Assembly: GCF_000764305.2 (NCBI RefSeq)
Contig: NW_025943670.1
Span: 4,139 to 68,138, forward strand
Direction: 5' to 3'
DNA length: 64,000 nt
Source of the DNA: Hyalella azteca
Taxonomy: Eukaryota; Arthropoda; Malacostraca; Amphipoda; Hyalellidae
The notes under the pieces were generated by a model that was not told where the DNA came from, did not search any database, and was given only the letters and a program-made list of their open reading frames with translations. Position numbers and translations under genes: made by a program. Numbering within the stretch: position 1 is the first letter of the stretch; every line of letters starts with the position of its first letter. Of this stretch, positions 1-64,000 are shown one piece after another.

Positions 1-689
1 GACATTGCTCTACCAAATAGTGAATAACTGTTTTTATAGGAAGAATATTATGGTTTGAGACTTTTAAATACGTCTGTGAATATATTAGGAATCCTTTAAG
101 TATACTTGTATTCACTGATTTCAAGTTGTAAATAAATTAATAGATGATAAAGTTGAGAAATGGATTTAGACACATGAAAACTAATTCCGACACAACTTGA
201 ATTGGACACACACAGATTGTTCCAAGCTTTGTACAAAAATTGAAATTTGCTTAATTAAAAGCCTAATAGCTGTTAATTAAAACGTAATTAAGTAGTGTTC
301 AATATTTGTTAGTGTTCTAATTCAAAGCTGTGTTGTATCCCAATACAGCTCACACAGCAAATGGAATTCGAACACGTGGATGTTGGCATTACGTATCAGT
401 TAAATTTGAAGCGCTGACGCAATACGACTCACCACGTGTCGAATATTGCCACACACAGTGACGGAATATAGGGATTTGGTAGGTTTCCATTCTAAAGGCT
501 TTTTAATAAATATGGCAACATTTTGTGATGTTTCATCGTTGCTGACGTGTAGTGAAGTGTTTTGAGAGTCACGTGAAGGCAACAGAACTTACGTAACGCA
601 TACGGTTTTTTTTATAGTTTTTCATTTCTCAATGCGTCCTTAATGTGTCGGAATATACTGCGTTTACCCTAATTGTAAACACTTGATGT
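1..689. other. AT-rich, nothing recognised
   Basis: No coding-like frame, repeat or RNA gene was recognised. Confidence 0.5.
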
Positions 690-2115
690 TCACATTTTTT
701 TTGGTGGGAACTCATCGCAACTGATTCCGGACAAGCTTCACTGCATACTGATCAATCCAACATACCGGAAACTTTACTTTTTTAAATAGTTGGCCAAAGA
801 CTGGAAAATATATTAAATGAAAGAATTTCAATCTAAATGTGTCAGCAAGATCTTCTGAAGGCATAAATTTTGCTACTGAAGCGTTGCCAAAGATCTTGCA
901 ATATTCATCCACTCTCTGCACAGTGGGTTGAGGTCACGTGACTCACGTCAACGTCAGACTGCATTAACATGTGTTCAGCTTACAGTATGAGTAAAGACAA
1001 ATGTTATTATTGCCATTTAGCCTAACTGTTTTAGGGTAAAATTAGAGATTTGGGACAACACTTGCATCGACTTTGTAAATAAATTTGCTCCTTGTAAGTT
1101 GTAAATGTTTTTTTTATGACCAAGCTATGGAATTCACACCTCAAAAAAATTGAATCATGGCTCCAAGAAATGGAATCACAGCTGTCAAATCCATAAAACC
1201 ATGGCTCAAAGAATTCAGTTGCTGCTCGCTAAGTAACATATTTCATGCCTGCTTCATATCATCATATAAAAAAAATCATGGATGTCAATGAATTGAATCA
1301 TGGTGGCAAACAAGCAAATTTTTCAAACACCAGTTCATTGTTAATTCCATCATCTAGCTTAATATTCTAGTTAGAAAATGTTGCTATTCATGATACTTAG
1401 TAGTCTTCTTAAGAATTCCAGAAGAACTCAAAGGTCAACAAATTTATTCTCTTGTTTGCCACTATAAATTGAATGATTGTGGGTCTGTGTGAGCTCTGAG
1501 GCCAGGGTGCAGAAAGTGGGTGAATATCAAAAGATTTTTGGCAATGCATCAGCAGCAAAATTTACAATGTCAGATGAACTTGCTGACATTTGGATTGAAA
1601 TTATTGCAATATAGAAATTGCTTTAAAATTATTGCAAATCTGAAAGACCACAAGGGCACACAGTCCAGGGTGCAGAGATTGCATGCTGCATTGCCAAGAT
1701 ATGAATTTTTTAGCCCAAGATGTGTCGCCAGGTAATTTTTAATCAGAAAATAATGCTAAAAACTTTGATAGTATATCCCTTACTCTCTAGTCTCCACGCA
1801 CTGCAACACTTCCACTCATTGCAACCAGGCATGGAATATATCTACTTGGCAAGCGGTGACTGGATTTTTCAAGGCGTGGTTTCATGGGTTTGCCAGCTGT
1901 GATTCCAATTCTTCAAGCCGTGAATTCCAAATCTTGTCCATGGAAAGCCATTTACAAGCCACAAACTTATTATTTACCAAGTCCCATGCACGTGTTAGTG
2001 TTACCCCACATCTCTAATTTTACTTAAAATTAGTTACGTGCATTTGTCTTCACTTAAGTGGCAACTTAACAAGTGATAGTGCAGTCTGACTGCTCTGACA
2101 TGACCGCAACTATGT
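690..2115. mobile_element. Foldback-like repeat, copy 1 (long imperfect inverted arms)
   Basis: The segment at about 960-1230 is matched in reverse complement at about 1855-2105: for example GGTAAAATTAGAGATTTGGG near 1035 against CCACATCTCTAATTTTACTT near 2005, and TGGAATCACAGCTGTCAAAT near 1168 against GTTTGCCAGCTGTGATTCCA near 1890. The left portion (700-930) is directly related to 2765-3010 and the 1655-1840 portion is the reverse complement of 3095-3290. No transposase frame is seen. A non-autonomous element with long inverted repeats is inferred; boundaries are uncertain. Confidence 0.6.
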
Positions 2116-2173
2116 GATCTGCATGTTATTACACGATCTTATGACGTTCTGCATGTTATTTTGGTGGGAACAC

Positions 2174-2464
2174 AGAAGAAAATGAGGCGATCTCATAGAC
2201 TGTTACAAACGGAGTGTACAACACCGCATCACTCTTCAAGCTGTCCACCAGTGACAGAACCAGAGGCCATAGTTTGAAACTTGTTAAAGAGCAGTGCAGT
2301 CGCCAGGTACGCTTGAATTTCTTCTCCTTCAGAGTGGTGAACGTGTGGAATAGCCTTCCTGAGCTGGTAGTTAACGCCCCCAGTGTCAACTCATTCAAGT
2401 CTCGCCTGGACGCTCACTGGTCTAACCTAGCCACCAAGTACGACCTGGACTGCTTTCACTAAAC
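2174..2464 (+). pseudogene. 3' end of CR1/Jockey-type LINE ORF2 (RT protein C-terminus)
   Basis: The frame from 2214 reads SLFKLSTSDRTRGHSLKL, then RQVRLNFFSFRVVNVWNSLP, and VNAPSVNSFKSRLDAHW, ending with TAA at 2460-2462. This NFFS-RV-N-WNSLP...SFK-RLD-HW block is the standard tail of reverse-transcriptase proteins in non-LTR retrotransposons of invertebrates. Just upstream, in another frame, RRK-stop-GDLIDCYK is the expected preceding segment, so a stop and a frameshift separate them. The reverse transcriptase core and endonuclease are absent: a 5'-truncated, dead copy sitting between two foldback-like repeats. Confidence 0.85.
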
Positions 2465-2519
2465 TCGGACTTGGAGCCCACCACGCACGTTGCTTAATAC
2501 GACGTATCACCATGATTGG

Positions 2520-3695
2520 TGAACAGGTCTCTAATAAGGCCTTCTACACATCAACCCTTCAAAGTCAAAGTATTGAAGCATATATACTACTGCAGATTCC
2601 GGAAGTTAGAAATTTTATGAAACAACATGTTTGCAAAGTGCAAACCATGATTTTCTCAATCAAACAAAAATTTATGACATTAGAGCCGCAAGATTTCATA
2701 CCTACAGGAATTATATGATATTAGAGCCATGATATTTCCAAAAAAAAAATTGAACTTTCCAGCCCTGATTGAAACTGATTTCCAGACAAGCTTCACTGCA
2801 TCCTCAAATTCCTGATCCATCCAATGTACTGGAAACCTTACTGTCTGCACTTGCAGTGTTTCAGATTTTGAACTAGTACTAGCTAAATAGTTGGGCGGGC
2901 AAAGACTGGGAAATATTTAAAATGCAATAATTTCAATCCAAATGTGTTGGCAAGATCTTTTGAAGGTGTAATTTTGCTGCTGGAGCATTGCCAAAGATCT
3001 TGCAATATTCACCTACTTTCTGCACCCTGGCACACAGTAAGGTTTCCAGTATGTTGGATGGATCAGGATGCGGTGAAGCTTGTCTGAAAATCAGTTGCGA
3101 TGAGTGTAAGTGTTGCAGTGCATAGAGAGTAAGGGATATACTTTCAAACTTGCTTGCAGCATTTTCTTATTAAAAATTACCCGGCAACACATTTTAAAAA
3201 TGGCTGGCAATGTTTTGTGCTAAAAATCCATATCTTGGTGAATCCTACCTCCTAAAATATCCTACTTGCAAACTCTGCACCCTGGGTCGGAGGGAGCAAC
3301 TGTAGCTATTTTTTAGAGTGTGAATTTGTGAAGAGATATTTGGAGAAAATGTGGAAGTTGATCAATCACCATTTAAGTAGAGCAGGGCTGGAAATGTCCT
3401 ACTTTTTCTGAAATATTGCGGATCTAATATCATAAAATTTCAGTAGGTGTCAAATCTTGTGGCTCTAATGTCATGTATTTTTGTTTGATTGAAAAAATTG
3501 CAGTTTGCACTTTGCAAACATTTCATTTCATATAATTTTCAACTTCCGCAATGATGGTGCAATCCGCGGTATTTCAACGCTCCTGCCAAAATATCCTGCA
3601 TAATGTAATAACAACAAGTCAACCCAAAACATTTTCTTGAAGATCTCGTAGTTGCAGTCATGTCAGAGCAGTCAGATTGCATTATTTACTAATGC
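2520..3695. mobile_element. Foldback-like repeat, copy 2 (nested inverted arms)
   Basis: The arm at about 2520-2770 pairs with 3385-3600: TTTGCAAAGTGCAAACCATG near 2630 against GCAGTTTGCACTTTGCAAAC near 3500, and CTAATATCATAAAATTTCAG near 3425 against AGGAATTATATGATATTAGA near 2706. An inner pair, GACAAGCTTCACTGCATCCT near 2785 and GCGGTGAAGCTTGTCTGAAA near 3071, folds back again. The end near 3655-3690 (CAGTCATGTCAGAGCAGTCA) matches the right end of copy 1 in reverse. No coding capacity. Confidence 0.6.
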
Positions 3696-4220
3696 TTTTT
3701 TAAATAAACTTTTAAGAGAGGTCGGAGTTTAATATAAACTGCATTCTAGATTGCCCAAAGGTAGAAAGTTAGACAATTTAGTCAAACATTCATATCTTTG
3801 ATCAACATTTTTTGTTCTTATCCTTATCTTATGTCTTATGTTCTTATTTTTTTGTATGCTGTCTACTCTATCGTGTAAAATATATAATTTTTCTCATAAT
3901 ATTTTCAGGCAAAGTGTGAACTATTTTGTATTAAATTTATTTTTATGAGCCTAGCTGTGAATTCAGTGACTGTTTCCATATCTTGTCTTAAAATTCTCAA
4001 TTGAACTACGATTAATTAGTTAAAATAGTAATCATTTTAGCATTGAGTTACCATAGCCATCATTGATATCTGAGGCAGCCTAGTGTCATGTGTAGAACTC
4101 TATGTTTCTACCACTTCATGTTGAACTTGTGAAGAAAAAAACCTCCTATGTTGAGTCATGGCCAACAATTCTCCCGGAATCAACAGGAAGTCTTCATTCA
4201 AATTACGTAAGTAGCGCAGT

Positions 4221-4336
4221 GTTCTTCACATTTCCTGACTTATGTTCTTCACATTTCCTGACTTATGTTCTTCACATTTCCTGACTTATGTTCTTCACAT
4301 TTCCTGACTTATGTTCTTCATATTTCCTGACTTGTG
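4221..4336 (+). repeat. 23-bp minisatellite, about 5 copies
   Basis: Units contain TTCTTCACATTTCCTGACTT; near-perfect head-to-tail copies, the last with TTCATATTTCCTGACTTG. Confidence 0.95.
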
Positions 4337-4916
4337 TTAAGCCAATCTCGCCTTGTAATGTTGTGCCTTCCTCAGTGAAACATGATGTTTTTTCTTAAAG
4401 TTTTAGTGTTTTATAATTTTATTAGGTATTTTGAACTTTCCCATGCCCTGTCATGTATCAATATATTTTCACAGTAATTTTTGCAAAATTCAAATTTAAG
4501 TTTATTTTACCGCAGAAATCTGGACTGGAAGTTGACGATATCATTGCAGACGATTTATTTTTTACCATATTTTGAGAAGAAAAGATTGGTGGCTATTCCA
4601 TGTTGACCACGACTGTAATTTGATTTACTGATTCGTTATTGTGCTATGCAAGTTATTTAATAATTTTTCGCACCTTAATTATTCCTACTAGAAATTAGCA
4701 CCTGCACAATTCCACGAATTGAATGCGTAATGTATTGAACTTGACGAGTCATTGCAAGCTTTTAAAAATTTGGAGAACACTTGGAATCGAGATTTTGTAA
4801 TCTTCACGTCTATAATTCTAGGCCTATGTTTTATTTCCCTGTGTTTTTATTCGTATTTGAATTTTCGATCGAAGTTTGTTGCGTGTGGGCTGTTTTCCTG
4901 CAGTAATTTCATGATC

Positions 4917-5062
4917 AGGGGCCATACTTTCAAAATTCACTAAGTGAACGTAAGTACTTACGCTCTATTTTCTTGTCCATGATTGGTGGATTTTGCTTGA
5001 TAGGCCGTCAACGATTGGCCGATGAACTTACGATCTCTTAACTTTTTTGAAAGTATGGACTC
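4917..5062 (+). mobile_element. MITE family A, copy 1
   Basis: About 146 bp with inverted ends GGGCCATACTTTCAAAA and TTTTTTGAAAGTATGGAC. The interior includes GTGAACGTAAGTACTTACG, CCATGATTGGTGGATTTTGC and ACGATCTCTTAAC. The same sequence recurs at 53.3 and 55.2 kb, which defines the family. No coding capacity. Confidence 0.85.
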
Positions 5063-6274
5063 AGGACAGGATTACGATTGCGTGAACCCTGACAGGATCG
5101 CAACGTCAGAGTGCAGCTGCACCCGCGCCTCGTAGCAGCTGCGGTTGACAGTTGTTTATCAGACGGCGTCGCGTGCGGGTGTGAGGTGTGCCTGCGGTGC
5201 TTTGCCGCCATTCAAGCTTATTATATTTCTGTGTATTTCACTGAATTTTACGATGATAGCATTTAAGTTACATTTTCATAGATTAGTTAGCATTTTGAAA
5301 AATTTTCCCGCGATTGCGTTAATTTTTTGTGATGAGAAAACTTAGATTAATGTGATGAATTTAATTAATTGTGGCGAAGTGCAATTTTTTACCAATGTAC
5401 GTGGGATGCTGATCACGGTGCTGACCTACCGCTGCTGTTGCGTTTTTGTGTTCTTTGTGACTCGTCCGACACACAACCAGCAGTCGTGACAGTCTTTATA
5501 GCCATCATTTATTGTACATTTCGTCCTACATAGTCAATGACATAGCACAGCATGTCATTTGTATGTGTAAGAGAATTCGCTCGAAAGAACGAAGATCATT
5601 CGTAGCAAATGATGTCATCTTTCGTGGCAAGAATAATGGTTTATAAAAGGCGTTGGCTTGTCCAATACTTCTTACCCTCACTGTCGTGACAGCCGCAGGT
5701 AGTATCGATCATTGCCGTGTTTCCCGCTATTTAATGAATCGATTCTCGTATGATGGCTGTGAATTGAGTTTTATCCTTTTTTTTAGCTCACGTTCATACT
5801 AGTTCGCGTTTTAAAAATACGATCACTTTCATCTCACGCATTTAAATTGTTTTTCTTTTTGTTGTTAACCAAATTTGCAAGATGGTTCCCATCGATTCAA
5901 GTATGTATGCATCGTGGTTTATTAGTTTAATTTTGAACTATTGAATTTGTCTCAATATTGACATATTAAATTGTCATATAAGCTTCCCCAAGGGAAAGCT
6001 TTGATATGTTTTTCGATGATTCAGTAAAACTAACGTGCTTATCTACGCGATAAGAAGAAAGCGTATCCTGAATCCTTTGTCCGCGCTCTGATGATAACGA
6101 ACGTTTGCGTATTGCCAACGTCTGATACGTCTTGCACATCGAACGCTCGTGCAGTGGACTTTGTTTGGCCATAGAAATCCCTATTCCTTTCAGGTCTGAA
6201 AAAATGACAGCATTCAATGACCATCTAGAATGGCTGTAGAATGGCAATTTATGCATCCATAATCACATAGCTCA

Positions 6275-6612
6275 CCGTTGCATTCAAAGCACATCAGGGA
6301 TATTTGGACAGCGATGGCAATTTGCTTATGCACCATCAAAATCATTAATGATATTTCTCATTCAGAGCTCATCATGGATATTTGATACGCTACGACAACG
6401 ATTTACTTATGCACCATCTAAATGCTATCCATGCATTCAGAACCCATCATGGATATTTGAAGAGCTAAGGCGGCGATTTACTTATGCACCATTAAAATGC
6501 TATCCATGCATTCAGAACCCATCATGGATATTTGAAGAGCTACGACGACGATTTAATCATGCATCATTAAAATGCTATCCATGCATTCAGAAGCAATCAG
6601 GGATATCAGGAG
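6275..6612 (+). repeat. 75-bp tandem repeat keeping an open frame
   Basis: About 4-5 units with CATCATGGATATTTGAAGAG, GGCGGCGATTTACTTATGCA and AATGCTATCCATGCATTCAG; the period is 75 bp between 6441 and 6516. Since 75 is divisible by three, an open frame (6348-6710) repeats QNPSWIFEELRRRF and KCYPCI. No known family is recognised and there is no independent evidence that it is translated. Confidence 0.9.
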
Positions 6613-7498
6613 ATGTTATTTTATATGCCCATCACGACACTGCTTGTGAAGGCATCTTGCGTATTGGTGGAACAGACCGACGTAAAAACAGGTACTTTGA
6701 TACGGAATAAATTCCCGTAATTGGGTAGCGACACTTTGTTCGTGGACCTGCTCCATCGCGGCTCGTTGTATTGCTTGTTTGGTTGTTACACCACCAAGTG
6801 TGTGTTTGATGTGTTGCTGATATCACCTCTCACCACAGAGTTAAGTTGGAGTGTTGATGATATCAACAGAATTGATGTGTGGTGTGGGGAATGTGATGTT
6901 GATATCACCACAGAGTTGATGTGTTTGACGTCTCCGTGGTGCCGACACAAGCTAAGCTGTGTGGATCCCGGCTATCATTGCGTGAGATCATCCGTTGGTC
7001 ATACGCGGGCAATTAATGGGTGCCATATTTTTTTTACACCTTCGGAAACGTTTCATAACGCTGCGTTTCTTATGTTGCCTTCAGTTCATCTATTGCCTCA
7101 ACTTTCATATATTACCTTCACTTCATGTATTCAATTCATGTATTGTCGTTACTTCATACTTTGCCAATCACCGTGTCCCTCTTGCTCCCGATAGTTTTGA
7201 CTGAAGGCCTTTTATCCGATATGTATTTTCAAATGTATAACAGTTGGCAATCTCGTATGAAGCCTTCTATCAGAAATGTATTGGGAGTTAGGCGAGCTCG
7301 TATGCACAACACTAAACGTGTCATAATGATCTGGATATGATCAACTCGGTCATAGTAAATGAAAGTATGTACGAATTGAAATTTTTACTCTAATATTTTT
7401 TCATAGTTTGCGATTTATAGGTCCTTAGAAAAACTCGTCTAACCTATCAACAAAACCTACCAAGCAACACCGGTGTCCTGCTCGCCGGATTAAGCTTA

Positions 7499-7585
7499 CA
7501 AGCTGGGTTAACCTACGTTAATCTCCCACGCTGGGTTAACCTACGTTAATCTTCCAAGCTGGGTTAACCTACGTTAATCTTCTTA
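7499..7585 (+). repeat. 28-bp tandem repeat, 3 copies
   Basis: Units contain GCTGGGTTAACCTACGTTAA followed by TCTTCC; includes the palindrome GGTTAACC. Confidence 0.92.
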
Positions 7586-8085
7586 TATCAACTTCTTGTT
7601 AACCTTATATCTATTACAAACTACTTTCGAAAAATGCCAAGTTAACTTGGCGGTTTTAGGTATACAAATCTGTGATTTTATTAACCACAAAATTTGTGGC
7701 GCAGTGTTCAGAGTTTGAGATGAATTGTATTCATGCTCATTTCAACTGAATTTTTCCACGTGACTGCTCTTACTTACACCACTCAATTAAAGCGAACCTA
7801 TTAGAAATATTTATATCTGCTGTTTCGTAGCCTTGCCTCCGAGTACAGAACACTTGTTGTGGTCGACTTTTTATCTTGACCGGTGACGATGTTATCAGCT
7901 TCCGCTCGCGCGTTTACCTGCTGTGTATCCAAGATACGGATCCGAGCTTCTCTCCCGAGGCGCATCGTCTTATTAACCAAACTTGCGTTCAGACTAGAGA
8001 TGATTGAAAGTTCTGATGAGTAAAAACGGGTCATTTTTTTATATTAGTCATTGTATTTAACATCGTATTTACTGGAAATGAACGA

Positions 8086-8114
8086 AGGTTTGGCGAAAAA
8101 TTTTCGCCAAACCT
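8086..8114. repeat. 29-nt perfect palindrome
   Basis: AGGTTTGGCGAAAA, one A, then TTTTCGCCAAACCT: 14-bp arms. Confidence 0.95.
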
Positions 8115-9194
8115 AAAGTATTTTTGCCAAATGAATGAAAAATATTAGTGAAAAATGTTTTAGTCTGAGAATTTAAAATTTTCTTTGCCTGAGACTCGAA
8201 TTGTTTCGTAATTTCCTTCAGACATATATATGTGCACTAGTGTTCTATAATAAACGTGTTATTAATGAGGCAGGTTAATTTTGGAAACAATTGAGGTGTT
8301 CTACGGCTGTAAAACTACTCTTCGTTTCATCTGATTATGTAATGTAATATTTGATTTTCTTCACGTTATCTACACTATTGATGTTGAAGAATATGTCTAT
8401 ATTTATTATTTAGAGAATAGTATACGATGCAGGTATTTGTATTTAGAAGTAGTCTCATAGAGAACACCTTCCCGAGGCATGACAACGGCTTTTGGGAACG
8501 ATCAAGAACAAAATGGAACCTTTGCGTGCTGTTCTCTATTATAATACCTATATAATATTATTAACACACTCTCTCGCCCGCATAAGTGACTCGCCTCCAG
8601 TTCTAGGTTCTTAACCCCAGGTCTGAAGGTCAGAGTTCTACTCTGTAGAGTCTCGATGTTTGTAGGTTCTGGGATGTGAGTTATAGAGGTTCGCAATTTC
8701 TTCATTTGGTGACATGCTAACCACTTGTATTTTTATTTTAAAATAATTTCTTTTATAACTCACTTATCTTAATTGTAACTTACTTAGCATTGCCGTTGAC
8801 GTTGAATTGTATAAGTTACAGTAATGAAGTTCGTGTAAATTTCTATTATCCAATGTGCTGTGCATGGTTATATCACATTTAGCTCGAAATTATGCATGGT
8901 TCTAAATTTGTTGTTAACAATCAGTAGGGTTCTGGCGATGCCTAACCGTTCGCACGGACGCATGAACGTGATCGTACCGGTTACCTATATTTAGGTGCGT
9001 ATTGTATGCAATTTTAATGCAGTGTTTAGTCATGGTTGTCGGTACCCATTGTTCCATCACGTTTTAGACGCGTGATTGAACACGTCTCACGCGTCTTTCG
9101 CCCATCGCGCTGACGTCAGAGCAACAGAACTACTTTTCGGCCAGAGATTTGTTGTCAAATAGCAGTGAAATGTCCACCATTACTAGGATATACG

Positions 9195-9292
9195 GTACTT
9201 ACTATCGATTTAAATTAAATCCATTCGTTCATTATCGATTTGAATTAAATCCATTTGTTTACTATCGATTTAAATTCAATTCATCCGATTTG
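9195..9292 (+). repeat. 30-bp tandem repeat, 3 copies
   Basis: Units contain TACTATCGATTTAAATTAAA and TCCATTTGTT. Confidence 0.9.
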
Positions 9293-9715
9293 ACGAATTT
9301 GCCTTACTTATTAGGTAAGATCAACGTATCATGAGGTATCATCAACGGACTCTCATAATTTCCTCTCCATCACTGACGTATTTCCTGTCGAATTAAATTA
9401 TTTATTAGTCGTTGTTCCCTTTAGTATACAAACGACTCGTCCTAATGACCTTAATGGAAGTAATTAATTGAGAATTATTATGATAATCCTACGGAGGTTT
9501 TAATGTCGTACCTAGCGAAATATATCGCCATTTCTCGATTGTTATTTTACTGTCGAGCTGCATAGATAGTTCTTAATATCACTCGGTCGCTTGCATTGTT
9601 TCGTTCTCTGATGAAATAACTGCATTAAGACCTCGCATCACGCTAACGTCTTATAGCACTGCCGCAATAGTCATTTTTAAGTGGCAATAATCGCTAGCTT
9701 GGTATTATTGAATTG

Positions 9716-9792
9716 AAAAATCTGACACGAAATGCGTGTCAGATTTTCGTTTTGTATTTTTTTGGTGCAACACACCATTAAAATACAAAACG
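9716..9792. repeat. Two adjacent perfect hairpins
   Basis: The first has arms AAAATCTGACACG and CGTGTCAGATTTT around a 5-nt loop (9717-9747). The second starts at the next base: CGTTTTGTATTTT at 9748-9760 pairs with AAAATACAAAACG at 9780-9792, and the spacer contains a further TGGTG/CACCA stem. Confidence 0.9.
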
Positions 9793-12700
9793 AATTTTCT
9801 TGTAACCTCATATTCAGAATTGCTAAAATGGCGTGTTGATTTTGGTTGAAGATTTAGCGTTGATATGTCTTACACCGCTGTTCTAAGCTCCTCACAGCAA
9901 GGGTACTCTGCTCTAAATTGGTAATGACTAAATCATTTTAGTTATTCCCAGCCGAATTATTGTCTTCTGTGGTACGTAGTTTTCAATGATTTATGTCTCG
10001 ATACTTGCCCTGCGAATGTATTTTTCAAGCAATTTAGGCAATTATTATCTAAGAACTAAAAATAGGCTTGTTTTTTAATTTTATTGCTTTTAAACCATTA
10101 AAATGGTCAGTGAGCTATTATTTCACCTTCGTGAACTAGAATGAAGCGTTAGAGTGACCTTGCGGATTGAGTAGAGCCGTGGATTTACCGACAAAGCCAA
10201 GCTTGCTTTTGAGTTTGTGCTATCAGTGTTTATGGGAGGTTGAGACGTGCATTGTTTGCTCAACCTAGAGCTCACTTCAACAAGTTCAAGGTTGTTTGAG
10301 ATTATGCGCGGTCCATTGGTTACATTCTACGCCATCGCTGTGCTCTTGAACGGAACAGATCTATGATTGTCGTTGATTCGCGTACCACTTACGCGATTAG
10401 TTGGAAAATTAAAGAGATTAACGGTAGATTGGTTCATTGATATAAGAATTTGCTTGCATTTGAGCTGATGGCTCATTTAATGCTTGTCAAAAACTTATTG
10501 AAATGGTCAGCGTTTCCTACGAAACATCTCGATCACACTCTTGAATCAGAATTTAACGTTTCTAAATATTACTATTAGTGGTAGGAAGTTGTTTTGAAGA
10601 GCCGGGTTCACCAAGTCGACAACCGGTTGCAGATTCATATAGGACGGTACCGCTCTTGACTGGGCGGCGCGAAGGAACCGCACACCCTTCAGCACAGCAC
10701 AAGACCTAACTTCTTGTACAATAAGGCCTGGCATATGCAGCATAAAGGCTCGCTTCTTTCAGTACGAGGCTTCACTCTCTCATCTTGCCTAGGCTGGCAA
10801 GATAAGTGCACTTAGCTCAGCACTAATGCACTCTGTATCTGCTGCTGTAGATCTCGTACACCGGTTCCCCGCGGTGCAGTTGCGTTGCATTGTGAGCTAG
10901 CATATCATAGCCTTGGCTTCTGCCACTAATGAAGTCTTGAGTCAGTGCAACAAATACCCATATCTTGTGTTCCAACTTGCTTGGGTAGTACGTAAAAAAT
11001 TCATCTTATTTTTGTTTTGTTCACATAAAGCCTTGGGAACATTTTGACCCGGTCCAACTTTAATGATGAAATGAAAACGCTCCAAATTTGACTACTCCCA
11101 TTTTTTGTTGGTATAACTCATTTTCTATTTGTTTCGCAGGAATATCTAACCCTTTTGATCTGAACAATTGCATTGTTCATATTTACGCCCTCTAAACGAT
11201 TGTTTGATTAGAGAAGGGTTATTTTAATTTCTCAGGAGTTTGCATTTAATTCGTGAAAACTTGTTTCGGGATTTGAAAATTTTGGGTTGCTTTTGACTTG
11301 TGCATTAGGATTTTGAAAATTTATTTCAACAGTCTGTGTTCAATCTTTAACTACATGTGTAGTTGGTGAGAAATCCAGCATTTGTGCTATGTTTGGCTTC
11401 AATTCAAGTGTAAAAGTATAGCACGGCCTTACTTATAGTGTACAACTCGCATCTCGAGATACCAAGTACGTTGTTAAAGTGGCATTATCATTTATTTCAA
11501 TGAGATATTGTACTCTACCAAAGAAAAAAGTGTTTTTATTCCATTATTTAAACATTCAGCTGGTCTTAAAAGTGGTGGTGCGTTTAAGTACGAACTAATA
11601 TCCTACCTTGCGTTGCGTTTAGTCGTGCACATGGTGCGTCAGGTAAGCATGGTAGGCAGCGTACACTCGCGCACCAGAACCACGAGTACCACAAGCACCA
11701 CCAGCAGTCTCAAGCGTCCTCCTGACAAGCGGAGGGCGCCGCCCTCTGTCACCACAAGGGGCGTCAGAAGACCGCACCTTCAGGATGCCCGTCAGGTCAC
11801 GCTTGCTTTCAGTGAGTCATCATTAGTAAATCAAATTATCCTAATTAACTGTCATAATCTAATAACCTCTGATGGATTTATATGGTGATGCCTATTGCAA
11901 ATAATGGAATTTGTTCCGTACATACTGTGTTTAACATCTATGCCAAACTACGTATTTTGTGTTAGTAAAAATGAAGTATATCGCTCGTTTGATCTTGTAT
12001 CACAGCATCCCACCTGGAAATTCAATGCTAATGCAGGAATTTAGTGTTTAATATTAAAATTACCAAACATTGTTTTGTTATTCTCAAGCACAAAACGAAA
12101 TCCACGCAGTAAGCGGTTCTAATACCAGGCAGATTTATCGTAAGAATCGGCTAGCGATAGTTCTGCTTCGATGATCAACCGGGGAAAGCATGCAGTCCAC
12201 CGCGTTTGTACGGTCTGCTTTCTTGGAATTTAATTGGGCTAGGTTTCGAATTTTGACGGTCTTGACGTGACGGCGGCGATCCGTCTTCGCGGAAGTCTTG
12301 TTGAGTTTTATTATTCAAGCACCATTAAATTCTGGACTCCTTTAAATTAAAACCCAGAATTCAGGAAAACCTTTAGTGTGCCCTCAAATATTTTGAAGGA
12401 TAAAGTTACCATGCTATATGGACACATTTGCTATACATACCTAACATAAGTAAAATATTGTATTGGCTTCTATGTAAGGCACTAATAACACTAACTGATA
12501 ATTGGACATACACATATGATTTAGTCTCTGCGATGTGTATTTGAGAATTATGTTCCATTTCAATAAAGGGAGGTAAAATTTGTTGAAAATTTTCACTCTC
12601 CAGTGACTTCAGTGAGAAGCGTATTTCCGTTTGATAAATTGTGCAAGTAATTCATGACTTTATTGTTGATCTATTGCTTGTAGCTTCTTCCCGCACATTC

Positions 12701-13433
12701 CTCATGCCAGAGAGCGTCACACTTTATAGCCGGATGTTCATTATCAGAATCCTTGTTTTCGACTCAAGCTGCGGCAGCTGAGACAGGAAATCCTACGGTA
12801 ATGTCTTGCGAGCTGTACTCGTAGCCTGGCACCTTTCCCGAAACCTCCAATACACTTGTCACTCTAAATTGACTTTTTCTTTCGTCATTAACGCTGCGTG
12901 GCACTGTTCTAGTGCCCGCAGTGTCGCTGCAGGTCTCGAAATAACACCGGAAGTTGGTACACGAACTTCTAATTGTGAGTGGTTCTGCCAACGCTGCACG
13001 CGCGCAGCAGGTCGTTGAGTACGCACAAGACCGCTGTGTAAAATTTTTCAACTGATTTCGTCCGCTTCGATCGTTGTGAGTAAAAATCTCACCGTAATTG
13101 CTGGCTCGGTCGTCGAACTTTCGAGAGCATCCTGCTGAAAATGCGTGCGTGAAACTGACGTGCTTCTTGAAACTTTACTGTGCGCACTCAATGCAACGCT
13201 GGACTGCCACGATTTCAAATTTTTGTTTTCTCACTCAACGAACTGAAAATAAGACGATATTTTTATGATTATTATTTCTTATATTTTGAAGTTTGAATGC
13301 TGCGAGCCAGTCAGCTGAAAACAACGTTAAAACACGTGTGTATACTTTGTAATTGAACGCAGCCTGAAGCTCACACCTACACGCCGAACGCTGATGGTTG
13401 ATTTAGCTTCTGTACAAACACTTAAAACTGCCG

Positions 13434-13592
13434 TCTTCCTGTCTACCGCGTGCTGCCTGTCTGCCGCGTGCTGCCTGTCTGCCGCGTGCTGCCTGTCTGC
13501 CTCGTGCTGCCTGTCTGCCTCGTGCTGCCTGTCTGTCCCGTGCTGTCTGTCTGCCTCGTGCTGCCTGTCTGTCCCGTGCTGCCTGTCTAGGT
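13434..13592 (+). repeat. 18-bp CTGCCTGTC minisatellite, about 9 copies
   Basis: Units are TGCCGCGTGCTGCCTGTC with C/T changes (TGCCTCG, TGTCCCG). The array ends in CTGTCTAG directly followed by GTAAGG, a good donor-like sequence. Confidence 0.95.
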
Positions 13593-14066
13593 AAGGTAAT
13601 TTTTAATGCTTATTATTATTTACTTTAATCGATCGTGTTTACTCAGTATGTTGTCAATTTTCAATATATGAACAATAATTCAGACGTTTCATTGTTTAAC
13701 TGTAAATCGTTTAGTCTCCTCGATCGTGTTAATAAGTGAATTTGTTCTTTTGAGATTTCGCACGGCACTTGAAAGGGCTGCATTCATTCAACACCCAAAA
13801 AAATGTTTAGCAAAATATATGCCTGTTCTTCGTTTTTCATTTCAATTGCTTTCAGTTTTATATTATGCTGTTGTTATTCTTGTATGAGGCAACGATGCGC
13901 GGCGTTGAGACGTGACTCGTGACGTCGGTCTACGAGTAAACTCTGCTTGCAGGCAACCGCATCCAGGGGACAGCTTTCTCTCGCTCGCCGTCCAGGCTAT
14001 ATATGCTTTCCGTATGCGTCTGCTTTTTGTTGGTGGACATTAATTATTTGCTAATTAATTAATTAA

Positions 14067-14090
14067 TGATAATTAATTAATTAATTATCA
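14067..14090. repeat. 24-nt AT palindrome
   Basis: TGATAATTAATT followed by its exact complement AATTAATTATCA, in an ATTA-repeat tract. Confidence 0.95.
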
Positions 14091-14325
14091 TTTAATTGCT
14101 GCTTTGTTGTGCCTGTACGACTGTGCATCTGCCATTTTGGCGGACAGCATTACGAATTACAGTGTGCGTGACGAGGCGTGAGTGTCGTTGGCTACTGTAC
14201 ACGACTAGTAAAAGACACAAGTATATATCTACGTGTATGTATGCGTCTAGATGTTGCTTATCTTCACAAACCAAAGTTTTGCGATCATCTGGTTCAGCTT
14301 AGACCTGAATTGGCGTTAGCTGATG

Positions 14326-14452
14326 AACTTAAGATGATGATTTGGTTCGATGATGTGGTGATGCATGGACTTAAGATGATGATTTGGTTTGATGATGTGG
14401 TGAAGCATTGACTTAAGATGATGATTTGGTTTGATGATGTGGTGAAGCATCA
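14326..14452 (+). repeat. 42-bp tandem repeat, 3 copies
   Basis: Units contain CTTAAGATGATGATTTGGTT and TGATGATGTGGTGAAGCAT. The repeated short frames here are a by-product. Confidence 0.92.
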
Positions 14453-17441
14453 AGCATTATTGGGTATGTGGCCCTGGTTGGTGCAGCGGCTCAGCCGCCG
14501 CGTGGGCGTCGTGGATAGCCTTACAAGGGAAGGTTTCACCACACATGGATATGCAGCTCCAGCCTGCTCTGCTGCAGCCTCTTCATATCCACTCGCACCA
14601 GCAGTAATCCAGTCCTGTTTGGAAACACGTTATTGCGTGAATATTCTAGTATTAATTACTATATTATTTCTATTTTCGGGTTATTACAGTTTTATTCTCA
14701 ATCTTATTCCTTTATTAATAACAATGTTATTCCAGAACTAATAACTGGCCTAGAGTAGTGTTACTTCGTATCGTGATGGTATTTTAACCCGTCTACTATA
14801 TAGTCAATGAAGTTTTCCATGGTAAAATCTAACATTAGGAGGTTGTCAGATGATAAAATAAATATAAAAATAATAACATGGACAATCGTATTCAATTGAG
14901 AATAAACTAGTTTTGATTACAAACATCAATACGATATTAGTTTCAGGTGAACTATCAGCAGCTAAAAAATGTCTGTGATCTTCTGACCCGTGCATGCAGT
15001 TATGGACTCGAGAGCCATTGGCATTGCGGAGGGCTGGGTGTGGGGTTGGTTATTAACATAAACTCTTCGTAATGTTTGCTTTAATTTAAAGTATTAATTT
15101 ACCATATTCTGAAAAACTTCCTATTTTTCATAGTTTTTTATAATTTTTAAACATATCTTGATTGTAAATGTCTTCTTTGGTGTCACTCATTAGACTCATT
15201 TTTAATGCCAAACTCTAATGCTGGGGAATGCGGCTTGAGTTGCTTGATCTGTAAGCAGTTGTGCAGATCTCGGGATAACCTTAAAGGGAAGGTCGTTGCC
15301 AGACTGAGTTAGACTTTTTCGGCTCATATCTCTCAGGGACACGAGGTGTTCTCGAATTTTTAAATCGCTCCTAATAATTCCAAACACCACTCACTGTGAT
15401 TAGTCACTCATATTTACTAACTAAACTGTATTTGTGTGTCTTATTCAAATACCGTATAGTTATGCAGAAATGATTGATGATTTAGAATTTAAAAACGAAC
15501 ATGAATATTATTTCGTTATTTTTTTGAAAAATTTAAGACATTAACTGTTGGAAGAGTATTTATGAGAAATTGCTCAGGTTTGTTAAAGCTCACATAGTTT
15601 TGTTATTAATGAACATTGTGCGTTTCTAACTCCGTACACGAAATTTAGCTGTTAAAAGGTAAACAGACTGTCTATCTTCGTGGAAGTTTGTTAGCTAGCT
15701 CATTGATATGTTTGTTGAAAGCGAGCTGTTATTCAGGGCATAATTACCACCCGTCAATTTTGTATGTTCAGGGCTTCATATCTGCCTTAATTGACACATG
15801 CAGATTGCTTATCTTGAACTATGAACCAAATTGTTTTATCGAATCTTATAATGATCAGCTACCGCCATAATACATGCCGATAGTTGAGTCATGTTTCATA
15901 AAGTTCTATCTCTTCTTATTAACAACTTCTAATTAAATTCTTTTTCAACAATATTTACGAACCATCGGATTATAATTTGTTTAAAGAAGAGACAATTCAG
16001 TTATTGATAAAATGTTAGTTAGAACTACCTATATGCGAAACTGCAGTTACAACTTCGCTGAAAGATTTAAGTTTCTAAATTCGTTAAACTAATCCATTCA
16101 TAGTAAATTAAATTGTTTTACAATAAAAAGGAAGCTAAAGTCTTAATGGCTGTTAATGAAGAGTCGGGAATGAAACAGGGTCATAGACACCAGCCGGTGT
16201 TTCTCGACAAGAACAAAAACGTCGCGAAGAACAATGGGCTGGTGAAGTCAAGCGCCCTAGGGCTACGCTGCTGGCGCTCACGTCGTCTCACCGCTGCTGC
16301 CGCTGTTAGGAATTAAAGGTTTCCTTTCCTTTCTAGTTTTTGACAGTTTTTTTTTCGTCTTAATTGCTTCCAACGTCCTTTACCTCTACCACGATGTGTA
16401 GAGAACCTCACGCTGCCTCATCCTTTCCAAAATAGTCTCGTTGTATCCTTTCATCCTCGTTGAATCCTGCCTCATCCTTTCATCACACTCGTTGAATTCT
16501 TGTCTAATATCGTACAGGGTAAACTTTGAGTGCAGTGTTAGAAATTCTTCCATGTTGGGATCAAGAGTAGTTCAAATTCTTCGATAAACGAATAATAAAA
16601 TTACTTTTGTCATTCTTCTACTTATCGCGTGAAATGAAGCGCGTCTAAAACACGATGTGCAACAAAACGATCGCGCGATCAACGAATTTGATCTACGGAG
16701 TACAGTTGATTCTCTTTTCAATAACAATGAGGTGTCTAGCAATAAACCAGCTAATAATCACACAATATGATCTAGAATATAGCCTTTTATTTTGAAAATA
16801 CCTAGAATGTCAAATGCTTCATAATAATAGTTTTCAAATCATTGCTTTCATTGAGCGATTTTTGTTTGTGTTGGTTGGTACAAGTTGTGTTCCGCGGGCA
16901 TATCATTGCGTGGACCTGAAACATTATACCTGAGTGCGAAATGCGTTGCCCATGTGGTGCTGAACTCGATGTGGGAGTGCTGATGCACACATATGTCGCC
17001 TCCATTGTCTGTGTCTTATTAGGAGTGAGAGCTCGACTATCCCTCCTACCATAAATCAAGTTCAAAGCCATACCCTTCATCGGTGCGTCGAATAATTTTA
17101 TAATCAACTTTTCTAGGATTTCATTTTTTTAAACCGCGATCTGCGAAAGAGTGAAATATCGTATGTTAATGACGAATTTCTTGCCTTCAGTTATTATTTT
17201 ATCTTGCGTAGAAAATATGAAATTTTACTTAATTTATATTAGTGCATTATTTCCTTGTTCTCGCATATGTTTGGGTTGGGAAGTTACTCAATATTTACTC
17301 AAGAAGATATTCATATTCAGCCCTTGAGAGCAGATAGCCTGGGAAGAAGTTGAGGCTGAGAACGTCGAAAGTTTATTTTAGCGTGAAGTGTAAGTGGATT
17401 GTAACGTTCGTAGAATTATATGTTAGTTGAGTGTTAGATTA

Positions 17442-17835
17442 GTGGAGTGTAATAAGGTTGGTCGAGTGTAAGGTTAGTGGAGTGTAAGGTTGGTCGAGTG
17501 TAAGGTTGGTTGAGTGTAAGGTTGGTCGAGTGTAAGGTTAGTGGAGTGTAAGGTTGGTCGAGTGTAAGGTTGGTCGAGTGTAAGGTTGGTCGAGTGTAAG
17601 GTTGGTCGAGTGTAAGGTTGGTCATGTAAGGTTGGTCCAGTGTAAGGTTGGTCGAGTGTAAGGTTGATGGAGTGTAAGGTTGGTCGAGTGCATGTAAGGT
17701 TGGTCCAGTGTAAGGTTGGTCGAGTGTAAGGTTGGTCGAGTGTAAGGTTGTTCGAGTGTAAGGTTGTTCGAGTGTAAGGTTGTTCGAGTGTGAGGTTAGC
17801 GGAGTGTAAGGTTGGTCGAGTGTAAGGTTGATTTT
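17442..17835 (+). repeat. 16-bp minisatellite, about 24 copies
   Basis: The unit is GTGTAAGGTTGGTCGA with variants (TTAGTGGA, TTGTTCGA, TTGATGGA) and two units with CATGTAAGG. The period varies little. The minus-strand open frame (17434-17928) is a by-product of the repeat. Confidence 0.95.
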
Positions 17836-19769
17836 AAAGTTGGTGTAGTGCGAGGGTAGAGCCCTTCTCTTAACCTGGATATGAGGACTGCGTTGGCGTT
17901 TGCCCTCTTGCACCATATGTACGTTCATGGCCTGGCGCTGGCTACGATACTCGGTATGGTCATGATATAATAAATTTAACAGTGAGTTCTATGTTATCGT
18001 GTAGTTGTGATGGTCGTATATCTATAATGAGCGTTGCATTGAAGATTTTGATAGAATTTATCATTTTCATGTTCTGTGCCTCTTAGTTATTTAATATACA
18101 ACTGGTTTAGGAATAATAACACGCTATTTTGACCAGCTTTACTATGGTGTTGTCTGTGTCTAACATTTTTTTTCATTTCCTTGCTCTCATTTTTTCTTGC
18201 ATTTAAAAGCTTTATTCACAATTACCTTCATCGTTCATTTCTTCAAAGTTAACGTTGGGATATTTTTTCGAGCTCTGAAATAAGTGGGCTTCTTAAGTGT
18301 CTTGCGTTAAAGTCTTTCAAGTGCCGTGGGTTTCGTAACTGCACTTCAGTTAAATTTTTCAGTTGTCATGCGCTGAATTGCAGAATTTTTAGTTATTGGA
18401 GCCGTAGTTTCATTTGATTGGCCCAGATTAGATTATTGCAATAAATATATACACACTATCGTGCAATTGAGAGTTTATTTTAAACAAGAACATTTCACGT
18501 GCTTTTCAGATGGACTGCAGGCAGCATGCATGACATTGTATGTTCGCATTGTTATTCGTTTCATAGTTTTATTATCAATCTCTTTTATAATTTGGTATTT
18601 TATGCAACTGGCGTCCACTTCGTCGATTGGTTTTGAAACGTAAAACAATATTGTTCATCAATACTGAACAGCGGTAATTATTGAGATGAATATGTGAACC
18701 AGTAAAAGCAGCATATTGCAATATGCACTTTATTGATAAATGTTGCGTTTTTTTATCTGTTCGAAAACGAAGAAAATATATCGATTGCCTTTTTGCATGG
18801 AAATGGCCAAACGATACTGAGAATCTGGTGGAGCTGTTAAATCTTCGTTCCACATAGACTTACACTATGCCGCTGCTGGTATATCGTGTGTTGGACTGTG
18901 TTGCGTATTCAATCTTGCATGATCTATGTATATAGTGAAATGAATGTTGACATTATTTTTCTTCCGAACAAAGTGGAGTATGTTTTCTATTTTCCTTTGT
19001 ATAATGTTTGAATTTGGAAATTGGTCTTCTAAGAAATTTGTAATTTTTGAAAGAGTTCATTTTACGAATTAATGTTTTTGGTAAAAGTTCGTTACCAAAT
19101 TTGACAATACAATGCCAGATTTTTGAAAATTTTGCGCTGACTGACTCCAATTTACTTCACCTCTGCGTTCAAGACCGCAGATCCGCCGATAGTGACATAC
19201 ATATTAACATATTTTCGCACCCTTACGAAGCTTTCGGAGTGAGGAAGCCACTCGAGGATGGCCAATTGGCCATTGTTCCCAAGTTGGTGTCGTAACACAA
19301 AGATAGCCGAAGCGGTGTGCTGTTATCGTCTGATAACACCACCTTATCGTTGTAATGAGGCACTCATTCCTGTGCATACTTGTCTGTGATGATTTGTGCG
19401 TCGTGAAATTCTTGTACGCAAACTTATGAAATCTATATAATGTAGCAAAAATAATTGTACGCTAAAATTTTATTTCTAATTTTGAGTTTTCAAGCTGTTT
19501 ACCCGTCGCTGCAACTTAAATGTTTCTCATGCCAAATCATGAAATTTCAATAAACATTTCTGGTCGATTAAACTTGACTTGCTAATATTTTTGAAGACAT
19601 CGACTGCATTTTATGTGAATGTGAACCGCGACTATGCACCGTGTTGTCGGACGCCAGCGCTGTACAAGCAGGGCACGTAAGGTTGCCCTCATTCCGTTTC
19701 GAAATCACGAAACTCGTCGCTTCGCTCTGCTTTCTTTTCCACGACGTTGGAAGCTCCGCTCGTCTGTCG

Positions 19770-20064
19770 TTCGTTGTACGTCGTTTCGTCGCGCTCGTCG
19801 TCGCTCGTTTCGTCGCTCCTGTCGCTCGTTTCGTTGCTTGTCGTCACTCGTTTCGTCACACTCGTCGTCGCTCGTTTCGTCGCACTCGTCGTCGCTCGTT
19901 TCGTTGCTCGCCGTCACTCGTTTCGTTGCTCTTGTCGCTCGTTTCGTTGCTCGCCGTCACTCGTTTCGTCGCTCGTTGTCGTCCGTTTCGTCGCTTTGCA
20001 GTCGCTCGCCTTTGCTCGTTTCGTCGCGCTCGTTTCATTTCTCGTCGTCGCTCGTTGTTGTTCC
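19770..20064 (+). repeat. CpG-dense TCGTTTCGTCGCTCG repeat tract
   Basis: Irregular repeats of about 12 and 24 bp built from TCGCTCGTTTCGTCGC and TCACTCGTTTCG. It is unusually rich in intact CG dinucleotides for an old tandem repeat. Long Arg/Ser/Phe frames on both strands come from the repeat. Confidence 0.85.
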
Positions 20065-23000
20065 TTTCCTTCGCGCCGCTTCAACTTGAGGCGAACAGAG
20101 CGGGGGTTGAAATCGTCCAGTCATCGGGGGTCTCGCTGTAGTTGCATGACTGATGTTGATGGCGCTAATTTCGACAATTGTGTGCACTACATCGTGTTTG
20201 TGACGCGTTCTGCTGCCTCGGCCGCGAGTTTTCTCGTGACATGCCGTCGGAATAAATCAGCAATGCCTCGCAGCGAAAGACAGAACTTTTGTCATGTACC
20301 GTGGTACGCAAGCACTTATGAAAATAATGAAGAGCTAGGTGATAAATATTCTATATTGAATTATTCTCCGAATTTATTTCTATTAATTTCAATCTGGTCA
20401 ATCTCATTTAATTCGCTTAGGTTAATCATTTTTACTCAGTTATTAATCATGCAATGCCTTTTTGCGTGTACGAAACTTACCACTTGTTATTTTAACTTAG
20501 CATTCTACGAATTAAGATTTTTATTGTATATTTATAGTATTGCAAAACCTCAAAATTTGTTGTGACTGATATAAATTTCATTTTAGACATGTTACTTGTG
20601 TCGGGAATTTTTTGGCTGAGAGCCATATTGAAGTGAAATAATTTCAAACATAAATATTTCCAGTTAGCCAAATTATGTAATGATGGACAAAACTCAATTT
20701 AACCTGTCAAATTTTTTGATTAATGAAAAAAGTTTACTTTATATTTTTCATTATCTAATCTTTTTCATTACGGTATGTTTTCTCTACGTAATCAATGATA
20801 TTATTTAATTACCCTTACCTCGTTGACCAATGTAATATGTGGTGGTGGTCCATGGGTTTGCTGATAGCTTTGTAGCCTTGATTACTGATGCTTTGTAAAT
20901 TATACTGGCAATGAGGCTCAACCTCATTGGATAATAATGGATATAAAGATAATAATGATGGTCTGGATATCATTCCGTCCACCTTGCAATGGCGATGCTG
21001 AAGGTGTGCTGATAGCCGAATGGAAGAGCGCCTTTCCAGACTTAGAAGGAACTGGACTGAATTTGATTTTTTTATAGCTGTTCTTCTGTGTTTACTCGGC
21101 AGTAGTGACTGTTATCGCGACTGTGCTATCCGAATCATTATTCAAGTCACTCACATGCTGAAGTCTTTTGTGATCGGCTAGGTACTTCTGCATCAGAATC
21201 TATAATGGCGACTTCAGGAACGTAACCGACGCACATTATTTGCTGTTGCTAAGAAGTCCTGCGTATTTATTCCAAATTTCTTGCAGCATTGATCTAAACA
21301 TTAGTTTTTTTTTTCTTTTTAGCTCGGGTTGTACTTGTAGTAATGCCCGAGCTAAATATTTCCCAATGTCGATACCAACACCTAACTCCTGCACGAAACG
21401 CCTACTTATTTACATTGCAATGGTAACTTAGAATGAGTCGATTTTCACGTACACAGCAAAGTCCTAAAAGATCCCTTCCTTGCCCACTCACAATATACCT
21501 ATCGTGAGTACAATGTGATCAGTAATAATATTTATCGGCAGATGAGCATATTAAGCGAACTCCACGAAAGACAGCAAAGCCTCATGTTGACCCTTACACT
21601 TATTAAACTAAGCGAGTTTAATAATAAAAACACGAGTTTCCTGGCTCGCAGTGGGTCATCGACAGCGTACCTACCTTGCAATCTAACTGAACCAGGGTAA
21701 ATGGCTCATCCATAGCGAGGGAAAGTATGACGCTGCATTTATGTTCATCATTCGGGGTTCCCGCAGTCTCTTTATCATCACAATGAACAGTTTTCCAACG
21801 GTTATAAACAGTTTTTGCTGACATCAGCACACAGTGGATTTTTTTCAATTTGACAAGCTCTAAATATTTCGTAGGCTACAAAGAGAATTAGTTATTTTGC
21901 ATTTTCATGTCTGAATGATTTTCAATTTCTGCACTCTTGCTGAAGAATCAGCAAAGCTATACCAAGTTCAGTCATCATGCTAACTTATTGCTAAGCCTGT
22001 ACAACAAATTCGTGCCTTGCGATCTGAGCAATAGCGTACCGTAGCTCTTAACATTACTCTTTTTTTGCAGCTTGAACTAATTTCTATGTACCATGCACAG
22101 CAATCTAGTAATGACTTGTTGCCATTTATCCCCTCACTGGCATCACCACTAAATCTCCGATGATAGACGACTTTGAAAGATCGTATTTACAATTTTAAGA
22201 AAAATGTTACCGCTATATTGAAGGACTAATGTGTCCAATATTTACTTAGGCTTTCCCTTGTAAAGTCAGGTAGTATCCTCGATCTAGCTTGATGATTTCT
22301 TGATCAGGAGTTAAGCAAGTCATTAATAGGTACTGTCTAAGGACCAGGCAGAATACTAAAAGCGTATACAAACATTTTTACTATCTTAGTAGTATATTGT
22401 TATTAAATATTATTTAAGGATAAATTTTTATAACGAGTTTTCACGAGCAGAAGTGTCATTTCTTTCCTACATATATTTTGATTATAAATAGTTTTTGCCT
22501 AACATTGTAGGGTTGAAGATATTGATGACTTAAAAGACATGGATAATAACTTTAATTTTATATTGAACGAAAAACGTAATAATATTCAAGCAATTGAGAA
22601 ATGAACTTTGATCTAGGGGGTTTATTTGCATAGGTAGCAATGACTTAAGTTGATGCACGAGTTCGGCATATACATCCGGATAAACATACTAATTTATTTG
22701 CGCAATGAACAGTTAAATCAATAACTCTTAAATTCAAATATATGCTTTATTATGCTCCATATTCTCATCATTTCGAGTATAATTAAAATTGAATCTCGTC
22801 TTGCTACACGAAATTCTTCTAGTGTGATATACTCACATGAAATAAAGTTATACTATGTGTGATACTTTATGAATACATTGTAATTTTGTGTATTTGGCCA
22901 TTCGGTATGCCGTTTCCACGCGTGGGAACATGGCGGAAGCAAGGCCTATAAAAGCGCCATATAGTAAATTTATCGGAAGACGGTGTTGTGCAAGGCAGTT

Positions 23001-23083
23001 TGTGACGTCGTCACAGATGTGACTGTAAAGGAGGACGTCCTTGTCACACTTCTTGCTTCCTTGTGCGCATCGCTGCATCCTAG
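20065..23083. other. No gene recognised
   Basis: AT-rich. Near 22905-23075 composition rises, with CCTATAAAAGCGCC at about 22945 and TGACGTCGTCA near 23001; possible promoter-like signals with no associated coding exon. A minus-strand 76-codon frame there is unrecognised. Confidence 0.35.
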
Positions 23084-23360
23084 CAATGCTAATTTATGTT
23101 GACTTTGGTAGGTAATGCTGATTTATGTTGACTTTGGTAGGTAATGCTGATTTATGTTGACTTTGGTAGGTAATGCTGATTTATGTTTACTTTGGCAATG
23201 CTGATTTATGTTGACTTTGGTAGGTAATGCTGATTTATGTTGACTTTGGTAGGTAATGCTGATTTATGTTTACTTTGGCAATGCTGATTTATGTTGACTT
23301 TGGTAGGTAATGCTGATTTATGTTGACTTTGGCAATGCTCATTTATGTTGACTTTGCACA
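23084..23360 (+). repeat. 29-bp minisatellite, about 10 copies
   Basis: Units contain AATGCTGATTTATGTTGACT followed by TTGGTAGGT; a shorter version lacks TAGGT and has TTTACT. Confidence 0.94.
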
Positions 23361-24339
23361 TGCATACAAATGTATGCTTTAGAGGTCCTCACTGCGGTTG
23401 TCGCTCTGGAAAAATAGTTGATAATCAGAAATGTATGTGTCAGCGGGGTTTGTTTTGCCGTGGTATCTGTAAGTTAAAAATTTTAAATTTTCAGTATCGA
23501 ATGAGTATGATTTTCTTGAAATTCCTTAAGTAATAGAGAAATTATTATTTTGCTTCATAATTTTGTTCGCTCGAGCGCGTATCTTGCGGCATCAAGGTGC
23601 CATAACATCCGTTCGTTCGCTTTGTGTTGTTTCCTTCAGCTTATCTCTCATGAACAGGGAGTGTACGCTGTGTATGTTCCTATGTGCACGTATACTTGTA
23701 TGTATGTACGTGTAGGTGTGCGTGTTTTGATAGCGTGGGAGTTTTACTGTTGAGTGAACCTGAAGCTGTGTAACAGGATGAACCGAGCCGCATCTCCCGG
23801 TCTAGCTCCTGGCGAAACCACGCGGATCTATCCACCGATTTCGGACCAACAAAATAACAAGTTGCTTGTAATTTTTTATCTGATTTTAGTTCTGGGTCTA
23901 CTAGTGATTTGTTGACGTGTCTGTATCAGTGGCTATGAATGTAATTCGTACGTCTGCGCGTGATTAATTTTTCACCGTTTCATTTTAAATCAATAGATCT
24001 GTTGAAAGTTTTTTTACAGAACAGCTCCGTGAAATATATCGTCCACATGCAGAGGAGTCTTCTAAACGTTGATATCATGGGTCCATATTCCCAGTTATCG
24101 CAGTTCAGGCAAGGCTATCGTGGTCTTTTATTTTAATATTTTGCGTCTGGATTGCTGATGATTGTACCGCCACGCGCAATTCTGCCGCAGTTGCGTAAGT
24201 GTCGCATGCAGCGTAACCCGAGCCGGCGTTCTACTGCACCACCGTTGGCTGTAACGGCGCGCGCTGGAGCGGGTCGTGGCAGTAACGCGCAGTCTTGCTT
24301 CACTCACTCCGAGTCAGAGGTCGCAATGTCGGCTTATTT

Positions 24340-24748
24340 TACTGTGTTCGTTGCAATGTGTATCGGATCATGGGTGTAGTTCACTAGACGTTACGGCCGT
24401 TATACTTCAAATCGTTGCAACGTGTATCGGATCATGGGTGGGCCCGTGTAGTTCACTAGACGGTACCGCCGTTATACTTCAAATCGTTGCAACGTGTATC
24501 GGATCATGGGTGTAGTTCACTAGACGTTACGGCCGTTATACTTCAAATCGTTGCAACGTGTATCGGATCATGGGTGTAGTTCACTAGACGTTACGGCCGT
24601 TATGCTTCAAATCGTTGCAACGTGTATCGGATCATGGGTGTAGTTCACTATAGACGTTACGGCCGTTATACTTCAAATCGTTGCAACGCGTATCGGATCA
24701 TGGGTGTAGTTCACTTGACGTTACGGCCGGTATACTTCACAATTTGTA
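24340..24748 (+). repeat. 64-bp minisatellite, about 6 copies
   Basis: Units contain TTGCAACGTGTATCGGATCA, TGGGTGTAGTTCACTAGACG and TTACGGCCGTTATACTTC. One unit has an extra GGCCCG insertion near 24442. Confidence 0.95.
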
Positions 24749-24973
24749 TTATGCATTGCTGAGCGTACGTGGCTGTTTTTACATGTCTAAAAATAATTTG
24801 TCTTTAATGCGGAGTTTTTCTAAGTTCAGGTTTAAACGCTGAGTGGAAAGATAAAGCATACTTTAATGCCGTCCCTCGCCATGAAAAAGTTTAATTATCG
24901 TTGTAAAATAACCGCAAATTTTTATCTTACCTCAGACAAGTTCCCGTAAGATCGGTTTGTTCGCGCCAGTAGT

Positions 24974-25236
24974 TTGCAGTGACCTACCATGCATTAGTGC
25001 TAATATAGTTCCGGCAGTGACCTACCATGCATTAGTGCTAATATAGTTCTGGCAGTGACCTACCATGCATGAGTGCTAATGTAGTTCCGGCAGTGACCTA
25101 CCATGCATTAGTGCTAATATAGTTCCGGCAGTGACCTACCATGCATTAGTGCTAATATAGTTCTTGCAGTGACCTACCATGCACGAGTGCTAATATAGTT
25201 CCGGCTGTGACCTACCATGCATGAGTGCTAATGTAG
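24974..25236 (+). repeat. 38-bp minisatellite, 7 copies
   Basis: Units contain GCAGTGACCTACCATGCATT and AGTGCTAATATAGTTCCG, very uniform. Confidence 0.95.
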
Positions 25237-25382
25237 CGTCAGGGTATAGCGGTAAAGAGGTCACGTTGCCCTGCATGGTATTGAGCCGCCTGCCACTCGT
25301 GGTTAAGGAAGATCGAAGCAACAAGCTGGTCGCCACAGAGACTCGTCGCTGCACTACAGTTATTGCTCGACGCTGGGTATGA

Positions 25383-25808
25383 CCGGTGGTGCCATGTCAT
25401 ATACTTACTCTTACGGCTCTCCTGCTACCTGGACATTGCTTTTCACCGGTGGTGCCATGTCATATACTAACTCTTCCGGCTCTCCTGCTACCTGGACATA
25501 GCTTTCCATCGGTGGTGCCGTGTCATATACTTACTATACCGGCACTCCTGTTACCTGGACATTGCTTTCCATCGGTGGTGCCATGTCATATACTTACTAT
25601 ACCGGCTCTTCTGCTACCTGGACATAGCTTTCCATCGGTGGTGCCATGTCATATACTTACTCTTACCTGGACATAGCTTTCCATCGGTGGTGCCATGTCA
25701 TATACTTACTCTTACGGCTCTCCTGCTACCTGGACATAGCTTTCCATCGGTGGTGCCATGTCATATACTTACTCTTCCGGCACCCTTGCTACCTGAACAT
25801 TACTTTTC
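25383..25808 (+). repeat. 62-bp minisatellite, about 7 copies
   Basis: Units contain CGGTGGTGCCATGTCATATA, CTTACTCTTACGGCTCTCCT and GCTACCTGGACATAGCTTTC; one unit (near 25660) has lost the GGCTCTCCTGCT part. Confidence 0.95.
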
Positions 25809-28271
25809 TTTAGTTATTAGCGTCTAATTAGTCTCGTCGCTGGAGTAAACGCGTTAATGTGATAGGCTGGACTTGAGGGATTGCATTAATTGGTCTAGGC
25901 TATCGTTCATATATAACAAATTATTAATTTTTGTTTAGAAATCTGCGGAAAATGATTTATGAATCGATTTAATGTGTGGAATTTATGTGATGCTTTCGTA
26001 GTCGTTTTCAAATAGGCAATGAAATTTGCTTCATACAATACTTAGAGATAGAAAATACTTCAAGCTATTATTGTGTACACAAGAAACGTTTCTCTCATCC
26101 TTTTTCGTGTCAATTTATTTTTCGCTTGCTATTATACTAAAGTGTATCGCGCGTTGGAAGTTGGTTTGAACTAGACACCACGATAACTGCTTCGTAGAAT
26201 AATAATAATGACAATAATAATAATAATGCAATTATCCTCATGACGGTATTCATACTTAATATCCTAATGTCACTTCGCTACTACAATGCTTCGATGCAGT
26301 CAATCAATTGGACACTTTCATCGAGGTCAAATCCATCTCTGAGTTGATATATTTAATATAATGCCAGATTTTAGCTCGGTACTGTTTTTGGCCTCAATAC
26401 ACCCGAGATCTGCTTTTGAAATTCGGAACTACAGCCCAAGTGTATTACGTTTCTTATTATTTAGCGTTTCTTATTATTTCTTTATTTATTACTAAAATGG
26501 GTTGGCAAAGAATTTGTTAACAAAGGAAACGTCATGAAAATTCACTGATAAAATTGTTTTTAAATTCTTGGTGAACTTGCGATTTAAGCAAATTTATGAT
26601 ATAAGTACTTGAAAAGTGTCGGTTTATTATATTATTGTGACACCAAAATTTGTGATATGGATAGCTTAAAATTATATATTATGAGCAAATAAACTTTGAT
26701 GAGTAAGACCGTAGAGGTGCGTATGTCTTTGTATGCCCTGCGGTTCGCCAGTTCCGCGAACCTGTCTTGAAGTGAACACGTTCCGTGACTCATCGTCGAC
26801 TCTTCCTCTAACAACCTCGATGTTTGTTGCGTGAGCTCAATACGCACGTCTAGTAATATCACTTCCTCGAGTGCAGTGTCACGAATGTACAGAAGAATTA
26901 CAATAATTTATACGTCTTTAATGAGTTGCTCTGATGAATGGATTAGTTTTGAGTTTCAACGATTGCTGTAGAGCTGGTACGTTTGTGATTATTATTGTTA
27001 ATAGTGCCATTGATTGCCAACTTGTTCAGAAATAAAGATCCACGTTTTTTCGGATATTACTCACATATTCTCTATCTAGTGTTTACACAAAAATGAAAAA
27101 TTTTACTGCATATTCATAGAATTACGTTTATGTTGATGATATTCGCAATTTTCAGCAGCATCACCTACTCGCCCGTTGACCTGAGGCATCCCATAAAATG
27201 ATTAAATTTTTAACAACCTGCCAGGGTAACCTGGGAACTCAGTTTAACGAATATGGAATAACGAATAATAATTGGACGATGTTACTAAAAATTCGAACAA
27301 TTTTTCGAGAATTCGAACAATACCATATCTTCGTCAGAAACGTTTCGGAGATCAACTCCATCATCAGTGCAAAAATGTAGAGTTCTAATACAGGTATAAT
27401 CAGTAGGTTTTTGCGCTCATTCAGCCCCATGTTGCAGCTCACCTCCCTGTCGTGCTTCTACCATTGATTGTGCTGCCGTAGCGATGCTTGATGCGTTCAG
27501 TTCTTCGGGCGCTTGCCCGGCTGTCGTATCAATACGGTCCATGTAGCCTGTGCTGCTACTGAATTTCTGTTCTCGTCTGGAAGGTGGAAGAATTAAGCTT
27601 GATGTTCTCTATGCTTGTGCCCTGAAAGTGGCTCGAGTAAGCATAGTAGTTCCTTGAAACTTTTGCCTAATCGATATCAGCTTAGTCAAGTTTGGCGCTC
27701 ATATATGACAGCATTGGATGATTTATGGCAATGCAAACACGAGCCTTTAGAGAGCACGCAAACTTGATTATTCATTTATATATCTCTGCTTATTATATTA
27801 CTATTGTATAAACATTATTTTTATACGATTAAAGCAAAAATTTTGTACCAGTTTCTTTATTTGTTGTCTGGTACCGTACCAATAAAGAAATACAGTAATA
27901 TTTTCAATGAATTGGCACATTAAATCTTTTCAATTCAATATACCAATTTCCTCTTTAATTTATTTTTAATTACAGCCATGATTGTGTGCAAAGTACAGTG
28001 CACGCCTGTAACTACTTTTTTGTTCCTAAAACTTTTGATCTACACTTCCGTTCGTTTCCTTCTGGTACAAAGACTTGGTTCCGGCACAAAGACGCATAAG
28101 AGTTGAAAGACTTGCGGATTTGTGTAGATGTTGGAGAAAGTGAAGTCTGCTGTGAATGAGGGACGATCTGTTAATGTGACGTTGAGCTTCTTGTTTATAC
28201 ATGGTCGCTCCGTGAGAACGCTCCATATACGCTGCTTCTGATGACCAGCGTGGAGAAAGTCTTATTTTTTT
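25809..28271. other. No gene recognised
   Basis: AT-rich, with an AAT microsatellite near 26194-26227 and the hammerhead-like motif at 27.34 kb. No coding exon seen. Confidence 0.4.
27330..27372 (-). ncRNA. Hammerhead-ribozyme-like motif (probably decayed)
   Basis: On the minus strand CTGATGA (complement of 27361-27367) is followed by a small GGAG/CTCC stem-loop and GAAAC, then GTTTC: the conserved core order of a hammerhead ribozyme with a very short, self-complementary stem III, as described in Penelope-like elements and retrozymes. A U is bulged between the core and stem II, and a convincing stem I partner before CTGATGA is not seen. It is called for the core only. Confidence 0.22.
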
Positions 28272-28535
28272 GCCTCTTGCGTATTGTGCGTTATGATGTG
28301 TTGTCGGGTCGCTTGCGTATTGTGCGTTATGAGGTGTTGTCGTATCGCTTGCGTATTGTGCGTTATGAGGTGTTGTCGTATCGCTTGCGTATTGTGCGTT
28401 ATGAGGTGTTGTCGTATCGCTTGCGTATTGTGCGTTATGAGGTGTTGTCGTATCGCTGGCGTATTGTGCGTTATGAGGTGTTGTCGGGTCGCTTGCTTAT
28501 GGTGCGTTATGATGTGTCGTCTTATTTCTGCGTAT
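28272..28535 (+). repeat. 36-bp minisatellite, about 7 copies
   Basis: Units contain CGTATTGTGCGTTATGAGGT and GTTGTCGTATCGCTTG. Two frames remain open through it because 36 is a multiple of three; the 12-residue repeats are not a known domain. Confidence 0.94.
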
Positions 28536-30289
28536 GGTACGATATGATGTGTCTGATGCGCTTATAAAGATATATTATCGCGTTATAAAAAATCATCTCT
28601 ATGCATAAACTTGCAATACCGCGTATTGCACAAGGAATAGAGGTGACAGGTCACGAGAGACTCACTATAAAGACCGTAAAATCCTCTCAGTGTTTAGTGT
28701 ACTGATACTTCACACGAAAACTTTTTGCAAACTTTTAGAAATCACTTTACCTGTATTTTTGCTTATCTCGATTTAGACGAGCATATGACCTTTCACAAAC
28801 TCTTCTATTAACAAACTTTACTGAAGTATAACTTAGAGATATCAGAGGTCGTGTGCCGTCGGTGCAGAACTAAAAGACAAGTGCCATAGTGCAAAAGAGC
28901 ACCAAAGACTTGTACAAAAGCACATTCACCCTCCACCCCCACAGGAAAACATACTCAGACAAATAAATTGGCCATATTGTCCAAATTGTCACACACCCTT
29001 TATTACTGCAGCACAAGCCGAAGGCGGACTTTGTACGCCTTTATGCCTCCTCCTCCTATGTACGCCTTTGTACTTTATGAACGAATGTGGCACTTGTACG
29101 CATAAAATGGGAAAAACTGTCTGAATGAACCGCGCAAAATCCAAAAGTGGGTCGCTGTTTGTACTAAGTCTCGTTTCTCTGAGCATAGCTCGTTCTCTCA
29201 TCGTGAGTACGCGTAGGTGCTGCAGTGTTGAACATTGGTCTCCATACCGACAAGTCTTGAACGTTCCGCCTTAGCAATTCGTATATCGCGATCGCGCCAA
29301 ATAATTAATGTAGCTACTACAGAACAGGCTTAAATGTCGTACCATTTGTGAACGTTGTCACGAGTACTACGTTTTTAAAACTATTAATCAATACTAATCC
29401 GTAATTGGTGCCATTGCAGGGTTATTGCCTAGGATTTTTGCCTTTCGGTTGTTATTTTGTGCGCCCCAGTTAGACTCGTATTTCTCTGAATCCATGCCTT
29501 CATATTTGAATGTCAATTAAAATTTATGATTTACATTTACCTAAGCCAACCATAAAATTGCAGCTTAAAGTGTTGACCCTTATATACTAGCATCGTTAAA
29601 TAAACTGGCCAGACTTGAGACAAGGAGTAAATGTCGACTTATTTTGACGCTCTCATTCTGGACTTATTCTCCATTACAATGACATTATTCATGAAGACCG
29701 TAGCATTGTTTATGTCAGCACGTGGCTGCAGTGAGCTGCTGGCCGAGACACTCGCAACAATGGCAATTATTTCTTCTGTTCCCTGGGGCTTTCACGTGTC
29801 AAATTATGTCACATTTTTTTATACTGTGAGTTAGTGAGCTTTGTCCACTTTTTTGCAATGCTTATTGTCAAAATGCATTGAATTGAATTCAGCATTTGGC
29901 ATTTATTTCATACATCGACTAATTTTAGAATTGTAAAAAAATATAAAGTCGAACGATATTTGTTTTGTTAGGTATTAGGATTTTCCTAGTGTCCATTCGT
30001 TTCAAGAAATAATTAATTAGCGCTAAATCTATGAGGAAATTTGAGAAATATTTAATTATTTAACACACTAGTCAAATTATTTAACCATAAATGGAGCATT
30101 CTAGCGTATATTCGGCGAAATAATCTCAACACACTCCAATTGTTTTGTGTGCACTGATCATATCCGGTGATATAAATGATATCAGCCCTCAACTGATATC
30201 ATTGATTCTATCCACCTCTGCTCTTGACGTATGACTTCCTAGTCAATCAATTATTGTTTTCGATGCCTCCATCCATAGTCGACGCTCAC

Positions 30290-30548
30290 ACCAAGTCCAA
30301 AATTATTGCGCTCAGCGCTACCGATTATGTTCATAGTCCACCTCTATTGTGTTCAGCGCCCACATCTCCATAAGAAGATTATGCCCTCACTGAGCGATTA
30401 TTGCGCTCAGTGCCCACTTCTGAACTAGGCGATTATGCTTCCAAGTCCACCTCTATTGTGTTCAGCGCCCACATCATAAGACGATTATGCCCTCACTGAG
30501 CGATTATTGCGCTCAGTGACCGCACCTAATTTCAATGTGCGCTCAGTG
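30290..30548 (+). repeat. Compound tandem repeat of about 116 bp, 2 copies
   Basis: Shared blocks: GTCCACCTCTATTGTGTTCA, GCGCCCACATC, GATTATGCCCTCACTGAGCG and ATTATTGCGCTCAGTG, the last two also being related to each other. Confidence 0.85.
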
Positions 30549-32302
30549 CTGTGGACCGCGACGGCAAGCGGTGACGCGCATCCTTTTGTCTTGCCTGCTC
30601 CCACGGACTTATCCAAATAATTATGCACTTCTTGCCTTTGGTTATCCTGACCTAGTTATTTTATAAATATAAATTGTATTCTTTATATTTATAAATATAA
30701 ATTATATTATTATAAAGGTCGTATCAGTGCTGCGTGTAGAAAGTGTATCACTATTTTGACAATATGACAAATTAATTTAATTAATTTTTTATTATTCCTC
30801 AGTTTAGCAGTGACATTATTCATGTATTTTCTCTGTCTGTTCAAATGTGTGAATTACCGTTATTGAATTCTTCGGAGCAAAATGTGCATGGATGTTCTAT
30901 CTGGTGCATCTGTAGCCTTCTAAATAAATCTTACAATTTGCAAGGCAGTCTCCTTCCACTCGATAATTATATCTAGCAACTGCTTATTTTCGCAACTGCT
31001 TATTTTTGTTTGCGTAAAGGTAATAAACTAATTATTGTGAATATTACTGCACTTGTAAGACACTTGAAATAGTGGATTTACGTTCGGTGACTCGATTCAT
31101 AACGAGAACGCTCACCTTCTAGCCTAGATTCCTAACTTGATTCGTTTAATGCCTTCGAAATTTCAACGAGTTTATCATTAAGTTGCAACACTAGCTGGCA
31201 ATTTTGCCAGATTTATTAGCGTTTTTTTTGCGTTGAAAGTAAAATTGTATCTTTCAAGTGATTTCAAATGAATTCATAGATTCACAGTGTTGATCATCTC
31301 GGTTAAAACAGAATCGATTTTTTTTAATTATTCGAATGCTATAATTGAATAATGTGTCATGTTTGGGCAATAATCTCTTAATCAATAATCTCTTCATATA
31401 ATCGTAATCTTCATATAATCATAATCTCTGTCAGTTGCGTTTCACCTTTATTTTTTTCGTGCAATTCAGCTGCGTGTCCGTGAGTCGTGACGAGGATGAC
31501 TGGGCGGCCCTAATTCTGAAATTACCTTTTTTTAGGCCAACTTTCAATTAAATAAATGGTCTGATCCCCGGCTGAAAAAAAAAGCACTTCATGTTCCCGC
31601 TATTCTTGTGTCTGTCACGCTGTTGTTGGTCCAATGACTTGTTCGTGTTGGGTTGTAGATTCATTAAACCGAAACGCATTGGCTTCACCCGTTATTAGGA
31701 CGCAATTATCAATGAAAATTGCCCAATTGATAATATTCCATGGAATAAGTTTTGCGAGCCCAATTTTCAAGGTTTTGTGAGTTATGCGTTTTTGGATATT
31801 TCACTGCTAGGGAAATCCTTTTATAGAAGATGGCTGTTGCAGTGGCTTGAAAAAAAAAAGACTCGAAAATTTTTTTTTTCTGTCTGTTCAATTCGTTAGA
31901 TTTGGCAGTGTTGAATAATCGAAATAATTGCTTTTAATCGATAAGCTCTTCGTTGTATCCATTTGGTACTCTAAAGATTCAAAATTTCCTTATAGTTTCA
32001 GTTATGATTTACAATTTCTTGTACACGTAAGTTGATTTCGCAACTGGTCACTCATCAGCGAGTTCACCTGCACATCTGACCACGCAGCTGGGCAATGCAC
32101 TTGAATAGCAGCTAGGAGGTCTACAGCAGGGTCTACGTATATACGCCGTGTAACCTCGGCCCCATCAATATAGACTTTCACTGTTCCTGCCCCAACCATA
32201 GAATTATTCTTCTTCGTATAATACTGATAATCTTCGCTTTTAATAATTTCTGCATTTTTTCTAGTGTTTTAAATATTTGTTCAGACATTGAATGTAATGC
32301 CA

Positions 32303-32450
32303 TTTTTAGCGCATTTTCTCATTTATAGAAAAAAATGCACAATTGTGCTCGCCATGTCCGTCGGTCCGTCCGTCCGTGACTTCACGTTTTCGTCGACGAG
32401 AAAATGCGCTCTCTGTCACTCAATGCAGTGAGTACTGAGTTATATTTTTT
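32303..32450 (+). mobile_element. HINE/DINE-like short element, copy 1
   Basis: The left block is TTTTTAGCGCATTTTCTCAT with AATGCACAATTGTGCTCGCC; then a short GTCCGTCC core; then the right block GTGACTTCACGTTTTCGTCG, GAGAAAATGCGCTCTCTGTC and AGTACTGAGTTATATTTTTT. AGCGCATTTTCTC and GAGAAAATGCGCT are inverted repeats inside the ends. The 3' palindrome is mutated here (CTCAATGCAGTGAGT). Confidence 0.82.
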
Positions 32451-33438
32451 AATTCAATGCTGATTTGAGTCGCCGTGAATTGTAATTTTGGACGTTTTTC
32501 ATAATTTTTCCTACTGAAAACAAATATTTCATATTTTTTTTCTACGTGCTTTGGAAAATGGGAAGCTATTTGCCATTCAAAATGGTATTCTTCCCTCCAA
32601 GTATTTCAATTACATGGTGACTACGCACCGTACGCTTCAGAATGTTCATGAACATGAAGGATTTCTAAAAGAACAACGAACGCAGCTTTGTACAAGAACA
32701 TCTGGCATGATAACGGGCAAATTATCACGACTCTAATTGTACAAAATAGTCTTTACATGAAAAAAAGAAATATGTAATGCACACACTCATATTCCCTGAG
32801 GAATTCCTTAGTTATTTTATCGCAATTATTCGTGCGGTGGCGACATTATTGAGGCTAGGAATTCGTACCTTAATTCCCAGCGAGTCGATATAAATAAGTC
32901 CAAATGGCTGCCGACCTTGACGAACGGAGGTTCCTTTTCGCAAAGCTCGGCCTTGAGCTTTAGTCGAGTCGGTAATTCGAGAGAACGTGCTTCCGATGAT
33001 CTAATTATTCAATTATTTCTTTCTGTCGGGTGATAAAGCTCCGAAAATGTTGGTTCTGTGGCGAAATGCGAGCTAAGCTCTAGTTACTTGAGTTACGGCC
33101 TCGTGCTCCCCTATTAATTCTTTACGTTCAAGTATTTACGAGAGCAGATGAAGTTGGCAAAACTAGGGAAAGTGAAGCTCAGTACACACCTTGTCATAAA
33201 CTAACTTAATTACACTAATTAAATGGTCCGTTGATTGTTTTTATACTGCTTACGTGTTCTTACTTAGTTGCTCATATTTATCAAATATTGAACAAATCCT
33301 TGTAAACTCATGTCCAAAACTATTAATTGGTATGAAACTTCGGTTTATTATTATTTGTAAGATTGCAATACACTCCAGCGATTTGTCACTTGTCATCTTT
33401 TTATCACTCGCTCATGTATAAAACTGATCTGAAGACGA

Positions 33439-33652
33439 CACTAAAACAACGCCGGTGTTTCAGCAACTCTTATTCAAAGAATCCAGATAATTATTGGCTA
33501 AAATAGCCTACTAAAACAACGTGAGTCGTTCAGCAATTTTTATTCAAAGAATCCAGATAATTATTGGCTAAAATAGCCTACTAAAACAACGTGGGTCTTT
33601 CAGCAATTTTTATTCAAACAATCCAGATAAATAATGGCTTAAATAGCCTGGC
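33439..33652 (+). repeat. 70-bp tandem repeat, 3 copies
   Basis: Units contain CTACTAAAACAACGTGAGTC, TTCAGCAATTTTTATTCAAA and GAATCCAGATAATTATTGGC; the first unit is diverged. Confidence 0.93.
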
Positions 33653-33843
33653 AGTACAATACCATTCGAAAATTACCTCAAGTCCTGTATTACGGAGTGG
33701 TGCGTTCAGGGCAAAGCATGCAGGGCCGGCAGTTAATTCCTGGACACACTGGCTGTTGTGCGGTCAAGGCTGCCCTGCTGCAAGGATTTCTGAGCCTACG
33801 TTATTGAATGATGAGGAGGTTTGAGGTCCAAATGAAGCATTTA

Positions 33844-33876
33844 GCTTGAAGACCATTTAGTTGATGGTCTTCAAGC
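33844..33876. repeat. 13-bp-arm hairpin
   Basis: GCTTGAAGACCAT and ATGGTCTTCAAGC around TTAGTTG. No T-run follows; this is not a bacterial-type terminator context. Confidence 0.93.
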
Positions 33877-35962
33877 AGACCATTAACCTAACAATTTCAT
33901 AATGCTTATTGTGCTTTTGATATACGTACTTGGGATAAGATGGGTCGAACAAATGCTTGTGAAATGTTATGAAACATTTTTGGCAAGATTTTTTAGGGGG
34001 GCCAATATATATAGAGTCCAGGTAATATAAGTCAAATCAGTCAAACTAGAATGTGTGATGCCTGTAGCCAGCGCTGAATTGGCGCATTTATATATTCAAA
34101 TATATTTTTTGTTATCAAGAAGTATCACTTTTTTAGGTATTCGAACCATATGTCCGTCTAAAAACTTCGTTGCGAGAACTTCGGCAATGCCGCTGATCTC
34201 TTGTCAAGCGTATCCTTCATTGGGGATGAAGTCCTTATTGTCACAACCTTGCAAGGTTAGGCACGACCATCATAGCGCAGTCCAGTTGCCTCCTCATTAC
34301 CGGAAATTCCGTAAATGCCTTCCCCGGCATCACGCTTCATATGCCACCCCGCGAGTCTCAGCCCCGCAACTGAGATAATCAGGAGAACGAGTGTCATTGT
34401 AATGCATGATTTGTACCACATAAATAATTGCTTTATAATTCGCCAGCAGCTAAGTGATCTTAATACTTCAAAATTCAGTAAAACAAAACAAATACTTGTT
34501 AATATAATGCTTCAACTTGGGGCTACGTCCACGATGAAATTTTTTTGAAGGCCGCCACGAGATGACTCGCTTGCATGGGCGAGAGAGGATTGTTTAGCAT
34601 TAGCAACTTTGACGTTTCTCAGACACAAGACTCTTGATAATTTAGGGAGAATTGTCATTCATGGCTCTATTACATGACTATAGAATTTTCTGCCGATTTA
34701 TATAGAGCTTTGCTATTGCTGATACGATTTTCTTCCAAGTAATTCATCAATCGCTGCAACCTGAATAAGTAAGCAACTTTAGTTATCGCGCTAGTTAGGT
34801 GATTTTATCGGGTTTACGAAATGTGCTGTCCTAATTAAGTCAATGCGTCTGTAGGCTTGCTGGATGTGTGTAAAAAAAGTTTATGTATGTGCAGGGCGTT
34901 TCCAATGTTGGAGTCAATTGTGTGGACGTGTAGGTGGTGTGGGTACCGGAAAAGTTATTTCCTTGGTAGAGTTAGAGTGAATAGTGACGCGTAGAGTGTG
35001 TACATGAATAGACTTGAATTAATGCATGAAATACATGAATACATGATATTACATGAATAGGTACATATGAATACCTACATGATATGATATTAAATTAATT
35101 AATAATACATGAATAACCCTACGTTGGTTATTCCTGCGTGTGCGTTCGAACTGTGTGTGGGTAATTGGTTGTGTCATCTCATGATGAATGTCATGGTAAC
35201 TGGGAATGTCGCAGCAATTCACCTAGAAGATCAATGAAGCGCCGCAAAACTGGCACGCATGCTGCGCTTTGCCTCACTTCAGCTGCTAAAATAAAAATAC
35301 GGGCTATATTAATAAACCTACTGAGAGGGAAACTTTTCATGATAGTGAGCGAGAGCAAGTAAGCCAAGCGACACAAAACTTCATTTGAGCGAAATGAGGT
35401 TATATATTCTGTAAGAAAAGCCAATCCGTTCTATTGCCGTGTGGATATGAGCAGTATTACTAAAAGACCGCAAATAAGTCAAATGTCTTTACTACTAGGG
35501 TATTGGACATTAAATCGATGTTGCACTCCAATTCAAAAACAATAACGTTTCAAGCCTTGCCTTTTTTCGTAGCCCATGTTTACGACCTGTGACTTGCACA
35601 ATTCAACTAACCTAGACGAACTTTTACCCAAGCTTAATTTTTTTTAATTATACCGACACTGATGCAAGCATTAACATAATCTCAGCGAACCGCGTCGATT
35701 CGAACACCAGTAATCCCTAACAAAATTTAGAGTCGCCCCAGCTTCTGGTACCCCGAATCAGAAGCTGACTCGTCTGTAGATTTTCACTGGGATCAGGCTG
35801 AGTGGCCGCCAGGCGCCACACGGAAGCCGCTCGCGCGTACTCTCGCTCCCGATACCGACGATTTCGTTTTTGCTGACTTGTCGAGCACAGAATTAGTGAA
35901 GTCGCAAGTGAGTGGAACATGTCAGAAGACCGGTTCTCAGCTACTGCTATCGCGTGCCCGTC

Positions 35963-36312
35963 TTCCTTCACTGTCACCTCTTAACCTTATTAACATCAGG
36001 TTGTTGTCAGTGGAGTTGCTTTTAAAGTATATACCGAATTTATAGCTGTTCCTTCACCATCACCTCTTAACCTTATTAACATCAGGTTGTTGTCAATGGA
36101 GTTGCTTTTAAAGTATATACCAAATTTATAGCTGTTCCTTCACTATCACCTCTTAACCTTATTTACATCAGGTTGTTGTCACTGGAGTTGCTTTTAAAGG
36201 ATATACCAAATTTATAGCTGTTGCTTCACTATCACCTCTTAACCTTATTTACATCAGGTTGTTGTCAATGGAGTTGATTTTAAAGTATATATGTACCAAA
36301 TTTATAGCCGAG
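35963..36312 (+). repeat. 86-bp tandem repeat, 4 copies
   Basis: The period is 86 bp (unit starts 35965, 36051, 36137, 36223). Units contain CCTTCACTATCACCTCTTAA, CATCAGGTTGTTGTCAATGG and TTTAAAGTATATACCAAATT; copies are nearly identical, so the expansion is recent. Confidence 0.95.
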
Positions 36313-39300
36313 GCTCTGACACTCGTAATTTAGGCGGTATCGAGGTATTTCGATGATTTCATTATGTAGGCGTTTTCTAGAGCTTGAAAAATTTTTTGTA
36401 TATATGTGCAGAAAATATCATTAATATAATAATGTTTCCGATATAATATGTAGCCGATTTATCATCGTTAAAATGGTTTCTATTTACGCGTGTTCCCCCG
36501 TACGTTATCTTGTTCATAACGCTGGTATTTTTGAAAATGTAGACTTTTTTGGGATAGAAACAATAAAACGAGTTCTATGAAATTTTCATTGTGGAAGAAA
36601 GTTACCGCTGGGATTTTGCCTAATCAAATTTTTTATATCACTGATATGGGTATGATGGTAGCTCCATTCGTGGTTTATTATGCGAACCTCCTATTGCTTA
36701 TGATTCAGAGTACAGTAACGGTTTGGTCGCAGAGCCTGTAGCAACAAAAAGTTCAGGATTGACCTGAAGTTGTGTAAGTTTCAATTACGGGCACGACCTC
36801 TCGAGACGACGACTTTCATCGCCTCGACCAGACACTTTGCGTTCTCTCAAGTTCTCTGTTGTGGTCACTTTCGTTTGTCGCCCTCCCTGATTGCTGATAC
36901 GTACTCGTATCATGGCTACATAGGCCATTCCTTTACAAACTTGGGCTCACGTGTCCCCTTGGCATAATGTCTGGGTAGCAGAAACAAAGATTAATCGTAC
37001 CTAAAAACTGAATACATAGATTGAAATTCAGTATACATGTGCTGAAAATTTGTGGGTGTGGAAATGGTAATTATTTTTCGGATGTGGGACATGGCGTAAC
37101 AAATGAATAAATTTTGTTGGCCTCTGCAAGGAGCATTCACTCTTTCCTCTTGCTTCACATGTCGACCAGTTATCCCGACTTTGTTGTGTGTTCGATCGTA
37201 ATGTTAATTGGTTTTAATTGAATTTATTTTTTCAATTCATGTGATTGATCTTGCTATTAGTATCTATGTTCAATATCATAAGTCTTCATGTAGAATTAGT
37301 TTAATTATTATTTTCATATGATACTATGACTCCGCCTGCTGAAGTTACTAGAACCTGGTCTAATTCTATAATTAATGTAGGCCTAATATTATTTTGCTGC
37401 GTGTGTTAGTGTATGTCGATCCTGATCACCCCTCGCCTCACGAGTGCTGCGCCCTAACACCAACCCTGTGCTGAACACCTGGGAGTTTGTTTATGGGCAA
37501 CACCTGTAGCTTAACTCATCCGTGTGTTTGTACGGGGGAAGTGTGCCTCGTCTATAATTACTTGCTTGACTCAAAATCACAGACGTGTTATCGGAGGCCG
37601 AAGTTCCTCGGTTTGAAGATGTAGTTTCTACGGAGATTTTCTATGATTAGAATATATTGGTCCTCTGATAATTATTGGCAACGTCCTAGTGCACATAAGG
37701 TACGCTCCTTGGCCTTTGTTGCCTTAATGGTGTTCATTGACATTAGCAGGTATAAAATGAATCCTTAATCCAAGTTACGAAACTATTAATAAAATTTTTT
37801 ATTTACTTCCGTAGATTTTTAGTCTTTACAAAAGAGAGTTTCTCTCGTTTTCTGTCGAACAAAACAAATTTTTAATCGCGGGGCGATCACAATTTAAAAT
37901 AGAAAATCTATTGGCCGAGTTTGAACATTCATTGGTCATCGATATTTCTGGCCTTATTCCCAAGAAGTGAACTCAGGCATGCAGGAACTAGCGCTTCGAG
38001 GCCTTCGTGTCCACAGGCCAGATGCTCAGCGTAGTTTGCGGTATCACTGCTACATACAATATTTAATACTAGGCAGGTTGTAACAAATTTAACGAACGCA
38101 GACCCGCAACTCGGATATATAGTCTTTGTGGGAGTAAGTGTAAGATATTATTTTATATTATGCATAGCCTAATTACCACCTGTGTTGAGTGCTGTTATTA
38201 TAGCCAGATGGGCCCTTGTGACGGCGTCTTCACGCATTGCTGATCCGCCTAACTTCCTGGGTCGCGATTGTCGTTGAAGATAAACACACGACAAATGATC
38301 AAGAAAACTTTATGTAATTTCGGCTTGACGTTTATTCTAGATGAGTAACTTGGATTGACTGTTAAAGTTTGCTGCGAGATTGATAGATTGTTCTTAGGAT
38401 AACAAGCTCGCCTTCATTTTTATTGTTGGGCCGTTTAATCATGCGTTTTTGAGTCGTGAGATCCACGGGAGCGTCATGGCTTTGATTGGCTGAAAATTTC
38501 TGGAGCATTTTCAATGATTGGCAGGTCGATTCAAAATGTAACCTTTTTTTTTTCTTGTTTCGCCTGCATTGGATTATCTCCTAATTTTAATACTTGATGT
38601 TTACGAATCCCTGGAACATCAGTAATTAGGAAGAATCAAATAAATTATGTATAAATTATTTGGTAATAGAAGTCGAACTTCTGAGTAAGTATGATTGCTG
38701 AAACAATGAATAATTTATTCAATGTACTTCTATGATCCACTTAACGGATTCGTGCAAGCAGTAATGACAAGACCTTGAAATAGTATAGTAGGTATCAGTT
38801 ACACCTTAGCCCATCTTAAAACTCCTTGTATGGCACTCAGGTTGAGTATTATTTTTCGCTACGGTATGAAACGCTTCATAAAGTACGTCATATTCAGGCA
38901 GATTTTAACTTGCTGCTGGTTAGCAGTTACGCTACTTAGAGAGTTGGCTTGCTCTCAGTGTCAAATGTCGAGAGCCACATCTACAAAGTTAGCGGGCTAA
39001 TCTTCAATTCGACGTTTAACAGGGAAAGCTTTTGTGTTCAGACCCTTGATAAAGATCCAATGGTTGTAAGACAAATCTAATTGCAATTCGCTGTCGATGT
39101 AGTACACCGAGATCTCTTGCTCTCCCGTCGAAAGAGGCTCCCTTCGTCGCTTGTCAGCACGTTCATTTTCTACTGTTAAACTTCTTGATGTTTGCGATGT
39201 GCCACGCAGCAAAATTAGATCAGTAGTAAAGTGTTAAGAAGAATTACCGGAGTAATTAATATTACTAATTACTAAATGGATAATTTTGTTTCCTAAGGAA

Positions 39301-40704
39301 CTGAAATTGTTCAGGAAAAAAAACAAGTTCAAGGCTATGAACAACAATGAGGTTGCCTGTTATTAACTTGCAACCACTGTTCATATTCGTAGCTACGCAA
39401 TTATTGTCCCGGACGAACGCTCTGCCGTACTATGGTTTCTTCTCCAAGTTCACTTGATGCGATCTTGATATTTATTTAGACTGCGTTCTGTTCATTTGTT
39501 GACCTAGATTGTGTTATTTGACTATCATTCCCTGGCTTAGTGCATTTGTGACGAAAGTTCTCGCACCACGCTGCTTCTTTACCATCAGAGCATGCAACTA
39601 ATTTATTGATGTCAGTCCCATATATGCTCTGTCGAGTAATGCATCCACATTATACGATATTCTTATGCTCTGAATTGGGTATTTTAATAATATGCGTTTC
39701 CAGTGAAGCGTTGGCTGAACCATTTCCTGATGTGCACGATTCCGAACGCCCTAGGAAGTTCTCGGAAGCTCTCCCTCTACGAATTAAGGATTTAGATGTA
39801 GCGTTTTAGGGATTTGTTTGGTGAATTAAATTTTTCAAATTAATTAGATTAGGGTTGGCTTATGTTTTAGTGTGAGTTTAATCATCTTAGTAAAATGACG
39901 AGTCTTATACATCGTTATATGATTAAAATTTATCTGTTCTCAAGTTTAAACTATAAGTACTGCTTTTGAGCGTACTATTAATGTTCGGTTTTATTTTTTA
40001 TTACCTTCAGTTTAGAACATCCTAAATATTTCATCTGTCGATCATTCCTGCGCCGAATTCTTTGCTGTCTTTTCCATTTTTGTATAATTTATATACGTAA
40101 GGATCATAGACATAGCTGCGCGGCCTCGTCTTAATCTCTCACGTATCTCGCATACACAAGGGCGCGCCTACAGGCCATGCAGGATTCTTGCTCGAGATGC
40201 AGGTTTTACTTCCTAGCTTATCAGACCTGCCCCGCCTGCTCAATATTCTGCACACGGAATCTGTACTTCATTTCTGCACGCACAACTCAGATCTGAAGAA
40301 TACAATACTCTCAGGTCGTCTTTGCAATGCAGGGAAAAAAGAAATAACATTTTCGATGCCTAAGCTATTTTGCAAAAGCTTGATTCCTAAAAAATTTGAT
40401 GCACGACAAGTAATTTACCAATATATATTTAATATAATTTAATCTTTGTCCTAAACCCTCTAATTAATAAAACTTGCCCGTAGGATGATCGTTGAAGAAA
40501 TTAACTTGGGTTACGTCACCGCCCTGAGCCTTCTTGCAGCTGACAGCCGCACTGGCGCTGTACGCCCTCTTGTCCTAATATGGGCCATACATTCTTTATG
40601 ATCTCAACCATCAACGGCTGAGAGGCTCTGAAGGGTCTAAACATTTCAGTGTTGCAACTGTTTTAATTGTCGTCCAAAATTCATGACCGAACTGTCAAGA
40701 GCTC

Positions 40705-40835
40705 ATGCATTGGTCTGGGTACACGTAACGGCCGATTTCTCGTCTATTATTGGTGGGTTTAGCTTTAAAAGCCGTCATCGATTAGCTGACGGAGTTACAA
40801 ACTCTGAATTGTTTTTTTTATAGTACGACGCCCGA
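40705..40835 (+). mobile_element. MITE family A, degraded copy 4
   Basis: Diverged but collinear interior: TCGTCTATTATTGGTGGGTT, AAAAGCCGTCATCGATTAGC, TGACGGAGTTACAA. The inverted ends have largely decayed. Confidence 0.55.
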
Positions 40836-41605
40836 TTTTATTTATGATCCCCCGGCAATAAAAAATTATGAATGAATTGTGAGAAGCCAATGAATTTCGG
40901 GCACTAATACGCCTAAATATCGCCGGGGGTGTGCTGGGTTCGAGGCTGCGGTGGGTCAGCCTATTTTGATCGTGGACTGAACTTCTTTTTAGCCATAATA
41001 ATTTCGACGACTTCTATTTAGCCATAATAATCTCGACGAGTCGAGCTATTATTGGGTCACACCCTCTTTAATGTGTGTATCAATAATGGGAGCAATTTGA
41101 TTAATTATAGTCATCCAGTGATTATGGAGTATCCCATCTTCTGGTCCTCAGGTTGCAAACTTGCTAAATAATTACGGCACCCAAAAGTCCTATGACTGAA
41201 AATTTTTGTTACTTTGAAATTATTCAGGCTGAACTACTGCAGAAAATGTGCTTTGATTTTAGTGAGATGCAACTAAAATTTCCCATTATCATATTGTATA
41301 ACATCTAAGCAGTAATTAAATTCCAGGAGATATGTTTTTAAATGCATACGATGTGAGAGCCGCTTAATAAAGAGCCACGACGGAATTCGTGAAGTCTACA
41401 CTTCATTGTACCTTTTGTTAATAGATTTTCTTCTCAAATAATTGTCAGTAAAATACTCAAGCCATTTCAAGGCCGAAAATGATGCACAAGGCAATAGGAA
41501 ATCTTTCGAGAGACCGTCAGCGGCTGGTCACTTCAACTTTTAATTGTCATTATGTATACGAAGATACGTAAGTATCTGCAAGATTTACTGCTAAAGGAAG
41601 GAAAC

Positions 41606-41910
41606 CTGACAAGTTCCTGGCTACATTCTGGTGTACAAAATTACTGGTATGATGTGAAATGTTTATCACGTGTATAGATAGACTCTTCGTAAACAGAATT
41701 AATACTGGGATACGTTACTAACTTCAGAATACAAACGAAGATTCCGAGAAGAACAAGTTTCTGGCTACATTCTGGTGTACAAAATTACTGATATGAGGTG
41801 AAATGCTTATCACGTATACTATAGATAAACTCTTTGTAAACAGAATTAATACTGGGATACGTTGCAAACTTTAGAATACGAACGAAGATACCCAGAAGAA
41901 TAGTCAATAA
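41606..41910 (+). repeat. 144-bp tandem duplication
   Basis: Two copies share CTGGCTACATTCTGGTGTAC, AAACAGAATTAATACTGGGA and TACGTT; they differ by point changes and a few small indels. Confidence 0.9.
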
Positions 41911-42043
41911 ATACAAGGACACATGGAGTTTGTACAGCAGGTGTCCTGCTGACCTTGCGACACCCACGCCCGACGCACACCTGGACTGTCACCACAAAAA
42001 CTCCTGCTGCGTCAGGAAGCTCTTCGTGTTCCTGCTGTTAAGA

Positions 42044-42278
42044 TTTTTAGCGCATTTTCTCATTTATGGAAAAAATGCCCTATAGTGCTCGTCATGTCCG
42101 TCCGTCTGTCTGTCCGTCCGTCTGTCTGTCCGTCCGTCTGTCTGTCCGTCCGTCTGTCTGTCCGTCCGTCCGTCCGTCTGTCTGTCTGTCTGTCTGTCCG
42201 TCCGTGACTTCACGTTTTCGCCTACGAGAAAATGCGCTCTCTGTCACTCACTGCAGTGAGTACTGAGTTATATTTTTT
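42044..42278 (+). mobile_element. HINE/DINE-like short element, copy 2 (expanded microsatellite core)
   Basis: Same left and right blocks as the other copies, with a core of alternating CCGT and CTGT tetranucleotides expanded to about 100 bp. The 3' hairpin ACTCACTGCAGTGAGT is intact. Confidence 0.87.
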
Positions 42279-43139
42279 ATTGCATTTGCGTGGTGGTTTT
42301 CTCTGTTGTAGTTATAGTTGATGATGGCGAGTCGGCAAGTGGTCAATTGACAGCTAGATGTATTTTAAGTAAAACTCCTAACTTGACTCGCCCGCGGTCG
42401 AACGATTTCGTTTGGGGTTAGCGATACTTGTTTCCATCACATTTAATTTAAGTCATATATCCTGGTATAGTATTATTTAATTTACTTCAGATAGTTGGTA
42501 AATACTTTTTATAAGCGCGTAACTCAACTTGATTTTCCGCAAGGATCTACTTAGAGATAATATTAGCATTATTATTATTATTATTATATGAGCTCTCACT
42601 TTGCTATTGGTACAATCGACTGATAGATTTTTGTTTTTATTTCCTGTTTGAACGTTGACGTTGAGCGTCCTTCCCTGAGCATAGAAGGAGAGAGCAACCT
42701 GCTGACACTGTCGTAAGTTTTGCCCGTGAGTTGGCCAACCATGGCCTGTGTTGACGTGGACATCTTTTGGCTGTTGCTAAAGTTCATTGTCAATATTGTG
42801 TATAAACAAATTGAAACATAAAACAGGATATTCACTTTGGCTTTTATTCGGATTCTTTAATAGGTGTTTCAAGAAGTTGAATAGCTACATGGTTATTTGT
42901 TTTTATTTTAAAAATTTATTTCAAGCTTTGGATCGAATATTTTTTGTTTTCATCACCAGCTTGTATTGGCAGCTTATCGGAATTGCTTGAATCTAATTTT
43001 GAACTAACTTCATTGTATTAGTCATCCATATCGATCTCTATTACATAAGTCGTGCCCGATCTCTATATCTGCACTGTTAATTTCAACTGCTTCAATTAAT
43101 TTTGCCCTGCAACGACCTTCATTGACATAATTACTGGGT

Positions 43140-43228
43140 TCTAACATACGGTAATTACCGTGTGCCAACATAATTACTTTGTGCTGACATAATTACTGTG
43201 TGCTGACATAATTACTGTGTGCTAACAA
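43140..43228 (+). repeat. 19-bp tandem repeat, about 4 copies
   Basis: Unit ACATAATTACTGTGTGCTG with minor changes. Confidence 0.88.
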
Positions 43229-43842
43229 GCACCACACCGCAAGTGTTGCGTGGTGTCAAGGATACGCACAGGTCACGCCACATTACATGATCTATTGGTG
43301 GCGATTTTTCACTATATTTAAAAGGTTACATTCGATCGTAATTCTTCTGCAAATTCTGTTATACTTTGGGGACCACATCACAAAGGAAAATATCGCTGTG
43401 GATGTTGTTCAATGTTTTGGTCTCGTTACTGATTTAAACTACGTCTATTATTCAGTAGCATTATATATATCATATTGAAATAGCACGATGTGATAAAAGT
43501 ATTTCTTTGCTGGTTCATTGAACTGCGCGTCGTTTCAGTAGCAAATTCCTGGCATGGTTTCATAGCCTGGCGTTAGAGCTAGATCGCCGCGAGCTGAAGA
43601 ACTTCTGTTGTCTCTGCCTCGACTCTCTTGAAATGGCATACGAAGTCTGACCTTAAATGGGGCATGCAAACCGCCACTGACACGTTTTGTTCGGTGTGAA
43701 TGTGTTCTTCAATTATTTTGTTTGCTGTGAATGTGTTCTTCAAATTATTCTATCCTGAGTAGACGCTGCCATGGGACCATAAGGCTGTGCAGATGTATAT
43801 CATTGGTGGATGTGTCTACACCATCATGGGACCGGACTATAT

Positions 43843-43976
43843 AAAAATAGTTATGGATTCTTAAATACGTCAGCCTATCACTGATATGGTTTTTCAAGCT
43901 AAATTCACCAATCCTAGACCAGAAATCAGCCGCTAAGTGCATTTAAGTGAGTTTTGAAAGTACGGACAAGAACAAT
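43843..43976 (-). mobile_element. MITE family A, degraded copy 5
   Basis: Reverse-oriented and diverged: TACGTCAGCCTATCACTGAT, AAATTCACCAATCCTAGACC, and an end reading AGTGAGTTTTGAAAGTACGG that matches the family terminus. Confidence 0.6.
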
Positions 43977-44314
43977 ATCTGAACCACTCTGCGCGATCAA
44001 TTTGTTAGTTATAAGCGATTCACAGCATCAACGTTGTCGGATCAAAACTGAATGAGGAATACTTTTTACTTAGGAGATAATTATTTTATTGCTGTTTCGA
44101 GTTTCAATATATATGATCTTGACCACGGAATCCTTGTTAAGGAAAACCATGTTTTGCCTCGACTCGTCAGGGCTCCGAAAACTGCAGCTCGTAGTTATTA
44201 GGAGTTTTGGCTATAATGAACCAGCATGTCAAACACCTGCTCTTGAAATGCACAAAAAAACTTTATTGATCCTTTTATAACGGCCAGGCCACTAAATTTT
44301 GACTCCACATTGAT

Positions 44315-44490
44315 GTTTTTAGCGCATTTTCTCATGTATGGAAAAAATGCACTATTGTGCTCGCCATGTCTCTCCGTCCGTCCGTCCGTCTGTCCGTCCG
44401 TCCGTCTATCTGTCCGTGACTTCATGTTTTCGTCGACGAGAAAATGCGCTCTCTGTCACTCACTGCAGTAAGTACTGAGTTATATTTTTT
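44315..44490 (+). mobile_element. HINE/DINE-like short element, copy 3
   Basis: Left block TTTTTAGCGCATTTTCTCAT, a CCGT/CTGT core of about 50 bp, right block GAGAAAATGCGCTCTCTGTC ending TATATTTTTT. Same orientation as all the others. Confidence 0.87.
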
Positions 44491-45061
44491 TAATTATGCT
44501 TGAATCCATGACATCTGTATGGGGGCTTGAACGATTGCAGCCGGCGGATCAACTGTCAAAGAAGGAAGGAAGACCAGGAGGAGGTCTGGGGTCCGACTCT
44601 TGTTCGTCGCCTGTGTTGGCCTTTGCTCCTTCTTCATTCCCCCAAACAGCTGACTGGGATTTCAAAATTTAAATATATATGCATGTCCTCCAACAGCTGG
44701 TCATGTTTTTATCGTTAAATGTATACCTACGTCTGCTTGTGACTTATCACCTCCGTGTCCTGTGGGGGTGAGCATATATGCGAGTCGCTGTGTGCGTGTT
44801 TCGCAATTTCATGTCTTATTTAATTTTTCTCAGGATATTCTCGCATAATAATCTAAAGAATATTAATAATAATATAATATGCAATAATAATAATAATAAT
44901 ATTCTAAAGAATATTATTTTATTCATGAGAATCACCATAGAATAACATCATAGTTCTCCTTAGAAAATTAGCGCCTTAATCTTGTGGAAGCTTGAGCAAA
45001 CGTATTTTTGTTGCTTTGACAATGGTTGTTACCTATTTCCTAAGATAAAATAAAAACACGA

Positions 45062-45200
45062 GTTTTTAGCGCATTTTCTCATTCATGGAAAAAATGCACT
45101 ATTGTGCTCGCCATGTCCGTCCGTGACTTCACACGTTTTCGTCGACGAGAAAATGCGCTCTCTGTCACTCACTGCAGTGAGTACTCAGTTATGTTTTTTA
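45062..45200 (+). mobile_element. HINE/DINE-like short element, copy 4 (minimal core)
   Basis: The shortest copy: left and right blocks are nearly adjacent, with only GTCCGTCCGTGAC between them. The 3' hairpin ACTCACTGCAGTGAGT is intact. Confidence 0.87.
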
Positions 45201-46665
45201 TTAATTCTCGAGTACCTACACTTATGAACAGTGTTTATTATCTAGGACGATGATTTTTTGTTGAATTTAGTGCGTGGAATGCGTGAGTGCATGGAAGGTG
45301 AGCAACTCAAGGCCGAGCTCTGCTAACGGACACACGACCTTCGTCATAGAGCGAGTCTGCGCGCAGCATCCCAACAATTGCCGACATATCGTTCTGACTC
45401 AGTTTAATTTATTACTATTATTGAGTATTTAATTTATTAATACTCAAAGTATTAATGCCCTTTGAGTACATTAGAATATATTAACGGCTGGGTAGTAAAT
45501 AATTGAATATTCAAAAAATCAAATAAAAAAAGTTATAGTTAGTCTGCATATGTCACCTTCATTTCTAAAAAAAATTGAGGTTTTCTCAAGGCACGTCATA
45601 GTACTAAGTCATTAAATATTCGAAACATTATAGTAAACAAAATTACGTCGAAGTTGTCGTAAGCCCACTTACAACTTTATTTCTATTAAAATCATTTTTT
45701 TTAGCGAAACTAACAGTCGCAGATGTCAAGCATGTCTTCGTTCTTCCTTGAGCCATTGTCTCGAACCCTTTTGGGAGATGCTAAATTGGGAGTAGCCTTG
45801 AAGTATTTTCATTTAAACTGTCGTTACGTGATTAGTTTTTATGCTTTAGTTGCGAGAACGGGACACAATATTTACGTGAGTTATATGGACTCATTTGCGT
45901 TTTACCGGTGTTGAGAAATCTTGAGCTTCTTCCGGATTCTGTATTTCTCTACTGCTTGATTCTTTATCTCATTGCGTGCTGTTATCAATTACGTTCCCGT
46001 TTAATTATCACATATACGCGTATTTAGTTGTTTTTAAAAAAACAATAAATTTTCTCTTTCAGAATGTTCAACATATCCTTTAAAGAGCTTTTCACGTCAA
46101 CAAATGTTTTCGATCGTCGTCGATCGAATTACCCTTCAATTTGCGTCGTTAAAAATGAACAGTTCACCACTGCCGTCGTTTCATGTTGATATTTTTGGTG
46201 TGCAGTGCCAGAAAACTTCCCTTTGCATTTATACCTAGCGTGTGTTAGGATAATTCTCAGTCTAAAAACTTTAATCTTCTTATGTATTGGTAAGAGACTA
46301 TTTCGTGTATAAACTTGAATAAACTATCGTCAAGTGTTTACCTGCAAAGGATGACTCAAATGAGAAAATTTCGACGAGGAAGCCGACGAGTGATGTACAG
46401 TGACTGATAAGATCTCTGAGGTGATTTCGGACGTTATGTTCATGTTTACTTATAATGGATCATAATTTTAAAAATCATATCGCCGCCTTCATCAGCATTG
46501 TCACTGGAAAACAGTGATGGACTTTTATTCAGCTAACATAGCCTAGACTTAATTTCGTGTCTTAGATACTAGTACTGAATTTCTGAAGTATTTCATGCAT
46601 AATATTTCTGTTTCCCACAAAGTGTTAATGAATGAAAAATGTAATGAGGATGTGAGAGGACAAAA
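45201..46665. other. AT-rich, nothing recognised
   Basis: No coding-like frame, repeat or RNA gene identified between HINE-like copy 4 and the GC island. Confidence 0.4.
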
Positions 46666-46701
46666 TAGCCCCACGCAGGCACCCCGGTTACCCATAGCTG
46701 C

Positions 46702-47310
46702 ATGTCAGCAGCAGTAGTAGCGGCTGCAGCAGCTGCTGTAGCGTGCCTCGGTTGTGTCACGCTGGCGTCAGCAGCAACAGCAACAGCTCCCATTCCCGGC
46801 GGGAGTCTCCCCTCTGCCAGCTCTTCCGCAGGAAGCAAGAGGGGAAAATCCGTGAAGACGGTGAGGGTACGGCGCTACCCTCCCCTCGCTCGAGCCCGTC
46901 CTCGCCACCTACCACGGCTTCCGACTAGACCTCGTCCTCAACCTCCACCTACACCGCCTCCCATCAGACCAAAACCTACCGACACCAAACCTCCCTGGGC
47001 TCTTAGACCCCCACTCTTGGGTGCCCTCACTCCCCCTTCTTCAACGGATATCTCCCCTCCCTACATCCAGAGTCCCCCGTCAGTGCCTGATATAACGCCC
47101 GGTTCTCCCATGGTGGAGCTGGTGCTAGAGTGTGGCCGTAGACGCAGAAGGAAAGTTGCCACGGCCGGGCCCAGAAAACTGCCCACCTCGGCGTGGCGGA
47201 CGCCGCCGTCCTCCGGCGACGCGGGTATCGTCAGGGGTGAGGCAGCCTTCCTCTCCGGCACCGCTCATTCAAATTTGAATGAATTTTTAAATTTAATTCC
47301 TAATGTATAA
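46702..47310 (+). CDS. Possible exon: Pro/Arg-rich 202-codon frame in a GC island
   Basis: Not recognised. The frame is open from an in-frame TAG at 46666-46668 to TAA at 47308-47310. It begins with an Ala-rich hydrophobic stretch (VVAAAAAAVACLGCVTLASA) that could be a signal peptide or only low complexity. Residues about 45-145 are Arg then Pro rich (PRPQPPPTPPPIRPKP, TPPSSTDISPPYIQSPP), with a GRRRRRK cluster near 150. It is much richer in GC than its flanks, and AATAAA follows at 47352, about 42 bases past the stop, so a terminal or single exon is possible. If the frame starts at an acceptor (ACGCAG near 46672-46677, poor pyrimidine tract) the ATG is not the start. It could also be GC-rich noncoding DNA. 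Confidence 0.33.
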   Translation: MSAAVVAAAAAAVACLGCVTLASAATATAPIPGGSLPSASSSAGSKRGKSVKTVRVRRYPPLARARPRHLPRLPTRPRPQPPPTPPPIRPKPTDTKPPWALRPPLLGALTPPSSTDISPPYIQSPPSVPDITPGSPMVELVLECGRRRRRKVATAGPRKLPTSAWRTPPSSGDAGIVRGEAAFLSGTAHSNLNEFLNLIPNV

Positions 47311-48477
47311 AAGCACAATTTTTAAAATTGATATTAATTAAAATTTAATCAAATAAAAATTTAATTAATTTATTTATTTTCAAAATTTTGTTTCATAAAC
47401 TGTGAATTTGATAAAATTTAAAGTTTTTGTTGGACCACTGTTTGATGTGGAGACGACATACTTGTACATTCTTATGGTACGAGTATGGAAAGTTCTGTCG
47501 GAAACACGAATTGTGATTTGCTGAACGATTCACATTTCAATTTTTTTCAAACCTTAACTTGTTATTTTTGTTTAGCACTTATTTATTAAATTTCTATACT
47601 TTGAGCACTATCCGTCTTTGATATTTTAATATTTATTTATTTTTTATGTACTCATATATTATTATATTATATATATTTTTGACCTCTAGTCACAGTCGCT
47701 TATACTATTCCTCAGAGGGGCCGTGTTACTCGTATGTTATCCCGTGCACTTTTTAATCTTATGAAATTTGTAAAAATTTCCTTCTCATTCCGTCGATATT
47801 TCCATTTATTTTCATTGTCGTTCATTGTTTAGGTGGGAATTAATTTATTTTATCTCATCCGGCGATGAGCATTTTACTCCGTAAATTATATTCATGACGA
47901 CCTTCCTATCGTGTCGTTTTTTCGTTGGACCTCCGCTAATGCATTTATCAACAAATCTATATTAAATACACCGCATCATTTCGTATCGCCTAATTTTGGT
48001 ACTAGTTGCCTGTACCAAAATTTTGGTACTAGTTGTCTGTAACAAAAAGTTCTTTGCGAGCTTCGTGATTGTGGACCCGTTTTTCAATGTCCAAAATAAC
48101 TGATACTAAATTAATATACCTTTGCTGTTGTGGATGTAACTGATGTAACATCCCATGCATAACTGATAGCCTTGGATATACATATATAGTCCTGCTATAA
48201 TAATCTCGCTCCTTTGCCTCATTGTTGCAACTGGGTCACAACAATGTGCTTGTAATTATTATTTTTTTTTTGCTGTAGATGTTGTTTGAATTTTCGTACT
48301 TCATAACCCCCATAAATAAATCCAGTGGGGTCATTCCAAATGATGCTTCACTCTATATTCATTAGTGTTACCTCATAATACCTCAGAAGGCCACTTAACG
48401 CAAGTGTTCTGAAACTTACTCATCGCTGGCAGTGACCATGAGTGTGTTCTTGTGTTATCAATTTTGTATTCTCGTTT

Positions 48478-48735
48478 CTACCCTGAAAACATGTTTTGTT
48501 TTATTTGTACCAATCTATTAATTATTCGGAATGTGTGCCCGTATGAGTTATTCCGACCCACTTCACACTTGTGGCAGCTGTGTTTGTTTTTTCCCTGAAA
48601 ACATGTTTTGTTTTATTTGTAGTACGGTAGTAATTTTAATTATTATTATTTTAATTTGTAGTAAAACATGTTTTGTTTTATTTATACTAATCCAATAATT
48701 ATTCGGAACGTGTGCCCGTATGAGTCACTCTGACC
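48478..48735 (+). repeat. Imperfect duplication around CTGAAAACATGTTTTG
   Basis: CCTGAAAACATGTTTTGTTT recurs at about 48482 and 48594, and AAAACATGTTTTG again near 48663; ATTATTCGGAATGTGTGCCC with GTATGAGT follows the first and last copies. AAAACATGTTTT is itself a perfect palindrome. Confidence 0.8.
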
Positions 48736-49134
48736 AGCATGACACTTGTGTCAGATGGCTTGCTGTGCGGCTGTGTTAACAGCTGTAGTGCTCGCAACTA
48801 TTGCAGCGCAGGTGACACTCGTATTTCTTTCTAAATAAAGCCAAAATTTTACGAAGTTAAGGAGATGTTATTGAAGTTCGTAGGACTTTTTTCGATATAA
48901 TTAATCGTAACTTGATGTATTGTTTCTTATGAATTAATGCTCAATGCTTCAATCTTTTGCTTTTTTAAAGATCTCCGATCTTTCGTTTTTTTTTTGGCGT
49001 TTTACGTCTGATATTCTTTCTTTGTTTCCTTTAAAATGTCATTTCGCTTATTCAAATCATTTCGAAATTTTCCGATTTGAGAGACTGCACCTGTTAAAGT
49101 TAATTTTCTAATTAACTCTTTCTTCTCAGCTCTA

Positions 49135-49306
49135 TTTTTAGCGCATTTTCTCACTTATGGAAAAAATGCACTATTGTGCTCGCCATGTCTGTCTGTCCGT
49201 CTGTCTGTCTGTCCGTCTTTCCCTCCGTCCGTGACCTCAAGTTTTCGTCGACGAGAAAATGCGCTCTCTGTCACTCACTGCAGTGAGTACTGAGTTATAT
49301 TTTTTC
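49135..49306 (+). mobile_element. HINE/DINE-like short element, copy 5
   Basis: Left block from ATTTTTAGCGCATTTTCTCA, a CTGT/CCGT core of about 45 bp, right block through the hairpin to TATATTTTTT. Confidence 0.87.
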
Positions 49307-51639
49307 TAACTGTCCTCTATGAAGGTTGTCGCGCAGTTTCCTCTCCTTTGTTCCCTCTGTGGATCCCTCATCATTCAGCCCGTCGGATCCAGGTCACTAT
49401 TGATGAGCCTCAGTCCAGCTCCTCGTTCATAATTCACGTCACGGTGGAACTTCGGCGTGCTTTTCGATCGGCTGACCTAAAAACGAGTTCATTTACTAAA
49501 TTGCCCTTTATTAAATGGGTTAATGCTTGCATATTTACAATTACACCTGTACGACCAGGACTGGTTGAAGAGACCGGTACGTTGTTGGGGCTCCCAAAGT
49601 CCAAACCCAATAACCAAATCACAAACGATTTCTATCCTTTACAACGTGACCGCATCAAGTTTATGGATTAGTTAAAACTTATTTTTATGTCGCTTCGTCA
49701 GCGTCCAGTGAAAACGATAAAAACTTTGAATATGGTAATTAATTCATTCATATACTGCGACTCGCATTTATTTGTTCATCTCTTTTATGCTTTTTTTTCC
49801 ACGTGTATTTATTATTATGCATAGATTGATATTAATTACTGACATTAAAGAAGAGCAGTTTTGTATAGTTAAAGCTGCATTGATCGTGAGAGCGGGTCAC
49901 TGGACGATGCCTTGACCTCGACCCACATTCACGCATCTGTTCCATAGGAAGCCAAGGACCGGCCTGTGCACTAATTCCTGTAGCGAATGCAGCTGTATTC
50001 TTAAAGAATTACGTCCTATTTAGTTACGATGACGCCATTAGTTTTGTCAGCGGCCTTTGCACTCTACAGTGTAAATACAAAAGTTTTGATTCACGTGAAA
50101 TTAGAGCAGACAAAAAATTTTATGCACATGTTGTTACTCCACGTAATTGCATGGTACGGAAACACATAAAAGATTCAAATACACGGTATTTTTCATCACA
50201 GAAGACGTGCTGCAAAGAATTAGGATGAACTTTTAATACACTATTGTGATATAATATTTATTTTTTAATGTAATTGACGGCTGAAGGACCACTATTCTTG
50301 TACATTAAATGGGGCACACATTACAGTAAATGGGTGTCGTCATGGTTGTAAAGCGTGTGTCCATGGCAACGTTCGGCCGCCCCATCCAGGTCGCGACTCT
50401 GACACGAATCTGCTTTAATCTCTAGATTGTCATCTCATGTTTATTTTAGTATCCTCGTGCACGAATGCTAATTTTACTAATTGATGTCTATTTTTCACAT
50501 CTGGACTTGATCTCAACTGGTATTTGTTATTTTTTTCGCTACTGGCTGATGATTTGCTAACGGATCGGTTCGTCTATAAACCTCTTAACGAACAGCTCGA
50601 AAAAATTGCCTCATCAGTATAAGAGCTAAGCTTTTATAGTCTTATTTAAAAAAATTTTCTCCAATTTGAGTATGAGAAGCAATTTGTTATCGCTCAAGCG
50701 TGATGAGGCGCAAAGAAGTGCAGTTTTTGTGTAAAGGGCAATTGACCGTTTCAAATTTCTTGTTTAATTAGAGCGTGACGAATGCTTCTCACTATCATGG
50801 CAATGAACGTTCTCTCGGATAAAACTTTCGTTCTCCATAGCAAGCAAAAAAGTTTAATTTTCTAAATTTGTGCTACTATATACATTTCTTGCAATCATTT
50901 AACCCAACCACTTGTATGAAAAGCGACACGATCCCTGCTTTTGCGAACAATTTATAAATTCCCTGTTGTATCTCGAATACGTGTAGTCATGGGCCACTCG
51001 TGAGCCGCCGCTGATTTTCATGGTAAACCGGCCGCTGCTTGCGAGTTTTAACGTCATGACGGTGAAGTAGCGTCATTATTGCACCTCCTTCCCTCTTTTC
51101 TTTCTTACGCCTAACTAACTAAGCTAACTGGATATCTTACGGTCAGCCACAAGAAATTCTACCGTGGTTCGCTACTTAGTATATGATCGCCTGCTGTTGC
51201 ATCCCTAGATTATTTTCCTGTTCTTGTTGCCATTTTGGCTGTGTGAGCACCGGCCACGTGGTGAATTGTTCACCGTTGTTTAATGCTAGTGTTTTTAGTT
51301 GTAGAACGAAACAGGTGCGATGTATTAAGCAATTCGAATTTATTGGCTGCTTGCCCAGAATTTTGCAACATTCATACGTAATATCTTCTATAAATAATAA
51401 GATAAACTTCCCTGAAGCAGTCAGTGTTGATAACGATTCACTGTTCAAATAGAGCCAATTCAGGTCAAGTACTAAACTTAGTTATTTTTTGGTGTAGCAT
51501 CCTTTATAGAAGGGAATTTCATCGTTAACTTTGCTAAAATTTCGGGCTCGTGATTATGTTCGTTCGAGGTGCTGACTTAGGGGGGTGTTTGATTAGCGTT
51601 CTGCGTTTGCTTAGCGGTTATGAAGCCAGGCGTCTGTAC

Positions 51640-51930
51640 CGGTCATGGGGAACTGCTCATGTATCGGAATCGTGCGGTTACCGGGACCTGTCATTGCACC
51701 GCTGGACTCACTGTGGCTACCGGTACCAGCCAATGCACATGAACCACTGTGATTATCGGGAGCAACAATTGAGTCTCAATCGCGACTTCAATACACTGGA
51801 ATTACTGGGACCGGTCAATGACTCGGAATCACTGTGGTTACCAGGACACATCAATGTACCGGATTCACGACGGTTATCGGGACCTGGAAATGCTCCGGAT
51901 TGGCTGTGGTTACCGGGAACTGCCGAGCCT
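51640..51930 (+). repeat. Diverged tandem repeat of about 33-42 bp
   Basis: Recurring pieces GGTTACCGGGACCTG, CACTGTGGTTACC and CAATGTACCGGATTC with many substitutions; an old array. The open frames across it are likely by-products. Confidence 0.6.
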
Positions 51931-52381
51931 GGTGGCTTCTAGCCAGGCCGGCAACACCAGATTGCCGCAATTGGTGGTCACTTTAGTGCGGACGGTCTCT
52001 GTTTAGGCTTTAGTTACCGTCATTAGTGGTGGACTGCATGCTGTTAGGCGACTCATCTCTGTCGATAACCGCACTCTCGTCTGCGTAATTTCTCGGCTCT
52101 TATTTGAACCACAGGAGGAAACATCGACGGCGGGATATTTGCTACCGAAATTCGGCCTCGAATTTGCATTGGGTTCTGCGATCACATCACCCATGCAATT
52201 CAGGCAGACGAGCTTCTGTTACATGATATGCACAACCTACTAAAATCAAATATCCCTGTCTTTTTTTAACTGCACTGAATTTATTTCGAAGGATGTGTGC
52301 TTCCAAGTTGTAAATGTTAATTTTATTTGCATTTTTGTCTTAGAAAAACTCTTTTAATTTCTATTGCATTTCGTGTTGCAG

Positions 52382-52512
52382 AAGAGTTCGTCGCGCACTC
52401 TGGCGCCGTGAACTGCCTTGCACTGGGACACAAGAGCGGGCGGGTCTTGGCCACGGGTGGCGATGACAAGAAGGTCAACTTGTGGGCGGTGGGCAAGCCC
52501 AACTGTATATTG
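52382..52512 (+). CDS. KATNB1: KATNB1 exon A: first WD40 blade
   Basis: The acceptor is TGTTGCAG at 52374-52381 and the donor is GTGAGT at 52513. The exon begins with AA, the last two bases of a codon whose first base (C, giving Gln) must come from an upstream exon; the protein then reads [16 protein letters not shown], matching the KLQE(F/I)VAH start of the p80 propeller. It encodes 43 full codons and ends in frame at KPNCIL. The LATGGDD and VNLWAV segments form the end of WD repeat 1. Initiation codon and upstream residues are missing, so the reading frame here is entered by splicing, not by a local ATG. Confidence 0.95.
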
Positions 52513-55500
52513 GTGAGTGTGCTTGTATTTTGTTGATATTAGTGTGCTGTGGGCCCTGCATAACCAATACACGCAACTGATGTGTGTGTGTATATGTAGT
52601 GTATGTTGTTTACCTATTACCTATTGGTTTATATTTTGATCTGTACTTCGCCGTGGGCAAGCAGAATTGACGATCATAACTCTTGATATATCTAAGACAT
52701 TATTATTCTTAAACTAAAAAAAACCTTACGGTTCCACAAACCAACCCCAACCTTACGGTGGGGTTGGAAAAAATAAGGGAAGCACCTGACACTTTGATAT
52801 CGTAATTTTTGAGCATGTTACAAACAATGAAAGCGTGTAACCTCTAAATGGCAAACCACTCTGACTTCAATGGTTCAAACACTGTTTCTGGAAAGGAACG
52901 TAATTTATCAATATGATAATGTCCCGATCTATTAAGCTGGATTTATTAAAAACTGGCTTGAGGAACAGTTGAGCATCTCATTTGGCCACCACAATCACCA
53001 GACCTGAATATTATCGAGCGTTTATGGTCAGTTTTAGAGATGCAAGTCCGAAGTCGAGTACTGCTGCCATCGTCTTCGAAATAGCTGGAGGGATTTTAAC
53101 TGAATAATGAGTTAAAATTCCTTTGGAAACCATTCACAATTTGTATGTAATACCTCGGAGATTTGAGGCTTTAATTGCCGGAAGAGGTGGACTACACCAC
53201 ACTAAAACATATTTTGTGGATTTCTCTGGGGTTTCCATTATTTTGTCTAACCTCTGTAATCCTGTACCTATATATCGGTGCCTGCATGGTGTTGTGTAGG
53301 TCTCGATCCTGTTATGGCCTGTACTTTCAAAAAAAGTTAAGAGATCGTAAGTTCATCAGCCAATCATTGACGACCTTTCGAGCAAAATCCACCAATCATA
53401 GACAAGAAAATAGAGCGTAAGTACTTACGTTCACTTAGCGAGTTTTGAAAGTATGGCCCCCGGATCTCGATAAGCGTCTTATATCTATTTTGCTACGAGC
53501 TTTTTCTGTGACATGATCTACCTTTTTCGTACCAATATTGCCAAGCGTTGTACGAGTTGAACATAATGGTCGTACCAAACAAAAGTTCGTGTTTTTTTTT
53601 AGTTATCTAGACCAACGATTTCTGGCAATCTGAATCAGGTGCAATTACAGTTAGGTATTAATACAAGTGTTATGTTAATTTTTTGTGAACATTACTTGCA
53701 ACGGTTACTGGCAAAGGCCGTTTGTAATGTCATGTGAGCTAATCATTGCTAATTGTCGCCTCTCTGCGGTTCGTTGTGGTCAAGTTCTGTTTAGTGTACC
53801 GCTGCGCGAATAATTACTGCCAGTTATTATTAATAATTAATTAATAATAACTGGCTCAGCAGTTCCTTGTCTTTTTTCGCAATAATCTCACTTACTTCCT
53901 CTTAATCAATTTAGTTCATTACTTACTACTGAAAATAGGAATTTCTAATTCATTTTCCGGAATTATTATTTTATTTAATTTTCAATGCATATACTATTTT
54001 TGAATAGCCTTCGAGTGTTCGAAGACAGCCTGTGCCTCAAATGTTATTTTTACTTTAAATTTAATATACTTAAATATAATTTAAACCCATTTACACCAAG
54101 AAAACTTGGAAATTTTAACTGTTTTTAAGTATTTGTGTGCCCCAAATAGCTCGACATGCTCGTATCGAGCATAGTACAAAAATGCTTCGTGTGAATTCTT
54201 GAACGCAAGGATCAGAGGTAAACATATTTTTAGGCGCAGCTTAATCCCCTTCTTATCTTGTAATGCCCTCTAGCACCTTAGGAGTGAGCAGGGCTTACCT
54301 TAGCCACATTTGAAGGGGGCTTTATCCTTCCCCTCTCACCGAGGAGCTAATAATAATAAGCTATTCAACAACCTACAGACATTTTTTCGTCTAAGAAGTT
54401 CTTGGCCTACGCTTCGCTTACTTTAAACACAACTCGTCTCACTTAATACGGTCCGTAAACTCCCTTTATTGTACAGAATTATGTACTTGAGCATGAATTG
54501 TACATTATTTTGTCCAGTGGTTCTGAACTACTATGATATAAACGTCTTGCGGACCGGAACAGACATCACATTTATGATTGGTAATGATGTTATACAGCAA
54601 GAAGATTGCGAAACATTCAAACGATTGCGTTCTTCGAAGTAACAATACTTGATCGTTTACATTCCGCGTGCGATATGACAATCAATTTTTTAGTTAGATT
54701 CATTTATTTTTTCGGTTATTTAGAATATTATGATATGTTTCGCAACTACAAGAAGACTCATTGCATTATACTAAGAATTACAACAGTCCAGATGTTGTAC
54801 GCTCTAGCTATTGCGCCACATTTCTTTCTACCGTTGCAAAAAAACTCCTTCGGTTGGGAAAGCCAAGCCAAACGCATAAAAACGTAAGATCTACCGCCGG
54901 AAATCGCGCTCTTAAATCTACCGCGCTAGAGCTAACTTACCTTCTTCAAAAACTGTAGTAGATTTCAGTGCCTCTAATGTTTGTGAACTACGCTAGGGGG
55001 ATGCGATTCTATCGGAAGACGAGTAGGTACTCGTTTATGGAAAAAATTCATAGCGTTGTATTGTAGTTTTATCTACTTTGAGCATTGTAGTTTTACCTAC
55101 TTTAAGTATTGTACTTTTATCTAATGTAAGTATTGTAGTTTAATCTACTTTTAATTAAGTTAGATGCAGGTGTCCTAATTGAGTGGTAATTTTGCGAATT
55201 TACGTTACCATTGGCTTTGATTTGCAAACAAGGGGCCATACTGTCAAAACTCGCTAAGTGAACGTAAGTACTTATACCCTTTATGTTCTTGTCCATGATT
55301 GGTGGATTTTGCTTGAAAGGCCGGCAATGATTGGCTGATGAATTTACGATCTCTTAACTTTTTTTGAAAGTATAGGCCCAGATTTAATTTGCGGAAAAGA
55401 AGCGTATACCGAATATAAAGTCACATCATTTCAGTGTAGGCTTATCACGAAATTCAATATTAATTTCGCGTGCATTGCAGTCGCTGTCGGGCCACACAAC

Positions 55501-58500
55501 AAGCATCGAGTGCGTGCGGTTCGGCGGGTCCGAGGAGCTGGTGTGCGCGGGGTCCCAGAGCGGGGCCCTCAAAATATGGGACCTGGAGGCCACCAAGATC
55601 GTGCGTACTCTCACTGGCCACAAGTCCGGTATCCGGTCCATCGACTTCCATCCTTACGGGGACTTTATTGGCACGGGGTCTCTTGACACAAATATTAAGG
55701 TGAGTGTGCTGATAAAATGTGTATCAAATGTATAAATTTGTGTGTACTTACAGTAAAATTACGATGAGTGAGCGGACACTGATATTATGCAAGATGAGTG
55801 TTCGAACACAAAAATTAATTTGATTAAACATAGAACTATTTTATTGGTAGTTTGTATTTAGGCATTTTTCACAGCTAACTGCATTTATCATTGTTAAAAA
55901 TGGTTTAATTCTAAAACCACTTGCTTCCATCGACTAAGTGTCGCGATACTAGGAAATCATTTCACCCTCGCCCGACCTACTCCTACAGCTATGAAACGCG
56001 ATACTAGAAATTTAACCTTTTCACCACCTGGTACTCCACATGGTTACGTGACAACAATAGTCGTTATGGATAAGAGTGATACTAGAGGAATAATATAACC
56101 TTCGCTCTCCCCCTGCTCCTAACAGTTATGGAGCGCGATACCTACTAGAAATTTAATCTTTTCACCACTTCTTCTACTTGGTTACGTGGCTTAGTTAAGA
56201 ATGATGCTATAGGAATAATATAACCTTCCTTCCCCCCGCTCCCCACAGTTATGGAGCGCCATACCTACTAGAAATTTAATCTTTTCACCACTTCTTCCAC
56301 TTGGTTACGTGGCTTGGTTAAGAGTGATACTAGGAATAATCTAACCTTCGCTCCCCCCGCTCCCAACAGTTATGGAGCGCAATACCTACTAGAAATGTAA
56401 TCTTTTCACCACCTGTTCTACTTAGCAACGTAAATACGTTTAAGAGTGATGCTAGGAATTATATAAATTTCGCTTCCCCCTGCTTCCCACAGTTATGGGA
56501 CATCAGAAGACGAGGCTGCATTTTCACCTACAAAGGGCACAGCGAGGCCGTCAACGGCATCAAGTTCAGCCCCGACGGCCAGTGGATCGCTTCTGCCGGG
56601 GAGGACTCGATCGTCAAGGTAACGTCATTAATAAATTAATGGTTGGTGATAGAACATGATTAATGAAGTGGGATGTAGGATGATTCAAGCTAGAAAACGT
56701 CAGCCTTCACACAGTCTCACTTATTCATCTAGTCATAGATGCGGCACTCATTCATTCAGCCTTACTTATGCATCTAAGTTTAACTTACGTAGGTATTCAT
56801 TTAAGCCCCACTTATCCTGTCGAGTTTAGACTTTTTTTTCTTTAAGTGGCTTTTAGCACGTTGCCATTACCCTGTTATTTAATTAGCTTGTATGCGTCAT
56901 TAGGCGTTTTTGAGGCGGGTGATTTCATTTTATTTCATTTTTTTGTCTTCAATAATTTTAACTTATAACCAAAGTATGTTCATTGCGCTTGGTTATCGCT
57001 GCTGTGCGTGCTAGAAAGATGCATACGTTGTTTATTATTTATTTCTATTTCATTAGTACCTTTTATATGTTTAGATTACGACCCCAATATTATTCAGAAT
57101 TATTATTCGTGAGTTAACGATTCATGTTGGTGTTGCCCTGCATTTGGACCTACTGGCTGGCAAGATATAAACGGCGTTCATGTTAGTCGCGCTTCGATTT
57201 CTAAATTTATTTTCGCGATAATTTTGACTTTAAATCCTTTTAATTTATTTACTGGCAGTGAAATAATGATTAATATTTCCAGCTATGGGATCTGCTGGAT
57301 GAAAAAATATAAACGGAGTTCATGTTAGTCGCACCTAAATTTATTTAGTTGTGCAATAATTTTGACTTTGAACCCCCTTAATTTATTTCCTGGCAGTGAA
57401 TTAACAATTAATATTTCCAGTTATGGGACCTGCGGGCTGGCAAGATGTAAACGGCGTTCATATTAGTCGCGCTTCAATTTCTATAGTTCTTCTATAATTT
57501 TGACTTTAAACCCCCCCTAATTTATTTCCTGAGTCGCACTCCAATTTTTATAGTTCCCCGTTAATTTAGATTTTAACCCCCTTAATTTATTTTTCGGCAG
57601 CGAATTAACGATTAATGCTTGCAGCTATGGGACCTGCTGGCTGGCAAGATATGAACGGCGTTCATGTTACTCGCGCTTCAATTTCTATAGTTCCTGTAAT
57701 TTTGACTTTAAACCCCCCTTAATTTATTTCCTGAGTCGCACTCCAATTTTTATAGTTCCCCTTCAATTTAGACTTTAACCTTTCTTAATTTATTTCATGG
57801 CAGTGAAATAATGAGTAATATTTGCAGCTATGGAACCTGCGGGCTGGCAAGATGTTAACAGCGTTCATGTTACTCGCGCTCCAATTTTTATAGTTCCTAT
57901 AATTTTGAGTTTAAGCCCCCTTAATTTTTTTCCTGGCAGTGAATTAACGATTTATATTTGCAGCTATGGGACCTGCGGGCGGGCAAGATGCTGACGGAGT
58001 TCATGGGTCACCAAGGCCCCGTGCAGGACGTAGAGTTTCATCCTCACGAGTTCCTGCTCGCCTCCGCCTCCCTCGACCGCACCGTCAACTTCTGGGACCT
58101 CGAGAAGTTCCAGCTCGTATCTTCGTCCCACCCCGACACTGGTCCCATTAGGTCTAGTATTTCATCCATTAAATATCACGTTGTTCCTTCCATGTCATGA
58201 TCGACAGTATGTGAAATTACTTGATTTTTTGTGAATTGTTTCTCTGGCCCGATAAGGTCTAGTATTTCATGAATTTAATATCACGTTATTCCTTAAACGT
58301 CAGGATCGACAGCATGTGAAATTACTTGATTTTTTTGTGAATTCTTTCACTGGTCCCATAAGGTCTAGTATTTCATCCTTTAAATATCACGTTATTGCTT
58401 CCACGTCAGGATCGACAGCATGTGAAATTACTTGATTTTTTGTGAATTGTTTCTCTGGCCCGATAAGGTCTAGTATTTCATGAATTTAATATCACGTTAT

Positions 58501-61500
58501 TCCTTAAACGTCATGATCGACAGCATGTGAAATTACTTGATTTTTTGTGAATTGTTTCACTGGTCCCATAAGGTCTAGTATTTCATCCTTTAAATAGGTA
58601 TCACATTATTCCTTCCACGTCATGATCGACGAAGAATTTACTTAAGCTCCGTGGATTATATATATTGAGACAAACACTTTATTGACCGGGATTTGACTAA
58701 CTCGCTGAGCTGTGTACTCCGACTCTTCTTCTTAAAACATCCATCCATGAGGAGGAATAAAATAGTTTACTTTATTTGGTATCTGCTTCAGCCTAATGAA
58801 TGAAATAGTTTAATTTATTTGGTATCTGCTTCAGCCTAATGAATGAAATAGTTTACTTTATTTGTTATCTGCTTCAGCCTAATGAATGAAATAGTTTACT
58901 TTACTTGGTATCTGCCTGAGCCTCATGTATGAAATATTTTATGATAAACACTTGATTAACCGAGACTCGACCACCCACAGGGCGGTGTGCTTCGACCCGT
59001 CAGGAGAGCACCTGTACGCGGGTTGCCCGGACGTGCTGCGACTGTACGGTTGGGAACCCGCTCGCACCATCGATACTCTGGCCATGGGCTGGGGCAAGGT
59101 GGCCGACCTCGCCGTGGCCAACACACAACTGGTGTGTTTTTCTATCAATCTAGCCGCTGTGCGACTGTGTTGGCTTCAATACTATTAGTCTAAATCTGGC
59201 GTCTAAATTAGTCTAAATCTGGCGTCTAAATTAGTCTAAATCTGGCTTCTAAATTAGTCTAAATCTGGCGTTTATTAGTCTTATTAGTCTAAATCTGGCG
59301 TTTATTAGTCTTAATAGTCTAAATCTGGCGTCTAAATTAGTCTAAATCTGGCGTCTATTAGTCTAAATCTGGCGTCTAAATAAGTCTAAATCTGGCGTCT
59401 AAATTAGTCTAAATCTGGCGTCTAAATTAGTCTAAATCTTGCGTCTAAATTAGTATAAATTTGGCGTTCTCATCCGGTGATCCCAGTTTGTGCTAGTGTA
59501 TCTTTCGCCATCCCATCTTTTCTCATTGTCTTTAATGTGTGGGTCCTTTTTTTGGCCAGATCGGCGCGAGCTACCAAGGCACCAACGTCTCCCTGTACGT
59601 CGTGGAGCTACGACGTCTACAACAGACACAGCTGCAGCGAGGCTCTGTTGCAGCTGCTGCAGCACCTGCGCTCGACAACACCATGATGATGATGCAGCAC
59701 CAGTACGGTACGTTGGCAGCATTAGGATAGTACCTATATATATTGGGATGATGCAGCACCACAGTACGTTGGCAGCATCTGTACAGTATATGTATTGGGA
59801 TGATGCAGCACCAGTGTGGTACGTTGGCAGCATCTGTACAGTATATATATTGGGATGATGCAGCACCACAGTACGTTGACAGCATCAGTACAGTATATAT
59901 ATTGGGATGATGTAGTACCACAGTACGTTGACAGCATCAGTACAGTGTATGTATTGAGATGATGCAGCACACAGTGCAGTACGTTGACAGCATCAGTACA
60001 GTATATATATTGGGATGATGCAGCACCGCAGTACGTTGACAGCATCAGTAGGTACAGTATATATATTGGGATAAAGCAGCACCACAGTATGTTGGCAGCA
60101 TCAGTAAAGTATACCTATGGGGCAGCGCACTGGAAGGATACTCATGAGATGCCATGTCTATTTTACACGGTTCGATAAATTTGTTTAGCCTGTAGCAATT
60201 GTCATCGATATATTATGTCATAATTATTAAGAAAAATCACTCGAGCAGGGCCTGGAGGAGTTGGCGGTAGCAACTTCCGTGCTGGAGCTGCCGTGCGCAA
60301 GAGCTTCAGTAAAGACAAGGACTACGCCAGGGCCAAGTGAGTCGCAAGCCCGTACGCCAAGGCCAAGTGAGTCCGGTGCCCGTACGCCAGGGCCGAGTGA
60401 GTCCCGTGCCCGTACACCAGGGCCAAGTGAGTTCCATGCCCATACGCCTGGGCCAAGTGAGTCCGGTGCCCGTACGCCAGGGCCAAGTGAGTTCCATGCC
60501 CGTACGCCTGGGCCAAGTGAGTCCCATGCCCGTACACCAGGGCCAAGTGAGTTCCATGCCCGTACGCCTGGGCCAAGTGAGTCCCATGCCCGTACGTCAG
60601 GGCCAAGTGAGTCTGGTGCCCGTACGCCAGGGCCAAGTGAGTTCCATGCCCGTACGCCTGGGCCAAGTGAGTCCCATGCCCGTACGCCTGGGCCAAGTGA
60701 GTCCCGTGCCCGTACGCCAGGGCCAAGTGAGTCCTGTGCCCGTACGCCAGGGCCAAGTGAGTTCCGTGCCCGTACGCCAGGGCCAAGTGAGTCCGGTGCC
60801 CGTACGCCAGGGCCAAGTGAGTCCCATGCCTGTACGCCAAGGCCAAGAGAGTCCGGTGCCAGTACGCCAGGGCCAAGTGAGTCCCGTGCCCGTATGCCAG
60901 GGCCAAGTGAGTCCCATGCCTGTACGCCAGGGCCAAGTGAGTCCCATGCCTGTACGCCAGGGCCAAGTGAGTCCGGTGCCTGTATGCCAGGGCCAAGTGA
61001 GTCCCGTGCCCGTACGCCTGGGCCAAGTGAGTCCCGTGCCCATACGCCTAGGCCAAGTGAGTCCCGTGCCCGTACGCCTGGGCCAAGTGAGTCCCGTGCC
61101 CGTACGCCAGGGCCAAGTGAGTCCCATGCCTGTACGCCAGGGCCAAGTGAGTCCCATGCCTGTACGCCAGGGCCAAGTGAGTCCGGTGCCCGTACGCCAG
61201 GGCCAAGTGAGTCCCGTGCCCGTACACCTGGGCCAAGTGAGTCCCATGCCCGTACGCCTGGGCCAAGTGAGTCCCGTGCCCGTATGCCTGGGCCAAGTGA
61301 GTCCTGTGCCCATACGCCTGGGCCAAGTGAGTCCCGTGCCCATACGCCTGGGCCAAGTGAGTCCCGTGCCCGTACGCCAGGGCCAAGTGAGTCCGGTGCC
61401 CGTACGCCAGGGCCAAGTGAGTCCGGTGCCCGTACGCCAGGGCCAAGTGAGTCCCGTGCCCGTACGCCTGGGCCAAGTGAGTCCCATGCCCGTATGCCTG

Positions 61501-63763
61501 AGTCAAAGGATTCACGCGCCCGATTTTTTATCCACTCATTGCTCGTCGTTTGGTCCACGCTCACTTTCATCCACGCTCACTTTCATCCACGGAGTAAGAT
61601 GTGGCCGTAAAGGATTTTAGGCTCTCAGGCTTCGTCGCATTGGAATTGCCTGTAAATTTATTCCATAAATAATTTCATTTTCAGTAGGTAGGTCTCTAAA
61701 CTTGATTTTATTTTGGTCTATGGAATCAAATGGCTCTACGAAACCTTTATCAATGGATCTAAGAATCTTTTCTCTTTCATTGTCATGTGTCATTATTAAG
61801 TGTCACTGTTTATGCGTCATTGTTATTTGTCTTTGTCGCGCGTCATTATGAAATGTCCCTCATGCGTCATTGTCGTGCGTCATTGTAAAGGTTTATCATT
61901 ATTGCAGCGCGGAGCAGATGAAGACAGAAGACGCGTCAGACACAGGGGGCGAAGAACCCCCTGAAGAGGACCCGCCTCCCAACATCCTGAACCTCAACGC
62001 CCACCGCGAGGTCTTCGGCGCACACAGAGAACGTGAGTCGCTTACACGATAGTAATACGTGTCGTATTACACGGTCACGGTGTTGTATTACACGGTCACG
62101 GTGTTGTATGACACGGTCACGGTGTTGTATGACGCGGTCACGGTGTTGTGGCAACAGCGACGTTACATCCTTATATCGACAATATGATGCGATGCCGTAA
62201 ATTACTTCTGCTTGGTCATTCACAAACATTAAAACCCTTGAATTTTTTAGGAATTTCAATGACTTAAAACTTATATTACTTGAAATATTCGCATAAATTG
62301 CTAGCAGCTTAGCCTTTTGATCGATCGTTTGATTGATTATGTTTTACAAAATCCAGTACATCATTTTTCGTTTATTTGACAAACTGACACACATCACAGT
62401 TTATGAACATAGAAAATGATGTAAACAAAAAGTAAAATTTCCACCGGAAAATTTTTCATCATTGGATAAAAGCAATGAGCAGTTGTAGCCATTAACTTTC
62501 CTATTGCTGGTGCCGCTTCTTAAGAGTTAAGATGTACTTGCATCCTATTAAATTCCTTACATTTAAGTCGTTATCTTTGTTACTAATTAACTGCGTGCTT
62601 AGATATCGTTGATCTTTTCAGTTTGTTGCTTGATTGCGTTTGTTTGCTCACGTTTTTCTCTGAGATTTGTGCTGACATTCTTGGGCATCAGTCTTGTCAC
62701 GCGCTTATTTTAGACGTGTTTTGCAGTGCAAAGAACGCCACCTCCTGAACCTCCTTCGTGGTCTAACAACAACGGTGAGTGACTTCATCTGGTCACTTAT
62801 ACTCATTTGTTACTCATATTCAATTACCACTCATTATGTCAGTTTCTTCATTTTCATTTCAATCATCTGTCAATGTCTCCCTTGTGACTTCTATTAATCT
62901 TTCACTCTTGCAGATCATATCGGTCGTTTAAATTTCATTTCTGAGCTCTAATTTCAATATTTCGTTCTATTTTTTTCCATGTGATCGTTCTTTTTCCAGT
63001 CCATCATTATTTTCCCCAGCGTAATTTTTCTATTTATTCTCTGGTGTTTCATTCATTTTGGCTCGTTCTTGCTGTCTGTATCTCATCACTCTTATTATTG
63101 ATCAATATTTATCTTGATATTCTCATACATTGTAAACTATTTGCTCATTAGATTTACTTACATGTGGTCATGGTTGTAACGGTGAGTGTTTTCTCGTGTG
63201 CGATGTTACTGCGTGTTAAACAACATTTGGTTTTTAACCCTGCTTGCTTTTACACGTTTTCAACTTGAACTTGAGTTGCTTACATTATGATATTTCGAGT
63301 TCAGGTCAAATATTTCAGCCGCTGTGCGTGATCTGATATTTGTGTGCAACATATCTGCTTTTATTTCAACGGACGAGAAATGCCGATCCTTCGTATTGTC
63401 TGGAGTTAATATCCGTCTACGTACTTGTATTAAGTCTTATTTTTTCATTTATTTTCAAATTCCTTAAGTTGATACTACCTTTACTATTAGAACAATTCCT
63501 CCTGGATAGTCTTCTTTGAAGTTTTCGTGTTGTGTTTCATGTTGACAAGTTTTTTTAATGATAGAAAATTTTTATTATCCGGGAACGGTATAATAATTAT
63601 TGTGTCCCACAGAGCCAGTGTCGGTGTCAGGGGAGGTGGTGGGTGGCAGCGCTACTCTACCACGGCGCGCCTCCACCTCCACTCCCTCCACCATGCCTGC
63701 TGCCCTCCACCACAGACCCTTCACCGCACCCAGAGAGTCCCTCCACGCCTCACCCATCACCAG
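52382..63763 (+). CDS. KATNB1: Katanin p80 WD40 subunit B1 gene, partial (10 internal exons)
   Basis: Katanin p80 is the non-catalytic subunit of the microtubule-severing enzyme; it targets the p60 AAA ATPase to centrosomes and spindle poles and modulates severing. Ten exons join without a phase break (lengths 131, 219, 126, 188, 151, 148, 88, 125, 48, 151 nt), every intron is GT-AG, and the product is about 458 residues. Recognition rests on family-specific stretches remembered from vertebrate p80: [87 protein letters not shown]. The N-terminal exon, which must supply the first base of a split Gln codon, was not found in the window, and the C-terminal con80 domain that binds p60 lies beyond it. 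Introns total most of the span and are full of tandem repeats seeded at splice junctions. Confidence 0.95.
52870..53225 (+). pseudogene. Tc1-like transposase remnant in KATNB1 intron 1
   Basis: Conceptual translation gives YQYDNVPIY, a stop, then [14 protein letters not shown]; after a one-base frame change at about 52981 it reads [15 protein letters not shown] and [10 protein letters not shown]; further on [25 protein letters not shown]. These match the C-terminal half of Tc1/mariner-family transposases, which cut and paste at TA; the QDN aspartate region and the SPDLNPIE(H/R)LW block with the last acidic catalytic residue are both visible. The N-terminal DNA-binding half and terminal repeats were not found. 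Frameshift, stop and 5' truncation show it is inactive. Confidence 0.82.
53314..53461 (-). mobile_element. MITE family A, copy 2 (KATNB1 intron 1)
   Basis: Reverse-oriented full-length copy: GGCCTGTACTTTCAAAAAAA at the left end and AGTTTTGAAAGTATGGCCCC at the right. It lies about 90 bp downstream of the Tc1-like remnant. Confidence 0.88.
53820..53854. repeat. 15-bp-arm palindrome in KATNB1 intron 1
   Basis: CCAGTTATTATTAAT and ATTAATAATAACTGG with a 5-nt AT spacer. Confidence 0.93.
55062..55150 (+). repeat. 34-bp tandem repeat, 3 copies
   Basis: Units contain GTATTGTAGTTTTATCTACT in KATNB1 intron 1. Confidence 0.85.
55231..55380 (+). mobile_element. MITE family A, copy 3 (KATNB1 intron 1)
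   Basis: Ends GGGGCCATACTGTCAAAACT and GAAAGTATAGGCCCA; the interior matches copy 1 throughout. It ends about 100 bp before the exon B acceptor. Confidence 0.88.
55481..55699 (+). CDS. KATNB1: KATNB1 exon B: WD40 repeats 2 and 3
   Basis: The acceptor is GCATTGCAG ending at 55480 and the donor GTGAGT starts at 55700; 73 codons, phase 0 at both ends. It starts [14 protein letters not shown] and carries two blades: [16 protein letters not shown] closes repeat 2, and [18 protein letters not shown] opens repeat 3, which ends TGSLDTNIK at the exon edge, waiting for LWD from the next exon. GH and WD dipeptides sit at the expected WD40 positions. GC content and codon use contrast sharply with the AT-rich intron around it. 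Confidence 0.96.
55965..56492 (+). repeat. Tandem array of decoy 3' splice sites before exon C
   Basis: Units of about 121-123 bp (the most upstream one about 137 bp away) each carry a pyrimidine-rich stretch, CAG and TTATGG. CAG positions are near 55986 (as CAGCTATG), 56123, 56246 and 56367; the authentic acceptor is 56490-56492. After TTATGG the decoys read GAGCG(C) and ATACCTACTAGAAA, whereas the real exon reads GACATCAGAAGA. Each unit also repeats AATCTTTTCACCAC and GGTTACGT. Confidence 0.9.
56493..56618 (+). CDS. KATNB1: KATNB1 exon C: end of WD3, WD4
   Basis: The acceptor TTCCCACAG ends at 56492, the donor GTAACG starts at 56619; 42 codons, phase 0/0. It starts [20 protein letters not shown] and ends [12 protein letters not shown], so it closes blade 3 and supplies most of blade 4. 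The first bases of this exon together with its acceptor (CAGTTATGG) have been copied several times into the upstream intron; only this copy continues as a WD40 frame, which identifies the true acceptor. Confidence 0.95.
57130..57963 (+). repeat. Tandem array of pseudo-exon starts before exon D
   Basis: Copies of acceptor plus exon D start (CAG CTATGGGACCTG, GGCTGGCAAGATG, GGCGTTCATG) end their CAG near 57282, 57420, 57624 and 57827, with an acceptor-less remnant at about 57138 and the authentic one at 57963. Spacing is about 137 or 204 bp; the longer units contain an additional GAGTCGCACTCCAATT segment. In the WD40 frame the decoys meet TAA, TGA or TAG, so none can replace the real exon. Confidence 0.92.
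57964..58151 (+). CDS. KATNB1: KATNB1 exon D: WD5 and start of WD6
   Basis: The acceptor TATTTGCAG ends at 57963; the donor is AG|GTCTAG at 58152. It has 62 codons plus two bases (phase 0 in, 2 out). It starts [16 protein letters not shown], then [17 protein letters not shown] and [15 protein letters not shown], ending GPI plus the AG of an Arg codon completed by exon E. Both edges are unusual: decoy copies of the acceptor plus about 25 exon bases lie upstream, and decoy copies of the donor lie downstream. All upstream decoys hit a stop within a few to about 20 codons, so the authentic exon is unambiguous. Confidence 0.95.
58135..58632 (+). repeat. Tandem array of decoy 5' splice sites after exon D
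   Basis: A unit of about 105 bp starts with the end of exon D (ACTGGTCCCATTAG) and its donor GTCTAGTATTTCAT. Copies of AAG|GTCTAG follow near 58256, 58362, 58467 and 58572, each followed by TATCACGTTATTCCTT, GATCGACAGCATGTG and TTACTTGATTTTTT. Two unit versions alternate (TGGTCCCATAAG and TGGCCCGATAAG), suggesting a higher-order two-unit duplication. Confidence 0.92.
58778..58940 (+). repeat. 43-bp tandem repeat just upstream of exon E
   Basis: About four units of 43 bp share TATCTGCTTCAGCCTAATGA and GAAATAGTTTACTTTATT. The array ends 40 bp before the exon E acceptor and does not include the junction itself. Confidence 0.9.
58981..59131 (+). CDS. KATNB1: KATNB1 exon E: WD6 and end of propeller
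   Basis: The acceptor ACCCACAG ends at 58980 and the donor is CTG|GTGTGT at 59132. The first base completes the Arg codon from exon D; 50 codons follow: [44 protein letters not shown]. The YGWEP and GKVADLA stretches are strongly p80-specific. A tempting in-frame ATG at 58925 lies inside the intron and is part of a 43-bp repeat, so it is not a start. Confidence 0.94.
59188..59468 (+). repeat. 23-bp tandem repeat after exon E
   Basis: About eleven units of TAGTCTAAATCTGGCGTCTA with small length changes begin some 55 bp after the donor of exon E and fill most of the intron to exon F. Confidence 0.92.
59560..59707 (+). CDS. KATNB1: KATNB1 exon F: propeller exit and linker
   Basis: The acceptor TTTGGCCAG ends at 59559. 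The exon encodes [17 protein letters not shown], matching the NVS-YVVDL end of the p80 WD40 domain, then an Arg/Gln-rich and poly-Ala linker and a four-Met run ending QHQY plus one base. The chosen donor is TACG|GTACGT at 59708; it leaves phase 1, which fits exon G. An alternative GT two codons earlier (CA|GTACGG) is weaker. The last exon bases and this donor are the first unit of a roughly 52-bp minisatellite that fills the intron. Confidence 0.88.
59690..60118 (+). repeat. 52-bp minisatellite seeded by exon F 3' end
   Basis: Units share GATGATGCAGCACCACAGTA, CGTTGACAGCATCAGTACAG and a TATATATTGG tract; about eight copies. The first unit is the last coding bases of exon F (ATGATGCAGCACCAGTACG) plus its donor GTACGT. 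Later units keep GTACGT in the same position, so each is a candidate 5' splice site. Confidence 0.92.
60249..60336 (+). CDS. KATNB1: KATNB1 exon G: short linker exon
   Basis: The acceptor CTCGAGCAG ends at 60248. GG completes the Gly codon left by exon F; the frame reads [17 protein letters not shown], then [11 protein letters not shown], and two bases AA run into the donor GTGAGT at 60337. Phase 2 out matches exon H, giving Asn. No homology is claimed for this linker; support comes from splice signals, phase on both sides, and coding-like composition. Reading through the donor in this frame gives AAG then TGA at once, so this junction must be spliced. The donor starts a 39-unit array. Confidence 0.82.
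60322..61502 (+). repeat. 30-bp minisatellite (about 39 units) seeded by exon G donor
   Basis: The unit contains CGTACGCCAGGGCCAAGTGA followed by GTCCCGTGCC. The first unit is the end of exon G (TACGCCAGGGCCAA) and its donor GTGAGT. By my count 39 units are present and 38 keep GTGAGT; the one near 60847 reads GAGAGT. Variant positions (CC/TC, CGT/CAT, CAG/CTG) are shuffled among units, as in a minisatellite under turnover. Because 30 is a multiple of three, long reading frames stay open on both strands (427-449 codons); these are repeat artefacts, not genes. Confidence 0.95.
61908..62032 (+). CDS. KATNB1: KATNB1 exon H: acidic/proline linker
   Basis: The acceptor TATTGCAG ends at 61907 and the donor GTGAGT starts at 62033. 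The first base completes an Asn codon; then [14 protein letters not shown], an acidic [10 protein letters not shown] stretch and [17 protein letters not shown]. In phase 1, out phase 1. The linker between propeller and con80 is poorly conserved and acidic/Ser-Pro-rich in the family, which this fits. The context, phase and splice sites support it more than sequence similarity. Confidence 0.88.
62066..62152 (+). repeat. 21-bp tandem repeat after exon H
   Basis: Four to five units of CACGGTCACGGTGTTGTAT lie within 120 bp of the exon H donor; the donor itself is not part of the unit. Confidence 0.88.
62727..62774 (+). CDS. KATNB1: KATNB1 exon I: 48-nt linker microexon
   Basis: The acceptor GTTTTGCAG ends at 62726; the donor is AACG|GTGAGT at 62775. 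With the C from exon H it reads [16 protein letters not shown] and leaves one base. Vertebrate p80 has a similar basic-proline stretch (RTPPRRSEP) at this place, as I recall. Length is a multiple of three, so skipping it would keep frame; it could be an alternative cassette, though nothing here proves that. Confidence 0.82.
63613..63763 (+). CDS. KATNB1: KATNB1 exon J: Ser/Pro-rich linker
   Basis: The acceptor TGTCCCACAG ends at 63612; the donor is CCAG|GTTACA at 63764. With the G from exon I it reads [19 protein letters not shown], then a Ser/Thr/Pro-rich tail ending HASPIT plus AG. The phase agrees with exon I. The last 40-odd exon bases plus the donor are duplicated about 128 bp downstream, still nearly identical, so a second donor in the same relation to coding sequence exists at about 63892. 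The gene continues past the window end. Confidence 0.87.
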
Positions 63764-63960
63764 GTTACACTTTGGCCTTCATTATATAATATTTTTTTCT
63801 GTAATTACCAACATTCTTTTTATTATATCAGTATCATTTATTCATGTTTCACTGCACCCAGAGAGTCCCTCCACGCCTCACCCATCATCAGGTTACACTT
63901 TGGCCTTCATTATATATTATATTTTTGTAATTAACATCCTTTTAATCATATCGGTTATTT
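63718..63960 (+). repeat. 128-bp tandem duplication spanning exon J donor
   Basis: Two copies of GCACCCAGAGAGTCCCTCCA through CACCCATCACCAG, then GTTACACTTTGGCCTTCATT and an AT-rich tail. The first copy is exonic up to 63763; the second, from about 63849, is intronic unless its donor at about 63892 is used. Confidence 0.93.
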
Positions 63961-64000
63961 ATGTAATTATTTACACGCATTTGCCATCATCTCAGCATTT

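What the first reader, a model, noticed from the sequence alone, without database searches (positions are those of the whole stretch)
55965..63960. Splice junctions of one gene repeatedly amplified into its own introns
In KATNB1, at least six exon edges are the seed of a tandem array that contains the splice site itself: acceptors of exons C and D, donors of exons D, F, G and J. Exon E (both sides) and exon H have arrays within about 120 bp. Independent unit lengths (121-123, 137/204, 105, 52, 30, 128 bp) show separate events, yet the same position, the exon-intron border, is hit each time. That is hard to explain by random minisatellite birth. It suggests a local process tied to junctions (for example replication or transcription-linked slippage, or selection retaining duplications that leave a functional site at the exon edge) that lengthens introns while surrounding each exon with decoy sites. 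I know of no named system describing this.
Basis: partly seen in the sequence, partly recalled or inferred. Interest (0 to 1): 0.88.

Follow-up and report, generated by a model that had tools for sequence, protein, structure and literature searches.

The report
Splice junctions inside intron minisatellites
In one gene of an amphipod crustacean, six repeat arrays plus one older duplication contain an exon edge with its splice site; they probably arose when ordinary DNA duplications overlapped the ends of short introns, and splicing is predicted to ignore all but the copy nearest the exon.

Summary
The gene is KATNB1 (katanin p80); its spliced exons match a Hyalella azteca protein at 457 of 458 residues, which supports the exon map independently. 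Six tandem arrays with different units (121-123, 136-138/203-204, 105, 52, 30 and 128 bp) carry a splice junction in the unit: acceptors of exons C and D, donors of D, F, G and J. A seventh, older duplication spans the acceptor of exon E. That is 7 of 21 junctions tested. The annotated protein is built from the exon-proximal copy each time.

With introns collapsed to their pre-array length, 3.0 of 12 arrays should straddle a junction by chance against 6 seen (P 0.041); other nulls give P 0.0001 to 0.056. A modest excess remains, in one gene picked after the fact; the genome-wide test could not be run. Likely mechanism: ordinary tandem duplication in short introns, tolerated because exon definition picks the exon-proximal copy. 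Human ABCA7 has a 25-bp array that begins with an exon's donor, so the kind is known; seven junctions in one gene is unusual. The exon G intron, with 38 GTGAGT donors, is a natural splicing experiment.

The parts
11631..11811 (+). First coding exon of KATNB1; intron 1 is 11812-52381 (40,570 bp)
   Evidence: tblastn of P0135; donor GTGAGT
52382..52512 (+). Exon A (no junction array)
55481..55699 (+). Exon B (no junction array)
55945..56498 (+). Array of 121-123 bp units containing the acceptor of exon C and its first 6 nt; decoy acceptors before 56126, 56249 and 56370
56493..56618 (+). Exon C
57109..58005 (+). Array of 136-138 and 203-204 bp spacing containing the acceptor of exon D and its first 42 nt; decoy acceptors before 57283, 57421, 57625, 57828 and a decayed first copy
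57964..58151 (+). Exon D (both edges in arrays)
58137..58630 (+). Array of 105 bp units containing the donor of exon D (last 15 nt); 4 decoy donors
58652..58723 (+). Older copy (71%) of the acceptor of exon E, 58925-58996; its AG is changed to TG
58755..58941 (+). 43 bp array lying between the two E-acceptor copies; does not reach the junction
58981..59131 (+). Exon E
59182..59468 (+). 23/30 bp array 50 nt after exon E; does not reach the junction
59560..59707 (+). Exon F
59688..60122 (+). Array of 52-56 bp units containing the donor of exon F (last 20 nt); 7 decoy donors in register
60249..60336 (+). Exon G
60323..61522 (+). Array of 39 units of 30 bp that starts with the last 14 nt of exon G; 38 of the units hold GTGAGT, the first of them the real donor
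61908..62032 (+). Exon H
62059..62149 (+). 21 bp array 26 nt after exon H; does not reach the junction
62727..62774 (+). Exon I (no junction array)
63613..63763 (+). Exon J
63720..63955 (+). Two copies, 128 bp apart, containing the donor of exon J and its last 44 nt

Best explanation
Six minisatellite arrays and one older duplication in this Hyalella azteca KATNB1 gene carry a splice junction in the repeated unit; they likely arose as ordinary tandem duplications of about 30-140 bp that overlapped exon edges because the introns were short, and likely persisted because splicing is predicted to keep using the copy nearest the exon. Shown: the arrays, their unrelated units, the copying of exon-edge sequence into introns, and that the annotated protein is built from the exon-proximal copy at each of the seven junctions. 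Inferred: each began as one duplication (slippage or break repair) that by its length alone often included an edge; more copies were added inside the intron by unequal exchange or slippage; coding sequence could not be expanded, so each array ends within 44 nt of the edge; decoy sites stay silent because splice sites flanked by introns above about 250 nt are recognised by exon definition, which pairs the sites closest across the exon. Introns lengthen as a by-product, with no function demonstrated.
For: Arrays with units of 16-147 bp occur all over the window (38 segments upstream of exon A; unit lengths for 33 of them), so junction arrays are not a special class. Among the 12 arrays, 5 of 6 with units of 40 bp or more straddle a junction, 1 of 6 with shorter units, as geometry predicts. 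The collapsed-intron null expects 3.04 of 12 (P 0.041). The protein P0135 matches the proximal-copy splicing at 457 of 458 residues. Introns B-C to I-J are 428-1571 bp, exons A-J are 0.61 GC against 0.31-0.45 in intron DNA outside arrays, the architecture of exon definition. With two identical donors and 365-nt flanking introns, five of five human minigenes used the upstream donor exclusively (PMC9225289, Results section). At C, D, E and J the exon side of the repeat is residues shared with other crustaceans (alignment), so the copies went from exon to intron.
Against: The excess of straddling arrays is still 2-4 fold and P is 0.0001 to 0.056 depending on the null. Five introns in a row (B-C to F-G) plus G-H are 61-82% array while intron 1 is 12%, A-B 3%, H-I 13% and I-J 0%, which plain geometry does not explain; arrays in 55700-64000 are more numerous (11 against 6.0 expected, P 0.044) and longer (P 0.010) than upstream. 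The donors of D and J are weak by recalled position frequencies and the D copies score slightly above the real site; in PMC9225289 the stronger of two donors won in 86% of events, unfiltered events favoured the downstream donor in about 60%, and very weak identical donors led to skipping of large exons. For acceptors that paper shows only a reduced upstream preference under exon definition. The rule is from human cells. Intact decoys are slightly more frequent than random dinucleotides of the same units (P 0.025).
Confidence: 0.6

Rival explanations
1. Exon-intron borders are preferred birth sites: a local process (for example polymerase pausing, R-loops or break repair at the step from GC-rich exon to AT-rich intron) duplicates DNA across the edge.
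For: 6 of 12 arrays (7 of 13 with the older E duplication) straddle a junction against 0.9 to 4.2 expected under the nulls; upstream unit lengths give P 0.0027. Exons are 0.61 GC and neighbouring intron DNA 0.31-0.45.
Against: The collapsed-intron null brings P to 0.031-0.062; 14 of 21 junctions have no spanning copy; coverage does not peak at junctions (a weak test); the gene was chosen because it was striking.
Confidence: 0.22
2. The decoy sites are kept by selection, for example as extra U1 binding sites that protect long introns from premature polyadenylation, or as alternative splice sites.
For: Splice dinucleotides are intact in 56 of 57 copies counted, P 0.025 against random dinucleotides; GTGAGT is intact in 38 of 39 G units; PMC4889658 (passages) argues for such a role of cryptic donors in long Drosophila introns; the C acceptor copy at 56370 would add 123 nt in frame without a stop.
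Against: The two oldest copies have lost their AG, giving 56 of 59; copies in an array are not independent; most change in the G array is at CpG columns, which the donor core lacks; most decoys would add a stop codon; PMC4889658 also reports that GGTAAG is counter-selected in Drosophila introns.
Confidence: 0.08
3. The arrays are assembly artefacts.
For: No long reads were available to check copy number.
Against: Copies near the junctions are 77-97% identical to the real site on average per array with distinct substitutions; false joins would give near-identical copies.
Confidence: 0.03

Closest known systems
Human ABCA7 intron-18 VNTR (PMC5954066; passages read)
   Same: A 25-bp tandem array immediately after an exon whose first GT is that exon's splice donor, so each unit carries a donor copy; it makes up much of the intron; the proximal copy is canonical.
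   Different: One junction in one gene, copy number known to vary (12 to about 427 units) and a one-unit retention isoform seen. Here six arrays in one gene, acceptors as well as donors, several with exon sequence in the unit; variation and RNA not tested.
Potato RdRp intron gain by tandem duplication (PMC4974935; abstract read)
   Same: A tandem duplication that crosses an intron-exon border and copies its splicing signals.
   Different: It made a new intron; here the annotated protein shows no extra intron or exon piece at the arrays.
Novel Drosophila intron positions by tandem duplication (PMC2891723; passages read)
   Same: Local tandem duplication producing duplicated splice motifs; the paper cites many population duplications that include some exonic sequence.
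   Different: Duplications lie inside coding exons and make new introns; here existing introns grow.

Membership tests
Junction-spanning intronic VNTR (ABCA7 kind) | Tandem array next to an exon whose repeat unit includes that exon's splice site | tested here: met
   C and D acceptors, D, F, G and J donors; J has two copies only
Junction-spanning intronic VNTR (ABCA7 kind) | Exon-proximal copy is the canonical site | tested here: met
   Annotated protein P0135, 457 of 458 residues; other isoforms and RNA reads not seen
Junction-spanning intronic VNTR (ABCA7 kind) | Copy number varies between individuals | not testable with these tools
   One assembly only
Junction-spanning intronic VNTR (ABCA7 kind) | Array changes splicing of neighbouring exons | not testable with these tools
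   No RNA reads
Intron gain by tandem duplication | A new intron inside the duplicated stretch | tested here: not met
   Spliced exons A-J equal the annotated protein without extra pieces; unannotated isoforms cannot be excluded

The most novel reading that the evidence does not exclude
Exon-intron borders are preferred birthplaces of minisatellites in this genome, and exon definition makes the result self-reinforcing: once an intron passes about 250 nt, copies of its own splice sites become invisible to splicing, so junction-seeded arrays pile up and lengthen introns gene by gene.
Probability: 0.13. Interest if true: 0.8.

Novelty: new member of a known kind. Interest (0 to 1): 0.42.

Why it matters
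If general, it is a simple route by which introns lengthen without transposons, with a reason why it would be tolerated in exon-defined genes and not in intron-defined ones. In any case the exon G intron, with 38 GTGAGT donors 30 bp apart of which the annotated protein uses the first, is a natural test of how splicing chooses among identical sites.

Tried and rejected
Junction hotspot read from coverage: no peak at junctions, but the test is weak and is not used as proof. Conserved donor core in the G array: the random-subset P was 0.0098, but the core ties with three other of the 30 nine-base stretches and 43 of 71 changes sit in six CpG columns, so it is not taken as selection. Array number first gave 12 against 6.0 (P 0.021); this counted the two J copies apart, and with 11 it is P 0.044. 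Shared sequence between arrays: none found. Other genes in the window as an internal control: 10 longer open frames upstream gave no Pfam family above its cut-off, one weak match below it (DUF5545, E 0.0037); most of that stretch proved to be intron 1 of KATNB1. Rfam and tRNA scans: 0. Solved structures: the 60 of 761 matches shown are WD40-type proteins. Comparison of introns between species was not possible: only proteins of relatives were found. Donor scores use position frequencies that I recalled; they come from no call. Exon A was taken to start at 52381 and at 52382 from then on. Paper searches brought up ABCA7 and intron-gain papers in the rows listed, and none there by title or abstract start reports several junction arrays in one gene; the library holds open-licence papers only.
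Full report
WHAT THE GENE IS. Their 458-residue translation matches P0135, the NCBI katanin p80 B1 isoform X2 of the amphipod Hyalella azteca (taxonomy), at 99.78% over 458 positions. Among the 209 proteins held the next best by score is 66% identical over 466 columns. The one mismatch is the first residue, whose codon is split by the preceding intron. P0135 also places the first coding exon at 11631-11811, so 11812-52381 is intron 1. This independent annotation uses, at every junction discussed here, the splice site nearest the exon body. Only this isoform was seen.

WHAT IS REPEATED. TRF and blastn of 20 junctions show arrays whose unit contains the acceptor of C, the acceptor of D, and the donors of D, F, G and J. 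They reach 6, 42, 15, 20, 14 and 44 nt into the exon. Every match lay beside its own exon, so these are separate events. Gapped alignment of all 21 junctions against up to 900 bp of flanking DNA adds a seventh, the acceptor of E: an older copy at 58652-58723, 71% identical, with a 43-bp array between the two copies. So 7 of 21 junctions have a spanning copy and 14 do not. At C, D, E and J the exon side of the repeat encodes residues shared with other crustaceans, so the copies went from exon to intron.

DECOY SITES. The splice dinucleotide is intact in 3 of 3 (C), 4 of 4 (D acceptor), 4 of 4 (D donor), 7 of 7 (F), 37 of 38 (G) and 1 of 1 (J) intronic copies, 56 of 57 in all. Two old copies left out of that count, the first D acceptor copy and the E acceptor copy, read TG in place of AG, which makes it 56 of 59. 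Against random dinucleotides of the same units the 57 give P 0.025, but copies in an array are not independent. In the G array 38 of 39 units, the real site included, hold GTGAGT, and 43 of 71 changes fall in six CpG columns. Use of the decoys examined would add a stop codon in all but two cases: the C acceptor copy at 56370 (+123 nt, in frame, open) and the J donor copy at 63891 (+128 nt, open, frame shifted). For G the first three decoys were printed; the longer extensions contain the same stop. The donors of D (GTCTAG) and J (GTTACA) are weak by recalled frequencies, and the D copies score a little above the real site.

IS THE BORDER A TARGET? The window is rich in minisatellites: 38 array segments upstream of exon A, unit lengths 16-147 bp for the 33 with a TRF unit. 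How often should an array include a junction? With present intron lengths 1.46 of 12 is expected and 6 seen (P 0.0007; 0.0001 if overlap into the exon is capped at 50 nt). But the introns are long because of the arrays. Collapsing each array to one unit gives 158-585 bp for introns B-C to G-H, and then 3.04 of 12 is expected (P 0.041; 0.031-0.056 for other lengths of the cut-off J intron); with the cap 2.31 (P 0.011). With the older E duplication included the collapsed null gives 4.0 of 13 against 7 (P 0.046) and the present-length null 1.6 (P 0.0001) (all). Unit lengths of upstream arrays give 1.71 of 11 (P 0.0027); the observed units re-dealt among introns give 2.45 of 11 (P 0.019). None is corrected for the gene having been picked because it was striking. 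So short introns and long units explain about a third to a half of the pattern, and a modest excess is left that one gene cannot settle. Coverage is lower next to junctions (0.35 at 1-20 nt) than at 51-200 nt (0.56-0.61); that fits arrays bounded by coding sequence but cannot exclude seeding at the edge followed by growth inward.

WHAT REMAINS ODD. Introns B-C to G-H are 61-82% array, intron 1 12%, A-B 3%, H-I 13% and I-J 0%. Arrays in 55700-64000 are more numerous (11 against 6.0 expected, P 0.044) and longer (median 287 against 94, P 0.010) than upstream. In Daphnia pulex, repeats with units above 8 bp are reported as much rarer in introns than in other regions (PMC3152781, passages), so this gene differs from that crustacean genome.

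HOW IT LIKELY WORKS. A duplication of about 30-140 bp arises by slippage or break repair (inferred). If it overlaps an edge, the gene holds two copies of a splice site. With flanking introns above about 250 nt, splice sites are recognised by exon definition, and sites closest across the exon are favoured; five of five human minigenes with two identical donors used the upstream one exclusively (PMC9225289, Results and passages). The same paper reports that the stronger donor wins in 86% of events, that unfiltered events favour the downstream donor in about 60%, and that acceptors show only a reduced upstream preference. Introns B-C to I-J are 428-1571 bp and exons are GC-rich (0.61 against 0.31-0.45 outside arrays), which fits exon definition. 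The duplication is then predicted to be silent and the array can grow on the intron side. The collapsed E-F and F-G introns (164 and 158 bp) would have been below the threshold, so arrays may themselves have moved these introns into the permissive state; this is inference.

WHAT IS KNOWN. Human ABCA7 intron 18 has a 25-bp VNTR whose first GT is the exon 18 donor, with about 12 to 427 units and a minor isoform that keeps one unit (PMC5954066, passages). A potato gene gained an intron by a tandem duplication across an intron-exon border (PMC4974935, abstract). So a junction inside a minisatellite is a known kind of thing; several in one gene, at acceptors as well as donors, I did not see in the rows of the searches listed.

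VERDICT. Observation confirmed and extended by one junction; a junction-tied process is neither shown nor excluded; most likely ordinary tandem duplication in short introns, with splicing that tolerates it. The genome-wide test that would decide could not be run: the tool could not be reached in 14 attempts.

Noticed in passing
52962-53081: Fragment of a DDE_3 transposase (Pfam PF13358, 31.7 bits against a cut-off of 28.6) in intron A-B; Tc1/mariner-like by recall.
   Followed up: partly
53316-53460 and 55232-55378: Two inverted copies (104 nt at 91% and 43 nt at 98% complementarity) about 1.8 kb apart in intron A-B, possibly a small non-autonomous transposon.
   Followed up: partly
24348-25808: Three arrays close together inside the 40.6-kb intron 1, far from any known exon: array clusters also occur away from junctions.
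   Followed up: no
59628-59707: The end of exon F encodes about 25 residues (poly-Ala, MMMM) that most of the 7 aligned relatives lack; it abuts the F donor array, so the donor may once have shifted outward.
   Followed up: no
60231-61617: Two frames stay open for 459 and 435 codons through the G array because the unit is 30 bp; neither is the frame of exon G, which meets a stop at once when the first decoy is used.
   Followed up: partly
60323-61492: 43 of 71 changes from the G-array consensus lie in six CpG columns, as if CpG decayed here, though CpG observed/expected is 0.83-1.08 in the exons, the introns at 55700-64000 and intron 1.
   Followed up: partly
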